A model generated the notes under the pieces. It was given only the letters and a program-made list of their open reading frames with translations, made no database searches and was not told the DNA's origin. A DNA stretch of 64,000 bases from Phenylobacterium sp. CCH9-H3 (lineage in GTDB: Bacteria; Pseudomonadota; Alphaproteobacteria; Caulobacterales; Caulobacteraceae): contig NZ_LSJI01000118.1 of the NCBI RefSeq assembly GCF_001557235.1, positions 5,450 to 69,449 on the forward strand, read 5' to 3'. Each line of letters opens with the position of its first letter. Position 1 is the first letter of the stretch. Below, in pieces: positions 1 through 64,000 of the stretch. The position numbers and the translations under genes were made by a program.

Positions 1-2
1 TA

Positions 3-164
3 AGGAGCTTTATCGCCGAATATCCCGGCGGCGGCGCCTTCCTGGCGATGGTGACGGACCCCGAGTACGGCGAACTGGTCAAGCACCGGCAGGCGGCGGT
101 GGAGGATTCGCGCCTGATCTGCATGGCCCCGGTGGCGGACCCTGGGGAGGGGTTCGGGGAGTAG
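3..164 (+). CDS. DUF1330 family protein, C-terminal part
   Basis: The frame is open from the window edge to a TAG stop, giving the last 53 residues of a protein whose start lies outside the window. The segment around FLAMVTDPEY and the following KHRQAAVEDSRLI resembles the end of DUF1330 proteins, small ferredoxin-like-fold proteins of unknown activity. It converges on the dioxygenase gene with only 8 bases between the stops. The family call rests on a short segment and is moderate. Confidence 0.55.
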   Translation, partial: RSFIAEYPGGGAFLAMVTDPEYGELVKHRQAAVEDSRLICMAPVADPGEGFGE

Positions 165-172
165 CTGAGCCG

Positions 173-1195
173 CTACTCCGCCGCGTCCAGCCGGCTGATC
201 ACCCGCTTGTCGTTCCAGTGGGTGTCGATGTTGCGCCGGAAGTAGGGCGGCCGATCGGACAGCACCTCGGTCTCCAGCCACAGCCGCTTCAGGTGGCGGA
301 TCTTTCCCGCCGAGCGGTCGTCCTGGTATTCGGTGCGGCCGTGCAGGACGTGGAAGTTGTTGACGAACTGCATGTCGCCGGGCTCGAAGCCCATGATCAC
401 CGAATAGCGGCCGCTCTCGGCCGCGTCCTCGATCCAGGTCAGGGCTTCCCGGGCCTTGTCGGTCAGACGGGGAGCGTCGGGGATGCGCTGGGAGGCGCGG
501 ATGTATTGCGGGATCGCCCGTACGAACAGGCGGTCGTTCCATTCAGTGAACACCGGCACCGTGTACCAGCCCTTGGTCGCCGGCTTCTGCTCGCCGCGGA
601 AATCGTAGGGCTGGGGCAGATACATTTCCGCCGCCAGGTCCGGCCGCTCCCGCACCAAGTCGTTGTGCAGGGCGACCGAGTTGGCCACGCCCGAGAGGCC
701 GCCGGAGACGCCATTGGCCAAGCACATCAGACCCACGAGGTCCGCGCCGTCGCAGTGGTAGCCGAGCTTGATGCCGCCCAGCTCGTTGCCGCGGGCGGTG
801 GGGTCGTCCAGGGCCTTGCCCTGGTCGGTGACGTCGCCCAACAGGTGGCCGTACTTGTTCTGCGCCCAGGGTTTGCCCAGGTGCATGCCGATGCCCCAGT
901 AGATCAGGCACATCTCGTCGTTGGAGTAGTGGTCGCGTTCAACGCCGCGGATGCGCACGAAGCCGCGGCCGTTGATCAGCTCGTTCTCGATCCGCTTCAG
1001 CCGAGCCGCCAGGGTCGGCAGGGGAAAGTCCGCCGCGCCGATATCCAGCAGATCGCTGGACTTGGCGCCCGCATGCTCCACAGCCGCGGCGATCTCGTCG
1101 CACTCGGCCTGGGTCAGCATCTCCGTCCACGCGGTCGGATCGGCGACATCCTCGGCGCGCCATTCGCAATGGGTTTCCAGAAGCCTGGGGGTCAT
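173..1195 (-). CDS. TauD/TfdA-type Fe(II)/2-oxoglutarate dioxygenase
   Basis: About 340 residues, a normal length for the TauD/TfdA superfamily, which hydroxylates small organic substrates using Fe(II), 2-oxoglutarate and O2. The iron-binding HxD appears in GYHCDGADLVG near the middle, and the distal histidine in FHVLHGRTEYQD towards the C-terminus. Two ATGs lie six bases apart. The GGAGGG ribosome site directly abuts the first and is correctly spaced for the second, so the second was chosen. It follows the D-aminoacylase-like gene after a 13-base gap, so the two are probably co-transcribed. The substrate cannot be told from sequence. Confidence 0.85.
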   Translation of the reverse strand: MTPRLLETHCEWRAEDVADPTAWTEMLTQAECDEIAAAVEHAGAKSSDLLDIGAADFPLPTLAARLKRIENELINGRGFVRIRGVERDHYSNDEMCLIYWGIGMHLGKPWAQNKYGHLLGDVTDQGKALDDPTARGNELGGIKLGYHCDGADLVGLMCLANGVSGGLSGVANSVALHNDLVRERPDLAAEMYLPQPYDFRGEQKPATKGWYTVPVFTEWNDRLFVRAIPQYIRASQRIPDAPRLTDKAREALTWIEDAAESGRYSVIMGFEPGDMQFVNNFHVLHGRTEYQDDRSAGKIRHLKRLWLETEVLSDRPPYFRRNIDTHWNDKRVISRLDAAE

Positions 1196-1208
1196 GGTCA
1201 TCCCTCCC

Positions 1209-2939
1209 CTATTCCGCCGCCATTGCCGACGGCGCAGCCTGGGCGCCGCGTAGCAGCCGGCCCGGTAGCGCGCCGGTGGGCTCGCCGTTGCGATAGGTGA
1301 CGTCGCCGGCGACTATGGTCACCACATAGCCGTCGGCCCGCTGGATCAGCCGCCGCCCACCCGCCGGCAGATCGTAGGCGACCTCCGGCGCGCGAAGGCG
1401 CAGATGGTCGTAATCGATGACGTTGAGGTCGGCGCGCAGCCCGACCGCGATCCGGCCGCGGTCGAACAGCCCCACCGATTCGGCGGTGTCACGGCACTGC
1501 ATGCGGATCACCGCCTCCAGGGGCAGCTTGGGGCCCCGGGTGCGGTCGCGGGTCCAGTGGGTGAGCAGGCTGGTTGGGAAGCTGCCGTCGCAGATCATGC
1601 CCACATGGGCGCCGCCGTCGCTGAGGCCCGGCACCGTGTTGGGATCGGTGAGCATCTCATAGGCCGCGTCGAGGGAGCCGTCGGCGTAGTTGAGGAAGGG
1701 CACATAGAGCATACCCTTGCCGTCCTGCGACAGCATGTGGTCGAGGGCGACCGCCTCGTTACTGAGGCCGCGCGCGCGGGCCTGGAAGGCCACCGTGGAT
1801 TCCTCGGTCGGCTCGTAATCGGGCTCGGCGGCCATCAGATGCATCTGGTCCCAGGCCTGGACCATGCCGCGGGCGCCGTCCGTGGGATTTTCCGACAACA
1901 GCTGCGCGCGCACCGCCGGATTGCGCAGGCGAGCCAGCTTTTCGGCGAGGGGCAGCTTGGCCATCTCGCGATAGGTGGGATGGAAGCTGAATGGGGTCAT
2001 AGTCAGCTCCAGGCCGAACAGCACCCCGACGGGCCGCGCGGCCACCTGAGCCTTCATCGGCAGGCCGGCGGCCACCGCGTCGGCGAGGGCGGCCAGCAGC
2101 ACCTTGTAGGCCCGGGGCCCGCGCGGGCTCTGCACCAGGGTGAAGGCCAACGGTCGGCCGGAGGCCTCCACCAGCCGGCGCATCATGGCGAACTCGGCCT
2201 CGGGATCGTTGAAGTCGGACACGAACTGCAGCGTGCCGCGGCCGGCGGCCTTCAGCCCCATCGCGATGCCCATCAGTTCGTCTTCGCCCGCGGTGAGCGT
2301 CGGAGTCGGCTGACCGTCGCTGGTGCGGTGGTTGAGTGTGCGGGAGGTGGAAAAGCCCATGGCCCCGACCTCGGCCGCGCGGCGGGCGATGGCGGCCATG
2401 GCGGCGATGTCGGCTGGGGTTGCGGCCTCGCGATTGGCGCCGCGCTCGCCCATCACATTCACCCGCACCGCGGCGTGGGGCAACTGGGCGCCGATGTCGA
2501 TGTCGAAGCGCCGCCGGCTGAGCGCGTCCAGGTAGTCGGGGAAACTCTCCCAGTTCCAGGGCAGGCCCTGGCTGAGCACCGGGAAGGGGATGTCCTCCAC
2601 CCCCTCCATCAAGCGCACCAGCCGGTCGTGGTCCTCGGGTTTGCAGGGGGCGAAGCCCACCCCGCAATTGCCCATGATCACGCTGGTCACCCCGTGCCAG
2701 GACGAGGGCTGCATGCGCTCGTCCCAGGTGGCCTGGCCGTCATAGTGGGTATGGACGTCGACGAAGCCGGGGCTGACCAGCTTGCCGCGGGCTTCGATCT
2801 CCTCGCGGCCCCGGCCGTTCACCTGGCCGACAGCGACGATGCGGCCGTCCTTGATCCCGACATCGGCCTCACGGCCCGTCGCGCCCGTGCCGTCCACCAG
2901 ATGGCCACCGCGCACGACCAGATCGTAAGCCTGTTCCAT
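1209..2939 (-). CDS. N-acyl-D-amino-acid deacylase family amidohydrolase
   Basis: The 576-residue protein has the layout of D-aminoacylase-type amidohydrolases, which remove acyl groups from N-acyl-D-amino acids or related amides with a metal centre. Visible marks are the early metal-binding DVHTHYDGQ, the GNCGVGFAP block, [11 protein letters not shown] and the late SDGGAHVGM motif. The frame is open 18 codons further upstream, but the ATG used here has a well-placed AAGGAAA ribosome site. It is the first gene of a probable two-gene unit with the TauD-type dioxygenase. Many such proteins are annotated without known substrate, so only the family is claimed. Confidence 0.88.
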
Positions 2940-3179
2940 GACCCGCGTTTCCTTATCGTTGTTTAGTCGATATTTCCCATATGGCCGGCGCATCCTGACA
3001 TCTTGGTGGACGATAACCCCGGCCCGCGGCGGAGATCAATACCGGCGATCCCGTGATCGCGCTGTTCGCCGCCTGATCGGCGATGTGTTCGCCATTTCGA
3101 TGGGAATTCCCTGCTCTTGGCCGACGTCTGGACGCACGTCTCCTGTCGATGGTCCACCAGGCCGGTAAGGGTATCCCCC

Positions 3180-3718
3180 TCAACATCGTGGCAGCGGCGA
3201 CGGACGCAACGACGCGATGGCGTCGAGGATCTGCTGGAACAAGTCGTGCGAGACCATGACCTCGGCCATTTGGAACGTGATCGACCGCCCGTGCCGGACG
3301 ACCTTCGCGCCGATCTTCACCAGCCGGTCGCGCAATGTGGTCATCGACCAATGGCTGACCTCATTGGGAAACGTCAGTGTGCGGAGGAAGTTGGCGAGGT
3401 TGTAGGCCAGGGCATGCAGTCGCAGCCGCACGGCGTTGGCGGCGAAGCGGCGGCAGGACAGGCGGGTCCAGACGATCGCGTTCTTTCCCTCCTTGATGTG
3501 CTGCTCCGCCGTACCCCGCTGATTGTAGAACAGCGTCACCCGTTCCGGCGGCCGGCTTATGTTGGTCACAATGAACCCGACGCGCGGAAACAACTCGCCG
3601 GGGTGCCACTCGACCTTCGCTACCACGCGGCGGGCCTTGTTCCACGAGGCCGCCTGATAGCTGAAGCTGGCGTAATAACGGCGGACATCACGCCAGAGCC
3701 CGGTCGCCGTTGCGACAT
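3180..3718 (-). pseudogene. IS1380-family transposase, C-terminal remnant
   Basis: The frame encodes the last part of a DDE transposase of the IS1380 family. Typical blocks are VAKVEWHPGELFPRVGFIV, FYNQRGTAEQHIKEGKNA and the following region with RFAANAVRLRLHALAYN. Matching sequence continues upstream of the first possible start, through FSYQAASWNKARRV, until an in-frame stop near 3717. The N-terminal half, with most of the catalytic domain, is therefore gone. Full-length members have roughly 450 residues, so this copy cannot be active. It marks the left border of the AT-richer block. I could not find both terminal inverted repeats. Confidence 0.85.
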
Positions 3719-3743
3719 CTGATCATGGTGTCAGCTTGCGCGG

Positions 3744-3767
3744 GTCTTCCCGGAAGGCCGGGAAGAC
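3744..3767. repeat. Perfect 10-bp inverted repeat beside the transposase remnant
   Basis: GTCTTCCCGG and its exact complement are separated by four bases. The hairpin lies between the transposase remnant and the GMC oxidoreductase stop. It may be a terminator stem for the oxidoreductase gene, without a U-tract, or part of the decayed IS. The sequence alone does not decide. Confidence 0.4.
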
Positions 3768-3876
3768 GTCAAGCGAGATGGGAAAGAGTAACTCCAGGGT
3801 TGAGGGGTCCGACGGCCCGCCCCTCCCGTCTCATCAATAGGTCAGCCAAGCCTCAGACACATCTCGGCTTACGGAG

Positions 3877-5634
3877 TTACGGCCCAGGATTGGAACGGTC
3901 ACCAACGTCGAGGACAAGCGTGTATCGTGTATCTGTCTTCATCGTTCTTAATATCTCTCTTGCCGCCATCGCCTTCCCGAGGATCATGTCCGAAGCCTTT
4001 TCAGCGATCATCATCGTCGGTGCGTTGGTGTTGCCTGAAACGAGGCGCGGCATGACCGAGGCGTCTACGACGCGCAGCGCCTCAACGCCTCGCACCCGGA
4101 GCTGCGAATCTACCACAGCCATAGGCCCGCGGCCCATCATGCAGGTGCCGACCGGGTGGTAGATGGTGGTGCCGCCCATGCGAGCATAAGTCAGCAACAT
4201 TTCGTCAGTCTCGAATCCTAGCCCGGGGTTCATCTCGTGGTCGATGTAGCGAGCGAGAGCCGGTTGGCTCGCTATCTTGCGTCCCCACTTAAGGCCCGCA
4301 ATCGCGACCTCTTGGTCGAGCGGATCGGCCAAATAGTTGGGCGCGATAGCTGGGTAAACGCTGGAGTCGGCCGACTTGATGCGGATCGTGCCACGGCTTT
4401 CAGGGCGCAGTTGGCAGGGAGCGATGGTGAGGCCTGGCTCACCTTCAAGTTCCATCTTCTGCTGGGTGGCGAGCTTTTCTGCGTCCATGGTGGCCGGCAA
4501 GATATGGAACTGGATGTCAGGTGTAGAGAGATCGGGCCGCGATTTGACGAAGGCGGCGATATGCGCGGCCGACAGCGTGAGAAGCCCCCGCCTCAAGAAG
4601 GCGTACTTCAGGGCCTCCCCCACGAGTCGCCGACCTTTAGACATCTCATTGACGGAGAGGACCCCCTTCTTCAACCGGTAACGCAGGCCGACCACGTAGT
4701 GATCCTGCAGGTTTTCGCCTACGCCCGGCACGTCCGCCACCACGGGAATTCCGTGCTCTTGCAGAAGGGCCGCAGGACCGACGCCAGAAAGCTGTAGGAG
4801 TTGGGGCGAATTGACCGCGCCGCCGGCCAGGATCACCTCGGCATTGGCTGTCGCCGTCCGTCGCATACCGTTCTGGGTGAACTCGACGCCGACCGCGCGC
4901 TTCTCCCGGAAGAGGACCCGGGTGGCGAGGGAACCGGTTTCAACGACAAGGTTCGATCGCTTCAGAACCGGATGTAGATATGCGACCGCGGCGGACCAGC
5001 GCCGGCCGTTCTTCATTGTCACCTGGAACCAAGTCGCCCCTTCCTGCTGAGCGGCGTTCAGATCCTCTATACGCGGCAGGCCCGCCTGCACACATGCATC
5101 TATGACGGCGTCCGACACAGGATGGCCGTCGCGCATGTCGGAGACGTTTAGGGGGCCACCCGTGGCGTTCCAATCGTCCGCTCCGCGCTCCTGATGCTGC
5201 GAACGCAGAAAATACGGCTTCACATCATCATAGGACCAGCCTTCGCATCCGAGCTGCCGCCAGCCATCATAATCCTCCCGCTGGCCGCGAATGTAGAGCA
5301 TCGCGTTGATTGAGGATGAGCCGCCCAACACCTTGCCACGCGGCCAGGCATGCTGACGCCCGCCCGAGCCGGGATCGGGTTCGGTTTGGTAGAGCCAGTT
5401 GACCTTCGGATCCTTTAACGTCTGCGAGTAACCCACAGGGACATGGATCATCACATTCGATAAGAATTGTGAGGGGTTATGCATCGGCCGGTCGTCGCCG
5501 CCTGCTTCCAATAGAAGCACGCGCGTCTTGCCGTCAGCGGTAAGACGATTGGCGAGGACGCATCCTGCCGATCCCGCACCCACGATAATGTAGTCCACCT
5601 GCAGGCTAATGGCACGAACTCCAACGCTTACCAA
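3877..5634 (-). CDS. GMC family FAD-dependent oxidoreductase (choline-dehydrogenase-like)
   Basis: A GMC flavoprotein that oxidises an alcohol to an aldehyde or ketone. The N-terminal FAD-binding fold starts with DYIIVGAGSAGCVLANRL. The GMC signature WPRGKVLGGSSSINAM follows, and the C-terminal domain has the catalytic-type YHPVGTCMMG and the closing NTNAPTMMIAEKASDMI. The usual family C-terminus is at that point, but the frame runs about 30 more residues into DNA next to the IS remnant, so the tail may be a junction artefact. No ATG is present. The frame opens at a TTG, and a GTG 12 codons later is an alternative; neither has a good ribosome site. The neighbours suggest a role in breakdown of an alicyclic or terpenoid-like compound (inference). 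Confidence 0.85.
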   Translation of the reverse strand: MVSVGVRAISLQVDYIIVGAGSAGCVLANRLTADGKTRVLLLEAGGDDRPMHNPSQFLSNVMIHVPVGYSQTLKDPKVNWLYQTEPDPGSGGRQHAWPRGKVLGGSSSINAMLYIRGQREDYDGWRQLGCEGWSYDDVKPYFLRSQHQERGADDWNATGGPLNVSDMRDGHPVSDAVIDACVQAGLPRIEDLNAAQQEGATWFQVTMKNGRRWSAAVAYLHPVLKRSNLVVETGSLATRVLFREKRAVGVEFTQNGMRRTATANAEVILAGGAVNSPQLLQLSGVGPAALLQEHGIPVVADVPGVGENLQDHYVVGLRYRLKKGVLSVNEMSKGRRLVGEALKYAFLRRGLLTLSAAHIAAFVKSRPDLSTPDIQFHILPATMDAEKLATQQKMELEGEPGLTIAPCQLRPESRGTIRIKSADSSVYPAIAPNYLADPLDQEVAIAGLKWGRKIASQPALARYIDHEMNPGLGFETDEMLLTYARMGGTTIYHPVGTCMMGRGPMAVVDSQLRVRGVEALRVVDASVMPRLVSGNTNAPTMMIAEKASDMILGKAMAAREILRTMKTDTRYTLVLDVGDRSNPGP

Positions 5635-5944
5635 ATATCAATATTGCACGACCATAGTCGATAAGCCTTGAGCCGAGATGTACGAACAATAACGCCATCG
5701 TTTTAGAGGAAATATTGCTCTGGAATACCTGGCGGATATGGCCCTTCCCTTCTCGGAAAGCTACAGTATTGAAGAGTCCACCGCTGATGGTTGTGCGCTC
5801 GGGCAGCGAACGCCGAGTCCTAAAGGGATTTTCTTTCACTATCAGCATTCGTGTCATTCGGTCGCCCGCCTCTTTTCGTCTTAGATCGCCGTTGGGAACC
5901 AGCGGACCTGAATCGGTGGTCCGCCTTGCCTGATTGGGAACGCC
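5635..5944. other. Intergenic stretch within the acquired block
   Basis: About 310 bases between the SDR gene and the GMC oxidoreductase gene, AT-richer than the flanking genome. On the minus strand it contains an 83-codon open frame at 5606-5857, which has a plausible GGCGGG ribosome site but no recognisable domain and overlaps the GMC start. I see no convincing gene. It more probably holds the leader and promoter of the oxidoreductase gene or a decayed reading frame. Confidence 0.4.
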
Positions 5945-6844
5945 TCAACCGCCAATCGCATCCGGCTGTCTCGACTTGCTGATGAGGTCCTTGACGATTG
6001 GGCCGAGTTCGTTCGGGTCGAAACGCCGCTTCGGATTTATGGCCGGCCCGCGATGCCAGCGCTCGAAGACTGTCAGCCGCCCCCCCGTGGATTCGAAGAC
6101 CTGGCCCGTCACGTCCTTCGACTCGCTGCTCCCGAGCCAGACGACGATCGGTGCGATATTGGCAGGATCACGGGGGTTCCACTCACCCGCAGGCACCTCG
6201 ACGCCGTAACCAAGATCTTCCGTCATCCGGGTAAGCGCCCCCGGCGAGATCGCGTTCACCGTGACCCCGTAGCGCGCGAGCTCCATCGCCGCGGTAATCG
6301 TAAAGGCGGCGATGCCCGCCTTGGCCGCGCCATAGTTGCATTGCCCCTGATTGCCCAGTAACCCGGAAACAGAAGTAGTATTGATGATCCGAGCGTCGAC
6401 TGGATTGCCTTCCTTGGCGCGCGCCCGCCAATAATCAGCGGCGTGGCGAGCTGGACAAAAAGTGCCGCGAAGATGAACCTTGATGACCGCATCCCATTCG
6501 TCGATCGCCATGTTGGCCAGCATGCGATCGCGCAAAATGCCAGCGTTGCTCACGAGAACATCGAGGCTGCCAAAAGTCGCGGTCGCCTGATCGATCATCC
6601 GTTTGGCGCCCTCCCAATCTGATACGTCGTCGCCATTGGCGACCGCCTCTCCTCCCATCGCCCTGATTTCCGCCACCACGGCTTCAGCGGGTTCGCTCGA
6701 TCTGCCCTCCCCCGTCCGCTCGCTACCGAGATCATTCACCACAATCCTGGCGCCTTGGCGCGCAAACTCTAGGCAGTGCTCCCGCCCTATACCCCTCGCC
6801 CCACCCGTCACAATGACGACGCGCCCCTCGCACAATCCAGCCAT
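5945..6844 (-). CDS. Short-chain dehydrogenase, MFE-2 / 3-hydroxyacyl-CoA dehydrogenase-like
   Basis: A 299-residue SDR. The nucleotide-binding TGGARGIG is at residues 13-20, SNAG near 99-102, and the catalytic triad is S158, Y171 and K175. The segment VVNDLGSERTGEGRSS and the long insertion before AVVAEIRAMGGEAVAN match the subgroup related to the dehydrogenase domain of peroxisomal multifunctional enzyme 2, which oxidises 3-hydroxyacyl-CoA esters. The C-terminus has about 30 residues more than a classical SDR. It lies 24 bases after the acyl-CoA ligase gene and probably shares its transcript. A CoA-ester substrate is inferred from family and neighbours. Confidence 0.85.
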   Translation of the reverse strand: MAGLCEGRVVIVTGGARGIGREHCLEFARQGARIVVNDLGSERTGEGRSSEPAEAVVAEIRAMGGEAVANGDDVSDWEGAKRMIDQATATFGSLDVLVSNAGILRDRMLANMAIDEWDAVIKVHLRGTFCPARHAADYWRARAKEGNPVDARIINTTSVSGLLGNQGQCNYGAAKAGIAAFTITAAMELARYGVTVNAISPGALTRMTEDLGYGVEVPAGEWNPRDPANIAPIVVWLGSSESKDVTGQVFESTGGRLTVFERWHRGPAINPKRRFDPNELGPIVKDLISKSRQPDAIGG

Positions 6845-6868
6845 TCCCAGATCCTTGTTTCGTTGGAT

Positions 6869-8434
6869 TTAGATCTTCTTCTCGCCCTGCCAGTATCTAT
6901 CGCGGACCGTTCGTCGCACGATCTTGCCGGTCTCAAGCCGCGGAAGATCATCGGCGAAATCGACGGTGCGCGGGCGTTTGTAAGTGGCGAGGCGCGCCGC
7001 CGCGAAGACCAGTATTTCCTGGGCAAGCGCCTCGTTGGGTTCGTATCCTTGGTTGAGTTGGACCACGGCCTTGACTTCTTCGCCCCAGTCCGGGTTAGGC
7101 ACGCCCACCGTCGCCACATCCTTGACCGCCGGGTGTTGGAGGACCTCCTGATCGATTTCCGATGGATAGATATTCACTCCGCCAGAGATGATTACCTCGG
7201 CGCTGCGACCGGTCAGAAAGAGAAATCCATCCTCGTCCACGTAGCCCAGATCGCCCATCGTGTAGAACGCTCCACGGTAGACGCCTGCAGTCTTCTCCGG
7301 AGCTTTGAAGTACTCGAACCTCCCGGTCGCAGGCGCCTCGAAATAGACGGTTCCAACATCGCCCTGCGGCAATTCCTTACCATTCTCATCCTGAATCTGC
7401 ATGACGACCCCCGCAGTGGGCCTGCCTACAGAGCCAGGTTTGTTCAGCCACTCGGCCGGCTCGATGAACACCCCGCCGCCTTCGGTTGCGCCATAGTATT
7501 CGAAAACAACGGGCCCTAGCCATTCGAGCGCCGCCTGCTTCACATGCACCGGACATGGAGCCGCGCCGTGAAGCACCCAGCGCAGTGATGAAACATCATA
7601 TTTCGAGCGGATGTCGGGGGTGAGGTGGAGGAGCCGATTGAGCATCGTCGGCACGATGTGGGTATGGGTGATGCGATGCTGATCGACTAAACGGAGCATT
7701 GCCTCCGCATCCCATTTGTCCATCAGTAACGTGTGAACCCCCGCGGAGAGCGGGAGCAGGAGATTCAGGCTCAGAGGTGCGGCGTGATAGAGCGGTCCGG
7801 TCACCACCGAAACGTCGTCTGCGCCATTGAACTGCGCCGTCTCGACCATTTTTGCAAAAAGAGAGGAAGCTGGTGGCGCGCTGCCCCGATAGACTCCCTT
7901 AGGATGCCCCGTCGTGCCCGAAGTGTAGAGCATCTGACTGCCCAGAAGGGGATTTGGAACATTCTCGCCGGATTCGCGCGCCATCAACGTGTCGTATGAC
8001 GCGAAACCCTTGATCGGCCCGCCCACCGCGAGCTTGACGTGCAGACCAGACGTTGCGGAGGCCGCTTGGATCGAGGCTGCCGCGAGCCGTGCGTCAGCGA
8101 CGAAGGCCTTTGCCTCGCAGTTCTCGACGATATACGCGACTTCGTCAGCAGTAAGGTGCCAGTTGACCGGCGTTAGTCGGAACCCGGCGCGTTGGCAGGC
8201 GATGACCGTTTCGACGAATTCGGGTCGGTTAGCGCAGAGAAGCGCCACCCCATCGCCAGGCACCAAGCCGGCGCCCCGCAGCAACTCGGCGAGACGATTG
8301 GCCTGAGCGTTCAACTCCGAAAATGTGCGGTCGCCTCTTTCGGACGAAATCGCAAGGCGGTCTGGTGCGCGCGCGGCGTGCCAGGCGACAACCATGCCTT
8401 TGGCCGCAGCGTCCTCGAACGACATCCTAAGCAT
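6869..8434 (-). CDS. AMP-dependent acyl-CoA ligase (FadD-like)
   Basis: A 521-residue member of the ANL adenylating superfamily, which activates a carboxylic acid to its CoA thioester using ATP. The P-loop-like YTSGTTGHPKGV, the EYYGATEGGG core motif, the hinge-region YTMGDLGYVDEDGFLFLTGR and the C-terminal LPRLETGKIVRR with its catalytic lysine are all present. It is a clear paralog of the ligase at 39182-40765. Both share the NWHLTADE segment and overall layout, which suggests a similar alicyclic or aromatic side-chain substrate class. Two ATGs lie three codons apart at the start, and neither has a strong ribosome site. Confidence 0.9.
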   Translation of the reverse strand: MLRMSFEDAAAKGMVVAWHAARAPDRLAISSERGDRTFSELNAQANRLAELLRGAGLVPGDGVALLCANRPEFVETVIACQRAGFRLTPVNWHLTADEVAYIVENCEAKAFVADARLAAASIQAASATSGLHVKLAVGGPIKGFASYDTLMARESGENVPNPLLGSQMLYTSGTTGHPKGVYRGSAPPASSLFAKMVETAQFNGADDVSVVTGPLYHAAPLSLNLLLPLSAGVHTLLMDKWDAEAMLRLVDQHRITHTHIVPTMLNRLLHLTPDIRSKYDVSSLRWVLHGAAPCPVHVKQAALEWLGPVVFEYYGATEGGGVFIEPAEWLNKPGSVGRPTAGVVMQIQDENGKELPQGDVGTVYFEAPATGRFEYFKAPEKTAGVYRGAFYTMGDLGYVDEDGFLFLTGRSAEVIISGGVNIYPSEIDQEVLQHPAVKDVATVGVPNPDWGEEVKAVVQLNQGYEPNEALAQEILVFAAARLATYKRPRTVDFADDLPRLETGKIVRRTVRDRYWQGEKKI

Positions 8435-8548
8435 GGGTCACACCGTTTAGCCTCAAGCCGAGCAGCGGCTTATTGGATTGGGGAGCGATCTGAGATGGTC
8501 GCGCCATAACCGATCGAGGCTGAAGGCGCTTTCGATTCGGCGAGGCGG

Positions 8549-8941
8549 TCATAGAGGGGTGAACATCGGAATCGCGCAGCCGTCTTCGGCCTCGACAAAA
8601 TGAACACGGACCCTTTGCCCGATACAAAGCGCCCTGGCATCGCAGTCAACGATGTTGGTCAGCATCGTAACGCCCTCATTCAGAGTCACGTAGGCGATGA
8701 TGTATGGTGGGTCCGCCTGGCGTGTGACGGAGAAACTATAGATTTGACCGAGGCCCGATGTTTCCTTGAGTTCGGTATCAGTTGAGTAGCAAATTGGGCA
8801 TATCGAGCGTGGGTAGTAATGGTTTTCGCCGCAGGCATTGCAAGACCCGACCATGAGCCTGCCTTGTCCCGCCGCCTCCCAGAATAACCTATTCTCGACG
8901 TTCGTGACGACGCGGTGCTTGATTTTGTTCAGATTGCTCAT
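8549..8941 (-). CDS. DUF35 / OB-fold protein with zinc ribbon, thiolase partner
   Basis: A 130-residue protein with a rubredoxin-like zinc ribbon (C34, C37, C48, C51) followed by an OB-fold, the typical DUF35 arrangement. DUF35 proteins bind acyl-CoA and pair with thiolase-like proteins. In steroid degradation the DUF35 domain of ChsH2 supports the aldolase Ltp2. Its start overlaps the stop of the upstream thiolase-like gene by four bases (ATGA), which implies coupled translation and fixed stoichiometry. Function as the partner of that protein is a strong inference from context. Confidence 0.88.
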   Translation of the reverse strand: MSNLNKIKHRVVTNVENRLFWEAAGQGRLMVGSCNACGENHYYPRSICPICYSTDTELKETSGLGQIYSFSVTRQADPPYIIAYVTLNEGVTMLTNIVDCDARALCIGQRVRVHFVEAEDGCAIPMFTPL

Positions 8942-10113
8942 GCGTCTTGGTGTCCGAGAATAAGGGTCGCGCTTCCCATGCGGGAGCCAAGAAGCCCTCC
9001 GGTGCCGTGCGCCAGGGCGATGTCACAGTCGGGCACCTGGACGCGAGGATGGGCCACGCCCCGTACCTGACGAACCGCTTCGATGACTTTTGTCATGCCG
9101 CCACGGTTGCCCGGGTGGTTGTTGCATAGCCCACCACCGTCGGTGTTGAACGGCAAGCGCCCAACTCCGGAAATGAGGTTGCCGTCGGAGACGAACCGCC
9201 CCCCCGCTCCTTTTTCGCAGAATCCGAGATCCTCAATGGTCTCGAGCACCGTGATCGTGAACGAGTCGTAGATTGATGCGTATTTGATGTCCTTCGCCGT
9301 CACGCCCGCCTCTTCGAAGGCCTTCGGCCCCGACCAGCGCGCGCCAGAAAACGTCAGATCGACCCGTCCCGCTGAGAGATGCTTGGGCGCCTCGCCAGCG
9401 CCCAGAACCTTGACCAGAGGGCGTCGCAACCCTTTGGCTACGGCTTCGCTGACGACGACCAAGCCTCCCCCGCCGTCGGTAATCACGCAGCAATCGAGCC
9501 GATGAAGCGGATCCGCGATCATCGGAGAGGCCAAGACTTCATCGACCGTCACTATGTTTCGCAGCCTGGCGTTCTCATTATACTGAGCATGATGGGAGGC
9601 TGCGACCTTGATCCAGGCCAGCTGCTCGGACGTTGTTCCGAACTCGTGCATGTGGCGCTTGGCGCACATCGCATACATGTTGGCCACGTTTGCGCCGAAC
9701 GGCGCCTCGAACGGAAAATCCGGCGCTTCGGTGTTGTGAAACCTGCCCGACTTGCCCTCTTTTGCGTCCGCTAAGGGGCGGCCCGCTAGCGTGATGAGCG
9801 CGATGTTGCAGTGACCGGCCGCGATCGCCTGCGCCGCATGATTGACATGGACCAGATAGGAGGACCCGCCGGTTTCGGTGCTATCCATGTGCCGTACGTT
9901 CTGCAGGCCGAGGTACTCGATCATGTTGAGCGGACCCAGGCCAGGCGCATCGCCGGCGCAGAAGTACGCGTCCACATCACCCATGCTCAGCCCGGCGTCA
10001 GCGAGCGCTGCCTTCGCAATTTCGGCATGAAGTTGCGCGAGCGTCTTGTTCGCCGCCCCCCTGCAGGGATGCTCATAGATTCCTGCGACAAAGGCTTTGC
10101 CTCGAATGCTCAC
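8938..10113 (-). CDS. Thiolase-like protein (Ltp2-type aldolase or lyase candidate)
   Basis: A 391-residue thiolase-fold protein of the SCP-2 / lipid-transfer thiolase group. Where true thiolases carry the acylated cysteine, this protein reads DSTETGGSSY around residues 77-86, without cysteine. Other marks are ASIYDSFTITVLETIEDLGFC and the glycine-rich FNTDGGGLCNNHPGNRGGM. These features fit the group of steroid side-chain retro-aldolases such as Ltp2 rather than a 3-ketoacyl-CoA thiolase. The start is a GTG preceded by an AGGGGCGGGA ribosome site. It leads the block's operon and is coupled to the DUF35 gene. The exact substrate is unknown. Confidence 0.85.
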   Translation of the reverse strand: MSIRGKAFVAGIYEHPCRGAANKTLAQLHAEIAKAALADAGLSMGDVDAYFCAGDAPGLGPLNMIEYLGLQNVRHMDSTETGGSSYLVHVNHAAQAIAAGHCNIALITLAGRPLADAKEGKSGRFHNTEAPDFPFEAPFGANVANMYAMCAKRHMHEFGTTSEQLAWIKVAASHHAQYNENARLRNIVTVDEVLASPMIADPLHRLDCCVITDGGGGLVVVSEAVAKGLRRPLVKVLGAGEAPKHLSAGRVDLTFSGARWSGPKAFEEAGVTAKDIKYASIYDSFTITVLETIEDLGFCEKGAGGRFVSDGNLISGVGRLPFNTDGGGLCNNHPGNRGGMTKVIEAVRQVRGVAHPRVQVPDCDIALAHGTGGLLGSRMGSATLILGHQDA

Positions 10114-10263
10114 GTCCCGCCCCTAACTCAGTCGGCCCCTGAGGCCACGTCACGGCGAAGGGACTGCCTTCGACCCACGATTTTCGGTTCTTGGCTAACC
10201 CATCGCTAGGCTGACCGGGTTCCATTAACGGCGAATCTGGCCGCCCGTCGGGGCGATCCTTAT

Positions 10264-10299
10264 CTCCCATATAGGAGGAAGACAAAAACACATATATGT
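10264..10299 (-). promoter_or_regulatory. Paired palindromes upstream of the thiolase-like operon
   Basis: Two AT-rich inverted repeats lie close together: CTCC-N6-GGAG at 10264-10277 and the perfect ACATATATGT at 10290-10299. They sit about 150-190 bases upstream of the GTG of the thiolase-like gene, where a transcriptional regulator could bind. No regulator gene is in the block. This is a candidate operator region only. Confidence 0.3.
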
Positions 10300-10508
10300 C
10301 AGACTAGGTCAAGGCTTCGGACTGCGACCCGAATCGCTCTGGTGGTCGCCAAGGCGTAGGCGCCGCCCCGATCACCGTGGGCCGCGCGGGCATGGGAGAG
10401 CCGCGCCGGCGGACCACGCGCAGTAGGGGGTCGCTGCTGACGGGCAGCATCAGGGGTAGGGCAGGGCGGCTTGCGGGCGGGCTTCTTGGCGGTGACGGCT
10501 TCGGACAT
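10299..10508 (-). pseudogene. atpD: Truncated start of atpD (ATP synthase beta subunit)
   Basis: Thirteen bases after the atpG stop, in the position of atpD, an ATG opens with MSEAVTAKKPARKP, which looks like the alanine/lysine-rich N-terminal extension of caulobacterial F1 beta subunits. After that the reading shows no beta-subunit sequence, and it stops at 69 codons. The Walker A region and the rest of the roughly 500-residue protein are absent, as is atpC. A GAGAG ribosome site precedes the ATG. The break falls at or near the edge of the acquired block. A second, complete atpD must exist elsewhere, or this is a genome rearrangement or assembly join. Confidence 0.6.
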
Positions 10509-10521
10509 GTCTGGGTTCTCT

Positions 10522-11394
10522 CTAGATCGCTTCGGCGCCGGAGATGATCTCGATCAGCTCCTTGGTGATCTGCGCCTGGCGGGCTCGGTTCATCTGCAGG
10601 GTCAGGCTGGCGATCATGTCGCCGGCGTTGCGGGTGGCGTTGTCCATCGCCGTCATCTGGGCGGCGAAGAAACCAGCCTGGTTCTCCAGCATGGCGGAGA
10701 AGATCTGGGTCGTGATGTTGCGCGGCAGCAGCTCGGCCAGGATCGTCTCCTCGTCGGGCTCGTACTCATACGAGGCGCCCTTGAGGTCGATCGGCGTCGA
10801 TCCAGCCGCCACCTCGGCGGGGATCAGCTGCTTGGCGGTCGGGGTCTGGGTCACCACCGACTGGAACTTCGAGAAGAACAGCGTGACCACGTCGATCTCG
10901 CCGGCGGCGAACATCGACTGGATCTTGGCCGACACCTCTTCGGCCACGGCGAGCGAGGGGTTGCCCCCGACTTCGAAGGTGTCGACCAGACGCTGGGCGT
11001 GCAGGCGGCGAAGCTGGTCGCGGGCCTTGCGGCCCACGGTCATGATCTTCACGTCCTTGCCCTCGGCCAGCAGGGCGTCGATGCGGACGCGCGCGGCGCG
11101 GACGATGGACGAGTTGAACCCGCCCGCCAGGCCGCGGTCCGACGTGGCGATCACCACCAGGTGACGCTGGCTCGCGCCTGTGCCGACCAGCAGCTTCGGC
11201 GCGCCGTCGCCCGACACGCCCGCGGCCAGATTGGCGATCACCGCCGCCATGCGCTCGGCATAGGGGCGGGAATCCTGGGCGGCGTTCTGCGCGCGGCGCA
11301 GCTTCGCCGCCGCCACCATCTGCATCGCCTTCGTGATCTTCTGGGTGGATTTCACCGCAGAGATCCGATTGCGCATTTCCTTGACGCTGGCCAT
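10522..11394 (-). CDS. atpG: ATP synthase F1 gamma subunit
   Basis: The 290-residue protein begins [20 protein letters not shown], the N-terminal helix that forms the rotor shaft inside the catalytic hexamer. It ends with the conserved helix that includes [21 protein letters not shown]. Length and both helices match the gamma subunit. It is third in the atpH-atpA-atpG run, 30 bases after atpA. The next gene in the usual order, atpD, is only present as a short remnant. Confidence 0.97.
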
Positions 11395-11424
11395 CGCCGG
11401 CTACCTGCTCCTGTCCGTCAGGTC

Positions 11425-13517
<2,093 letters not shown>

Positions 13518-13753
13518 TATTATCCGCCCGGGTCGCGTTTCACGTGCCGCAAACGGACCGATCCGCTGCGACTAAAGGCTTGAAAGCGCTTGAAAAAAGC
13601 ACAGCGGTCCTGGGGCTCGAAATCGCCCCCGGCCCAAAGCCGCGCGCCTACTAGCACGCGATGTTGTGCGTCGCAACGGAGGGAGAAGGGTTCCGCGACG
13701 GGAACCTTGCGCCTGTTTTGCCTGCGAAAATCGCGAGTGGGGGCATTCCGGCC

Positions 13754-13843
13754 AAAAAGAAGACCCGCCGGTTTCCCGGCAGGCCCACCTGCGTTCGCAG
13801 GCAGACCTCGGAAAAAAAAGACCCGCCGGTTTCCCGGCGGGTC
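13754..13843 (-). repeat. Duplicated terminator-like unit
   Basis: A run of A bases followed by GACCCGCCGGTTTCCCGGC occurs twice, about 58 bases apart. The right-hand copy is a perfect terminator. In the left-hand copy the stem's far arm is degraded and is followed by a separate CCTGCG/CGCAGG hairpin. This looks like a local duplication of a terminator. Bases 13518-13753 hold no gene and lie upstream of atpH, so they probably contain its promoter. Confidence 0.7.
13812..13843 (-). terminator. Rho-independent terminator
   Basis: A perfect 10-base-pair GC-rich stem (13820-13829 with 13834-13843) has a four-base loop. Read on the minus strand it is followed by eight U residues. It lies 46 bases after the stop of the small secreted protein gene and should end that transcript before the atp operon promoter. 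Confidence 0.92.
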
Positions 13844-13889
13844 AGTGCGACAGAAGCTCGGGTTGAGAGCTGCTGGGAGACTTGTGCGT

Positions 13890-14228
13890 CTATTGCTTGG
13901 CGAGCTGGGTGCCGCCGGCCTTGGCGATGGCCTTGGCGTTGCAGCTGGCCAGCTTGCCTTCGTCCAGGGTCTTGCGGCCTTCGAACGAGGCGACCACGCC
14001 AACCTTGTCGGCGATGGTCTTGCAGGTGGACGCGGCGAAGGTCTGCGAGGTCGGCGCCGCGGCGACGCAGGTGTCGCCTTCGCAGTTGAACATGGCGCCG
14101 CCGGCGATGAACTTGGTCTTCTCGGCGACCGGCGCGGCCAGCTTGGCGGTGACGGCGTCACCGGCGAAAGCCGAACCGGCGGACAGGGTGACGAGGGCGG
14201 CGCAGGCCGCAAGGAGTTGGAGCTTCAT
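13890..14228 (-). CDS. Small secreted protein, CC-lineage conserved type
   Basis: A 112-residue protein with a clear signal peptide (MKLQLLAACAALVTLSAGSAFA). The mature part contains GGAMFNCEGDTCVAAAP and STCKTIADKVG, with four cysteines that could form disulfides. I recall similar short exported proteins in Caulobacterales, but no function is known to me. The frame is open further upstream. The ATG used gives the signal peptide directly and is preceded by GGAGGG. It forms a single-gene unit ending in the strong terminator at 13812-13843. Confidence 0.75.
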   Translation of the reverse strand: MKLQLLAACAALVTLSAGSAFAGDAVTAKLAAPVAEKTKFIAGGAMFNCEGDTCVAAAPTSQTFAASTCKTIADKVGVVASFEGRKTLDEGKLASCNAKAIAKAGGTQLAKQ

Positions 14229-14480
14229 TGAGCCCTCCAGCGTTCGGGGAGTTGTCGGCGTCAAGGATTTGAGTACCGGCCCGGTCCGCCGCGTTGGCCC
14301 GCCTCGGGTATCCCCTCCCTTGGCGCGCTTCGAACTGAGCAATGCTAAGATAACGGTGTTAAGATCGGCGGTGCAACTGCTATTTGTTCGCATCAGGTAT
14401 GCGAAAATGCAGACCCGCTAGGCGTCGACGCCATTCCTTCATGGAACCGTGACTGGAGCGCCAAGGGAGTCCGTCACCAG

Positions 14481-14502
14481 TCCGGGGTTCGTAAACCCCG
14501 GA
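14481..14502 (+). promoter_or_regulatory. Hairpin that includes the ribosome site of the PEP-CTERM gene
   Basis: TCCGGGGTT and its exact complement form a 9-base-pair stem with a four-base CGTA loop. The right arm contains most of the GGAG ribosome site that lies eight bases before the ATG at 14512. When folded, the ribosome site is paired, so the structure could limit translation. The stem is visible directly; a regulatory role is inferred. Confidence 0.5.
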
Positions 14503-14511
14503 GTCGTTCGC

Positions 14512-15150
14512 ATGCTGAAATTCTTCGCCGTCGCCGCCCTCGCCTCGCTGCCGCTGGCCACCCCCGCCCTGGCCGAAGTCACCGTGACCCCCGTCGCTGT
14601 CACCGCCAGCAACACCTTCCCCTTCTTCGGCCAGTACAAGGCCTCCAACCTGATCGACGGCAGCGGCCTGTCGGGCGGCCTGCACGACGCCAACTACACC
14701 AACATGTGGATGACCGACCTCGGTGTCGACGAGGCGACCCTGACGTTCGATCTGGGCGGCGTGTTCAACCTCTCGAGCCTCCAGGTGTGGAATTACAACT
14801 TCGGCGTCGAGGAGTTTGCCTCCACTCTCGATCGCGCGTCCAAGGCCTTCACCCTGTCGATTTCGTTGAACGGCGTGGACTATGCCCAGGTCCTGGCCGG
14901 GGAGTTCGCCCGCGGGACGGGCGCACCGCTCGCCGCCGAGGTGTTCAGCTTCAGCGGCCAGGCGCGCTACGTCCAGCTGACGCTCGACGGCAATCACCAG
15001 GCCTATCCAGAGACCTACGGCTATGCGCCGGTCGGCCTCTCCGAAGTCCGCTTCGGCGCGGTGCCGGAACCCACCACCTGGGCGTTGCTGATCGCCGGCT
15101 TCGGCGCGACGGGCGCCGTCATGCGCCGCCGCGCGACGACCATGGTCTGA
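14512..15150 (+). CDS. Discoidin-like exported protein with PEPxxWA-CTERM sorting signal
   Basis: A 212-residue exported protein with a signal peptide ending LATPALA. The middle has the beta-sandwich pattern of a discoidin / F5/8 type C-like domain (NLIDGSGLSGGLHDANYTNMW and the ARYVQLTLDG strand). The C-terminus is a sorting signal: VPEPTTWALLIAGFG, a hydrophobic segment and MRRRA. Such signals are cut by an exosortase, and the proteins reach the outer surface or exopolysaccharide matrix. The ATG has GGAG eight bases upstream, inside a hairpin. No exosortase gene is in the window. Confidence 0.85.
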   Translation: MLKFFAVAALASLPLATPALAEVTVTPVAVTASNTFPFFGQYKASNLIDGSGLSGGLHDANYTNMWMTDLGVDEATLTFDLGGVFNLSSLQVWNYNFGVEEFASTLDRASKAFTLSISLNGVDYAQVLAGEFARGTGAPLAAEVFSFSGQARYVQLTLDGNHQAYPETYGYAPVGLSEVRFGAVPEPTTWALLIAGFGATGAVMRRRATTMV

Positions 15151-15160
15151 CGCGCCACGA

Positions 15161-15187
15161 ACGCCCCGGCCCGATCGGCCGGGGCGT
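15161..15187 (+). terminator. Terminator-like hairpin
   Basis: An 11-base-pair perfect stem ACGCCCCGGCC / GGCCGGGGCGT with a five-base loop lies 11 bases after the PEP-CTERM gene stop. The following bases are only modestly T-rich, so termination efficiency is uncertain. Confidence 0.6.
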
Positions 15188-15285
15188 CTCCCGTCGTTCA
15201 TACACCGTCAATCATGTTTGGCGTTCCGTTACCCTGGGCTATAGGGCCGGCGGGCGGCGAACAGACCGGTAGGACGACTAAATCC

Positions 15286-17277
15286 ATGGCCAATGCGCAG
15301 CCGCCGCGGCGCGGGCGCGAACCGCGCGCAAAACGCTCGTTCCTGCAGGCTCTGATCTACTGGATCCTGGTGCTGGGTGTCTGGGGGCTGATCTTCCTGG
15401 TCGCCTTCTTCGCCGTGTTCGCGGTCGACCTGCCCGACACATCCAAGCTCTATGAGGTGAAACGCCAGCCGTCGGTGTCGTACCTCGACAGGTCCGGCGC
15501 CCTCCTCGCCGTGCGCGGCAGCCAGTATGCGCCGCCGGTCGACCTGGACCGCCTCCCGCCCTACGTGCCGAAGGCGTTCATCGCCATCGAGGACCGCTGG
15601 TACAACTGGCACTTCGGTTTCAATCCCTGGGGCATCGTCCGCAGCCAGATCTACAACATGCAGCACAAGGGCGAGGGCGGACCGCTGCGCGGCGGCTCGA
15701 CCATCACCCAGCAGCTCGCCCGCAACCTGTTCCTCACCCCCAACCAGAACTATCGCCGCAAGGCGCAGGAGCTGATCCTGGCCGTCTGGCTGGAGGCGCG
15801 GTTCTCCAAGAAGCAGATCCTCGAGCTCTATCTGAACCGGGTCTATTTCGGGGCCGGCGCCTACGGGATCGAGGCCGCCTCCCAGCGGTATTTCGGCAAG
15901 CCCGCGCGCGAGCTGTCCCTGGGCGAGAGCGCCTTGCTGGCCGGCCTGATGAAGGGCCCGTCACGCTATTCCCCGGTCGCCTCGACGGATCGGGCGGCGC
16001 GGCGCGCCACCATCGTGCTGGACGAGATGCTGGAAGCCGGCTTCATCACGCCGGCCGAGCGGGAGCAGGCCATCCGCACCAAGGTGCGGGTCAACCCGGT
16101 CCTGGCCAACCAGCGGGCCCAGTACTTCACCGACTGGGTGGACGACCAGGTGCGCACGCTGGTGGGCGAGCCCACCGAGGACCTCGTCGTCGAGACCACC
16201 CTCGACCTGCCGCTGCAGGCCAGCGCCGAGCAGGCGGTGCAGGCGGGCGTCGCCGCGGCGAAGGGCCAGGGCGTGGAGCAGGGCGCCCTCGTCTCGCTGG
16301 ACGGCGAGGGCCGCATCCGGGCCTACGTCGGCGGGACCAACTACCTGCAGACCCAGTTCGACCGGGCGACCATGGCCCGGCGCCAGGCCGGCTCGGCCTT
16401 CAAGCCGTTCGTCTATCTCGCCGCCATGGAAGCCGGTCGCACGCCCGACACCCCCGTGGTCGACGAGCCGGTGAAGATCGGGAACTGGGAGCCGCGCAAC
16501 TACACCGGCCAGTACCTGGGGCCCATCACCATCTCCACCGCCCTCGCGCAGTCGGTGAACACCGTGGCGGCCCGGCTGGCCAACGAGGTGGGCACGTCGA
16601 ACGTGGCCGCTGTGGCGCGGCGGCTGGGAATCAGCTCGCCGATCCAGCTCGACCCCTCGATGGCGCTCGGGGCGGTCGAGGTCAGCCCGCTGGAAATGGC
16701 CCAGGCCTACGCCCCGTTCGCGAACGGCGGCTATCTGGCCAAGGGCTACGGCATCGAGCGGATCCGCACGGCCACCGGCCGCGTGCTCTACGACCGCGGC
16801 GTGGACCGCCCCGCGCGGGCGCAGGTGATCGGCCAGCCGGCCCTTGCCTACATGGTCACCATGATGCGGGGCGTCGTCACCGGCGGCACGGGCGCGCGGG
16901 CCAACGTCCCGGGCTACGACCTGGCCGGTAAGACGGGCACCACCAGCGACTACCGCGACGCCTGGTTCGTCGGCTACACCGGCGGCTTCGTGACCGCAGT
17001 TTGGGTGGGCAAGGACGACAACAAGCCCATGCGCCGGGTCACCGGCGGCAACGCCCCGGCCGGCATCTGGCGCGACTATATGACGGCCGCCCTGCCGCGC
17101 CTGAAGGTCCAGCCGATCCCGGGCGGCGTGATCCCGCAGGTGGAGGAGCCCGGTCCTATCGAACAGATCCTGGAAGGCGTCGGCGACCTGTTCCGCGGCG
17201 ACCGCGACGAGCCGCCGCCCTCGGAATTCGAAGACCGGCCGCCGCCGCGCCAGCGTCAGCAGGACCCGCCGTACTGA
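15286..17277 (+). CDS. Class A penicillin-binding protein (PBP1a type)
   Basis: A bifunctional peptidoglycan synthase of 663 residues. A cytoplasmic basic tail and one membrane helix (about 22-48) are followed by a glycosyltransferase domain with catalytic E102 in AFIAIEDRWY and GGSTITQQLARNL. The transpeptidase domain has S370-x-x-K373, S423-V-N and K549-T-G-T. The C-terminus is a proline- and charge-rich tail. It polymerises lipid II and cross-links stems at the inner membrane's outer face. The chosen ATG gives the expected short cytoplasmic tail. It converges on the TonB receptor gene with a 13-base gap. Confidence 0.95.
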   Translation: MANAQPPRRGREPRAKRSFLQALIYWILVLGVWGLIFLVAFFAVFAVDLPDTSKLYEVKRQPSVSYLDRSGALLAVRGSQYAPPVDLDRLPPYVPKAFIAIEDRWYNWHFGFNPWGIVRSQIYNMQHKGEGGPLRGGSTITQQLARNLFLTPNQNYRRKAQELILAVWLEARFSKKQILELYLNRVYFGAGAYGIEAASQRYFGKPARELSLGESALLAGLMKGPSRYSPVASTDRAARRATIVLDEMLEAGFITPAEREQAIRTKVRVNPVLANQRAQYFTDWVDDQVRTLVGEPTEDLVVETTLDLPLQASAEQAVQAGVAAAKGQGVEQGALVSLDGEGRIRAYVGGTNYLQTQFDRATMARRQAGSAFKPFVYLAAMEAGRTPDTPVVDEPVKIGNWEPRNYTGQYLGPITISTALAQSVNTVAARLANEVGTSNVAAVARRLGISSPIQLDPSMALGAVEVSPLEMAQAYAPFANGGYLAKGYGIERIRTATGRVLYDRGVDRPARAQVIGQPALAYMVTMMRGVVTGGTGARANVPGYDLAGKTGTTSDYRDAWFVGYTGGFVTAVWVGKDDNKPMRRVTGGNAPAGIWRDYMTAALPRLKVQPIPGGVIPQVEEPGPIEQILEGVGDLFRGDRDEPPPSEFEDRPPPRQRQQDPPY

Positions 17278-17290
17278 GCACGCCTCCGCT

Positions 17291-19234
17291 CTAGAACTCC
17301 GTGGTCAGCAGGAGGCGGAAGCGGCGAGGCGCAGTATAGTCCAGGGTCTCCGCGCCGTTGACCGTCAGGCCGTAGCCGCCGAACGCATTCAGCACCTGCG
17401 CGCGGAGCGTCGGCCGCCACCCGGCGACGTCGAGCCGATAGCGCAGACCGAAGTTGGCCTCCCATTCGGCGGGCAGCCGCGGCTGGCGCCCGTCCGGCCC
17501 TGGCGCGGCGCGGAAGGGGCTGGCGCCGACATAGTCCAGGCCCGCGTCCAGCGACAATCCGGGCGCCGCCGCCACCGCATAGTTGAGGCTGGCGACGCCG
17601 CGTAGCCTCGGCACGCCCACGGGTCGCCGTCCGATGGCGCCGCTGTCCGCCTCGTCGCCGGAAATCTCCGGATCCAGCCAGATACCCCCGACCACCACGG
17701 TGAGCGCCTCGGAGAGCCGACCTGAGAGCGACGCCTCGATACCGCGGTGCCGCACGCTCCCCAACGTGCGGTAGACGTTCGTGGCGCCGTCCAGCCCGGC
17801 ATACGGCTTCTCCGTCTCGAACGCGGCGCCGAGCAAGACGAGGCCGCCGGACAGGTCGTAGCGGAATCCGATCTCGCGCTGGGTCACGCGGATGGCGCTG
17901 AGCACCTCGTTGCGGTTGGCCGCGGAACTGGGCGCGGCGCCCGCCTCCTCAAGGCCGCGGCTGTAGCTGGCGTAGAGGTCCAGGCCGCGAACCACGCGGA
18001 CCGCGCCGCCGATGTTGACCAAGAGGGGCGTCACCGCGCGGCTTCGCGCCACGCCGTCCGCGGCGATGAAGGTCTTCTCGTAGTCGGTGCGCAGGACCCC
18101 GGCGTTCACCGTCAACCGGTTCGACCAGGTCATGCGATAGGAGGCGCCCAGTCCCCACTGGTCGGTCTCGTCGCGCAGGTTCGCGCGCGCCGTGGAAAGG
18201 TCCGGCGCCGCGGCTTGCAGCGCGGGCCGGGACAGATCCGCGACGCCCAGGTCCACGACGTGATCGCCGCCGAACAGATGCCGCGAGCGCCGGCCGCGGC
18301 CGACGAAGGTGACGCGATGGCTGGCCGCGCCGGTTTCGCCGGTCCAGCTCAGCCGCCCTTCGCCCGACCAGGCCGTGGCCCGCTGCTGGGGCGACGCCAC
18401 CACCAGGCTACGCGCGCCGAGAGCCCCGTCCACGTCGAAAAAGAGTTGGGAATAGGCTCTTGTCGGATCCTCCTGCGAGAACACCCCGGTGGCGCCGACA
18501 GACCAGCCTCCGCCCAGCGGGGCGTCCGCCAGGAGCCCGGCGATGCGCCGCTGTCCCCGCGCCCTCGCCCAGTCCTGGCCCAGGTACCGTCCGCGCTTCA
18601 GGCGAGGCCGAACGTCGGGATTGTCCAGGGTGAAGCGGAACGTGGCCGCGCGTTCGTAGTCGTACTCGCCCCCGAACACCTGCGCCGTGACCGGGCCCAG
18701 CGTGGCGCGGGCCGTGCCGCCGAGCAGCCACGAGCGGCCGTCCTCGCCGCCCTGCGCGTCCTTCTTGTCGAAGACCAAGCCCAGCCCGAGCGCGCCGGAA
18801 CGCCGTCCGTCCGCCGAACGCCCCTTGAGCAGCAGGTCCATGTAGGGCTGCTCGTACTCGTCGAGTCCCGTGGTCAGCAGGCTGGGCTCGCCCGCGACCG
18901 GGTCGCGGAGCTTGAAGTCCACCACGCCCGACGGGCCGGGTAGGTCGACGTTCAGCGTGTTCAGGCCGATGCGCACGGTCGTCCGGTCGAGGAAGAAGCT
19001 GCTCACCCCCGAGCTCTTGACGAAATAGCTGCCGTTCACGCGGTAGTTGCCCGCCGCTTCCAGGTCGAAGCCGCGCACCGAGCTCGCGTCGTAGATGCCC
19101 ACCGACTCCTCGCCGATGGTGAACCCGAAGGCGTCGTCGGCGCTGGTCACGGGATTGGCGGTGGCCTGGGCGAAGGCGGCGCCGGGCGCAGCAAGGATCG
19201 TCAGGGCGGAGAGCAGGTGAGAGCGTGCGGTCAT
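17291..19234 (-). CDS. TonB-dependent outer-membrane receptor
   Basis: A 647-residue outer-membrane receptor with a signal peptide ending AAPGAAFAQ. The plug domain shows EESVGIYDASSVRGFDLEAAGNYRVNGSYF and LNTLNVDLPGPSGVVDFKLRDP. The rest alternates amphipathic strands and ends in LLLTTEF, a typical beta-barrel terminus with final aromatic. Receptors with this RGFDLEAAGNYRVNG pattern usually carry siderophores or other metal complexes, but the ligand is not identifiable. The frame extends 41 codons upstream; the ATG at the signal peptide was chosen. It is divergent from ada, with 188 bases between them that contain a 7-bp hairpin but no recognisable riboswitch. Confidence 0.9.
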   Translation of the reverse strand: MTARSHLLSALTILAAPGAAFAQATANPVTSADDAFGFTIGEESVGIYDASSVRGFDLEAAGNYRVNGSYFVKSSGVSSFFLDRTTVRIGLNTLNVDLPGPSGVVDFKLRDPVAGEPSLLTTGLDEYEQPYMDLLLKGRSADGRRSGALGLGLVFDKKDAQGGEDGRSWLLGGTARATLGPVTAQVFGGEYDYERAATFRFTLDNPDVRPRLKRGRYLGQDWARARGQRRIAGLLADAPLGGGWSVGATGVFSQEDPTRAYSQLFFDVDGALGARSLVVASPQQRATAWSGEGRLSWTGETGAASHRVTFVGRGRRSRHLFGGDHVVDLGVADLSRPALQAAAPDLSTARANLRDETDQWGLGASYRMTWSNRLTVNAGVLRTDYEKTFIAADGVARSRAVTPLLVNIGGAVRVVRGLDLYASYSRGLEEAGAAPSSAANRNEVLSAIRVTQREIGFRYDLSGGLVLLGAAFETEKPYAGLDGATNVYRTLGSVRHRGIEASLSGRLSEALTVVVGGIWLDPEISGDEADSGAIGRRPVGVPRLRGVASLNYAVAAAPGLSLDAGLDYVGASPFRAAPGPDGRQPRLPAEWEANFGLRYRLDVAGWRPTLRAQVLNAFGGYGLTVNGAETLDYTAPRRFRLLLTTEF

Positions 19235-19422
19235 GGGTTCCAGTCCGGTCCGTGAGAGGGCGGGACTGGTGCCGGCAAGCGCGGCCTTGGAGCTATCCGG
19301 TTCTTGTCGTGGAACCGGCGTTGCCGCCGCGGGGACGCCCCCCGGATTCAACCGCAAGGCTCGGAGTGTCGCCGATCGCCCTGGCCCTCAGTATCCGATG
19401 ACCCCATTCTCCGGAGACGGCC

Positions 19423-20508
19423 ATGACCACCGCGACCAACACCCTTCCCGACCCCGGCGCCCAGACGACGCAGGATCCCCGCTGGGCGGCGATCGCGGCG
19501 CGCGACCGCGCCTTCGATGGCCAGTTCTACTATTCGGTCCGCACCACCGGGGTCTATTGCCGCCCCTCCTGCGGCGCCCGCCTGGCGAACCCGAAAAACG
19601 TCGCCTTCCACGCCAGCCCCGCCGAGGCGCGGGCGGCGGGATTTCGCCCCTGCCGCCGCTGCCGACCCGATGCCGAGTCGGCCGACGCGGAGCGCAACGC
19701 CCGCATCCTCGAGGCCTGCCGCCGGATCGAGGCGGCCGAAGACCCGCCGGGCCTGGCCGAACTCGCCGCGGGCGCCGGCCTCAGCCCGCACCACTTCCAC
19801 CGGGTGTTCAAGGCGGTCACCGGCGTCACGCCGCGCGAGTACCTCGCCGGGGTGCGGGCGCGGCGGGTCCGCGAGGAACTGCCCAACAGCGAGACCGTGA
19901 CCGAGGCGATCTACGACGCCGGCTTCAACTCGGGCGGCCGCTTCTACGCCCAGTCCAACGCCATGCTGGGTATGACGCCCACCCGCTATCGGGCCGGCGG
20001 CGCGGACGTGCGGATCCGGTTCGCCGTCGGCCAATGCTCGCTGGGCGCGTTCCTGGTGGCGCGGAGCGCGCTGGGCGTCTGCGCGATCCTCCTGGGCGAC
20101 GATCCGGACGCGCTGGTCCGCGACCTGCAGGACCGGTTCCCACGCGCCGACCTGGTGGGCGGCGACGAGGGCTTTGAGCAGGAGGTGGCTGCCGTCGTGG
20201 GCCTGATCGAGCGTCCCTCGGACGGCCTGGCGCTGCCGCTCGACATCCGCGGCACGGCGTTCCAGCAACGGGTCTGGCGCGCGCTGCAGGAGGTCCCCAG
20301 CGGCGCCACCGCCAGCTACCGCGAGATCGCCGAGCGTATCGGGGCGCCAAGGGCCGTACGCGCCGTGGCCCAGGCCTGCGCCGCCAACGCCCTGGCCATC
20401 GCGATCCCCTGCCACCGGGTGGTGCGGCTAGACGGCGACCTCTCCGGCTACCGTTGGGGCGTGGAGCGCAAGCGCATCCTCCTGGACCGCGAGAAGGCGG
20501 CCGCCTGA
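19423..20508 (+). CDS. ada: Ada adaptive-response regulator / O6-methylguanine-DNA methyltransferase
   Basis: The 361-residue protein has all Ada parts. The N-terminal zinc domain has C46, C50, C77 and C80, where C46 accepts methyl groups from DNA phosphotriesters. An AraC-type helix-turn-helix region lies near 105-190. The C-terminal methyltransferase domain has the active C330 in IAIPCHRVV. It repairs alkylated DNA and, once methylated, activates alkylation-repair genes. A GGAG ribosome site supports the ATG. It converges on the metalloprotease-like gene with a four-base gap. Confidence 0.96.
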   Translation: MTTATNTLPDPGAQTTQDPRWAAIAARDRAFDGQFYYSVRTTGVYCRPSCGARLANPKNVAFHASPAEARAAGFRPCRRCRPDAESADAERNARILEACRRIEAAEDPPGLAELAAGAGLSPHHFHRVFKAVTGVTPREYLAGVRARRVREELPNSETVTEAIYDAGFNSGGRFYAQSNAMLGMTPTRYRAGGADVRIRFAVGQCSLGAFLVARSALGVCAILLGDDPDALVRDLQDRFPRADLVGGDEGFEQEVAAVVGLIERPSDGLALPLDIRGTAFQQRVWRALQEVPSGATASYREIAERIGAPRAVRAVAQACAANALAIAIPCHRVVRLDGDLSGYRWGVERKRILLDREKAAA

Positions 20509-20512
20509 CGGC

Positions 20513-21250
20513 TCAACGGCCGAAGGCGTGCAGCCGGGCGCCTTCGGCCCGCAGCCAGTCGCGATGTCGGCGCTCGTCGCCCACCAGATTGCGGACGTGG
20601 GCCCAGAAGCGCGGCCCGTGGTTGAGCTCCAGCAGGTGGGCGCATTCGTGAGCGGCCACGTAGTCGGCCACTTCGAAAGGGGCGAGCGCCAGCCGCCAGG
20701 AATAGCGGATCACGCCCGCGGTCCCCCGCGGGCCGGGCTTGCACGAGCCCCAGCGCGACTTGGCGTCGGCCACGCTGACCTTGGGCATCGGCGCGCCGAG
20801 GCGCAGGGCGTAGTGCCGGGTGCGCTCGGTCAGCACCTCCAGCGCCCGCTTGCGGATCACCAGGATCACCGCGCGGGTGAACCCCTCGCCCTCGCCCATG
20901 GCGACGATCCGCGGCGTCGAGCCGTCCGTCGGCTCGATCCAGCGCGCACGGCCGGGGGCGGCCTCCAGGCGGACGGGACGTCCAAAGACCTCGATCAGCA
21001 TGCCGGCCGCCAGCGGCTGCACGCCCGGCAACTCGGCCAGGCGCTCGGCGATCCAGCCCGCGCGTTCCCGGGCGAAGGCGGCGGCTTCCGGCAGGCGGCG
21101 GAGCGAGGGCGCGGTGGCGACGATCTCTCGCCGGGTGCGGTCGAGGCGCAGCGACACCCGCCGCGCGCGGCGGTTCACTTTGAGGCGCACGGCCGCGCCG
21201 GCCACCTCCAGCCGGTCACCGTCGGCGAGGCTGCGGCCGAAGAGACTCAT
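20513..21250 (-). CDS. YgjP/DUF45 (WLM-like) metallopeptidase-like protein
   Basis: A 245-residue protein of the YgjP-like DUF45 family. The zinc-binding motif is H201-E-C-A-H205, with a third ligand H211 in LNHGPRFW, preceded by the family-typical SRWGSCKPG. Despite the protease-like motif, the E. coli relative has been linked to nucleotide metabolism, and the activity is not settled. It lies between ada and phaZ without clear operon ties. Confidence 0.85.
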   Translation of the reverse strand: MSLFGRSLADGDRLEVAGAAVRLKVNRRARRVSLRLDRTRREIVATAPSLRRLPEAAAFARERAGWIAERLAELPGVQPLAAGMLIEVFGRPVRLEAAPGRARWIEPTDGSTPRIVAMGEGEGFTRAVILVIRKRALEVLTERTRHYALRLGAPMPKVSVADAKSRWGSCKPGPRGTAGVIRYSWRLALAPFEVADYVAAHECAHLLELNHGPRFWAHVRNLVGDERRHRDWLRAEGARLHAFGR

Positions 21251-21304
21251 CGCGTGGAATCTAGGCGAGTCCGGCGAAGTTTCATCCCCCGCCGGCGCGG
21301 CGGT

Positions 21305-22624
21305 TCAGCCTTTCGCCGCCTTGGAGCGGATCGGCACGACGTCGGCGGAGGGCGAGGCGGGCGACTTGGCGCGCGGAAGCTCCTTCTCCATCCGGCGGAC
21401 GAAGGCGCGGACGCGGGGATAGATCTCCTCCCGGAAGCGCTTGCCGTTGAACACGCCGTAGTGGCCGACGTGGGGCTGGATGTAGTCTTCCTTCAGCTCC
21501 GTCGGCAGGCTGAGGCACAGGTAGTGCGCGGCCTGGGTCTGGCCGATGCCCGAGATGTCGTCGTTCTCGCCCTCGACCGTAAGCAGCCCAATGTCGGTGA
21601 TCCGCTCGGGCTTTACGCGGCGGTCCCGATGGTAGAGCTCGCCCTTGGGCAAGAGGTAGCGCTGGAACACCACATCGACGGTCTGGAGATAGAACTCTTC
21701 GGTCAGGTCCAGCACCGAAAGGTATTCGTCGTAGAATTCCAGGTGCTTGTCCGCGCTGTCGCCGTCGCCGTCCATCAGGTGGGCGAGGTACTTGCGGTGC
21801 GCCTCCTGGTGCTTGTCCAGGTTCATGGACATGAAGCTGGCCAGCTGGACGAAGCCCGGATAGACGCGCCGGCCCGCGCCCAGGTAGGGCGGCGGCACGT
21901 TGTAGATCATGTTCGACTCGAACCAGGCGAACGGCCGTTCTTCGGCCAGCTTGTTGGTCACGGTCGGCGACAGGCGCGCGTCGATGGGCGAGCCCATGAA
22001 GGTCATGGAGGCCGGGCGGCTTTCTTCCTTGTCCTCGGCCATCAGGGCGGCGGCGGCGAGAACCGGCGGGCCCGGCTGGCAGACGGCGACCACGTGGGGG
22101 CGCGGACCCATCTGGCGCAGCATCTCGCGGATGTGGTCGATGTAGTCGTGGAAATCGAAGCGGCCTTCGACGATGGGCACGTCCCGGGCGTTCGTCCATT
22201 CGGTGATGAACACCTCGTGGTCCTGGGCGAACGCCTCTACCGTGCCGCGCAGCAGGGTGGCGTAGTGGCCGGACAGCGGCGCGGCGATCAGCAGCGCGGG
22301 TTCGATCTCGGTCTTGCCGGCCCGGCGCAGGTCGCTCATGTCGCGGGCGAAGTGGGTCAGCTTGCACCAGGGTGTCGACCAGACCGTCGTCGGCCGCACG
22401 CGTACCGCGCAGCCGTTGATGGTCACGCTGTCGATCTTCCAGTCGGGCTTGCCGTATCGGCGGGTAAGGTTGGCGAACAGGTCGGCGGTGGCGAACAGCC
22501 GCCGCCCCAGATCGCTGTCGGCCGCCGGATTGAGCGCCGAGCTCCAGAAGTCCCGCGTCGCCAGCGCGGCGAACCGCAGCGGAGAGGCGGCGTAGTAGCC
22601 AGCTTCATAGAGGGTGTAGAGCAT
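21305..22624 (-). CDS. phaZ: Intracellular poly(3-hydroxybutyrate) depolymerase
   Basis: A 439-residue depolymerase with the intracellular PhaZ layout. The catalytic cysteine is C182 in HVVAVCQPGPPV, replacing the lipase-box serine as in the Ralstonia type. The N-terminus MLYTLYEAGYYAASPLRFAA and the conserved GHYATLLRGTVEAF and HVGHYGVFNGKRF blocks agree. It releases hydroxybutyrate from granules during starvation. The ATG was chosen at MLYTLYEAG, where homologs start; the frame is open 19 codons further upstream. Confidence 0.93.
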   Translation of the reverse strand: MLYTLYEAGYYAASPLRFAALATRDFWSSALNPAADSDLGRRLFATADLFANLTRRYGKPDWKIDSVTINGCAVRVRPTTVWSTPWCKLTHFARDMSDLRRAGKTEIEPALLIAAPLSGHYATLLRGTVEAFAQDHEVFITEWTNARDVPIVEGRFDFHDYIDHIREMLRQMGPRPHVVAVCQPGPPVLAAAALMAEDKEESRPASMTFMGSPIDARLSPTVTNKLAEERPFAWFESNMIYNVPPPYLGAGRRVYPGFVQLASFMSMNLDKHQEAHRKYLAHLMDGDGDSADKHLEFYDEYLSVLDLTEEFYLQTVDVVFQRYLLPKGELYHRDRRVKPERITDIGLLTVEGENDDISGIGQTQAAHYLCLSLPTELKEDYIQPHVGHYGVFNGKRFREEIYPRVRAFVRRMEKELPRAKSPASPSADVVPIRSKAAKG

Positions 22625-22710
22625 TCCACCGTGCCTTTGTGCGCCGCAGCATAACATGCGGAACGTTAATAGGCTCCACAAGCGCTACCTTGCGGCAAAG
22701 TGGCTCGGGC

Positions 22711-23322
22711 TCAGCAGCTCGCGGCGTCGGCGCCTTGTTTCATGGCGGCTTTGATCTTCGCTGCGGTCTGCTCGGGCGTCAGGTCGTACGGCAGGACGCA
22801 GGCGAACCGGCCCTTGGGGTTCATCAGATAGCTGTAGGCCGCGTGGTTCACCGTGTAGTCGTCGCCCTCTCCGACCTTCTGGTAGTAGACGCGATAGGCC
22901 TTGGCGGCGGCGTCCACCTGGGCCGTCGAGCCGGTGAGGCCGATCAGGCGCTTCGGAAAGGCGTCGTTGGCCACATAGGCCTTCATCTGGGCCACCGTGT
23001 CCCGCGCGGGGTCCACCGAGATCAGAACCGCCTGGAACCGGTCGGCGTCCGCCCCCAACAGCGGTTCCACCTGACCCAGTTCGAACAGGGTCGTCGGGCA
23101 GATGTCGGGGCAGTGGGTGAAGCCAAAGAAGACGACGCTCCACTTGCCCTTGAGAACGTCCTGGTTGACCGTACGCCCCGACGTGTCGACTAACTGGAAC
23201 GGACCGCCCACGGCGACGGTTTGCGGTTGGGGGCCCAGGACGCCTTTGCGGACGGCGAGACCGGTGAGGATGGCGAGCGCGAGCGCCAGAACCGCGATGA
23301 GGGCCAGGATCTTCCTGGACAT
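22711..23322 (-). CDS. senC: SCO1/SenC/PrrC copper-binding thioredoxin-fold protein
   Basis: A 203-residue membrane-anchored protein with one N-terminal helix and a thioredoxin fold. Copper ligands are C71 and C75 in THCPDICPT and H160 in TVNHAAYSY. SCO proteins help insert copper into cytochrome oxidase, and in the RegBA system PrrC/SenC transmits a respiratory signal. It diverges from regB with only 39 bases between the start codons, so the promoters must overlap. AAGGA precedes the ATG. The SCO/RegB/RegA grouping matches the known alphaproteobacterial arrangement. Confidence 0.93.
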   Translation of the reverse strand: MSRKILALIAVLALALAILTGLAVRKGVLGPQPQTVAVGGPFQLVDTSGRTVNQDVLKGKWSVVFFGFTHCPDICPTTLFELGQVEPLLGADADRFQAVLISVDPARDTVAQMKAYVANDAFPKRLIGLTGSTAQVDAAAKAYRVYYQKVGEGDDYTVNHAAYSYLMNPKGRFACVLPYDLTPEQTAAKIKAAMKQGADAASC

Positions 23323-23361
23323 GTCTGCATTCCTTGCTGCCGCGACGCCCGGCGGCTGCGC

Positions 23362-24714
23362 ATGAGCGAGCCGCCACCGACCGCCGGCCTCGATACGGCT
23401 CCCCCCGCCGACGCGCAAGACGTCTGGGACTCGGCGGCGATCCGGCGCGGCCACCTGCGGGTCCGCACCCTGGTGACCTTGCGATGGGTGGTGGTCGGCG
23501 GCGAGGTCGCGTTGCTGGCGGCCATGGCTTTCGCCCTGGGCTATCCGGCGCCCTACGCCTTCTGCGCCATGGTGGTGGCGGCCGGCGCCTTCGTGAACGT
23601 GCTGACCGGCGTCGCCTCCACGCCCCAGCGGGTGATGGGCGACGGCGAGGCCGTGCTGCAGCTCTCGTTCGACCTCTTGCAGATGTCGCTGCTGCTCGGG
23701 TTGATCGGCGGCACGGCCAATCCCTTCATCCTGATCCTTTTGGCGCCGGTGACGCTGGCGGCCGCCACCTTGCCGCTGCGACCGCTGCTGATCCTGGGCG
23801 GCCTGGGCTCGGCGCTGTCGATGGTGCTGGCGGTGGTGTCGCTGCCGTACCCTTCGATCGTGCCGGAGCCGCGGTTGTCCCTCGACTTCCGCCTGGCCGC
23901 GGGCGTCGCCAACATCGCCGGCATCGCCCTGGTCGCCGGCTACGTCCGCCAGTCGGTGGTGGAGGCCGCGCGGATGGCCCTGGCGCTCGATGTGACCCAG
24001 ACGGTGCTGGCGCGCGAACAGAAGCTGTCCGCCCTCGGGGGCCTGGCCGCAGCGGCGGCGCACGAACTGGGCACGCCCCTCGCCACGATCTCCATCGTCG
24101 CCAAGGAGATGGCGCGCGAGGCGACGCTTCCGCAGGTGAAGGAGGACGCCGAACTCCTGATCGCCCAGGCGGAACGGTGCCGCGAGATCCTGAAGCGCCT
24201 AGCCGCCACGCCCGACAAGGCGTCCGACGAGGTTCACGAGCGCCTGTCGTTGCGCCAGCTGGTGCAGGAGGTGATCGAACCCCACGCCAACGCCAGCCGG
24301 GAGGTGCGGGTCGAGGCCATCGTTACGGGCGCCAAGGGCGTGAAGACCCCCGACATCCGCCGCCTGCCGGAAGTGACCCACGCCTTTTCGACCTTCGTGG
24401 AAAATGCCGTCGACTTCGCGAAGTCCGAGATTTTGGTCTCCGCCCGCTTCGATGCCGAAAGCGTGATCATCGAGGTGCGCGACGACGGCCCGGGCTTCTC
24501 GCCGGAAATCCTCGCCAAGCTCGGCGAGCCCTATGTGACCAGCCGGCCCGGCGCCGAAGGGTCGCGCACCGGCCACATCGGGATGGGCCTGGGATTTTTC
24601 ATTTCCAAAACGCTTTTGGAACGAACCGGGGCCGTCGTGACATTTCACAATGCGAAGCCCCGCGGCGCCGTGGTTGCTGCCAAGTGGCCTCGCTCATTGG
24701 TTGAGGCGACCTGA
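23362..24714 (+). CDS. regB: RegB/PrrB/ActS redox-sensing histidine kinase
   Basis: A 450-residue kinase with six predicted membrane helices in residues 35-195. The quinone-binding GGTANPF is at 116-122, the phosphorylated H234 in AAAHELGTPLATI, and the redox-active cysteine equivalent is C273 in QAERCREIL. The ATP-binding part has FVENAVDFA, DDGPGFS and GMGLGFFISK. RegB controls energy metabolism genes in response to quinone and oxygen status through RegA. The ATG was selected as the first giving a short cytoplasmic N-terminus. Its stop overlaps the start of a tiny ORF that leads into regA. Confidence 0.95.
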   Translation: MSEPPPTAGLDTAPPADAQDVWDSAAIRRGHLRVRTLVTLRWVVVGGEVALLAAMAFALGYPAPYAFCAMVVAAGAFVNVLTGVASTPQRVMGDGEAVLQLSFDLLQMSLLLGLIGGTANPFILILLAPVTLAAATLPLRPLLILGGLGSALSMVLAVVSLPYPSIVPEPRLSLDFRLAAGVANIAGIALVAGYVRQSVVEAARMALALDVTQTVLAREQKLSALGGLAAAAAHELGTPLATISIVAKEMAREATLPQVKEDAELLIAQAERCREILKRLAATPDKASDEVHERLSLRQLVQEVIEPHANASREVRVEAIVTGAKGVKTPDIRRLPEVTHAFSTFVENAVDFAKSEILVSARFDAESVIIEVRDDGPGFSPEILAKLGEPYVTSRPGAEGSRTGHIGMGLGFFISKTLLERTGAVVTFHNAKPRGAVVAAKWPRSLVEAT

Positions 24715-24788
24715 TGGACACGCTGCAAAGCTTGCAGAAATTCGCCGAGGTGCGACAGTCTGACGCAAGCAAGAGGGACGACGCATGA
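24714..24788 (+). CDS. Possible 24-residue ORF coupled between regB and regA
   Basis: An ATG overlaps the regB stop (TGATG), and the frame ends with a TGA that overlaps the regA start (ATGA). The 24-residue product begins MDTLQSLQKFAEVRQSD. It exactly bridges the gap between the two genes. It has no recognisable domain and no strong ribosome site of its own. It could couple translation of regA to regB or be chance. Comparison between genera would decide. Confidence 0.3.
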   Translation: MDTLQSLQKFAEVRQSDASKRDDA

Positions 24789-25342
24789 CCGACCTGTCAG
24801 CTGAAGTCACGGCCTTGGCCGACCGGAGCCTCCTGGTGCTCGACGACGATGCGCCGCTCCGGACCCGGCTGGGACGCGCCCTCGAGCAGCGCGGTTTCGA
24901 ACCCACCCTGGTCGGCAGCGTGCAGGAGGCCATCGCCGCCGTGAAGGTCCACGCGCCAGCCTACGCCGTGCTGGACATGCGGCTGGAGGACGGGTCGGGC
25001 CTGAAGGTCGTCGAGGCGGTGCGCGATGCGCGGCCGGACGCGAAGATCATCATGCTCACCGGCTACGGCAACATCGCCACCGCCGTGCAGGCCGTGAAGG
25101 CGGGGGCGGTGGACTACCTCTCCAAACCCGCCGACGCCGACGACGTGGTGCGCGCGCTTCTGGCCCGCGGCGACACGGCCCCGGCCCCGCCCGAGAACCC
25201 GATGAGCGCCGACCGCGTGCGTTGGGAGCACATCCAGCGGGTCTACGAGCTCTGCAACCACAACGTCTCCGAGACGGCCCGCCGCCTCAACATGCACCGG
25301 CGCACCCTCCAGCGCATCCTCGCCAAACGGGCGCCGCGCTAG
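24785..25342 (+). CDS. regA: RegA/PrrA/ActR response regulator
   Basis: A 185-residue regulator. The receiver domain has the phosphoacceptor D64 in AYAVLDMRL, with the acidic DD pocket at 20-22, T in MLTGYG and K in YLSKPAD. A proline-rich linker follows, then a Fis-type helix-turn-helix, VSETARRLNMHRRTLQRIL, nearly invariant among RegA proteins. It binds promoters of respiratory, carbon and nitrogen genes. AGAGGGA precedes the ATG. Its TAG stop shares the CTAG tetranucleotide with the stop of the convergent mmcB. Confidence 0.95.
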   Translation: MTDLSAEVTALADRSLLVLDDDAPLRTRLGRALEQRGFEPTLVGSVQEAIAAVKVHAPAYAVLDMRLEDGSGLKVVEAVRDARPDAKIIMLTGYGNIATAVQAVKAGAVDYLSKPADADDVVRALLARGDTAPAPPENPMSADRVRWEHIQRVYELCNHNVSETARRLNMHRRTLQRILAKRAPR

Positions 25343-25788
25343 AGCTCCGTCGCCGCGACGCCGCCGGCTCGTAGGGCCGCGAGCCGGGCGAAGGCGAGGG
25401 TGAGGGCTTTGCGGCGTGCGCCGGCCAGGGGCTCCACCGGCGCCTCGCGCAGGATCGCGCCGCCGAAGCCGTCGGCGACGATCAGGCCGGGTTCGTCCGG
25501 AAGGATGTCGCGCGGGAACTCGGGCGCCACCGCGAAGGCGAAGGCGTCGCAGTAGGGGCGGTACTCCGGCCACTTCACGTCCACGCGGAAATCCTCGATC
25601 CCCGATTTCACCTCGACGATGAAGATCTGGCCCTTGGGTCCCAGCGCCATCAGGTCGGCGCGCCGGCCGTTCGGCAGCGTCACCTCCGCGAGCGGCGCAT
25701 AGCCCAGCGCCGTCAGCAGGCGTGCGGCGCCGCGGGTGACGGTGGCCGTGGTCTCGGGACGGGAGACGGTGACGATCGTGACGTCCAT
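25339..25788 (-). CDS. mmcB: MmcB family DNA repair protein
   Basis: A 149-residue protein of the MmcB family, known from Caulobacter as an SOS-induced factor giving mitomycin C resistance. The fold resembles restriction-type nucleases: EVTLPNGRRADLMALG with the acidic D and then FIVEVKSGIEDF form the D-ExK catalytic pattern. The frame is open 77 codons upstream, but the ATG has an AAGGTGG ribosome site and the upstream part is low-complexity. It ends in a CTAG shared with the regA stop. Confidence 0.9.
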   Translation of the reverse strand: MDVTIVTVSRPETTATVTRGAARLLTALGYAPLAEVTLPNGRRADLMALGPKGQIFIVEVKSGIEDFRVDVKWPEYRPYCDAFAFAVAPEFPRDILPDEPGLIVADGFGGAILREAPVEPLAGARRKALTLAFARLAALRAGGVAATEL

Positions 25789-25831
25789 CCCGCCACCTTG
25801 TTCCGCCTTCGTTCCGAATTCAACCCGTCCG

Positions 25832-26359
25832 TCAGCTCCGCGGTGGGATCGGAAACTCAAGCCGGCCCACGTCGAAGCCGAGTTGGCGGATGCGGGCGAG
25901 GGCCTGGGTGCGGATGGCGGCCGGCAGGGTGGGCTTCTGCGACATGAGCCAGAGATACTTGCCGTTGGCCGTGGCGAGGACCAGCCAGCCCTGCTCCGGG
26001 CGATGCTCGACCACGACATAATCCTGGCTCACCACGCCACCGAAGAAGCTCATCTTGAACTTGGCGTTGGTGTGGGGGTCGGCGACCGTGGCCTTGGCCT
26101 TCCAGACCTTCAGCGGTCCGTCCGGGCTATCCTTGCGGCACGACTGCACCACGGCGAAGCCCTTGGCCTGCGGCGTCCAGTCCGAGGCGCCGGCCTGGCA
26201 GTCCTTCTGCAGGACGTTCGGCACGCGGGCGACCTCGTACCAGCGGCCCATCATCTTGGAGAGTTCGATGCGCCCGACCGGCTCCACCGCGGCGATGGCC
26301 GAAACGGGGGCGAGCATCAGGCAGGCCGGTACGGCGGCGAGGATGAGGCGCTGGATCAT
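25832..26359 (-). CDS. Bacterial lipocalin (Blc-like)
   Basis: A 175-residue exported lipocalin. The signal peptide ends APVSAIAA, and no lipobox cysteine is visible, so it may be soluble in the periplasm rather than a lipoprotein. The lipocalin G-x-W motif is in MMGRWYEVARVPN, followed by the beta-barrel strands and the late AIRTQALARIRQLGFD helix. Members bind lipids or lysophospholipids. The ATG at the signal peptide was chosen over an upstream start. The mmcB gene lies downstream after 43 bases. Confidence 0.9.
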   Translation of the reverse strand: MIQRLILAAVPACLMLAPVSAIAAVEPVGRIELSKMMGRWYEVARVPNVLQKDCQAGASDWTPQAKGFAVVQSCRKDSPDGPLKVWKAKATVADPHTNAKFKMSFFGGVVSQDYVVVEHRPEQGWLVLATANGKYLWLMSQKPTLPAAIRTQALARIRQLGFDVGRLEFPIPPRS

Positions 26360-26481
26360 GCTGCAGTGCAATAGAGGAAGGTTGAGCGAAAATGAACGCC
26401 CTCGGCGCGCGATATAGGGACGCACGCGCCGGATGACCAGCCGCTGAACAGCTTGGTCAGGAGTCTTACCGGCCGACAGCA

Positions 26482-26513
26482 GAACGCCCGCCCGAGATCC
26501 CGGGCGGGCGTTC
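26482..26513 (-). terminator. Terminator-like hairpin after the ferritin-like gene
   Basis: A perfect 13-base-pair GC-rich stem with a six-base loop lies 19 bases after the stop of the minus-strand ferritin-like gene. The following minus-strand bases have only scattered Ts, so it may act as a weak terminator or transcript stabiliser. Confidence 0.65.
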
Positions 26514-26532
26514 GGTCGTTGAGCGCGGAGGC

Positions 26533-27660
26533 CTACTCGGCCGCGATCAGGACCTGCTTGGCCTTGTCGGCGAAGTTGATCTCCTGGAGGTAGCGGATCC
26601 CCTCCTCGGCGATGGCGTCGCCCACCATGACGTCACCCTCGGCCTTCAGCTCGTCGATGTCGACGTACATGGCGTAGAAGGCGCGCGTGCGCTCGGTGAT
26701 GATGCCGGCGTTCAGCAGGGTCTTCACCAGCACGCGGAAGATGTTGGTCTGCTCCTTCATCCCCTCGCGGCGCGTCTCGTCGGTGATGATCTCGGCCAGT
26801 TCGGCGATGACCACGTCCGGGTCGAGGCCGAACTCTTCATAGAGGCTGCGCTGCTGGGTCGGGCCCACCAGGTTGAACAGCAGGGTCTGGAAGCACTGCG
26901 CCGCCCAGAGCTCGATGATCTCGTGCTCCTTCTCCGACAGGTGCGGGATGGTGCGGTCGGCCCAGATCTTCCCGAACTTGTGGTGGAAGGCCTCGTCGGT
27001 CATGACGAGCTGCATCAGCTTCTTGCAGAGCGGGTCGTTGCTCACCTTGAAGAAGGTGGCGAAGGCGCCCATCGCCAGGCCTTCCACCAGCATCTGCATG
27101 CCGATGATCTTCTTGTAGACCTCGGGGCTGCCGATGATGTCGACCAGCAGCGCCTTCAGGGTCGGGCCGCATTCCACCGGCCGGCCCCAGCGGGCCTTGA
27201 TGTACTTGGCGAAGGCCGTGACGTGGCGGGCCTCTTCGCGGGTCTGGTTGGCGGCGTACTCCTGCGCGCCCTGGTCCTTCAGCACATGGCAGAGGCTGGC
27301 CGACAGGTTCAGCGCGCCCTGCTCGCCGTGCAGGATGGAGGAGAAGCTGCGCAGGGCGAACTGGTTGACGAAGCGGATGCGGTCCTTGGGGTTGGACAGG
27401 CGGTCCGAGACGTACTTGGTCTGCAGGGAGACGACCATGTCCTCCGGCAGGATCATCTCGTTCTCCATGTCGAAGGGCTCGGAGAAGTCGATGTACTTGG
27501 GATCAAGCGGATCCCAGAAGTGGTCGTGGGTGGCGCTGATGATCTTGTCGAAGGCGGTCGAGCGATTGCCGTACCGGTCAAGCTCCAGCATGGACTCGAA
27601 GTCGTCGGGTGCGACGGCGTCGTAGATGATGTCCTTGGTGATGTTGCCGTCGGCGGCCAT
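26533..27660 (-). CDS. Ferritin-like diiron protein (AurF/RNR R2-like fold)
   Basis: A 375-residue helical protein with candidate diiron ligands spread over four helices. E113 lies in HGEQGA, E142/E143 and H146 in REEARH, E193 in VEGLAMG, and E223 with H226 or H227 in TDEAFHHKFG. This two-(E...ExxH) pattern fits the ferritin-like superfamily with ribonucleotide reductase R2 and AurF oxygenases. I recall similar proteins in Caulobacterales without assigned function. It has its own promoter with a long palindrome upstream and a hairpin after the stop. The reaction is unknown. Confidence 0.8.
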   Translation of the reverse strand: MAADGNITKDIIYDAVAPDDFESMLELDRYGNRSTAFDKIISATHDHFWDPLDPKYIDFSEPFDMENEMILPEDMVVSLQTKYVSDRLSNPKDRIRFVNQFALRSFSSILHGEQGALNLSASLCHVLKDQGAQEYAANQTREEARHVTAFAKYIKARWGRPVECGPTLKALLVDIIGSPEVYKKIIGMQMLVEGLAMGAFATFFKVSNDPLCKKLMQLVMTDEAFHHKFGKIWADRTIPHLSEKEHEIIELWAAQCFQTLLFNLVGPTQQRSLYEEFGLDPDVVIAELAEIITDETRREGMKEQTNIFRVLVKTLLNAGIITERTRAFYAMYVDIDELKAEGDVMVGDAIAEEGIRYLQEINFADKAKQVLIAAE

Positions 27661-27712
27661 TCGGTTGCTCCTCGCCTGTTGTTGGCGGCAGCATGCGATC
27701 TGAACGGTGATC

Positions 27713-27745
27713 AGTCAAGGAAAGTGACGCAAGTGTCACTTTCCT
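27713..27745 (-). promoter_or_regulatory. Promoter -35 element joined to a perfect 28-base operator palindrome
   Basis: AGGAAAGTGAC and its exact complement, with six bases between, form a palindrome at 27718-27745. On the minus strand a TTGACT box (27713-27718) touches its edge, and 17 bases later a GCATGCT can serve as -10. The unit lies about 55 bases upstream of the ferritin-like gene. The arrangement suggests a dimeric regulator binding just upstream of the -35. The same hairpin could also help terminate the SRPBCC gene transcript. Confidence 0.5.
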
Positions 27746-27773
27746 GACCATGCGCCATCGAACCGCGACGTGG

Positions 27774-28262
27774 CTACTTTGCCTCGGCCATCCCCTTCAT
27801 GGTCGCCATGACACCGGCGAACATCTGCTGGCGGCGCATCTTGTTGGCTTCCCGCTGGTCGGCGGGCACCGTCGTCTGGTCGAAGAACAGGCTGTAGACG
27901 AGCTTGGAGCTGGTCTTGCTGACGGGGCGGATCTCGACCGTGCCATGGTACAGGATCTTCGGATCGATATCGGCGTAGGTGTAGGACATCGGGGTGACCG
28001 CCACGATCACCTCCTCGATACGGCCGGCGATCTTGCGCAGGGCGCCCAGCTCGCCGTCCTTGCCCTGGGTGATCTCGCAGGTGGTCTTCAGCCACGCGCC
28101 GATGTCGCAATAGCCTTTCACCTTGGCCCAAGCCGTCTCCGCGGGGACGTTGAGCGTCGTCTCCTGGACAATGGAGACGTAGTCGCCGGCGGCCTGGGCG
28201 GCCCCGGCCAGACTCAGCGCGGCAGCCCCGGCCGCGAGGCCGGCGAACGGTCGGAATGTCAT
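27774..28262 (-). CDS. Exported SRPBCC/START-like domain protein
   Basis: A 162-residue protein with a signal peptide ending LAGAAQA. The mature part reads as a single SRPBCC (polyketide cyclase / START-like) helix-grip domain: VPAETAWAKVKGYCDIGAWL at the start, YADIDPKILYHGTVEIRPV in the strands and a long C-terminal helix with ANKMRRQQMFAGVMATM. Such proteins bind hydrophobic ligands; the ligand here is unknown. GGGAGAGAAAC precedes the ATG. Confidence 0.75.
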   Translation of the reverse strand: MTFRPFAGLAAGAAALSLAGAAQAAGDYVSIVQETTLNVPAETAWAKVKGYCDIGAWLKTTCEITQGKDGELGALRKIAGRIEEVIVAVTPMSYTYADIDPKILYHGTVEIRPVSKTSSKLVYSLFFDQTTVPADQREANKMRRQQMFAGVMATMKGMAEAK

Positions 28263-28336
28263 GTTTCTCTCCCCCATCTGGTCGCCGGCACTGTGGACGG
28301 GCCATACCGGTTTTCGCAAGCGCGGAGCGTGCTGGG

Positions 28337-29032
28337 TCAAGGATTGCGGGGGTCGATCTCGAAGCCGAGGATGCGCGGGTCGCCGCAAAGCCGCTCGGCG
28401 AGCTGGCGGGTTTGGCTGCCGCTAGGCCCGCGCAGGGACGCGCCGAGCTCGATGGCGCCTCCGCCGTCGAGCAGCCTGTGCCTGACCGAGCGCGGCTGGA
28501 GCTTCAACTCGGTCAGCAGGTCGAGGAAAGCGTCCTCGGGGAACGGGCCTTCGCGGCGGTAGCGAACACAGACGTCGATGACGTCGCCGCTGGGCAGGCG
28601 GCCCTCGATGCGGCGGAACAGGGTCAGGACCGCCACGGTGGCCACCGTGCCGCCGATGGCCAGGCCATAGGCTCCGACGCCGTACAAGGTGCCGAGGGCC
28701 GACGTCACCCAGAGCGAGGCGGCGGTCGTGAGCCCGTGCACCGACAGCCCCGACCGGAAGATGACGCCGCCGCACAGGAAGCCGATCCCCGTCAGGATGC
28801 CGTGCGCCATCCGCACCGGATCTATGCGGACGACGTCATAGGGGGTGTCGTCCGTCAGCCAGGAGAGCTGGTGCACGGCCAGCAGCATCAGTAGCGCCGA
28901 GGCCAGCGCAACCAGCGCATGGGTGCGAAGACCTGCGGCATGTCCGCCGGACTCGCGCTCGAAGCCGATCGCCGCGCCCGCCGACAGCGCGGCGAGGATC
29001 GGGAGCGCATAGGCGGTGAAGATCGCTTCCAT
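28337..29032 (-). CDS. MgtC/SapB family membrane protein
   Basis: A 231-residue inner-membrane protein. The N-terminal half has about five hydrophobic helices with the family marks GAAIGFERE, GLRTHALVALASA and GILTGIGFLCGGVIFR. The C-terminal cytosolic part is ACT-like. MgtC proteins are linked to growth at low magnesium and to control of the ATP synthase. No magnesium-responsive leader is evident in front of it. Confidence 0.9.
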   Translation of the reverse strand: MEAIFTAYALPILAALSAGAAIGFERESGGHAAGLRTHALVALASALLMLLAVHQLSWLTDDTPYDVVRIDPVRMAHGILTGIGFLCGGVIFRSGLSVHGLTTAASLWVTSALGTLYGVGAYGLAIGGTVATVAVLTLFRRIEGRLPSGDVIDVCVRYRREGPFPEDAFLDLLTELKLQPRSVRHRLLDGGGAIELGASLRGPSGSQTRQLAERLCGDPRILGFEIDPRNP

Positions 29033-29068
29033 GCGACGCCAAGGCTCGAGCGTCGCCGCAGGTTCCCG

Positions 29069-29287
29069 CTAGAGGAAGGTGGGGACCAGGTAGAGGGCGG
29101 CCAGGACCACGATCGCGATCACCAGGATCAGGCCCGCCCTGGGATTGGATCCGAGAAAGGACTCGCGCGGACGCTTGGGTTTGGGCGCGGGTTTCCGCGC
29201 CGCCTTCTCGCGCTCCTGCCTGTAGCGGCGCAGGTCGGTGACGCGCGGGTCCTCGCGTTCGGGGCCCTTGGGAGGCGGCTTGGCCAT
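29069..29287 (-). CDS. Small basic membrane-anchored protein
   Basis: A 72-residue protein with a highly basic, proline- and lysine-rich N-terminal region and one C-terminal transmembrane helix (about residues 51-70). The start codon overlaps the yebC stop (TGATG), so it is translationally coupled to yebC. I do not recognise a family. The composition suggests a tail-anchored protein with a charged cytoplasmic part. Confidence 0.6.
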   Translation of the reverse strand: MAKPPPKGPEREDPRVTDLRRYRQEREKAARKPAPKPKRPRESFLGSNPRAGLILVIAIVVLAALYLVPTFL

Positions 29288-30033
29288 CAGCCTGTGAGCT
29301 TCTCCAGGTCCTCGGCCGAGATGTCGGCGTTGGAATAGACGTTCTGCACGTCGTCGTCGTCTTCCAGGGTCTCGATCAGCTTCATCAGCGTGCCGACCGC
29401 ATCGCCTGAGAGCGGGGTGAGGGCCTTCGGCTTCCACGCCAGCTTGGTCGACTGGGCCGGGCCCAGGGCGGCCTCGAGCGCCGTCGACACATCGGAGAGT
29501 TGCTCGAAGGCGGTGTAGATCGTGTGGCCGTCCTCGTCGGACTCCACGTCGTCGGCGCCGGCCTCGATGGCGGCTTCCATGACCTTGTCTTCGGACCCGG
29601 CCTTGGCGTCGTAGGTGATCTGGCCCACGCGATCCCACATGAACGAGACCGAGCCGGTTTCGCCCAGGTTACCGCCGCACTTGGTGAAGGTGGAGCGCAC
29701 CGTCGAGGCCGAACGGTTGCGGTTGTCGGTCAGCACCTCGACGATGACGCCAACGCCGCCGGGGCCGAAGCCCTCGTACCGGATTTCGTCATAGGACTCC
29801 GCGTCGCCGCCGGAGGCCTTCTTGATCGCCCGGTCGATCACGTCCTTGGGCAGTGACTCGGCCTTGGCGTTGTTCACCGCCAGGCGCAGGCGGGCGTTCA
29901 TGGCGGGATCGGGCAGGCCCATCTTGGCCGCCACCGTGATCTCGCGCGAGAGCTTGGAGAACAGCTTGGACCGGGCGCTGTCGGCGCGGCCCTTGCGGTG
30001 CATGATGTTCTTGAACTTTGAGTGTCCGGCCAT
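29287..30033 (-). CDS. yebC: YebC/PmpR/TACO1 family protein
   Basis: A 248-residue protein beginning [18 protein letters not shown], the invariant YebC start, with [19 protein letters not shown] and the [18 protein letters not shown] block. Family members act as transcription regulators or, as shown more recently, help ribosomes through difficult sequences such as proline runs. In many alphaproteobacteria the gene lies near ruvC; here that neighbour is absent. A small coupled membrane-protein gene follows. Confidence 0.95.
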
Positions 30034-30147
30034 GGTCCCGAGCGGAAGTCGTGAGTGCGAGGTCGGGCCTTCTACCTCAGGCGGGGCCGGACAAGGAACC
30101 CCCGCCGAAGCCGCGGGTTAGGCCGTGGCGTCAGCTGGAGCATCGCC

Positions 30148-30378
30148 ATGACCCTGCCCACCGAGGAGTTCACCCCGGAACAGCCGAGCGGAGACCTCGT
30201 CCATTGGATGGAGCCCGGCCGCCTTCGGTTCGGGACCGCGGGTGTGTCGGCCGCCGCCGTGACCGCCTTCGCCCTGGGAGTGGCCACGGCGTTCGGCGCC
30301 CTGGCGGCGTTCCGCTACCTGGCGCCGCGCCGCGAGGGATTGCCCCCCTGGCGCTGGCGTCGCGGACCCTTGCACTAG
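30148..30378 (+). CDS. Small single-helix membrane protein
   Basis: A 76-residue protein with one hydrophobic alanine- and glycine-rich helix near residues 30-56 and a C-terminus rich in arginine and tryptophan. GGAG lies nine bases before the ATG. It diverges from yebC and converges on the first choice-of-anchor-A gene with a single base between stops. No family is recognised. Confidence 0.5.
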   Translation: MTLPTEEFTPEQPSGDLVHWMEPGRLRFGTAGVSAAAVTAFALGVATAFGALAAFRYLAPRREGLPPWRWRRGPLH

Positions 30379-30379
30379 G

Positions 30380-31393
30380 TCAGGCGGCGATCGCCGTGCG
30401 CCGCCGGCGGATCGCAGAGCCGATCGCGCCGAAGCCCAGGATCATCATCGCCCAGGTCGCCGGCTCCGGCACCACCGTGGAAGGCGGCGGGATGTCGTAG
30501 TTGGTGAAGCCTGGCGTATGGATCTCGCCATTGGCCGTCAGGCCCGCGAACACCGCGGTGCCCTCGATGAAGTTGCCGATGGTGGCTTGCGCATGGGTCG
30601 CCAGGACCGAGCCGTACCAGGCCTTGGAGCCGAAATCCAAGGTCGTGGCTTCGTAGAAGTTCCAGATGACCTTGGTGCCCAGGTTGGCCGGGCCGTTGAA
30701 GTTGAACCCGCCCGGCAGACTGATGTTCGCGCCCGCGACGTTGATCACCACCATGTCGTAGTCGGTGGGGAAAACGAACTTCAGGTCGCTGGTGGTCGCG
30801 AGCGCGGCGCTCAGATTGTCGATGCTGAACACGGCGACGCCCGAGCCGGCGCCCGCGTCGAACTTCAGGTTCGAGCCGTCCAGCGTGGTCGTGTCGGTGG
30901 AGTCGAGGTTCTTCAGGTAGAGCGAGAGCTCGTCCAGGTTCGCGAACATGGTGTCACGCTCGGCCGCAAGGGTCGCGCCCAGCCCGGCGACCTGCACGGC
31001 GGTGTCGGGGGAGTTCACGTTGGTGTTCGAGAGCGTGCCGCCATAGCTCAGCACCTGGGCCCCCGCGCTCTGGAATTCCACGCCGCTGGCGACGTTGCCG
31101 CCGACCTTGATGTCGCCCCAGGTGTTCTTCTTGCCGCCTTCGACATTGCCGACCACCGTCAGGCCCGTGCCCGACAGATTGTCCATGTTGAACTGCGTGG
31201 CTTGGCCCTTCAGGGCGCCGCCGACGAAGCCGCGGCCCTCGACCTCGCTGGTGGTCGTGACGTCCCCCTTCACGATGAGGTTGTAGTAGCTCATCGAGTC
31301 CAGAGCGGCGTTCAGCTCGGTGACGCCGGCCTGCGCGGCCGTGGCGCCCAGGACGATGGCGGCGGTGGACGCCGCCAGAAGGCGAATACGCAT
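30380..31393 (-). CDS. Choice-of-anchor A family protein with PEPxxWA-CTERM signal
   Basis: A 337-residue exported protein with a signal peptide ending GATAAQA. The core is a choice-of-anchor A domain: YYNLIVKGDVTTTSEVEGR, then glycine-rich repeats, VVINVAGANISLP and the NLGTKVIWNFYEATTLDFG block. It ends with VPEPATWAMMILGFG, a hydrophobic stretch and IRRRR, an exosortase sorting signal. Such proteins are surface or matrix adhesin-like components. It follows its paralog at 31521-32690 in the same direction, 127 bases apart, with a weak terminator between. Confidence 0.88.
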   Translation of the reverse strand: MRIRLLAASTAAIVLGATAAQAGVTELNAALDSMSYYNLIVKGDVTTTSEVEGRGFVGGALKGQATQFNMDNLSGTGLTVVGNVEGGKKNTWGDIKVGGNVASGVEFQSAGAQVLSYGGTLSNTNVNSPDTAVQVAGLGATLAAERDTMFANLDELSLYLKNLDSTDTTTLDGSNLKFDAGAGSGVAVFSIDNLSAALATTSDLKFVFPTDYDMVVINVAGANISLPGGFNFNGPANLGTKVIWNFYEATTLDFGSKAWYGSVLATHAQATIGNFIEGTAVFAGLTANGEIHTPGFTNYDIPPPSTVVPEPATWAMMILGFGAIGSAIRRRRTAIAA

Positions 31394-31510
31394 GTGAATT
31401 TCCCCGACCTTCGCGACCTCGGGCCGCGAAACTGCCCTTGCCGTTAGCCAAGGCAGAGCTTTCGCGCAACGCGACTCGCCGCAGAGGGGATAATGGCGCC
31501 GTCTGGCGCT

Positions 31511-31537
31511 CAAAAGCCGGTCAATTCCCGACCGGCT
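31511..31537 (-). terminator. Weak terminator overlapping a stop codon
   Basis: AGCCGGTC and its complement form an 8-base-pair stem with a seven-base loop. On the minus strand it is followed by four Us. The stem spans the stop codon of the upstream choice-of-anchor-A gene, so it could separate the two paralogs' transcripts or attenuate read-through. Confidence 0.5.
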
Positions 31538-32690
31538 CCCGCGTCAACGCGAACGCCGCGCGCCGGCGGCGGAGCGCCCCGCCGATCACGCCGAAGCCCA
31601 GGATCATCATCGCCCAGGTCGCCGGCTCCGGCACGGCCGTGCCGGACAGCGCCGTGAGGCCAGGGGCCGCGAGGCCGTTCATCCGGATCTCGCCGTTCTG
31701 GATCATGCTGGCCGCGACGACCGAACCCGAAACGAAGTTGTTGTTCTTGATCTGCGCCTCGGGCGCCAGGATCGAGCCGTACCAGGACTTGGAGCCCAGA
31801 TCGACGCTGGTGGCCTCGTAGAAGTTCCAGATCACGTTGGAGCCGAGGCCGGCCGGGCCATTGAAGTTGATGCTGCTGGGCAGGCTGACCTTCAGGCCGC
31901 CGACATTGATGATCACCGCGTCGTAGCCCGTCGGGGCGTTGAAGATCAGCTGGCTGCGGTTCTTCAGGGCCGCGTTGAGGTCCGAGATGGCGAACACCGC
32001 CACGCCCGTGCCGGATCCAGCGTCGAAAATCGCCTGCTGGCCGCCTGCGGAGTAGGTAAGAGAGTGGGTCGGGTCGAGCCCGGCGAAGAAGTCGGACGTC
32101 GCCACGAGATCGGTGGCGAGGCTCGCGGTCGTCTCGGCGATCGCCGCCTGGATGCCGTCGGCGCTGTGGTCCCCGCCGTGCTTGGTCCCGTTCGAACTGC
32201 TGACCGCGCCGCCGTAGTAGATGTCCTTGGCGTTGGTGTTCGACACGTTGCCGTCGGAATAGACCGACGCGCCGTTGGCGTTGACCTTCTTGACGTTGCC
32301 CTCGGCGTAGACGCTGCCGCCGCCGTTCATGTTGGCGCCGGAGTCCAGGTTCCCGCCGACCTTCACCGAACCGCCGTTGTTGATGTTCTTGGCGCCGCCG
32401 GTGACGTTGCCGCCCACGGTCAGGGCCACGCCCCCCGCCTGGCTGCCGGGGCTGGTCATGTAGTTGGACGAGCCGCCGGAAAGATTGCCGCCGACGAAGG
32501 TCCGGCCCTGCACCTGCGAGCTGGACTGCAGGTCCTTCAGGACGATCAGGTTGTAGTCCCGCATGGCTTGCAGGCCCGCGTTGACGGACTCGGCGTTCGC
32601 CGTGGCCGGCAGCGGCGCGGCCGAGGCGGCGGACGCGGTGGCCAGGGCGAGGCCGCCGGCGATGGCGAAGAGGGGGCTGCAGAGACGCAT
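31521..32690 (-). CDS. Choice-of-anchor A family protein with PEPxxWA-CTERM signal (paralog)
   Basis: A 389-residue paralog of the neighbouring gene. After a signal peptide ending ASAASAA it has the same MRDYNLIVLKDLQSSSQVQGR opening and NVIWNFYEATSVDLGSKSWYGSIL block. It carries a longer run of short VGGNV / AEGNVKK-type repeats between residues 75 and 165 that suggests a beta-solenoid. It ends with VPEPATWAMMILGFG and RRRRAAFALTREPVGN, so the sorting signal has an extra tail. An AAGG ribosome site supports the second ATG as start. Confidence 0.88.
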   Translation of the reverse strand: MRLCSPLFAIAGGLALATASAASAAPLPATANAESVNAGLQAMRDYNLIVLKDLQSSSQVQGRTFVGGNLSGGSSNYMTSPGSQAGGVALTVGGNVTGGAKNINNGGSVKVGGNLDSGANMNGGGSVYAEGNVKKVNANGASVYSDGNVSNTNAKDIYYGGAVSSSNGTKHGGDHSADGIQAAIAETTASLATDLVATSDFFAGLDPTHSLTYSAGGQQAIFDAGSGTGVAVFAISDLNAALKNRSQLIFNAPTGYDAVIINVGGLKVSLPSSINFNGPAGLGSNVIWNFYEATSVDLGSKSWYGSILAPEAQIKNNNFVSGSVVAASMIQNGEIRMNGLAAPGLTALSGTAVPEPATWAMMILGFGVIGGALRRRRAAFALTREPVGN

Positions 32691-32838
32691 CGACGACCTT
32701 ACGAACGGCAAAGGTTAAAAGACGCTTGGGCGTCCGGCGCTTTCGGACCCCAGCGGCCGTGCCCTATGCCCGGGCCCGCCTTGGCGACGCAGACTGCGAG
32801 ATGTCGCAGTCACAGGCGCTGCTACTCAAATTGGGGCG

Positions 32839-33425
32839 TCAGGGCGTGACGGGCTCGCAGTCGAACCGGTCGATGAGGCCGCCCCGGAGCCGGTAGACCG
32901 CGTCCTGGGGGACGTCCTGGTCCAGCGTCGCCTGGCGATCGAGATCGGCATAGACGCCCCGCGCCAGGCGCCCCCACACGCCGTGGCTGACCGCGATGAC
33001 CCGGCGCTCGCCCTCCGGCGGCAGGGAGCCCAGCCAGTCCGAGGCCCTGGCGGCGACCTCCTCGAAGGTCTCGCCGCCGGGCGCGCCAAAGAACCACTCC
33101 CGGGTCTTGAAGACCTCGGGGTGGATGTGGGCGATCTCCGAGCGCAGCCGGCCCTCCCACTCGCCGCAGCAGATCTCGGCGAGGCGCGCGTCGATCTCGA
33201 TCGGGAGGCCCGTCGCCTCCGCCACCATGGCGGCCGTCCTGCGCGCGCGGCCGATGGGGCTGGAGACCAGCCGGAAGCGGCCGCCGTCGTGGCGGACCAG
33301 GTCGGCGACCAGGCCCGCCATGGCGCGAGCCTGACGCTCGCCGAGCGGCGTCAGGTCGCTTTCTGTGTGGCCTTGGATGCGGCCTTCGCGATTCCAGAAG
33401 GTTTCGCCATGACGCATCAGCAGGA

Positions 33426-33429
<4 letters not shown>
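32839..33429 (-). CDS. Histidine phosphatase (phosphoglycerate-mutase-like) family protein
   Basis: A 196-residue protein with the RHG motif at its very start (MILLMRHGE), where the histidine forms the phospho-intermediate. [13 protein letters not shown] provides the second catalytic arginine, and VISHG-like [10 protein letters not shown] the second histidine. It starts on an ATGA overlap with the SDR stop, so the two are coupled. The long upstream extension of the frame overlaps the SDR gene and is not used. Substrate unknown; such enzymes act on sugar phosphates, nucleotides or cofactors. Confidence 0.88.
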
Positions 33430-34211
<782 letters not shown>

Positions 34212-34227
34212 GGATTTCCTCGTTCTC

Positions 34228-35061
34228 TCAGGCGTTAGTCTTGGCTCGGGTCGCCGCGGCGCAGATCGCGTCGGCGAACACGTCGTACAGGCCGGGCGGC
34301 AGGTCGTGGCCCATCCCCGGGATCATCCGCAGCTCGGCCCCCGGGATGGCGGCGGCCGTGGCCTCGCCCCCCACTGGCTGCACCAGGGGATCGTCCGCGC
34401 CGTGCAAGACGACGGTGGGGACCCCGATGCGGCGCAGCTCTTCGGTCCGGTCGCCGTCCGCGCCGATGGCGGCGCGCTGGCGGCCCACCCCGGCGGGGTT
34501 GAAGGCGCGCCGATGCTCGGCGATCACCCGCTCGCGCAGCTGGGCGTCGCTCCAGGGGTAGCCAGGGCTGCCGATGGTGCGGGCGTTCTTCATCCCGTGC
34601 GCGACAAAGGCCTCGTAGTCCGCCTCGGGGCTGGGCGGCGGATTGCTGATCACCGCCATGGCCTCCGGGGTGGCGACCACGTTCCCCGACGGGGCGGACA
34701 TGATCGACGTCATGGAGAGCACGCGGTCCGGATGGTCGATGGCCATCCGCTGCACGATCATCCCGCCCATCGACACGCCCGCGATGTGCGCGCGGGCGAC
34801 GCCGGCCGCGTCCAGCACGGCCACGCCATCAGCCGCCATGTCCTTCAGGGTGTAGCGCTCGGTGGGCCAGGTGGAGAGGCCGGTGTCGCGGTTGTCGAAG
34901 CGGATGGTACGATAGCCGCGGCCGACCAGGATCTCGCAGAACGCCTCCGGCCAGCGGGTCATCTGGGAGCCCAGGCCATTGACCAGCAGGACGGCTTCCG
35001 GCCGATCGTCGCCGAAGGTCTGGTACTCCAGCTCGACGTCGCCGTTACGGGCTTTCGGCAT
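34228..35061 (-). CDS. Alpha/beta hydrolase
   Basis: A 277-residue hydrolase. The nucleophile serine is in [11 protein letters not shown], the oxyanion region in [13 protein letters not shown], the acid in VLHGADDPL, and the histidine in [11 protein letters not shown]. The pattern matches the family of small esterases and enol-lactonase-like hydrolases. A strong AAGGAGGG ribosome site precedes the chosen ATG; the frame is open further upstream without good support. It is the first gene of the run with SDR and phosphatase. Confidence 0.9.
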
Positions 35062-35203
35062 CGCGTGTCCCTCCTTGCACATACCCTGTTGGTTGCACGC
35101 CAACGCCTGCGGCGATCCTGGCGCGTGAATCGACTGGTCTTCGCCGGGCTTGTGCGCCAATCATGGTCGTAAGAAACGCCTGGGGGGAGGGCTGAGCGAA
35201 GGC

Positions 35204-35299
35204 ATGCGTGTGATCGTTCCCCTATTGCTGTCCCTGGCGATGTGGGCGTTCATCCTGCTCGGCCTTGCGGGCCTGTGGCTGAAGATCTTCGGGCGCTAG
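35204..35299 (+). CDS. Small hydrophobic membrane peptide (31 residues)
   Basis: An ATG with AAGG just upstream opens a 31-residue frame beginning MRVIVPLLLSLAMWAF, almost entirely one transmembrane helix and ending in a basic KIFGR. It occupies the gap between two minus-strand genes and its TAG stop shares CTAG with the stop of the convergent quinone oxidoreductase gene. The length, composition and fit argue for a real small protein, but there is no family match I can name. Confidence 0.45.
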   Translation: MRVIVPLLLSLAMWAFILLGLAGLWLKIFGR

Positions 35300-36261
35300 G
35301 GTATCAGCAGCACCCGGCCCACGGCCTGGCGGCTCTCGATGTAACGGTGCGCCGCCGCCGCGTCCGACAGCGGAAATTCCTTGTCGATCAGCACCTTGAG
35401 CTCTCCGCGGGCGACGTCTTCGATCAGGCGCTGGATATTCTTCTGCACCCGGTCGGTGGCGATCTCGGCGCCCAGGAAGACGCCCGACAGGCTCCGATTG
35501 CCGCCCATCATCGAGCCGACGTCCACCGTCATCGGCTCGCGCCCCGCCTGGCCCACCATCGAGACGCGGCCCCGATAGGCAAGGCTCAGAATCGACGACT
35601 GCAGCGTGGGGCCGCCCACCGAATCGACGATCACGTCGCAGCCCTTCTTGTCGGTGAGGCGCATGACCTCCTGCACGACGTCGTGGGTTTTGTAGTTGAT
35701 GCCGTGGGTCAGGCCGTAGGCCTTGAGCCGTTCCAGCCTCTCGTCCGACGAGGCCGTGGCCAGCACCATCGAGGCGCCGGCGCGGGCCGCAAGCTGGATC
35801 GCCGCCACGCCCACGCCGGAGGCGCCGGCCTGGACCAGCACGACCTCGCCCTTCTTCATCCGGCCGAACTCGAACAGGCAGTCGTCGGCCGTGCCGAAGG
35901 TCACCGGGATCACGGCGGCCTCGCGCGTGCTGAGCCCGTCAGGAACCTTCCAGGCGGTTATGGCCGGAACGGCGCGCAGCTCGGCATGGCTGCCGAACGC
36001 GCCGGTCGTGCAGACCTTGTCGCCGACCTTGAACTTGCTGACCTCGGCGCCGACCTCGACCACTTCGCCGGCCGCCTGGTAGCCGACCACGTGCGGGTTC
36101 GTCATCAGCGGCCCGCGCCACCGGTTCAGGGTGTCGCCCCCTTCGATGGACACCGCCTCGACGCGGATGACGATGCCCTTGGGGTGGCATTGGGGATCGG
36201 GAACGTCCTCGTACTTCAGGACGTCGGGCCCACCGTTCTCGTAATAGACTGCGGCTTTCAT
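35296..36261 (-). CDS. Quinone oxidoreductase-like zinc-free MDR protein
   Basis: A 321-residue medium-chain dehydrogenase/reductase of the NADPH:quinone oxidoreductase (QOR) type. It begins MKAAVYYENGGPDVLKYEDV, has the NADPH-binding VLVQAGASGVGVAAIQLA, and lacks the zinc ligands of alcohol dehydrogenases. The ATG follows a GAGGGAG ribosome site. A perfect palindrome lies just upstream of that site, suggesting repressor control. It probably reduces quinones or enones with NADPH. Confidence 0.88.
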   Translation of the reverse strand: MKAAVYYENGGPDVLKYEDVPDPQCHPKGIVIRVEAVSIEGGDTLNRWRGPLMTNPHVVGYQAAGEVVEVGAEVSKFKVGDKVCTTGAFGSHAELRAVPAITAWKVPDGLSTREAAVIPVTFGTADDCLFEFGRMKKGEVVLVQAGASGVGVAAIQLAARAGASMVLATASSDERLERLKAYGLTHGINYKTHDVVQEVMRLTDKKGCDVIVDSVGGPTLQSSILSLAYRGRVSMVGQAGREPMTVDVGSMMGGNRSLSGVFLGAEIATDRVQKNIQRLIEDVARGELKVLIDKEFPLSDAAAAHRYIESRQAVGRVLLIP

Positions 36262-36271
36262 CGGACGCTCC

Positions 36272-36289
36272 CTCAAACGCTTGTTTGAG
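36272..36289 (-). promoter_or_regulatory. PsrA-like operator (CAAAC-N4-GTTTG)
   Basis: CTCAAAC-GCTT-GTTTGAG is a perfect 7-base inverted repeat directly upstream of the quinone oxidoreductase start, overlapping its ribosome-site region. The core matches the G/CAAAC-N2-4-GTTTG/C pattern described for PsrA, a TetR-family regulator of fatty-acid breakdown genes. The palindrome is seen directly; the regulator is inferred. Confidence 0.6.
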
Positions 36290-36319
36290 TGAACTCCTCT
36301 CACGCACCGGCAGGCCCGT

Positions 36320-37480
36320 CTAGCCGTTCCGTTTCACGTAGTTGCGGATCGAAGAGATGATGTGGTCCTGATCGGCGTCGGTCAGGTAGGCGTGCATGGG
36401 CAGGGCCAGCACTTTCCCCGCGGCGGCTTCCGTCACCGGCAGGCCGCCGGGCTGAGGATAGCCGGCGTAGGGCGCCTGCTGGTGCAGGGGCACGGGATAG
36501 TAGACGGCGGTCGGCACGCCCTCGGCCTTCAGGTGGGCCGCCAATCCGTCGCGGTCGTCGGTCTCGATGACGTACTGGGCCCAGACCGAGACGCCGCCCT
36601 CGATCACCGGCGGGGCGCGGACCACATCGCCGAGACCCTCGGCGTAGCGGGCGGCCACCTTGTTTCGCGCGGCGATCTCGTCGGCGAAGATGGTCAGCTT
36701 TTGGAGCAGGACCGCGGCCTGGATCGTGTCCATCCGGCTGTTCATCCCGACCCGCATGTTCAGGTACTTGGGGTCGTGGTCGAAGGTGCGCCCCTCGAGG
36801 TCGGACTTCGCCGCCTGGCCATGGACGCGGAGCGACACCAGCAGGTCGTGGAACCGGGCGTCCTTGCTCAGCACCGCGCCGCCGTCGCCGTAGCAGCCCA
36901 GAGGCTTGGCGGGGAAGAACGAGGTGGTGGTGACGTCCGCCCAATGGATCGGGTGCTGGCCGCCCAGGGTGCAGCCGAAGCCCTGCGCCGAATCCGAGAT
37001 CAGCTTAAGCCCATGCTTGTCGCAGACCGCGGCGATCGCGGGATAGTCCGCCGGCTGGCCGAACAGGTCGACGGCGATCACGGCGCGGGGGGTCAGCTTG
37101 CCGTCCGCCTTCACCGCCGCGATGGCGGCGTCCAGCTTCGCCGGGTCGAGGTTGTAGGTGTCGGGCAGGACGTCCACGAAAACCGGCGAGGCGCCCACCA
37201 GCGGCATGGCCTCGGCGGTGGCCGCGAAGGTGAAAGACGGACAGAAGACGGCGTCGTCGGCCCCGATCTCCCAGGCCATCAGGGGCAGGACCAGGGCCTC
37301 GGTGCCCGAACCGCAGGACAGCGCGTGCGGCGCCTGGCCGAAGGCGGCGAGCTCGGCTTCGAACTGGGCGATCTCGGGGCCCATGATGTAGGCGCCCGAG
37401 CGCACGACCTTGAGGATGGCATCCTCGAGGGGCTGGCCCAGCCGCTGGCGCTGGGACTGCAGGTCGATGAAGGGGATCAT
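36320..37480 (-). CDS. DegT/DnrJ/EryC1/StrS family aminotransferase
   Basis: A 386-residue PLP-dependent aminotransferase of the sugar-nucleotide type. The PLP lysine is K192 in SFFPAKPLGCYGDGGA, the cofactor aspartate D163 in ISDSAQGFG, and the N-terminus MIPFIDLQSQR is typical. These enzymes transaminate keto-sugar nucleotides for surface polysaccharides. No other sugar-nucleotide gene is adjacent, which is unusual. The sequence is complete. Confidence 0.92.
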   Translation of the reverse strand: MIPFIDLQSQRQRLGQPLEDAILKVVRSGAYIMGPEIAQFEAELAAFGQAPHALSCGSGTEALVLPLMAWEIGADDAVFCPSFTFAATAEAMPLVGASPVFVDVLPDTYNLDPAKLDAAIAAVKADGKLTPRAVIAVDLFGQPADYPAIAAVCDKHGLKLISDSAQGFGCTLGGQHPIHWADVTTTSFFPAKPLGCYGDGGAVLSKDARFHDLLVSLRVHGQAAKSDLEGRTFDHDPKYLNMRVGMNSRMDTIQAAVLLQKLTIFADEIAARNKVAARYAEGLGDVVRAPPVIEGGVSVWAQYVIETDDRDGLAAHLKAEGVPTAVYYPVPLHQQAPYAGYPQPGGLPVTEAAAGKVLALPMHAYLTDADQDHIISSIRNYVKRNG

Positions 37481-37556
37481 GGCCGCGGCTTATGCCCTGC
37501 GTCGGCGCACCGGGCCAAACACGCTTGGTTTCCCTTCTTTTCCCGCGGCCTCTCGT

Positions 37557-37687
37557 CCCTTCCTTAAGGGGAGGGACAGGCTGCGCAGCAGCCCGGGTGG
37601 GGGATGAAGGGCTACGTTCAGCGCCCGGTCGCCACGGCCCCACCCGTCTGTCGCTTCGCTCCATCCCCCCTCCCCATTAAGGGAGGG
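37557..37687. repeat. Intergenic inverted-repeat element
   Basis: The intergenic DNA is bounded by imperfect inverted ends: CCCTTCCTTAAGGGGAGGGA on the left (37557-37576) and its near-complement on the right (37668-37687), about 130 bases overall. The interior is purine/pyrimidine-skewed, with GGGTGGGGGATGAAGG and matching pyrimidine runs. It resembles dispersed intergenic elements of GC-rich alphaproteobacteria. Genome-wide copy number is unknown from this window. Confidence 0.6.
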
Positions 37688-37697
37688 ATGAAGCGCC

Positions 37698-38987
<1,290 letters not shown>

Positions 38988-39083
38988 GGAATGGTCCCCC
39001 AGAAGCAAAACTGACGGGACCGTAGGTTCGAAGCCCGAAAAGCGCCAGCCAGAAGACTGGGGGCGCGTCAGCGCCGAAAGATC

Positions 39084-39157
39084 ACCGCCAAGGCGCCAAG
39101 CGCGCCAAGGCGATGCAGGCCCCTCCGACCTCTTGGCGTTCTTGGCGTCTTCGCGGT
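39084..39157. repeat. REP-like inverted repeat with CGCCAAG units
   Basis: A left arm of 29 bases starting ACCGCCAAGGCGCCAAG matches the complement of the right arm (39129-39157) with about six mismatches. Each arm contains three CGCCAAG-like units. It lies between the acyl-CoA ligase stop and the amidohydrolase start, both on the minus strand. Elements of this style occur in multiple copies in some alphaproteobacterial genomes. Confidence 0.7.
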
Positions 39158-39181
39158 CGGATGCCGCGCCTGCGCCATGCC

Positions 39182-40765
39182 TCAGATCTGTCGCGCACGG
39201 CCTTCCCAGTAGGGTGCGCGCACCTTGCCGCGCTGGATCTTGCCGGCCTCGGACCGGGGCAGGCTGGTCACGAAGTCGAGACTGCGCGGGACCTTGAAGC
39301 TGGGCAGGCTGTCGCGGGCGAAGGCCAGGATCTCCTGCTCGAGCAGGTCGGAGGGCTCGTAGCCCGGCTTCAGCAGGATGACCGCCTTGACCTGCTCGCC
39401 CCACTCGTCGTGCGGCACGCCCACCGTCGCGCTGTCGGCCACCGCCTCGTGCTTGATCAGCTCGTTGTCGATCTCCTGCGGGTAGATGTTCACTCCGCCC
39501 GAGATGATCGTCTCCGCGCTGCGCCCGGTGAGGAACAGGTACCCATCCTCGTCGAAATAGCCCATGTCACCCATGGTGAAATAGTCGCCGACGCGGCTGG
39601 CCTGGGTCTTCTTCTCGTCCTTGTAGTAGGTGAAGCCGCCGCCGGGCGGCAGCTGGTGATAGATCGTCCCCGAGACGTTCGGCGGGCACTCGTTCCCCTG
39701 CTCGTCCAGGATCTTGGAGCCCAGGAGCTCGGGGCGCTTGCCCACCGAGCCGGGCTTCCGCAGCCACTCTTCCGAATTGATCATGAAGCCCGCGCCGCCT
39801 TCCGATCCGGCGTAGTACTCGCTCAGCACCGGGCCGAACCAGGCGATCATGGCGTGCTTCACCTCGGGCGGGCAGGGCGCCGCGCCGTGGACGATGTACT
39901 TCACCGAGGAGATGTCGTGGCGGGCCTTCACCTCGTCGGACAGGGCCAGCAGGCGCTGGAACATGATCGGGACCAGGTGCATGTGCGTCACGCGCTGGGC
40001 GGCGATGGTCCGCAGCGTGTGTTCGCTGTCCCATTTGTCGAGGAAGACCAGGGTCGCGCCGGCGCCCATGGCGGCGCGAACGTCGAAGGCGAGCGGGGCG
40101 GCGTGATAGGCCGGGCCGGCGCAGAGCTGGACCGAGTCCTTGTCGTAGCCGCGCAGGGCGTACATCGCCTGGGGCGTGATCACCGGCGTTGGGCGGAAGA
40201 CACCCTTGGGCCGGCCCGTGGTGCCGGAGGTGTAGAGCATCTGGTTGCCCAGGACCGGATCGTCGATGTCCGAGCCGTCGAGCCCCGCCAGCGCCGCGTC
40301 GTAGTTGACGAACCCGTCCAGATCGCCGCCGACGGCGATCTTGATCTTCAGGTCGGGCGCCTGCGCCGTGGCGGCGACGGCGGCCGAGATGCGGGTCTCC
40401 ACGAACACCGCCTGGGCCTCGCAGTCGTTGAGGATGTAGGCGATCTCGTCGGCCGTGAGGTGCCAGTTGATCGGGGTGATCCGGAACCCGGCGCGCAGGG
40501 TGGCCGACTGGACCTCCAGGAACTCGTGGCGGTTGGACATGGCCAGCGCCACCGCGTCGCCCGCCTTCAGGCCGGCCTTGCGCAGCAGGCGGACGATCCG
40601 GTTCGCGTTGGCGTTCACCTCGGCGAAGGAGCGACGGGTTCCGTCCGGATCGACCACGGCCGCCTTGTTGGGCTGCACATCGGCCCAGACCGCCATGGTC
40701 ATGCCGTTGAGGGCGGCCGCCTCGAGCCGCTGGTTCAGGTCCTGCCGTTCGAGCACCGCGTCCAT
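39182..40765 (-). CDS. AMP-dependent acyl-CoA synthetase
   Basis: A 527-residue ANL-superfamily ligase with YTSGTTGRPKGVF, the core EYYAGSEGG, the hinge YFTMGDMGYFDEDGYLFLTGR and the catalytic lysine in SEAGKIQRGKV. It activates a carboxylate to the CoA ester. It is paralogous to the ligase in the acquired block at 6869-8434 and belongs to the native high-GC background. A TACAG-N7-CTGTA palindrome just upstream suggests TetR-type control. Confidence 0.92.
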   Translation of the reverse strand: MDAVLERQDLNQRLEAAALNGMTMAVWADVQPNKAAVVDPDGTRRSFAEVNANANRIVRLLRKAGLKAGDAVALAMSNRHEFLEVQSATLRAGFRITPINWHLTADEIAYILNDCEAQAVFVETRISAAVAATAQAPDLKIKIAVGGDLDGFVNYDAALAGLDGSDIDDPVLGNQMLYTSGTTGRPKGVFRPTPVITPQAMYALRGYDKDSVQLCAGPAYHAAPLAFDVRAAMGAGATLVFLDKWDSEHTLRTIAAQRVTHMHLVPIMFQRLLALSDEVKARHDISSVKYIVHGAAPCPPEVKHAMIAWFGPVLSEYYAGSEGGAGFMINSEEWLRKPGSVGKRPELLGSKILDEQGNECPPNVSGTIYHQLPPGGGFTYYKDEKKTQASRVGDYFTMGDMGYFDEDGYLFLTGRSAETIISGGVNIYPQEIDNELIKHEAVADSATVGVPHDEWGEQVKAVILLKPGYEPSDLLEQEILAFARDSLPSFKVPRSLDFVTSLPRSEAGKIQRGKVRAPYWEGRARQI

Positions 40766-40780
40766 GGCATCTCCTCCGCG

Positions 40781-40797
40781 TACAGATTTACACTGTA
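40781..40797 (-). promoter_or_regulatory. Palindromic operator upstream of the acyl-CoA synthetase
   Basis: TACAG-N7-CTGTA lies 15 bases before the start of the acyl-CoA synthetase gene. The AT-rich surrounding (ATACAGTGTAAATCTGTA on the minus strand) and the half-site spacing are typical of TetR-family sites that control CoA-ester pathways. The regulator is not in the window. Confidence 0.5.
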
Positions 40798-40844
40798 TCG
40801 TGATCTATCTTCGAAAGAGAATGGCACGCGGAGGGCGGTGACGC

Positions 40845-41246
40845 CTAGGCCTTCATGCGACGGAACACCCAGCCGCCGACCGTCGCGCCCACGGCGGTCA
40901 GGAACGTGCCCCAGGTGATGTCGATCAGGGTGATGTGCGTGGACCAAACCTTGAGCGTCGCCTGGTTGGTCAGGTCGTAGGTGGCGTAGCAGAGGGCCCC
41001 CAGCATCCCGCCCGTGACGGTGGTCTTCAGCAGGGGCTTGTCGCGGGTCGGCCAGATCGCCAGGGCCAGGATGCCGAGGATGTAGGCGAAGTAGAACACC
41101 ACCGCGGGCGGGAGCCTCGCCGAGGGCAGGGCCACCGGCTCAAGCGTCGGGAAATACACCTTCGGCCCGAACTGGGTCAGCCAGACGATGTCCAGCGCCA
41201 GGACCACGAGGGCCGTGGCGAAATAGGTCGCGATCAATCGGATCAT
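40845..41246 (-). CDS. DUF2177 family membrane protein
   Basis: A 133-residue integral membrane protein with about four helices and the family features LDIVWLTQFGPKVYF and GALCYATYDLTNQATLK. DUF2177 genes typically lie with cyclopropane-type methyltransferases, DUF1295 and FAD amine-oxidase-like genes, as here. Function not established. It is last in the minus-strand run DUF1295 - methyltransferase - DUF2177. Confidence 0.88.
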   Translation of the reverse strand: MIRLIATYFATALVVLALDIVWLTQFGPKVYFPTLEPVALPSARLPPAVVFYFAYILGILALAIWPTRDKPLLKTTVTGGMLGALCYATYDLTNQATLKVWSTHITLIDITWGTFLTAVGATVGGWVFRRMKA

Positions 41247-41264
41247 TCGGTGTCCCCCCGGGCC

Positions 41265-42290
41265 CTAGGCCGGCCGCAGCCGATAGTGGCTCACGCCCCA
41301 CTCGGTCCCGCCACGGTGGCCGAAGAGGCCGGCGGTGGCGAGGAAGAACAGCCGCCAGCGCCGATGCCAGAGCGTCGCGTCCTTGCCGTAGGTGGCCTCG
41401 AGCACCGGCCGGATGTTGGCGATGTTCCGGTCGTACAGGCCCAGCCAGTCGAGCGCGGTCCTCTCGTAGTGCTTGCCGCTCCAGCGCCAGTCCTGCTCGA
41501 CCAGGAACAGGTCGGGGAACTGGGCCATCAGCCCGTGGCTGGGCATCACGCCGCCCGAGAAGAAGTACTTGCCGATCCAGTCGGCCTCATCGTTGAGGTC
41601 GAAGCGATACGGCGTCGTCCTGTGCGTGAAGACGTGGATGAACAGCCGGCCGTCGGGCTTCAGCCAGGTCTTCACCCGCCCGAGCAGGGCGCGCCAGTTC
41701 GACATGTGCTCGAACATCTCGACGGACACCACGCGGTCGAACGCGCCGGGCGCCTCGAAGTCGTTCATGTCGCAAGTGATCACCTCCAGGTTCGACAGGC
41801 CGCGTTCCTGGGCGCGGGCCAGGATGAAGGCCTTCTGGCTCGCCGAGTTTGAAACGGATGTGATCCTCGCCTTGGGGTAGGCTTTCGCCATCCAGAGCGA
41901 CAGCGAGCCCCAGCCGCAGCCCAGCTCCAGGATCCGCTGGCCGTCCTGGAGGTCGGCGTGCTCAGCGGTCTCCTTCAGCGCATGCTCCTCGGCCTCGGCG
42001 ATCGTGTCGCCGGCGTTCTTGTAGAAGCAGGACGAGTACTTCAGCTGCGGGCCCAGGCAGTTCAGGAAGAACTCTGCGGGCACCTCGTAGTGCTGGGCGT
42101 TGGCCGCATCGGTGTGTTCGGCAATGGGATGCTCGGCCATATCGCGCGCGAACGCCGCCTCGGTCCCCGCGCCGGCCTTCGAATGCTCGCGCCGCGCGTT
42201 CGCCACCAGCAGGTGGATGGCGGTCTTGCGGACGATGTCGGGCAGGGGCGCGCCCTCGAACGTGTCGATGGTGGCGGAGATCAGGCTCAT
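41265..42290 (-). CDS. Cyclopropane-fatty-acyl-phospholipid synthase-like methyltransferase
   Basis: A 341-residue SAM-dependent methyltransferase. The SAM-binding ILELGCGWGSLSLWMAK is near residues 119-135, with EVITCDMNDF and VVSVEMFEHMSNW following. AQHYEVPAEFFLNCLGPQLKYSSCFY is the substrate-side motif of the Cfa/UfaM family, although it is shorter than classical Cfa. In Rhodobacter such genes in RpoE-controlled clusters methylate unsaturated fatty acids on the way to furan fatty acids (UfaM). A similar role here is inferred from the cluster. Confidence 0.88.
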   Translation of the reverse strand: MSLISATIDTFEGAPLPDIVRKTAIHLLVANARREHSKAGAGTEAAFARDMAEHPIAEHTDAANAQHYEVPAEFFLNCLGPQLKYSSCFYKNAGDTIAEAEEHALKETAEHADLQDGQRILELGCGWGSLSLWMAKAYPKARITSVSNSASQKAFILARAQERGLSNLEVITCDMNDFEAPGAFDRVVSVEMFEHMSNWRALLGRVKTWLKPDGRLFIHVFTHRTTPYRFDLNDEADWIGKYFFSGGVMPSHGLMAQFPDLFLVEQDWRWSGKHYERTALDWLGLYDRNIANIRPVLEATYGKDATLWHRRWRLFFLATAGLFGHRGGTEWGVSHYRLRPA

Positions 42291-42296
42291 GCGGAC

Positions 42297-43091
42297 TCAG
42301 GGCTGTTTGGGTGGCAGGGGGAAGAAGACGCTGACCCGCTTTTGATAGTCGCGGAAGGCGTCGCCGCGCGACTTCAGCATCGCCTCCTCCAGCGGCGGGA
42401 CGCCGGAGACATAGCGGAGCAGGCCGTACATGACAGCCGGCGCCGCGAGGGTCAGGACGCTGACGGGGCGCGACGGATCCAGGGCCATGACGGGATAGGC
42501 CATCCATCCCAGCCACTGGAAGAAGTAGTTCGGGTGCCGCGACCAGGCCCAGAGGCCGGTGTCGATGACCTTGCCCTTGTTGGCCGGATCGCCGCGGAAG
42601 CGCTTCATCTGGGCGTCCGACACCGTCTCGCCCACGATGGCCACGAGATAGATGAGCACAGCCAGGGTGTCGCGCAGGTCTAGGGAGGGCTCGGGCCGCT
42701 GCGCGGCGGCCACGACGCTCAGCGCCAGGAGCGCGGTGGCCGGCGCCTGGGGCAGGCTGACCCACAGCATTGTGAGGGGGTAGTTCTTCGCGGACTTGCG
42801 GAACGCCGCATAGCGCGCGTCCTCCGGGTGGCCGGCGACGCGGGGCGCGAGGTAAAGGCCGAGGCGCAGGCCCCAGAGCAGCATGAAGCCGGCGATCAGC
42901 AGGCGGCGGGCCTGGCTGGTGTCGCTGCCGCTGGCGACGACGGCCGCGCCCGCCAGCAGCAGCCCGGTCCCGAAACTCCAGAACACGTCCGTCCAGCCGC
43001 CGTTCTTCACGGCCAGGCCAAAGGCCCACGCCGCGACCATCACCACGGTCATGGCGAGAAGCACGCCCACTACGATCTGCAACAGCATCAT
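42297..43091 (-). CDS. DUF1295 (steroid 5-alpha-reductase-like) membrane protein
   Basis: A 264-residue polytopic membrane protein. The C-terminal part contains GLWAWSRHPNYFFQWLGWMAY, the hallmark of DUF1295 and the related isoprenylcysteine methyltransferase / 5-alpha-reductase fold, which binds NADPH or SAM. The frame is open 38 codons further upstream but into the divergent promoter. Two adjacent ATGs mark the probable start. It sits directly before the Cfa-like methyltransferase gene (6 bases). Confidence 0.88.
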   Translation of the reverse strand: MMLLQIVVGVLLAMTVVMVAAWAFGLAVKNGGWTDVFWSFGTGLLLAGAAVVASGSDTSQARRLLIAGFMLLWGLRLGLYLAPRVAGHPEDARYAAFRKSAKNYPLTMLWVSLPQAPATALLALSVVAAAQRPEPSLDLRDTLAVLIYLVAIVGETVSDAQMKRFRGDPANKGKVIDTGLWAWSRHPNYFFQWLGWMAYPVMALDPSRPVSVLTLAAPAVMYGLLRYVSGVPPLEEAMLKSRGDAFRDYQKRVSVFFPLPPKQP

Positions 43092-43219
43092 CCAGCGATA
43101 CGACCATGTTCCGCGACCAGACGCATCCGGCGCTGTGAGGCGGCCGTAGCATTTGCTAAGCACTCGGGCGCGCGTCGGACGCCGGGGGGCGTCGCGCGCA
43201 GACAAGGTTTGGAGTCCAG

Positions 43220-44557
43220 ATGAGCGGCGGGGAGCGGCTGAGCGTAGCCGTGGTTGGTGGTGGGGTGGCCGGGCTGTCCGCCGCCTGGCTGTTGTCGGAG
43301 AAGCACGACGTCACCCTGTTCGAGGCCGACCCGCGGCTGGGGGGGCATGCCAATACCGCCGACGCGCCGGGCCATCACGGGCTCGTGCCGGTCGATACGG
43401 GCTTCATCGTCTACAACGAGAGCAACTATCCCAACTTCACGGCGCTCCTGGCGCACCTGGGCGTGCCCAGCGTCAACGCCGACATGAGCCTGTCGGTCAG
43501 CCTGGACGACGGTGCGTTCGAGTATTCCAGCTATGGCGCGCTGGGGGTCTTCGCTCAGAAGCGCAACCTCTTCTCCGCCCGCTTCTGGGGCATGCTGCGC
43601 GACATCACCCGCTTCTATCGGCACGCCCCCAGGGACCTTGCCCGGCTGGAGACGCCGCTCACCTCGCTGGAGGCCTATCTGGAAGAGAAGGGCTACTGCC
43701 AGGCGTTCCGCGACGATCATCTCCTGCCGCAGGCGGCCGCCATCTGGTCGACGCCGCTGAAGGAGATCGGCCAGTATCCCGCCGCCTCCCTGATCCGCTT
43801 CTTCCTCAACCACGGCATGATGAGCATCGTCGGCCGCGGCCTGTGGCGTACGGTGCAGGGCGGCTCCCGCGCCTATGTCGAGAAGCTGACGGCGGCGTTC
43901 CGGGGCGAGGCGCGCAAGGGCGTGCGGGTCGTGGGCGTCCGTCGCGACCCCAACGGCGCGGAGCTGCGGCTGGCCGGCGGCGGCCGCGAGCGCTTCGACC
44001 AGGTGGTGATCGCCACGCACGGGGACACGGCGCTGTCCCTGCTGGACGATCCGACGCCCGAGGAAAAGCGCCTGCTGGGCTGTTTCCGTTACAGCCGCAA
44101 CCTGGTGGCGCTGCACACCGACGACGTCCTGATGCCCAAGCGGCGCCGGGCCTGGTCCAGCTGGAACCATATCGGCCGGCGCGACGCGCCCGGCGAAGGC
44201 GCGGTCAGCTACTGGATGAACCGGCTGCAGAGCCTGAAGAACGCGCCGCACCTGTTCGTGACGCTCAATCCCAACAAGGAGATCGACGCGGCCAAGCTGA
44301 TCCGCACCGAAATCTACGACCACCCGCTGTTCGACGCGGCCGCCATCACCGCGCAGGCCGAGTTCTGGGATATCCAGGGGGTCCGGCGGACCTGGTTCTG
44401 CGGCTCCTACCTGGGCCACGGGTTCCACGAGGACGCGCTGCAATCGGGCCTGGCGGTGGCGGAGCAATTGGGGGGCGTCCGGCGCCCCTGGACCGTGGCG
44501 GACGAGAACGGCCGCATCCACGTGCGCCCGCCGGCCCTGGCGGAAGAGGCCGCCTGA
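43220..44557 (+). CDS. FAD-dependent amine-oxidase-like oxidoreductase
   Basis: A 445-residue flavoprotein. The N-terminal Rossmann motif VAVVGGGVAGLSAAWLL and LFEADPRLGGHANT define the amine oxidase / protoporphyrinogen-oxidase-like fold. FIVYNESNYPNFTALLAHLGV is typical of the members found next to DUF1365 genes and Cfa-type methyltransferases. The TGA stop overlaps the DUF1365 start (TGATG). It probably oxidises or saturates a lipid acyl chain; this is inferred. GGAG precedes the ATG. Confidence 0.9.
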   Translation: MSGGERLSVAVVGGGVAGLSAAWLLSEKHDVTLFEADPRLGGHANTADAPGHHGLVPVDTGFIVYNESNYPNFTALLAHLGVPSVNADMSLSVSLDDGAFEYSSYGALGVFAQKRNLFSARFWGMLRDITRFYRHAPRDLARLETPLTSLEAYLEEKGYCQAFRDDHLLPQAAAIWSTPLKEIGQYPAASLIRFFLNHGMMSIVGRGLWRTVQGGSRAYVEKLTAAFRGEARKGVRVVGVRRDPNGAELRLAGGGRERFDQVVIATHGDTALSLLDDPTPEEKRLLGCFRYSRNLVALHTDDVLMPKRRRAWSSWNHIGRRDAPGEGAVSYWMNRLQSLKNAPHLFVTLNPNKEIDAAKLIRTEIYDHPLFDAAAITAQAEFWDIQGVRRTWFCGSYLGHGFHEDALQSGLAVAEQLGGVRRPWTVADENGRIHVRPPALAEEAA

Positions 44558-45333
44558 TGTCGGTCTCCGGGCTCTTTCCCGGGATCGTCTCGCACACCCG
44601 GCTGAAGCCCCGGCGCCATTCGCTGCGCTACCGCATCTTCATGCTGCTGCTGGACCTGGACGAGCTGGCCGAGCTGGACCGGAGCCTGAAGCTGTTCTCG
44701 CTACGCCGGTTCAACCTGGTCGGCTTCGATCCGCGGCGCCACGGCGACGGCTCGGCCACGCCGCTGAAGCAGCAGGTGGAGGCGCAGCTCGCGGCGGCCG
44801 GGATCGCCCACGGCGGGCCGATCCGCCTCCTGGCCATGCCGCGGATCCTGGGCCTGGCGTTCAATCCGCTGAGCGTCTATTTCTGCCACCGGCCGGACGG
44901 AGCGCTGAGCGCCGTGCTGTACGAGGTCAACAACACCTTCGGCGAGCGGCACAGCTACCTGATCCCCGCCGACGATGCGCCGGTCGTGAAACAGTCCTGC
45001 GAGAAGGGCTTCTACGTCTCGCCTTTCATGGACATGGACCTGAGCTACGCCTTCCGGGTCCGGCCGCCGGGCGACAAGGTCCAGGTGCTGGTCGATGTGG
45101 ACGACGCCGAGGGCCGGGTGTTGTCCACCGGCTTCGTGGCCGAACGCCAGGCGCTCACCGACCGCAATCTGGCGCGGGCCTGGCTCGCCCATCCCTGGAT
45201 GACCGTGGGCGTGGTCGCCGCCATCCACTGGGAGGCGCTCTTCATCTGGCTCAAGGGCGAGAAGATCCGCCAACGCCCGGCCAAGCCGGCATGGCCGGTC
45301 ACCGTGGTGACGCCCGCAAAGATCGCCGCCTAG
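44557..45333 (+). CDS. DUF1365 family protein
   Basis: A 258-residue protein of the DUF1365 family. It begins with LFPGIVSHTRLKPRRHSLRYRIFM and contains LAFNPLSVYFCH and YEVNNTFGERHSYL, highly conserved family blocks. The family is always found with the FAD amine-oxidase-like gene and Cfa-type methyltransferase and is thought to act on lipids; no reaction is proven to my knowledge. Coupled to the upstream gene. Its stop shares CTAG with the convergent methyltransferase gene. Confidence 0.92.
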   Translation: MSVSGLFPGIVSHTRLKPRRHSLRYRIFMLLLDLDELAELDRSLKLFSLRRFNLVGFDPRRHGDGSATPLKQQVEAQLAAAGIAHGGPIRLLAMPRILGLAFNPLSVYFCHRPDGALSAVLYEVNNTFGERHSYLIPADDAPVVKQSCEKGFYVSPFMDMDLSYAFRVRPPGDKVQVLVDVDDAEGRVLSTGFVAERQALTDRNLARAWLAHPWMTVGVVAAIHWEALFIWLKGEKIRQRPAKPAWPVTVVTPAKIAA

Positions 45334-46097
45334 CCCTTCCGGAACACATAGATGTCGCCGACCCCGCCCAGGTCGATGGGCGGCCGATCCGGGACGAGGC
45401 CCGCGGTGGCGGCCGGCGGAACAGGGTCGGTCATGTAGTAGGTCAGCCGCTCGGCGCTGCGGTGCGCGATGCGGCCGGTCTCGTCGGCGAGGACGTACTC
45501 CAGAACCTGCTCAAGCCGGTTCACGCCCGGCTTGAAACTGCGCTCCAGCACGAACAGCAGCAGGGCGCGGCCGTCGCCCAGGTGCTGGTCCAGGACCGGG
45601 CGGCGCGGGTCGGGCGCGTCCAGGCCCTGCATGAGTTCGAGTTTCGGCAGATGGAAGGCGGCCAGGCCGCCGGGCGCCAGATGGCGGGCGGCCACGGCGA
45701 AGGTGTTGCGCCAGGCCGCGCCGGTCGGCACGTGGGCCAGGGTGAAGAAAGGGCAGATGACCAGGTCGAAGGTGCGCTTCAAGTCCAGGGAGGTCATGTC
45801 GCCTCGGCGCAGCTCGATCCGCTGCCGAACCTCTGGCTCCAGGCGCGCGACGGCGGCCTCGGCCTGGGACAGCATCACGGGCGAGATGTCCACGCCGCAG
45901 ACCTGGAAACCGCGCTTGGCCAGACCCGTGGTCAGCCGGCCCGTCCCGGCGCCCAGCTCCAGGATCGACGCGCCCGCCGAGGGCAGATCGGCATAGATGT
46001 CCTCGTCGCCCAACAGCTTCGCGTCCGCACCGGTGATCCGGTCGTAGAACACGGCGCTGAGGCTGCCGGGCGCGTAATAGGGCTTGGCCTTGGCCAT
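45330..46097 (-). CDS. Class I SAM-dependent methyltransferase
   Basis: A 255-residue methyltransferase. SAM binds at ILELGAGTGRLTTGLAKRG near residues 45-63, followed by VCGVDISPVML, RGDMTSLDL and FDLVICPF, a classical class I layout. The substrate cannot be inferred. It converges on the DUF1365 gene with overlapping stops (CTAG) and may be independent of the lipid cluster. Confidence 0.88.
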   Translation of the reverse strand: MAKAKPYYAPGSLSAVFYDRITGADAKLLGDEDIYADLPSAGASILELGAGTGRLTTGLAKRGFQVCGVDISPVMLSQAEAAVARLEPEVRQRIELRRGDMTSLDLKRTFDLVICPFFTLAHVPTGAAWRNTFAVAARHLAPGGLAAFHLPKLELMQGLDAPDPRRPVLDQHLGDGRALLLFVLERSFKPGVNRLEQVLEYVLADETGRIAHRSAERLTYYMTDPVPPAATAGLVPDRPPIDLGGVGDIYVFRKG

Positions 46098-46181
46098 GGG
46101 CCCTTGTGCCGTCGGCGTTGCGCAGGATCAATGTCCAGGCCACATAACTTCAGCCTTCTGCGGGCTTCGAAGGGAACCTCG

Positions 46182-46844
46182 ATGAACAGCCTGATCCGCC
46201 GTTTCCGGAGCCTTGCGCTCGTGCTGATCGCGCCCCTGGCGCTGGCCGCCTGCGGGGTCAATGCGATCCCCACCAAGGAGGAGAAGGCGAAAGCCCAGTG
46301 GGCCGAGGTGCAGAACCAGTACCAGCGCCGCGCCGACCTGATCCCCAACCTGGTGGCCACCGTGAAGGGCTACGCCGCCCAGGAAAGCAACGTGCTGGTC
46401 GCCGTGACCCAGGCGCGCGCCAGCGCCACCCAGGTCCGCTCGGACGCCGGCATCACCACCGACCCCGCCGCCTTCCAGCGCTATGCGGCCGCCCAGAACA
46501 ACCTGTCCCTGGCGCTGGCCCCCATGCGCGTTCTCCAGGAGCAGTACCCGGACCTGAAGTCGAACGAGAACTTCATGGCGCTGCAGAGCCAGCTCGAGGG
46601 CACCGAGAACCGGATCGCCATCTCGCGGCGCGACTACAACGAGGCTGTCCGCGACTTCAACACCACCCTGCGCACGTTCCCGCAAATCATCTGGGCCAAG
46701 ACCATGTATTCGTCCACGCAGCCGATGCAGCTGTTCCAGGCCACCGCTACGGCCCAGTCGGCGCCCACCGTGGACTTCGCGCCCACGGCCCCGCCCGCCG
46801 CCCCGCCCGCCGGCGCCGCGCCCGGGTCGCCGCCGCCGAAGTAG
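46182..46844 (+). CDS. LemA family lipoprotein
   Basis: A 220-residue exported protein of the LemA family. The signal peptide ends at a lipobox LAAC with C24, so it is likely a lipoprotein. QYQRRADLIPNLVATVKGYAAQE is the LemA signature helix, and ISRRDYNEAVRDFNTTLRTFPQ closes the helical bundle. The C-terminus is alanine- and proline-rich. A GAAGGGA ribosome site supports the ATG. TPM-domain genes follow immediately, the usual lemA arrangement. Confidence 0.92.
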   Translation: MNSLIRRFRSLALVLIAPLALAACGVNAIPTKEEKAKAQWAEVQNQYQRRADLIPNLVATVKGYAAQESNVLVAVTQARASATQVRSDAGITTDPAAFQRYAAAQNNLSLALAPMRVLQEQYPDLKSNENFMALQSQLEGTENRIAISRRDYNEAVRDFNTTLRTFPQIIWAKTMYSSTQPMQLFQATATAQSAPTVDFAPTAPPAAPPAGAAPGSPPPK

Positions 46845-46845
46845 C

Positions 46846-48033
46846 TTGGGCCTGCTCCGACGCCTTCGGGTCGGGCTGGCGCTCGCGCTGGTCCTGCCGA
46901 CCCTCGCCCTCGCGGCGCCGAGCTTCCCGCCCCTCACCGGGCGGGTGGTGGACAATGCCGAAATCCTGTCGCCGGCGGCGGAGGCGCGGCTGACCCGGGA
47001 GCTGGCGACGCTGGAGCAACAGACCGGCCACCAGCTCGTCGTGGCGACCCTGCCCGACCTGCAGGGCTACGAGATCGAGGACTACGGCTACCAGCTGCTC
47101 CGGACCTGGGGCATCGGCCGCAAGGAGCAGGACGACGGCGCCATCCTCATCGTCGCGCCGAACCAGCGGAAGGTGCGGATCGAGGTTGGCTATGGGCTGG
47201 AGCCGGTCCTGACCGATGCGCTCTCCAGCCTGATCATCCAGCGCGCCATCCTGCCAGCCTTCAAGGCGGGCGACATGGAGAAGGGCGTCGTCGACGGGAC
47301 CGAAGCCATCGCGCGCCAGATCGGCCTGCCGCCCGAAGAGCAAAAGGCGGCCGTGGCCGAGGCGGAGTCGGCCCCGAAAGTCACCATCGCCGCCGACGAG
47401 CGGGGCGACAGCGGCGTCGGCGTTCCCCTGATCGTCATCATCGTCATCGTCTTCTGGGTGCTGAGCGGCATCCTCCGCGCCTTCGGCGGGCGTCGCCGGC
47501 GGGGCGGCAGCGGCCTCTGGTGGCTGTTGCCGTTCATCCTCTCGGGTCCGGGCTCCAGCCGCCGAGGCGCGGACGACAGGCGAGATCTACTGCGTGCTGG
47601 CCGAGGAGAGTGCGGATTATCACGCGACGCCGCTGGCCTGGGCGGCGGGCGTCGCCCTGCTGGCCCCCACGATCCTGCTGCTGCTCGGCATCGAGGTGAC
47701 GGCGCCGGACATGTCCCTGTTCGGCGGCTGGACCGCGGACCAGGTCGAGGACGTGGGCGAAGCCACCGCCCGCGCCGCCCTGGTGGGCACGCTGCTCATG
47801 CAGGGGCTGCTGTTCGTGGCGACCCTCTTCATCGTGGCCATCCCGCCGGTGCGCCGGGCGTTGACGCCGCGGGGCTTCAAGCGCGAGCGCGTCCGGACCC
47901 GCGCCGAGGAGCAGTTCCTGTCCAAGAACCTCCACGCCACCCGCGAGCGGACCGGGGTGTTGATCTATGTCTCGGCCGCCGAGCGGATGGCCGAGCTGAT
48001 CGCGGACGAAGCCATCCACGCCCAGGTTCCTGA
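46846..48033 (+). CDS. TPM-domain protein with altered 3' end
   Basis: The protein starts at a TTG one base after the lemA stop and has a signal peptide (LALALVLPTLALAAP). A TPM domain follows (PPLTGRVVDNAEILSPAAEARL to about residue 165). A membrane helix (VPLIVIIVIVFWVLSGILRAF) leads into a short basic/glycine tract. Family members normally end in a glycine-rich tail near 260-290 residues. Here the frame runs on to 395 residues through the next gene in a shifted frame, and that part is not protein-like. A deletion near 47545 probably joined it to the second TPM gene. Confidence 0.7.
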   Translation: MGLLRRLRVGLALALVLPTLALAAPSFPPLTGRVVDNAEILSPAAEARLTRELATLEQQTGHQLVVATLPDLQGYEIEDYGYQLLRTWGIGRKEQDDGAILIVAPNQRKVRIEVGYGLEPVLTDALSSLIIQRAILPAFKAGDMEKGVVDGTEAIARQIGLPPEEQKAAVAEAESAPKVTIAADERGDSGVGVPLIVIIVIVFWVLSGILRAFGGRRRRGGSGLWWLLPFILSGPGSSRRGADDRRDLLRAGRGECGLSRDAAGLGGGRRPAGPHDPAAARHRGDGAGHVPVRRLDRGPGRGRGRSHRPRRPGGHAAHAGAAVRGDPLHRGHPAGAPGVDAAGLQARARPDPRRGAVPVQEPPRHPRADRGVDLCLGRRADGRADRGRSHPRPGS

Positions 48034-48214
48034 GGACACCTGGGACCGGGCCATGTCGGTCCTGGTCGCCGGCCTCAAGCGGGGTCGGCCGGCCGAGGGC
48101 TTCACCGCGGCCGTAGCGCTCTGCGGCGATGTCCTCGCCGAACGCTTTCCGTCCCGGCCCGGCGACAATCCCAACGAGCTGTCGGACGCGGTGGTCTTGC
48201 TGCCGCGCGCCTGA
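47594..48214 (+). CDS. TPM-domain (DUF3580-like) membrane protein, N-terminus damaged
   Basis: A 206-residue reading from a GTG: after AEESADYHATPLAWAAGVALLAPTILLLLG come two membrane helices and a C-terminal TPM part with GVLIYVSAAERMAELIADEAI and DVLAERFPSRPGDNPNELSD. In this frame, homology-like sequence continues upstream of the GTG (PAAEARTTGEIYCVL), but the expected initiating methionine segment is replaced by the end of the first TPM gene. It is therefore probably missing its true start. In related genomes the two genes follow lemA as separate intact frames (recalled, not checked). Confidence 0.7.
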   Translation: MLAEESADYHATPLAWAAGVALLAPTILLLLGIEVTAPDMSLFGGWTADQVEDVGEATARAALVGTLLMQGLLFVATLFIVAIPPVRRALTPRGFKRERVRTRAEEQFLSKNLHATRERTGVLIYVSAAERMAELIADEAIHAQVPEDTWDRAMSVLVAGLKRGRPAEGFTAAVALCGDVLAERFPSRPGDNPNELSDAVVLLPRA

Positions 48215-48258
48215 CGGCGACTCCAAGCTGAAGCTGCGACCTATTCACATAGGCTGTT

Positions 48259-49323
48259 GTGGCGCCCGGCGCGGGGGGTCAGATTGCGGCCGGCTGTAGC
48301 GTACGGCCGTTGGGGGCCGAGGATTTGGCGAAGGGCGGCGACAATGAGACCGCTGAGGTCCTGCGCGAACGCCTCCGGCGCCTGGAGGCGGCGGTGGAAG
48401 CTGCCGGCTTGGGCCTGTGGGAGTGGGATGTCCCCAGCGGCGAGCTGAGGTGGAACGCCCGCAATTGCGAGCTGTTCGGCGTCGAGCCGGACCGGCCGCT
48501 GACGATCGCGGATTATCCCGAGCTGGTGCACCCCGACGACCGGGAGCTGGTGCGCGACGCCTACCGCCGGGCCAGCGAAGGACCGGACGACGCCCTCTTC
48601 AGCATGGAGCATCGCACGCGGCCGGCCGCCGACACCCGGCCGCGCTGGATCCTGAGCCGCGGGCGTCTGCTGAAGGATGCGTCCGGCGTCGTGCGGGCCG
48701 TGGGGTCGAACCTGGACATCACCGACCGCAAGTCCGCGGAGGAACGCCGTGGCCTCGTGCTGAGGGAGCTGGCCCACAGGGCCAAGAACGGCATCCTGGT
48801 GATGATGGCCATCGTCGCCCAGACGGCGAAGGGCGTCGGCACGGTCGAGGACTTCAAGGCCGTCCTCATGGCCCGGCTGCAGTCCATGGCCGACAGCCAG
48901 GATCTGGTCACCCAGGGGTCCGGAGGCTCCCTGCGTCTGGGCGATCTGCTGGGCCGGGCGCTGACGCCCTTCGACCCGTCGCGCTTCGACATCGACCCAC
49001 GGCTGGAGGATCTCCGCATCTCGAACGACATGGTGATCGCCATGGCGCTGTTGCTGCACGAGCTTTCGACCAATGCCGTGAAATACGGCGCGCTGTCGGC
49101 GCCCAAGGGCCGGGTGAAGCTCGAACTGATCGCGGACGATAGCCCGAACGCGCACCTGCGGTGGTCCGAAACCGGCGGCCCGGCGGTGAAGCCCCCATCG
49201 CGCCGGGGCTTCGGCACCCGACTCCTGGATATTTCGCTGCGCAACAACGGCGGCCACGTCGTGGCCCGCTTCGAGCCCCAAGGCTTCACGGCCGACATCT
49301 GCTTCCCGGTGGAGCGGGAATAG
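48259..49323 (+). CDS. PAS-domain HWE-family sensor histidine kinase
   Basis: A 354-residue soluble kinase. A PAS domain spans about 40-158 (GLWEWDVPSGELRWNARNCELFGVEPD). It is followed by an HWE-type kinase core: phospho-accepting H173 in LRELAHRAKNGILV, the N-box LLLHELSTNAVKYGALS and the G-box RRGFGTRLLDISL. HWE kinases are common in Caulobacteraceae and include light- and stress-sensing members. The start codon is uncertain: a GTG opens the frame, and a TTG 22 codons later has a better GAGGA site. No response regulator gene is adjacent. Confidence 0.88.
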   Translation: MAPGAGGQIAAGCSVRPLGAEDLAKGGDNETAEVLRERLRRLEAAVEAAGLGLWEWDVPSGELRWNARNCELFGVEPDRPLTIADYPELVHPDDRELVRDAYRRASEGPDDALFSMEHRTRPAADTRPRWILSRGRLLKDASGVVRAVGSNLDITDRKSAEERRGLVLRELAHRAKNGILVMMAIVAQTAKGVGTVEDFKAVLMARLQSMADSQDLVTQGSGGSLRLGDLLGRALTPFDPSRFDIDPRLEDLRISNDMVIAMALLLHELSTNAVKYGALSAPKGRVKLELIADDSPNAHLRWSETGGPAVKPPSRRGFGTRLLDISLRNNGGHVVARFEPQGFTADICFPVERE

Positions 49324-49418
49324 GCGATCGGCGAACATTACAGCTCCGTCATGCACCGCCGCTTTCCCGACGGGGGACGCACGGGTAGCATCGTCCGGAC
49401 AAGGGCGGAGATGCAGGT

Positions 49419-49883
49419 ATGGCCTATTCCCTCACCGTGAACGGCAAGGCGGTCAGCGCCGATGTCGATGGCGACACGCCGCTCCTCTGGGTGCTGCGCG
49501 ACACCCTGGGCTTCGTCGGCACGAAGTATGGCTGCGGGGTCGCCGCATGCGGGGCCTGCACCGTCCACATCGACGGCCAGCCGATGCGCTCCTGCCAGAT
49601 CCCCGTGGAGAGCGTGGGCGCGGCCAAGATCAGCACCATCGAGGGGATGGCCGCCCATCCCGTCGGCAAGAAGGTGCAGGCGGCCTGGATGGAACTGGAT
49701 GTCGCGCAGTGCGGCTATTGCCAGGCGGGCCAGATCATGAGCGCCACCGCTCTGCTGGCCAAGACGCCCAAGCCTACCGACGCCCAGATCGACGAGGCGA
49801 TGAACGGCAACATCTGCCGCTGCGCCACCTACGTCCGCATCCGCGCCGCCATCAAGCGCGCCTCCGGCCAGAAGGAGGCCTGA
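49419..49883 (+). CDS. iorA: Molybdenum hydroxylase, [2Fe-2S] subunit (IorA-like)
   Basis: A 154-residue small subunit with two [2Fe-2S] clusters. The plant-type cluster uses C39, C44, C47 and C59. The second uses C98, C101, C133 and C135 in the QCGYCQAGQ and GNICRCATY motifs of the xanthine oxidase family. It hands electrons from the molybdenum site of the large subunit to an external acceptor. Its stop is followed three bases later by the large-subunit start. Isoquinoline 1-oxidoreductase (IorAB) is the closest two-subunit layout. Confidence 0.92.
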   Translation: MAYSLTVNGKAVSADVDGDTPLLWVLRDTLGFVGTKYGCGVAACGACTVHIDGQPMRSCQIPVESVGAAKISTIEGMAAHPVGKKVQAAWMELDVAQCGYCQAGQIMSATALLAKTPKPTDAQIDEAMNGNICRCATYVRIRAAIKRASGQKEA

Positions 49884-49886
49884 GCC

Positions 49887-52091
49887 ATGACCTATCATGA
49901 CCTGAAGGCCAACCGCCGCGAGATCCTGACCTCGGTGGGCGCCGGGGGCCTGACCCTGGCCTTCTCCATCGCCTCCAAGGCCGAGGCCCAGGACGACGCC
50001 GTCAAGCCGCTGAACGCCTATGTTCAGGTGGCGCCGAACGGAAAGGTCACGATCACCGCCAAGAACCCCGAAGTGGGCCAGGGCGTGAAGACCATGTTGC
50101 CCATGCTGATCGCCGAGGAGCTCGACGTGGCGTGGGAAGACGTCGTGATCGAGCAGGCCGACAGCGATCCCAAGGCCTATGGCCGCCAGTTCGCCGGCGG
50201 CAGCATGGCCACGCCGCTGCACTGGGAAGAGCTGCGCCGCGTGGGCGCTGTGGCGCGCGCCATGCTGATCCAGGCCGCCGCCACCGCCTGGAACTGCGGG
50301 CCGGGCGACTGCGCGACGGTTCCGGGCAACGTGGTCCACAAGCCGTCGGGCAAGAAGCGCACCTATGGCTCCCTGGCCATGGCCTGCGCCAACGTCACGC
50401 CGCCGGACCCGAAGTCGCTGACGCTGAAGGATCCCAAGACCTACAACATCATCGGCAAGCCCAAGGCCCAGTACGACGTCGCCAAGATCGCCACGGGCGA
50501 GCCGCTGTTCGGCATCGACGTGCGCCGTCCGGGGATGCTGTACGCCACGTTCGAGAAGGCGCCGGTCTTCGCCGCCACGGTGGCGAGCGCCGACCTCGAG
50601 GCCGCCAAGGGCGTCAAGGGCGTGCGCAAGGCCTTCGTGGTCGAGGGCGATCCCAATGCCATGAGCCCCGGGCCCGGCAACATCGGCCAGGGGCTGATGC
50701 CCGGCGTGGCCGTGGTGGCCGACAGCTGGTGGGCGGCGCGCAAGGGCCGCGACAAGCTGAACGTCAAGTGGAACGACCACCCCACCTCGAAACAATCCAG
50801 CAAGCTGTTCGCCGAGCAGGCCAAGGCGATCGCGGCGGGCAAGGCCCAGCGCACGGCCCGCAACGACGGCGACGTCGACGCGGCGCTGAAGGCCTCTGCC
50901 AAGACCGTGGAGGCGGCCTACGCCTATCCGTTCCTGAGCCATGCCAACCTCGAGCCGCAGAACTGCACGGCCGAGTTCAAGGACGGGAAGCTGGAGATCT
51001 GGGCGCCGACCCAGAACCCCGAACCCGGCCGCCAGCTCACCGCCAAGACCCTCGGCATCAATCCCGACGACATCACCGTCCACATGATCCGCGGCGGCGG
51101 CGGGTTCGGCCGGCGGCTGGCCAACGACTATATGGTCGAGGCCGCCTGGATCGCGCGCGAGACCGGCGCCCCGGTGAAGCTGCTGTGGACCCGCGAAGAC
51201 GACATGGCCCACGATCACTACCGGCCGGCGGGCTTCCACTTCTTCCGCGGCGGCGTGGACGCGGCGGGCAATGTCACCGCCTGGCACGACCACTTCGTCA
51301 CCTTCGGCGAGGGAACGACCATGGCGCCCAGCGCCGGCATGTCGGCGGCCGAGTATCCGGCGCGGTTCGTGCCCAACTGCCGACTGGAAGTGTCGACCAT
51401 GTCCCTGGGCGTGCCGACGGGGCCGCTCCGGGCGCCGGGCTCCAACGCCCTGGCCTTCGTCATGCAGTCGTTCATCGATGAACTGGCGCACGCGGCGGGC
51501 GCCGATCCCCTGGCCTTCCAGATCAAGCTCCTGGGCGACAAGCCCACGGTCGGTGATCCGCCGGCCGCCTATGGCGCGGCCCGCATGAAGGGCGTGCTGC
51601 AGGCGGTCGGCGAGATGTCCGGCTGGGGCAAGGCCAAGCTGCCCAAGGGCGAGGGCATGGGCGTGGCCTGCTACTACAGCCACCTGGGCTATTTCGCCGA
51701 GGTGGCGCATGTGGCCTGCTCGCCCGAGGGCGCGGTGAAGGTGAAGAAGGTCTGGGTCGCCGCCGACGTGGGCAGCCAGATCATCAACCCGCATGGCGCG
51801 CTCAACCAGGTGCAGGGCTCGGTGCTGGACGGCCTCTCCGAGGCCCTTCACCAGGCCATCACCATCGAGGCGGGTCGGGTGGAGCAGTCCAACTTCACCG
51901 ACTACCCGCTGATGCGCATCAGCGAGGCGCCGGCGGTGGAGGTGAAGTTCCTGAAGACCGATTTCCCGCCGACGGGTCTGGGCGAGCCGGCCTTGCCGCC
52001 AGCGATCCCGGCCCTCACCAACGCCATCTTCGCCGCCACCGGCAAGCGCATCCGCAGCCTACCGATCACGCCGGACATGCTGAAGGCCTGA
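49887..52091 (+). CDS. iorB: Molybdenum hydroxylase, large subunit (IorB-like)
   Basis: A 734-residue molybdopterin-binding subunit. The N-terminus NRREILTSVGAGGLTLAFSI has a twin-arginine signal, so the pair is likely exported folded with its partner. Motifs are NPEVGQGVKTMLPML, RGGGGFGRRLANDY and the active-site region GLGEPALPPAIPALTNAIF near the C-terminus, where the essential glutamate lies. It hydroxylates an N-heteroaromatic or aldehyde substrate using water. Two MFS genes of the GPH type follow. Confidence 0.92.
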   Translation: MTYHDLKANRREILTSVGAGGLTLAFSIASKAEAQDDAVKPLNAYVQVAPNGKVTITAKNPEVGQGVKTMLPMLIAEELDVAWEDVVIEQADSDPKAYGRQFAGGSMATPLHWEELRRVGAVARAMLIQAAATAWNCGPGDCATVPGNVVHKPSGKKRTYGSLAMACANVTPPDPKSLTLKDPKTYNIIGKPKAQYDVAKIATGEPLFGIDVRRPGMLYATFEKAPVFAATVASADLEAAKGVKGVRKAFVVEGDPNAMSPGPGNIGQGLMPGVAVVADSWWAARKGRDKLNVKWNDHPTSKQSSKLFAEQAKAIAAGKAQRTARNDGDVDAALKASAKTVEAAYAYPFLSHANLEPQNCTAEFKDGKLEIWAPTQNPEPGRQLTAKTLGINPDDITVHMIRGGGGFGRRLANDYMVEAAWIARETGAPVKLLWTREDDMAHDHYRPAGFHFFRGGVDAAGNVTAWHDHFVTFGEGTTMAPSAGMSAAEYPARFVPNCRLEVSTMSLGVPTGPLRAPGSNALAFVMQSFIDELAHAAGADPLAFQIKLLGDKPTVGDPPAAYGAARMKGVLQAVGEMSGWGKAKLPKGEGMGVACYYSHLGYFAEVAHVACSPEGAVKVKKVWVAADVGSQIINPHGALNQVQGSVLDGLSEALHQAITIEAGRVEQSNFTDYPLMRISEAPAVEVKFLKTDFPPTGLGEPALPPAIPALTNAIFAATGKRIRSLPITPDMLKA

Positions 52092-52167
52092 GCCGCCGCG
52101 CGCCGGAGGCTTGCCACCGGCCGCACAGGGAATACGGTCCTGCGCCGACGGCGTGCGGGAGGATGAT

Positions 52168-53607
52168 TTGGCGGAGGGGATCGAAGCCCGGCCCACGGCC
52201 GCGCATCCTCGGCCGAGCCTGCCGGTCAAGTTCCTCTACGGCCTGGGGAACATGGGCGAGTCGTCGTTCATCGCCGCCGTGGCGTTCGTCTTCTTCTACT
52301 ACACGGCGGTGCTGGGGCTGTCGGGCAGCCTGGTGGGCGCGGCCCTGTTCCTCGGCCTGTGCGCGGACGCGGCGGTCGACCCCTTCTTCGGCTCCTGGTC
52401 CGACAACCTCCGCTCGCGCTTCGGTCGCCGCATCCCGCTGATGGCGTTCGGGGGACCGCTCATGGCGCTCAGCGTCGGCATGCTGTTCGCCCCGCCGGCC
52501 GGCCTGCCCGACCTTGCGCTCTTCGCCTGGCTGGCTGGCTGGGCGATCGTGGTGCGGGCCGGGGTTTCCATGTTCCACGTGCCCTACGTCGCCCTCGGCG
52601 CGGAGATGTCCGCCGACTATCACGAGCGGTCCAGCGTCGTGGCCTGGCGCACGGTGTTCGGCATCCTGGCCACGGGCGCTGCGACGGGCCTGGCCTATTC
52701 GGTCTTCTTCAAGGGCGAAGGAGGGCTGCAGAGGCCGGAGGGGTATCTCGGCTTCGGCTGGACGATCGCGGCGATCATCGCGACCTCGACCCTGGTCTCG
52801 ACGATCGGTTCGGCGCGGTACGCCGCCCTGCTCCCGGGCGTGCCCCCGGTGGAGCGGCACCTTCTCCGACGCCTGCCGGGCGAGGTGGCCGAGATCTTCC
52901 GCAACCGCTCGTTCCGCATCCTCTTCTTCGCCGCGGGCGTCTGCTACACGGCCGTCGGCGTGAACTCGGCCTTCAACAGCCACGCCTACGTCTTCGTCTG
53001 GAAGCTGCAGCCGCAGATGATCCAGACGGCCACCTTCTCGTTCCTGGGCGGCCTGTTCCTGGGCGTGCCGCTGACGCCCCTGGTCACGCGCGTGATCGAG
53101 AAGAAGACCGTGGCGATGATCGGCATGGGCCTGGTCGCGGGCGCCTGGCTGCTGCTCGGCCTGCCGCGGATCGCGGGGCTGGTGACGCTGGAGGGCGCGG
53201 CCGCGACGCCGCTCCTGTCCGCCCTGGTCGCGGTGGCGGGGCTGGGAGCGGGCTTCTGCGCCATCGCCTTTCCCTCGATGATGGCCGACGCCGCCGACGA
53301 ACACCGGCGCCTATTCGGCCGCCGCCGCGAAGGGCTGTACTTCGCCGGCCTGGGCTTTGCCTTCAAGGCGGCGACCGGGCTGGGCGTGCTGGTTTCCGGC
53401 TTCTTGCTGGACCTGATCCGCTTCCCCAAGGACGCCGGGCGCGAAGTGGGGCTGACGCTCTCCGAACCGCTCCAGCAGCGGATCCTGTTCGCTTGGGGCC
53501 CGTTCGGCGCGATAGTGGTCGCAGGCGCCATCGCGATCCTGGGGGCCTATACGATCACCCGCCGCCGTCACGCCGAGGTCGCCGCGGCCCTGGAGATGGC
53601 GGAATAG
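52168..53607 (+). CDS. GPH-family MFS transporter
   Basis: A 479-residue transporter with 12 predicted helices. PSLPVKFLYGLGNMGESSFIAAV and the FGSWSDNLRSRFGRRIP loop are the glycoside-pentoside-hexuronide:cation symporter hallmarks. It is a close relative of the next gene (shared FFYYTAVLGLSGS and MADAADEH). A TTG with a GGGAGGA site is the favoured start; the frame is open 19 codons upstream. The substrate is unknown: GPH members in these bacteria also move steroids or other small molecules. Confidence 0.85.
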   Translation: MAEGIEARPTAAHPRPSLPVKFLYGLGNMGESSFIAAVAFVFFYYTAVLGLSGSLVGAALFLGLCADAAVDPFFGSWSDNLRSRFGRRIPLMAFGGPLMALSVGMLFAPPAGLPDLALFAWLAGWAIVVRAGVSMFHVPYVALGAEMSADYHERSSVVAWRTVFGILATGAATGLAYSVFFKGEGGLQRPEGYLGFGWTIAAIIATSTLVSTIGSARYAALLPGVPPVERHLLRRLPGEVAEIFRNRSFRILFFAAGVCYTAVGVNSAFNSHAYVFVWKLQPQMIQTATFSFLGGLFLGVPLTPLVTRVIEKKTVAMIGMGLVAGAWLLLGLPRIAGLVTLEGAAATPLLSALVAVAGLGAGFCAIAFPSMMADAADEHRRLFGRRREGLYFAGLGFAFKAATGLGVLVSGFLLDLIRFPKDAGREVGLTLSEPLQQRILFAWGPFGAIVVAGAIAILGAYTITRRRHAEVAAALEMAE

Positions 53608-53627
53608 GCCTCGCGTGACGTGGGGTC

Positions 53628-53665
53628 ACCGTTGCCACGCGTCGGCAGGGGGCTACCGTTTCCAC
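53628..53665 (+). repeat. Direct repeats ACCGTTkCCAC between the MFS genes
   Basis: ACCGTTGCCAC (53628-53638) and ACCGTTTCCAC (53655-53665) lie 27 bases apart in the 85-base gap before the second transporter. Spaced direct repeats like these can be binding sites for a transcription factor. Confidence 0.35.
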
Positions 53666-53692
53666 AACAAGAACCGCACGGGAGGAAACCAG

Positions 53693-55198
53693 GTGGCGGT
53701 CGTGGACGGCGTACAAGGGGTGGGCGGCGAGGCCGCCGGGACCCAGGCGACACCGCATGGGGCTACGCTGAAGCCCCCCGCCGCGGTCAAGTTCTTCTAC
53801 AGCGTCGGGCAGTTCATCGAGTCCGGCTACCTGGCGATCAACACCTTCATCTTCTTCTACTACACGGCGGTTCTCGGCCTGTCGGGCAGCATGGTCGGCG
53901 CCGCCCTCGCCATCAGCATGACCGTGGACGCGGCGCTCGACCCCCTGATCGGATCCTGGTCGGACAGCGTCAGGTCCCGCTTCGGCCGGCGCCTGCCCAT
54001 GATGCTGCTGGCCGCGCCGCTGACCATGGTGACCATGGGCCTGCTGTTCGCCCCGCCGTCGGGGATAACGCCGTTCCTGCTGTTCCTCTGGCTGACCCTG
54101 ACGAAGGGCGGCGTCCGGGCCTTCGCCTCGATGTACAACATCCCCTACTTCGCCCTCGGCGGAGAGATGTCGGACGACTACGTCGAGCGCTCGCGCATCG
54201 TGGCCTACCGGCTGCTCTCCGGCATCCTGGTCAGCGTCCTGATCACCGCCCTGGCCTATTCGGTGTTCTTCGCCGGGGAGGGCGGCTTGCAGCGTCCCGA
54301 AAGCTATCCGGCCTTCGGCTGGACGATCGGGGCGCTGGTGCTGGCAGGCGGACTCATTTGCTGCGCCGGCGTCTGGCGCTACGCCGCCGCCCTGCCGCAG
54401 CCCAACACCCCGCCCGAGCCGATGGTCAGCCGTTTCGTCGGCGAGGTGGCCGAGATCCTGCGCAACCGGACGTTCCTGATCCTGTTCCTCTCGATGCTGC
54501 TGTTCGCCAGCGCCGTGGGCGTGCACCAGGCGCTGAACAACCACACCTACGTCTTCGTCTGGAAGCTCCTCCCCGAGACCATCCAGGTGATCACCTACGT
54601 CTACCTGGCCGGCATCCTGGCCGGCGTGCCGCTCACGCCCGCGCTGCTCCGCAAGATGGAGAAGAAGACGGTGGCCGCCATCGGCTTCGCCCTGGTCGCC
54701 ATCGGCTGGATCGTCCTGCCCGGCGCGCGCGGCCTGGGCCTCTTCGCGCCCGTCGGCGCAGCCGCCCTGCCGTGGCTCTGCGCCAGCGCGCTGGTCTTCG
54801 GCTTGGCCTCGGGCCTCGTCTTCATCGTGTTCCCCTCGATGATGGCCGACGCGGCCGAGGAGCACGAACATCTGCACGGCTCGCGCCGGGAGGGTCTGTT
54901 CTTCTCCGGGCTCGGGTTCGCGGGCAAGGCCTCCAACGGGATGGGCCTCCTGATCGGCGGCTTCGCCCTGGACCTGCTGCGCTTCCCCCGCGATGTCGGC
55001 CGGCAGGTGAACGCCGTGGTCTCCGAGGACGTGCTGTCTCACCTTGTCCTGGCGTGGGGCTGGGTTCCCGCCGCGCTGGTCGGCCTCGGCGCCCTGGTGT
55101 TCGCCCCCTACGCCATCACGCGCGCGCGGCACGAACACATCACGGCCGCGCTGAAGGTGAAACGCGCCGGCGACGTCAGTGCGGGACGTAGCTCCTGA
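53693..55198 (+). CDS. GPH-family MFS transporter (second copy)
   Basis: A 501-residue paralog of the previous transporter with the same helix plan. FYSVGQFIESGYLAINTFIFFYY opens it, IGSWSDSVRSRFGRRLP is the GPH loop, and FPSMMADAAEEHEHLHGSRREG matches the first gene closely. The GTG start has a GGGAGGAAAC ribosome site. The two probably arose by tandem duplication and then diverged. The gene ends 23 bases inside the convergent CoxE-like gene. Confidence 0.85.
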   Translation: MAVVDGVQGVGGEAAGTQATPHGATLKPPAAVKFFYSVGQFIESGYLAINTFIFFYYTAVLGLSGSMVGAALAISMTVDAALDPLIGSWSDSVRSRFGRRLPMMLLAAPLTMVTMGLLFAPPSGITPFLLFLWLTLTKGGVRAFASMYNIPYFALGGEMSDDYVERSRIVAYRLLSGILVSVLITALAYSVFFAGEGGLQRPESYPAFGWTIGALVLAGGLICCAGVWRYAAALPQPNTPPEPMVSRFVGEVAEILRNRTFLILFLSMLLFASAVGVHQALNNHTYVFVWKLLPETIQVITYVYLAGILAGVPLTPALLRKMEKKTVAAIGFALVAIGWIVLPGARGLGLFAPVGAAALPWLCASALVFGLASGLVFIVFPSMMADAAEEHEHLHGSRREGLFFSGLGFAGKASNGMGLLIGGFALDLLRFPRDVGRQVNAVVSEDVLSHLVLAWGWVPAALVGLGALVFAPYAITRARHEHITAALKVKRAGDVSAGRSS

Positions 55199-56540
55199 GC
55201 ACGTCCTCGATGATCCGCTCCAGCTGCTCGATGGTGCCGCACTGCTTGGCCACGTGGCAGAAGCGGGCGTAGCGGTTCATGACGCTGTCGCCCTGGCCCC
55301 AATAGCTCTCGGGCTCCGGGTTCAGCCAGATCACCGCGCGGCTGCGATCGTGGATCTGCTTCATGATGTCGAGGCGCGGATCGGCGAAGTTCGAGCGGCC
55401 GTCGCCCAGGAAGATCACGGTGGTGCGGCGGTCCAGGCTGTCGAGGTGCTGCTCGGCGAAGTCCTGCAGTGAGCGGCCGTAGTCGGTCTGCTGGAAGCCG
55501 ATCTCCTGCAGCACTTTCAGGATCGCGCCCTCGACCCCGTTCTCGTCCAGGATGTCGTTCACGCTGATCATCCGGCCGGAGAAGGCGAACGCGTCCATCC
55601 GGTCGACCACCTCGTTCAGCGAATAGAGGAAGGTCAGCAGGAACTGGGCGGCGGCGGCCACCGACTTGGAGACATCGCAGATCGCCACGATCGACGGCCT
55701 GTCGACCTTCTTGACCTTCCACTCGATCTGGAACGGCACGCCGCCGTAGGCCATCGAGCGCCGCAGGGTCTTGCGGACGTCCAGGTGGCCTTTCTGGGCG
55801 GCGCGGCGGCGGCGGGCGTACTTGGTCGCCAGCCGCTTGGCCATCTTCTTCACCAGCGCCTGCATGAGCTGGTAGTCGACGGGATCGACGCCGCCGTCGG
55901 CGTTGAGCTGCTTCCGCGCCAGCCGCTCCTCGCGCAGCTCCCGGGCCGAGCCCGCGGCATAGAGGTCGTGCTGTCTCGCCACATATTGCTGGGCCTGGGC
56001 GAACAGGTCCCGGCGCGCCTGGTCCAGCCGGTCGGCCAGGCCCTCGCCCTCGCCATTGGGCATGCGGCGGGCATTGGCGATGATCCGCTCGATCTCCTCC
56101 AGCCCCATCTCCTCCAGCAGCCGGCGCGTCAGGCGCGAGCGCTGGGTGGTCAGGCGGATGTCGGCGACGCCGGCGCGGGCGGCCGCCTCCTCCATCGACT
56201 GCTGGACCTGGGCCGCGTCGCCCTGCAGCACCGCCTGCGCGAGTGGGGAGCTCTCGGTGGCCGCCATGTCCTGCGCGGACGGCTCCTCCCGCTCCGATCC
56301 CTCGGGCGGCGGCGGGGGCGCCGCATCTCTCGCGAAGAAGGTGTCGAACACGGCTTCGAAGCGTTCGACCTCCTCGGCCGACTTGGCCAGGGTCGAGCAC
56401 AGGGCGTCCCGGAACAGGGTCCGGTCGCCATAGCCGGTCACCGCGATCGCCCGGCTGGCGTCGATCGCCTCGGCCGGCGAGACCCGGACGTCGGCGGCCC
56501 GCAGCGCGCGGAAGAACTGTTCGAGGGTGTGCTGCATCAC
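55176..56540 (-). CDS. CoxE-like vWA domain protein
   Basis: A 454-residue protein with a C-terminal von Willebrand A domain. The MIDAS motif is DVSKS in IVAICDVSKSVAAA, and TTVIFLGDGRSNF supplies the later threonine/aspartate elements. The long N-terminal region is helical and charged. Such proteins pair with MoxR-type AAA+ ATPases. In carbon monoxide dehydrogenase clusters the pair is CoxD/CoxE, needed for maturation of a molybdenum enzyme. The start overlaps the ATPase stop (ATGA). Confidence 0.9.
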   Translation of the reverse strand: MMQHTLEQFFRALRAADVRVSPAEAIDASRAIAVTGYGDRTLFRDALCSTLAKSAEEVERFEAVFDTFFARDAAPPPPPEGSEREEPSAQDMAATESSPLAQAVLQGDAAQVQQSMEEAAARAGVADIRLTTQRSRLTRRLLEEMGLEEIERIIANARRMPNGEGEGLADRLDQARRDLFAQAQQYVARQHDLYAAGSARELREERLARKQLNADGGVDPVDYQLMQALVKKMAKRLATKYARRRRAAQKGHLDVRKTLRRSMAYGGVPFQIEWKVKKVDRPSIVAICDVSKSVAAAAQFLLTFLYSLNEVVDRMDAFAFSGRMISVNDILDENGVEGAILKVLQEIGFQQTDYGRSLQDFAEQHLDSLDRRTTVIFLGDGRSNFADPRLDIMKQIHDRSRAVIWLNPEPESYWGQGDSVMNRYARFCHVAKQCGTIEQLERIIEDVLRSYVPH

Positions 56541-57505
56541 TTGCGGTGCAGCAGTTCGACCACCTGGGGCTCGACCGCGGCGATGTCCTGCTCGAACTTC
56601 AGGATCACGTTCAGGGTGTCACGCACCACCTCGGGCGCCAGGCTGCCGGCGTGCAGCAGGACCAGGGCGCGGGCCCAGTCCACGGTCTCCGAGATCGAGG
56701 GCGACTTGCGCAGGTCCAGGGTCCGCAGGGTCTGCACGAAGCCCACCAGCTCACGCGTCAGCTTCGCCTCGATGCCCGGCACGCGGCTGGCCACGATCCG
56801 CTCCTCCAGCGCCGCCTCGGGCAGGGGGATATGCAGGTGCAGGCAGCGGCGCTTCAGGGCGTCGCCCAGGTCGCGGACATTGTTCGAGGTCAGGAACACC
56901 AGCGGCGGCGTTTTGGCCTTCAGCACGCCCAGTTCCGGCACCGAGACCTGGTAGGCCGACAGCACCTCCAGCAGGAACGCCTCGAACGCCTCGTCCGACT
57001 TGTCCACCTCGTCGATCAGCAGGACGCAGCCGTCGTCCTCGCGCAGCGCCTTCATCAGCGGCCGCGGTTCCAGGAACGGCTCGGAGAAGAACAGGTCGCC
57101 CATGCCATGCAGGCGATCCATGGCTGCGTCCATGTCGGGCGCGTCGGCCAGGGTCTCGCCCATCCGGTCCTTGAGGATCTGGGTGTAGAGCAGCTGCTTG
57201 CCGTACTTCCACTCGTACAGCGCCTTGGACTCGTCCAGGCCCTCGTAGCACTGCATCCGGATCAGCGGCAGGCCGAGCAAGGTGGCGGTGGAGAGCGCCA
57301 GCTCGGTCTTGCCGACGCCGGCCGAGCCTTCCACCAGGATCGGCTTCTCCAGCTTCACGGCCATGAAGAGGGCGGTCGCGATCCGGCGCGAGGCGATGTA
57401 GCCGACCGAGCCCAGGCCCTCGATCAGGGCGTCGACGGAGACCAGCGGGTCGGCGGCGTTGGCCGCCGCCGCCGGAGGAGAAATGGTCAAAACAGGGTCT
57501 TTCAA
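56537..57505 (-). CDS. MoxR/CoxD-type AAA+ ATPase
   Basis: An AAA+ ATPase of about 322 residues. Walker A is GSAGVGKTELALS, Walker B LLIDEVDKSDEAFE, sensor 1 TSNNVRDLGDALKRRC. It belongs to the MoxR group, which remodels or matures metal enzymes together with a vWA protein. The frame is open to 57586 with only TTG starts. The first recognisable family residues come after the start given here, and no strong ribosome site decides. It follows the ALDH7 gene and is coupled to the CoxE-like gene. Confidence 0.88.
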   Translation of the reverse strand: MKDPVLTISPPAAAANAADPLVSVDALIEGLGSVGYIASRRIATALFMAVKLEKPILVEGSAGVGKTELALSTATLLGLPLIRMQCYEGLDESKALYEWKYGKQLLYTQILKDRMGETLADAPDMDAAMDRLHGMGDLFFSEPFLEPRPLMKALREDDGCVLLIDEVDKSDEAFEAFLLEVLSAYQVSVPELGVLKAKTPPLVFLTSNNVRDLGDALKRRCLHLHIPLPEAALEERIVASRVPGIEAKLTRELVGFVQTLRTLDLRKSPSISETVDWARALVLLHAGSLAPEVVRDTLNVILKFEQDIAAVEPQVVELLHRK

Positions 57506-57608
57506 AATGAAGGTCTGAAAGCCCGATTGTGCCAAGGCCGCGCCAGCGAGGCAAACGCCCGTTTGACGCGTGCTTCTCCCCCGCAATGCAGGGGAGAGAG
57601 CCCTATCG

Positions 57609-59132
57609 TTAGACGTCGAAGGTCACGCCCTGGGCCAGCGGCAGGGTCTTGCCGTAGTTCAGGGTGTTGGTGGCCCGGCGCATGTAGGCCTTCCAGGAGT
57701 CGGAGCCCGCCTCGCGGCCGCCACCCGTCTCCTTTTCGCCGCCGAACGCCCCGCCGATCTCGGCGCCCGAGGGGCCGATGTTGACGTTGGCGATGCCGCA
57801 GTCCGAGCCGCGGCCCGAGATGAACAGCTCAGCCTCGCGCATGTCGTTGGTGAAGATCGACGACGACAGGCCCTGGGGCACGTCGTTCTGCAGGGCGATG
57901 GCCTCGTCCAGGTCGCGGTACTTCATGACGTAGAGGATCGGGGCGAAGGTCTCGCGCTTCACCACCTCGGCCTGGCTGTCCATCTCCACCAGGGCGGGAC
58001 GCGCATAGAAGGCCTCGCCCATCTCGACGCGCTCGCCGCCGGTGACCTTGCCGCCCGCCGCCTTGGCGTCGGCCAGGGCCTTCTGCATCAGCTCGAAGCC
58101 CTGGGCGTCGATCAGCGGGCCGACAAGCGTCCCGGCTTCGCGCGGATCACCCACCTTCACCGAGCCGTAGGCCGCCTTCAGGCGGGGCAGGAAGGCGTCG
58201 TACTGGCTTTCGTGCACGAACAGGCGGCGCAGAGTCGTGCAGCGCTGGCCGGCGGTGCCCATGGCCGCGAACGCCACGCCCCGCAGGGCCAGGTCCAGGT
58301 CGGCGGTCGGGGCGATGATCGCCGCGTTGTTGCCGCCCAGTTCCAGCAGGGCGCGGGCGAACCGCTGCGCAAGCCGGGGACCGACGGCGCGGCCCATGGC
58401 CGTGGAACCGGTGGCGCTGATCAGCGGGACCTTCGGATGGTCGACCAGGGCTTCACCCACATCGCGGCCGCCGATCACCACCGACGACAGGCCGGCGGGG
58501 ACTTCGCCGAACTTGGCGCAGGCGCGATCGAACAGCGCCTGGACCGCCAGGGCCGTGAGCGGGGTCTTCTCCGAGGGCTTCCAGACGCAGGCGTCGCCGC
58601 AGACGAACGCCAGGGCCGAATTCCACGACCAGACGGCCACGGGGAAGTTGAAGGCCGAGATGACGCCGACGACGCCCAGCGGGTGCCAGGTTTCCATCAT
58701 CCGATGGTCCGGACGCTCGGTGGCGATGGTCAGGCCGAACAGCTGGCGCGACAGGCCGACGGCGTAGTCGCAGATGTCGATCATCTCCTGGACCTCGCCC
58801 AGGGACTCCGACGTCACCTTGCCGGCTTCCAGGGTGACGAGGGCGCCCAGGTCGGCCTTGGCCGCGCGCAGCTCTTCGCCCAGCAGGCGGACCAGCTCCC
58901 CGCGGCGGGGAGCCGGCACGTTGCGCCAGGCCAGGAAGGCGGCGTGGGCGGCTTCGATGGCCGCGTTCACGTCCGCCGGCGAGGCGTCGTGGACCTCAGC
59001 CATCACCTCGCCGGTGACCGGCGAGCGGACGGGGCGATTGCCGCCGGTCCAGAGGGCTTCGGCGACGCCCAGGCGGCTCAGGACGGCGGCGGCTTCCGCC
59101 GAGGCGGAGGTGATCTTGGCTTGGACGGTCAT
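57609..59132 (-). CDS. ALDH7-type aldehyde dehydrogenase (alpha-aminoadipate semialdehyde)
   Basis: A 507-residue aldehyde dehydrogenase of the ALDH7/antiquitin type. The catalytic cysteine is C298 in MGTAGQRCTTLRR and the general base E264 in LLELGGNNA. SAFNFPVAVWSWN and GGEKETGGGREAGSDSWK are ALDH7 marks. The enzyme oxidises alpha-aminoadipate semialdehyde (in equilibrium with piperideine-6-carboxylate) in lysine breakdown. It follows the saccharopine-dehydrogenase-like gene by four bases, which supports this pathway. Confidence 0.9.
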   Translation of the reverse strand: MTVQAKITSASAEAAAVLSRLGVAEALWTGGNRPVRSPVTGEVMAEVHDASPADVNAAIEAAHAAFLAWRNVPAPRRGELVRLLGEELRAAKADLGALVTLEAGKVTSESLGEVQEMIDICDYAVGLSRQLFGLTIATERPDHRMMETWHPLGVVGVISAFNFPVAVWSWNSALAFVCGDACVWKPSEKTPLTALAVQALFDRACAKFGEVPAGLSSVVIGGRDVGEALVDHPKVPLISATGSTAMGRAVGPRLAQRFARALLELGGNNAAIIAPTADLDLALRGVAFAAMGTAGQRCTTLRRLFVHESQYDAFLPRLKAAYGSVKVGDPREAGTLVGPLIDAQGFELMQKALADAKAAGGKVTGGERVEMGEAFYARPALVEMDSQAEVVKRETFAPILYVMKYRDLDEAIALQNDVPQGLSSSIFTNDMREAELFISGRGSDCGIANVNIGPSGAEIGGAFGGEKETGGGREAGSDSWKAYMRRATNTLNYGKTLPLAQGVTFDV

Positions 59133-59136
59133 GAGG

Positions 59137-60243
59137 CTACTCGGCGGCGGCGCGGAGAGGGAGGACGTCGGGGGCGTAATAGCGCCCGAACCGGTTCGAC
59201 AGGAAGGCGTGCAGCGGAATGTCTTCCTGGCGGATGAAGCCGCTCGAGGGGATCGACCTATCCGCCAGCATGTCCAGCACCGCGCAGATCGCGCCGGCGG
59301 TGGTGATCTGGATGGCGCTCTTCACCTCGCCGCCGATCTCCTGGGCATAGACCTTGTTGACGTAGGTCTCCTGCATCAGGTGGCCCTTCTTCATTCCGGA
59401 GACGGTGACGAAGACGATGACCACGTCCTGCATGGTCGCCGGGACCGAGTTCTCCAGGATGTCCTTGAAGACGTCGCGACGGTTGCGCAGGTTCAGGTCG
59501 TTCAGCAGCGCCTTCATGATCGCCGCGTGGCCCGGATAGCGGATGGTCTTGTAGTTCAGGTTCCGCACCTGGCCGTCGAGAGTGTGGCACAGGGTGCCCA
59601 GGCCGCCCGAGGTGTTGAAGGCCTCGTAGGTGACGCCGTCCAGGGCGAACTCTTCGCACTCTTCGAGCGCCGGGGTCTCGCGCAGCTTGCCGTTCACGAT
59701 GGCCTCGCACGGCTCGCAGTATTCGTTGATCACCCCATCCGTGGACCAGGTCAGGTTGTAGTTCAGGGCGTTCGAGGGATAGCGGGGCAGGGCGCCGACC
59801 CGCAGGCGCACGTCGTGCAGCTGGTCGAAATGCTTGATCAGGTCCCAGGCGGCGATGGTGATGAAGCCGGGAGCCAGGCCGCATTGGGGGATGAAGGCGG
59901 TCTTGGAATCCTTGGCCAGCTCGCGGACGATACGGCTGGCGGCCACGTCCTCGGTCAGGTCCAGATAGTGCGCGCCGGCGGCCTTGGCGGCCCGGGCGAC
60001 GGCGGTGGTCAGGTGGTAGGGCGCGCAGTTCACCACGGCGAAGCAGCCGGCGAGCTTCGCGGCCAGGGCGCCGGACTCGTCGATGGCCATGGCGGCGGTG
60101 GTCACGCGGTCGCGGCCGGCGAACTCGGCCAGGGCCTCGGCCGACTGGTCGATCAGGACGACCTCGTAGGCGCCCGACCCCACCAGCAGGTCCACCACGG
60201 TCGAACCGATCTTGCCGGCTCCGACGACTGCCACCTTGCGCAT
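59137..60243 (-). CDS. Saccharopine dehydrogenase-family protein (lysine 6-dehydrogenase-like)
   Basis: A 368-residue enzyme with the N-terminal Rossmann motif VAVVGAGKIGSTVVDLL and the family body (FIPQCGLAPGFITIAAWDL, GLGTLCHTLDGQV). Single-domain proteins of this size next to ALDH7 genes include L-lysine 6-dehydrogenase, which forms piperideine-6-carboxylate. A strong GGAGGAA ribosome site supports the ATG. The Lrp-type regulator diverges from it. Assignment to lysine rather than saccharopine is inference. Confidence 0.88.
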   Translation of the reverse strand: MRKVAVVGAGKIGSTVVDLLVGSGAYEVVLIDQSAEALAEFAGRDRVTTAAMAIDESGALAAKLAGCFAVVNCAPYHLTTAVARAAKAAGAHYLDLTEDVAASRIVRELAKDSKTAFIPQCGLAPGFITIAAWDLIKHFDQLHDVRLRVGALPRYPSNALNYNLTWSTDGVINEYCEPCEAIVNGKLRETPALEECEEFALDGVTYEAFNTSGGLGTLCHTLDGQVRNLNYKTIRYPGHAAIMKALLNDLNLRNRRDVFKDILENSVPATMQDVVIVFVTVSGMKKGHLMQETYVNKVYAQEIGGEVKSAIQITTAGAICAVLDMLADRSIPSSGFIRQEDIPLHAFLSNRFGRYYAPDVLPLRAAAE

Positions 60244-60293
60244 AGAGTTCCTCCCTCTGGATGGCCGTAAGAATCCCCCTTTGCCCGGCCACA

Positions 60294-60334
60294 TTCAATT
60301 GGCGCCCCGGCGATATGCGGGCTTAAATTGGGCG
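60294..60334. promoter_or_regulatory. Lrp-like direct repeats in the divergent promoter
   Basis: TTCAATTGGCG (60294-60304) and TTAAATTGGGCG (60323-60334) are similar and about 29 bases apart, near three helix turns. They lie between the regulator gene and the lysine-catabolic operon, where an Lrp/AsnC octamer would bind. Candidate only. Confidence 0.4.
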
Positions 60335-60362
60335 GATCGCCGACTGATTATGCGGAACGCCG

Positions 60363-60788
60363 ATGGACGACCTTGACGAGCACCTGCTGGCCCGCCTGCG
60401 CGACAACGCCCGCGCCCCGGTGGCCGAATTGGCGCGCGCCCTGGGCCTCTCGCGCACCACCGTGCAGAGCCGCCTGGCCAAGCTGGAGCGTTCGGGGATC
60501 ATAGCCGGCTACGCGGTAAGGCTGGCCGGCGCCTACGAAGCGGGCCGGGTCCACGCCTTCATCATGCTGACGGTCGAGCCCAAGCAGGCGGCGGCGGTGA
60601 CCTCGGCGCTGAAGCGGATGCCGGGCGTGCGGCGCCTGCAGTCGGTCAGCGGCCCCTTCGACCTGATCGCCACGGTAGAGGCGGCCGGCGTGGCCGAGAT
60701 GGACGCCATCATCGACGAGATCGGCGCGGTGAAGGGCGTCGAGCGCACCAACACCTCCCTCGTCCTCTCCACCAAGTTCGACCGCTGA
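60363..60788 (+). CDS. Lrp/AsnC family regulator
   Basis: A 141-residue regulator. The N-terminal helix-turn-helix (VAELARALGLSRTTVQSRLAKLERSG) and the C-terminal RAM domain (AFIMLTVEPKQAAAVTSALK, VSGPFDLIATVEA) are complete. It diverges from the saccharopine-dehydrogenase-like gene and is the likely regulator of that operon, probably responding to lysine or an intermediate. The TGA stop overlaps the PIG-L start (TGATG). Confidence 0.92.
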   Translation: MDDLDEHLLARLRDNARAPVAELARALGLSRTTVQSRLAKLERSGIIAGYAVRLAGAYEAGRVHAFIMLTVEPKQAAAVTSALKRMPGVRRLQSVSGPFDLIATVEAAGVAEMDAIIDEIGAVKGVERTNTSLVLSTKFDR

Positions 60789-61543
60789 TGGCCCGGGTCC
60801 TCGCCGTCCACGCCCATCCGGACGACGTCGAGATCCTGATGAGCGGCACGCTGGCTCTGCTCGCAGCGCGAGGCCATTCGATCCGCATCGTCACCGCCAC
60901 CGCGGGCGAAGGGGGATCGGCCGAGTTCGATCCTGCAGAGACCGGCCGCATCCGCCAGGCCGAGGCCGCCGCCGCGGCCGCGCTGATCGGGGCCGACTAT
61001 CGGTGTCTGGGCTTTCCCGATCTCGGCGTGTTCAACGACGACGCGTCCCGGCGCGCCGTCACCGAGCTCATCCGCTGGGCCGCGCCGGACGTGGTGATCA
61101 CCGCCTCGCCCGCCGACTACCACCCCGACCACGAGGCCATCGGCATCCTCGTCCGCGACGCCTGCTTCGCCGCGCCGGTGGCCAACTACCGAACCGGCCC
61201 GTCGCCGGCCCTCAGCGCGATCCCGGCCCTCTACTTCGCCGACGCCATCGGCGGGCGGGACCGCGACGGCGTCCGGCTGCAACGGGATTTCGGCGTGGAC
61301 ATCGCCGCCGCCTTCGCCACCAAGCGCGCCATGCTGGCGGAGCACCGCAGCCAGGCGGCCTGGGTCATGAAGCAGCACGGCATCTCCGACCTCGGCGCCG
61401 ACATGGAGGCCTGGAGCCGGCGCGTGGGCGCCGACTTCGGCGTGGACCTGGCCGAGGGCTTCCGCCAGTACCGCCACACGCCCTATCCGAAGGCGCCCGC
61501 CCTACAGGACCTCGTCGGCGAGGCGCTGCTCGCCAAGCCCTGA
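60788..61543 (+). CDS. PIG-L family deacetylase
   Basis: A 251-residue protein with HPDDVE at residues 10-15, which binds zinc and provides the catalytic aspartate, and YHPDHEA downstream with the further zinc histidine. The family removes acetyl groups from N-acetylglucosamine-type sugars or related substrates such as bacillithiol and mycothiol precursors. Translation is coupled to the Lrp gene. Its end overlaps the convergent oxidoreductase gene by 42 bases. Confidence 0.92.
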   Translation: MARVLAVHAHPDDVEILMSGTLALLAARGHSIRIVTATAGEGGSAEFDPAETGRIRQAEAAAAAALIGADYRCLGFPDLGVFNDDASRRAVTELIRWAAPDVVITASPADYHPDHEAIGILVRDACFAAPVANYRTGPSPALSAIPALYFADAIGGRDRDGVRLQRDFGVDIAAAFATKRAMLAEHRSQAAWVMKQHGISDLGADMEAWSRRVGADFGVDLAEGFRQYRHTPYPKAPALQDLVGEALLAKP

Positions 61544-62695
61544 ACGGGCGGCGTCGTAGCGCGCCCACATCGGCCCGCATTCCACCACCTGGCGCGCCTC
61601 CATCGCCCGGTCGATGGCCATCACCGTCAGGCCGGCCTCCATCGACTCGTATGGCGAGACCGGAAACGCTGCGCGGCCCTCCAGGGCGGCCAGCAGGTCC
61701 CGCGCCATGGCCTGGTCGGCGCCGTTGTGTGCGTCGGCGGTGACGCCGCCATACTCGATCTTCTCCGGCCTGCCGCGGAACAGGGCCCGTCGGACCATCA
61801 GCTTGTTGCGGACCAGGTCGGCGATCAGGGTTCCCTCGGTCCCCGCCACGTACCACCGCCGCTCGGTCAGCGCGGTATGGCTGTTGGCGTGGAAGCTCAG
61901 GCGCACGTCGTTGGCGTATTCCACGATGGCCACCTGGTGGTCGGTGACGTCCATGTCGGACTGGAAGGCGTCGTTCGCGCCGGCCCAGCCGGCGTCGCGC
62001 AGGGCATAGGCGGCCGAGCCGTCCTCCCAGGCGCGCGGTGGGTCGACCCGCTCGGCGGTGAAGATCTTCCGGCCGCCGAAGCTGGCCACCCGCGCGGGCC
62101 GCGCCCCGACCATCCGGCCGAACACGTCGAAGTCGTGGACCACCTTGTCGAGGAGGTAGCTTCCGCCCCACTCCTGACGGCGCCGCCAGTTGCGGGCCAG
62201 GTAGCCGCCGTGCTCGGGCGGCAGGTGTTCGGTGGCGTCGATGGAGACGAGCTCGCCCAGCTCTCCGCTGTCGATCCGCGCCAGCACGTCCCGCACGATC
62301 GGCAGGGAGCGCATGACCAGGCCCACGTGGACCGGCGGGGCCGCCTTGTCCGCGAGGCGGCGCGCAAGGGCAGCGGTCTCGTCCTCGGTGCGGACGATCG
62401 GCTTCTCGGCGAAGATCGGCACGCCCTGGTCCAGTGCGAACGCCAGGTGCTCGAAGTGCAGGTGGTTCGGCGCGCCCAGCATCAGCAGGTCGAACGGCCC
62501 GCCTTTCATCAGCTCGGCCGGCGTGGCGAAGGATCGTCCCAAGGGGATGCCCGCCGCCGCCAGAATCGGCTGGCCCACCGGCTGTGGATCCACGTAGCCG
62601 GCCAGGTCCAGGCTCCAGCCCACTTCCTGCATGGCGGCGAGCACGTGGGCGATGCGTTGGCCAAGGCCGATGACGCCGATGCGATAGGTGGTCAT
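61502..62695 (-). CDS. Gfo/Idh/MocA family oxidoreductase
   Basis: A 397-residue NAD(P)-dependent enzyme. IGVIGLGQRIAHVL is the nucleotide-binding loop and VPIFAEKPIVRTED the family's EKP motif. The C-terminal alpha/beta domain has GSYLLDKVVHDFDVFGRM with the catalytic-type lysine/aspartate/histidine set. These proteins oxidise or reduce sugars and inositols. The neighbouring deacetylase suggests amino-sugar or glycoside metabolism, but the genes run in opposite directions. The frame opens far upstream; the ATG at MTTYRIGVIG was chosen. Confidence 0.9.
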   Translation of the reverse strand: MTTYRIGVIGLGQRIAHVLAAMQEVGWSLDLAGYVDPQPVGQPILAAAGIPLGRSFATPAELMKGGPFDLLMLGAPNHLHFEHLAFALDQGVPIFAEKPIVRTEDETAALARRLADKAAPPVHVGLVMRSLPIVRDVLARIDSGELGELVSIDATEHLPPEHGGYLARNWRRRQEWGGSYLLDKVVHDFDVFGRMVGARPARVASFGGRKIFTAERVDPPRAWEDGSAAYALRDAGWAGANDAFQSDMDVTDHQVAIVEYANDVRLSFHANSHTALTERRWYVAGTEGTLIADLVRNKLMVRRALFRGRPEKIEYGGVTADAHNGADQAMARDLLAALEGRAAFPVSPYESMEAGLTVMAIDRAMEARQVVECGPMWARYDAARSGLGEQRLADEVL

Positions 62696-62760
62696 GCCCG
62701 GATGATGCCGCCGCTGGGTTCGCGCGTCATCCTTCTCGCGCGCAGGCCCCTCCCGGGTGG

Positions 62761-63846
62761 CTATTTTCGGCGTGGCCGGGCCAGATCCATTCCGGCCGCC
62801 GCGAGCCTGCCCGCGCGATCGGCCTCCACGCCCTCGAGCAGCGCGCGCGCCGCGTTCCTCACTTCCTCCTGGATGCAGAGGTCGGCGTCGAGTTCCTCGT
62901 GGTTTCCCGCATAGGGCTTCCAGTAGCCGATATAGCGGTCGAGCTCGGCGCGGGGCCCCGCCGGGCAGAGGTCCATGAAGCACAGCCAATCGTGGATGGA
63001 GCGGCGGACGTTCTCGGCGCCCTCGACGTCACCGTGGACGACGCAGGCGAACAGGCGTCCCGAAAGGTGGCCGGGGTAGTCCCACCCTTCCAGCTCGATC
63101 CGCTTGGCCGCCCGAGCGTCCTTGCCATGGGTGCGGGTGGGGTCTGGGTTACCGCCATCGGCGCAGACCAGCCGGTCCATCATCAGCTTCAGCGGCGACG
63201 TGGGCGAATACCAGTTCACCGGCGTCACGATCATGATCCCATGGGCTTCGACCCACATGGGATAGATCTCCGCCATCCAGTCCTGCGTCTGGCCTAGAGC
63301 ATGGTTCGGATAGCAGGAGCAGGGCCAGTGGCAGAGCGCGGGAGCCGTCGAGAAGCACGCCTTGCAGGGGTGAATGTGGCGCCCGTACTCCGAGGACAGG
63401 CGTGACAGGTCCAGCACCTTGACGTCGGTGTTGTCCGCCGCCTGGAAGATATCCAGCGCCATTTCCGCGAAGCGCCAGGACTTGGACATCTCGCCGGGAC
63501 AGGTGTGTTCGCTGCGCGAAGACGCGTTGACGATGAGGAAGCGTTTGGGGCCCGCCTTGTCTTCGTGACGCGCCTGGGCCTCCAGAACCGCCTCGCGAGC
63601 CGCGAGCCAGTCGACCGACAGGTCGTACTCCGGGTCCGCGAATTCCGGCCCGGCCTTGCGGGTCGTCGGCGCCTTGCGATGGTTCGAATAGGCGTCCCAC
63701 GCCACGCCGGCGATCCGCTCCAGCTCCGCATCCAGGGCGCGGAACGCAGGGTCGGCGAACTGCTCAAGATAGCGGGCGCGGAATTCGGCTTCCGAGAGCT
63801 TCGGGTCCGGCATCCCCTTGCGAGGCTCAGGAGCTTGGATCGCCAT
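62761..63846 (-). CDS. Cysteine-rich flavodoxin-fold NAD(P)H oxidoreductase
   Basis: A 361-residue protein. Residues 1-100 are a charged helical extension of unknown role. The flavodoxin-like fold follows: FLIVNASSRSEHTC binds the FMN phosphate, and IMIVTPVNWYSPTSPLKLMMDRL is typical of NADPH-dependent FMN reductases. Between them HPCKACFSTAPALCHWPCSC holds cysteines 161, 164, 172, 176 and 178, a density that suggests an iron-sulfur cluster like iron-sulfur flavoproteins. The ATG used has a weak ribosome site; a second ATG lies 11 codons later. Confidence 0.82.
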   Translation of the reverse strand: MAIQAPEPRKGMPDPKLSEAEFRARYLEQFADPAFRALDAELERIAGVAWDAYSNHRKAPTTRKAGPEFADPEYDLSVDWLAAREAVLEAQARHEDKAGPKRFLIVNASSRSEHTCPGEMSKSWRFAEMALDIFQAADNTDVKVLDLSRLSSEYGRHIHPCKACFSTAPALCHWPCSCYPNHALGQTQDWMAEIYPMWVEAHGIMIVTPVNWYSPTSPLKLMMDRLVCADGGNPDPTRTHGKDARAAKRIELEGWDYPGHLSGRLFACVVHGDVEGAENVRRSIHDWLCFMDLCPAGPRAELDRYIGYWKPYAGNHEELDADLCIQEEVRNAARALLEGVEADRAGRLAAAGMDLARPRRK

Positions 63847-64000
63847 GTTTCGGCGAACGGCTGCGCTCCCCGCGGGTTCCGCCCGCGTCGCGCAGGCCAG
63901 CCGCGTCGCGCGGTCGCGTTCGGCATAGGTATCGGATTTTCCGCACTTTTACCCGGCTTCAACGAACCCGGTTCAGATTGGCGGGAGGAAGGCTCCACGC

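Follow-up and report, generated by a model that had tools for sequence, protein, structure and literature searches.

A Phenylobacterium contig that leaves the ATP synthase operon at codon 15 of atpD is very probably a chimera of two bacteria

A truncated ATP synthase operon

The window, by which we mean the whole 64-kb stretch of DNA analysed, contains complete atpH, atpA and atpG genes followed, on the same strand, by the first codons of atpD. The features on which the analysis is based are the following.

1-159, strand opposite to that of the amidohydrolase and TauD genes: end of a DUF1330-like gene (Pfam E 0.024, below cut-off)
8-2969, minus strand: left segment as aligned, with nucleotide identities of 88% to G385:C93 and 76% to the best long match from G001's genus
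173-1201, minus strand: TauD dioxygenase (Pfam)
1209-2993, minus strand: amidohydrolase (Pfam)
3180-3660, minus strand: C-terminal remnant of an IS1380-family (IS1247-like) transposase (Pfam PF13701; 73% nucleotide identity to IS1247)
3689-10324, minus strand: AT-richer catabolic block of 6.6 kb with five genes (Pfam), 96.7% nucleotide identity to G009:C20 and 95% to G037:C17 over 5922-10448
3877-5634, minus strand: GMC oxidoreductase (Pfam)
5945-6844, minus strand: SDR (Pfam)
6869-8434, minus strand: acyl-CoA ligase (Pfam)
8549-8941, minus strand: OB-fold ChsH2-like protein (Pfam)
8938-10113, minus strand: thiolase-like protein (Pfam)
10324-10463, minus strand: scrap of an ISL3-family transposase gene (by DNA similarity to annotated ISL3 transposases), with an adjoining short piece that G037 has in inverted orientation (G037 copy 89-94%)
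10464-10482, minus strand: join point, a 19-bp exact word common to G032 atpD and, inverted, to the G037 DNA beside the block
10464-10508, minus strand: first 15 codons of atpD (MSEAVTAKKPARKPP), identical to G032 atpD up to 10464
10522-11394, minus strand: intact atpG (gamma subunit; full ORF, Pfam PF00231, 99% amino acid identity to G032)
11425-12957, minus strand: intact atpA (alpha subunit; ORF, 94% amino acid identity over the part present in L001)
12963-13517, minus strand: intact atpH (delta subunit; ORF, matches in relatives)
10464-64000, no strand assigned: right segment, resembling Phenylobacterium chromosome and by blastn almost collinear with G032:C7 (76-140 kb)

As an earlier note on this DNA had claimed, atpH, atpA and atpG are intact and atpD is reduced to its first codons. 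The three intact genes are full open frames on the minus strand, and the atpD match ends at base 10464, after 15 codons. The fused frame (10299-10508, minus strand) starts with MSEAVTAKKPARKPP at 10508 and does begin like AtpD, its first 15 residues being the same as the N-terminus of the intact, 511-residue AtpD of G032 (start MSEAVTAKKPARKPPAAKAAAPK). Identity between the window and G032 DNA extends across the atpD start to base 10464, where the two sequences diverge. L001, the nearest locus by AtpG (90% amino acid identity), also encodes an intact AtpD (start MSEAATAKKPAARKPAAP); it is from the same genus as G032, which by AtpG is nearer still (99%). A tblastn search of the 64-kb window with AtpD returned the paralogue atpA, the first atpD codons and chance-level matches only, with no second AtpD-like stretch, and no 16-mer of G032 atpD occurs on either strand of positions 1-10464. 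The window shares with the Caulobacteraceae F1 operon, atpHAGDC, the gene order and sequence over atpH-atpA-atpG and the first 15 atpD codons, but its atpD is cut and, among the 10 ORFs scanned in Pfam (173-11394), there is no atpC nor any other ATP synthase subunit besides atpG. The fused 69-residue frame, used as a protein query, has no matches at E 0.01. With the N-terminal 60 residues of G032 AtpD as query, four proteins were examined from the best 120 of 460, and none has the window's AtpD start followed by the break; one of the proteins from this search, P0001, is a full-length AtpD with the start MSEAVTAKKPARKS.

Sequences flanking the join

To the right of the join, the best blastn pieces from G032:C7 have 81.7-97.5% nucleotide identity per 1-kb bin from 10464 to ~62.7 kb, with small gaps; 62.7-63.9 kb is unaligned to G032:C7. 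This alignment contains no further signs of rearrangement right of 10464. Collinearity with G032 stops exactly at 10464, and G032 runs on through an intact atpD and further genes; at E 1e-5, nothing in the window matches the G032 stretch fetched from past this point. As judged from this alignment, the right-hand 53.5 kb would come from the chromosome of a near relative of G032 within Phenylobacterium, whose atpD is expected to continue intact.

The left segment (8-2969) has a different nearest relative. Among the matches listed from 390 family genomes, for each of which one or two candidate places were scored, the top match is G385, at 88% nucleotide identity over the whole length; G384, G386 and G113 come next at 77-78%. 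G385 lies outside the 101-genome genus of G001, within which the best long match is G022 (76%) and shorter pieces match G058 and G103 (77%) and G085 (79% over 737 bp). G032 matches only the amidohydrolase, at 74% and in a different neighbourhood. The two sides of the join therefore have their nearest relatives in different taxa, G032 on the right and G385 on the left, and the order is reversed for the right-flank protein PBP1A, with identities of 99% for G032, 79% for G022 and 68% for G385. A cluster of 56 JGI sequences includes a TauD 99% identical to that of the window; its longest contig, at 1216 bp, is too short to include neighbours. GC3 of the left genes is 0.90-0.91, equal to that of the right flank, and the tetranucleotide distance of the left 3 kb, 0.208, exceeds that of 16 of 17 right-hand pieces and is within their range of 0.145-0.210. 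In two Caulobacterales loci, L013 (1-1158) and L014 (1-1103), an amidohydrolase gene is located ~7 kb upstream of atpH, on the opposite side of the atp operon from the arrangement in the window, and is adjoined by DNA that matches the window's DUF1330-like end. An atp gene was found beside the amidohydrolase in none of seven further genomes (G001, G002, G004, G006, G032, G037 and G046).

Between the left segment and the break is the catabolic block. That an AT-richer block adjoins the break is borne out by a per-kb GC content of 57-62% at 3-10 kb versus 62-74% right of 11 kb, and the IS remnant reported in the same region is confirmed as an IS1380-family remnant both by Pfam PF13701 and by the nucleotide match to IS1247. 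Block GC3 is 0.70-0.73 (four genes) versus 0.88-0.93 (seven right-flank genes), and tetranucleotide distances of 0.34-0.37 also set the block strongly apart from the flank. AtpG identity to the window is only 74% in G009 and 90% in G037. Because the block is 96.7% identical in G009 while AtpG is only 74% identical, these identities point to a recent traveller, at least between the source of the window and G009, and to recent horizontal spread. The block has no close match in G385 or in five more genomes, where the highest-scoring hit has 74% identity over 1.6 kb, and either parent may have carried it. Plasmid origin was considered and rejected: none of 923 matching plasmid records covers 80% of the block, and identities are 60-90%. 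Cytochrome P450-like genes, read from translations, are present near the block in L103 and L113. The ISL3 scrap has DNA matches in 16 plasmid records, with an ISL3 transposase annotation in 7 of the 16 rows; its 43-residue reading has no Pfam match. The scrap is not an element end because the match falls within the annotated transposase coding sequence of a related element.

The join and the atpG-atpD pair in relatives

When the 64 kb of G032 were compared on both strands with the 374 bp of G037 DNA beside the block, with these relatives standing in for the parents, the 19-bp word was the longest in common, the next having 14 bp. In G032 atpD it covers the end of codon 9 and the codons that follow, up to codon 15. 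Just outside the block in G037, an inverted stretch of 34 bp matches the window across the break at 94%. A 34-bp piece next to the ISL3 scrap, L113 9533-9575 versus window 10449-10482, is inverted between G037 and the window, and comparison of the two suggests that a small inversion may have occurred at this piece in one or the other. Parts of the G037 DNA beside the block recur in 28 of the 390 family genomes, and its full length occurs in G037 alone; it has no plasmid match, and a 32-residue piece of it has no Pfam match. We read this DNA as derived from a mobile element or transposase, and it is presumably IS6-like. Viral contigs contain no exact copy of the junction, and with up to 4 substitutions allowed the only DNA to match it among 162 loci is that of G037 itself. 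Chimera formation during assembly or amplification is expected to place a join on the best shared word on offer; in a cell, illegitimate recombination could do the same. The smallest k of common assemblers is 21, and the 19-bp word, as judged from relatives, is slightly under this, which counts against a chimera formed in assembly.

The earlier note had also proposed a comparison with the atp locus of relatives. Of 80 fetched loci, 79 encode AtpD downstream of atpG, within 400 bp in 75 and at 471-1622 bp in four, and in the 80th, L043, the contig ends within atpD. In the genus of G001 (101 genomes), AtpD is found in 92 genomes at E 1e-150 and AtpG in 83 at E 1e-40, with AtpD only in 10 genomes and AtpG only in one. 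Where both are found (n = 82), they are on the same contig and 14-248 bp apart in 79 genomes, strand not being considered, and in the remaining three (G063, G072 and G084) AtpD is partial and on a different contig from AtpG. None of the 92 genomes has a second full AtpD at E 1e-150, each having one match apart from G070, which has two fragments. Partial AtpD matches are present in 21 of the 92 draft genomes, 12 of them beginning within 5 bases of the contig's first base, and metagenome assemblies seem to break often within atpD. These partial matches end at residues 145-427, in the AtpD core, and not at codon 15. Two loci that rank among those of Caulobacteraceae by atpG carry other labels, L005 (labelled Ancalomicrobiaceae, 81% to the window's atpG) and L018 (Rhizobium, 69%), and are possibly misbinned or mislabelled.

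Origin of the join

We consider it very probable, at about 0.86, that the window is a chimeric contig of two bacteria and not a broken ATP synthase operon. At base 10464 the sequence would pass, by way of the 19-bp word, from Phenylobacterium atpD into a piece of another Caulobacteraceae genome; this foreign piece would be the mobile catabolic block, with ISL3 and IS1380 transposase scraps on its sides and, beyond it, the amidohydrolase-TauD-DUF1330 segment that resembles a different genus. A chimera is favoured because the nearest relatives of the flanks differ in genus and the join is on the longest shared word, and because AtpD follows atpG in 79 of 80 loci and no remainder of atpD is present left of the join. 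Not in its favour are a left GC3 equal to that of the right flank, a left tetranucleotide distance inside the right-hand range, though at its upper edge, and the position of the join at codon 15, outside the atpD core where partial matches in draft genomes end; the left segment could also be a horizontally acquired island, a further point against a chimera. We infer that the join was formed in assembly or library preparation rather than in a cell, and the organism's own atpD-atpC would then be intact. The earlier note had offered two readings, of which a misjoined contig is well supported by the flanks of different genera and the shared word, and relocation or copying of the rest of the operon finds no positive support.

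If the rearrangement were instead real, illegitimate recombination at the 19-bp word would have joined an IS-flanked island to codon 15 of atpD, and atpD-atpC would now be elsewhere under another promoter. A 19-bp perfect match is as usable in a cell as in an assembler, the block is mobile (97% nucleotide identity in G009 despite only 74% for AtpG), IS scraps are present on both of its sides and the left GC3 fits the host. Nevertheless, a split atpG-atpD pair occurs in none of the 80 loci, the pair is adjacent in 79 of the 82 genus genomes (the other three, with a partial AtpD elsewhere in the draft, decide nothing either way), the likeness of the left segment is to another genus and the 64-kb window contains no intact atpD, and we regard such an event as unlikely. 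Unlikely, too, is a living Phenylobacterium in which a mobile catabolic island has cut atpD and the beta and epsilon subunits are now made from another site, a recent natural split of F1; were it real, such a split would offer a rare experiment of nature on whether F1 subunits need one transcript.

A normal flank with complete atpH, A and G genes would also be expected if the window held a decaying second copy of atpHAG and the atpD start, with an intact atpHAGDC elsewhere, and in L013 and L014 the amidohydrolase precedes the atp operon, an arrangement that a tandem duplication needs. This is very improbable given one AtpD match per genome at E 1e-150 in the 92 genus genomes (two fragments in G070) and a right flank that, over 53 kb, is the normal atp neighbourhood of G032. 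A tandem duplication is unsupported, there being no atp gene beside the amidohydrolase in the seven other genomes. Transposase-derived DNA does start at the break, as a simple transposon insertion into atpD would predict, but the rest of atpD is absent from the window beyond the block, the ISL3 piece is transposase gene interior with no element end at the junction, and there is no repeat of the atpD start of at least 10 bp at 2941-3720; this explanation is barely credible. A simple IS insertion was rejected, the 64-kb window having no second atpD half. The likeness to IS-borne operon disruption is in the transposase scraps that flank the foreign block, whereas the window has neither the second half of the target gene nor a complete IS.

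A chimeric contig, the reading that we prefer, has a counterpart in a published study (PMC7299287) that describes a chimeric contig of related species in a metagenome assembly. The window has in common with such chimeras two related taxa in one contig, a shared word and adjoining mobile DNA, and differs in that its shared word, as known from relatives, is 19 bp. As an artefact, the window would be a warning that two genomes meeting at a short word beside mobile DNA can mimic a broken essential operon, and the genes called in the left 10 kb should not be assigned to the right-hand organism.
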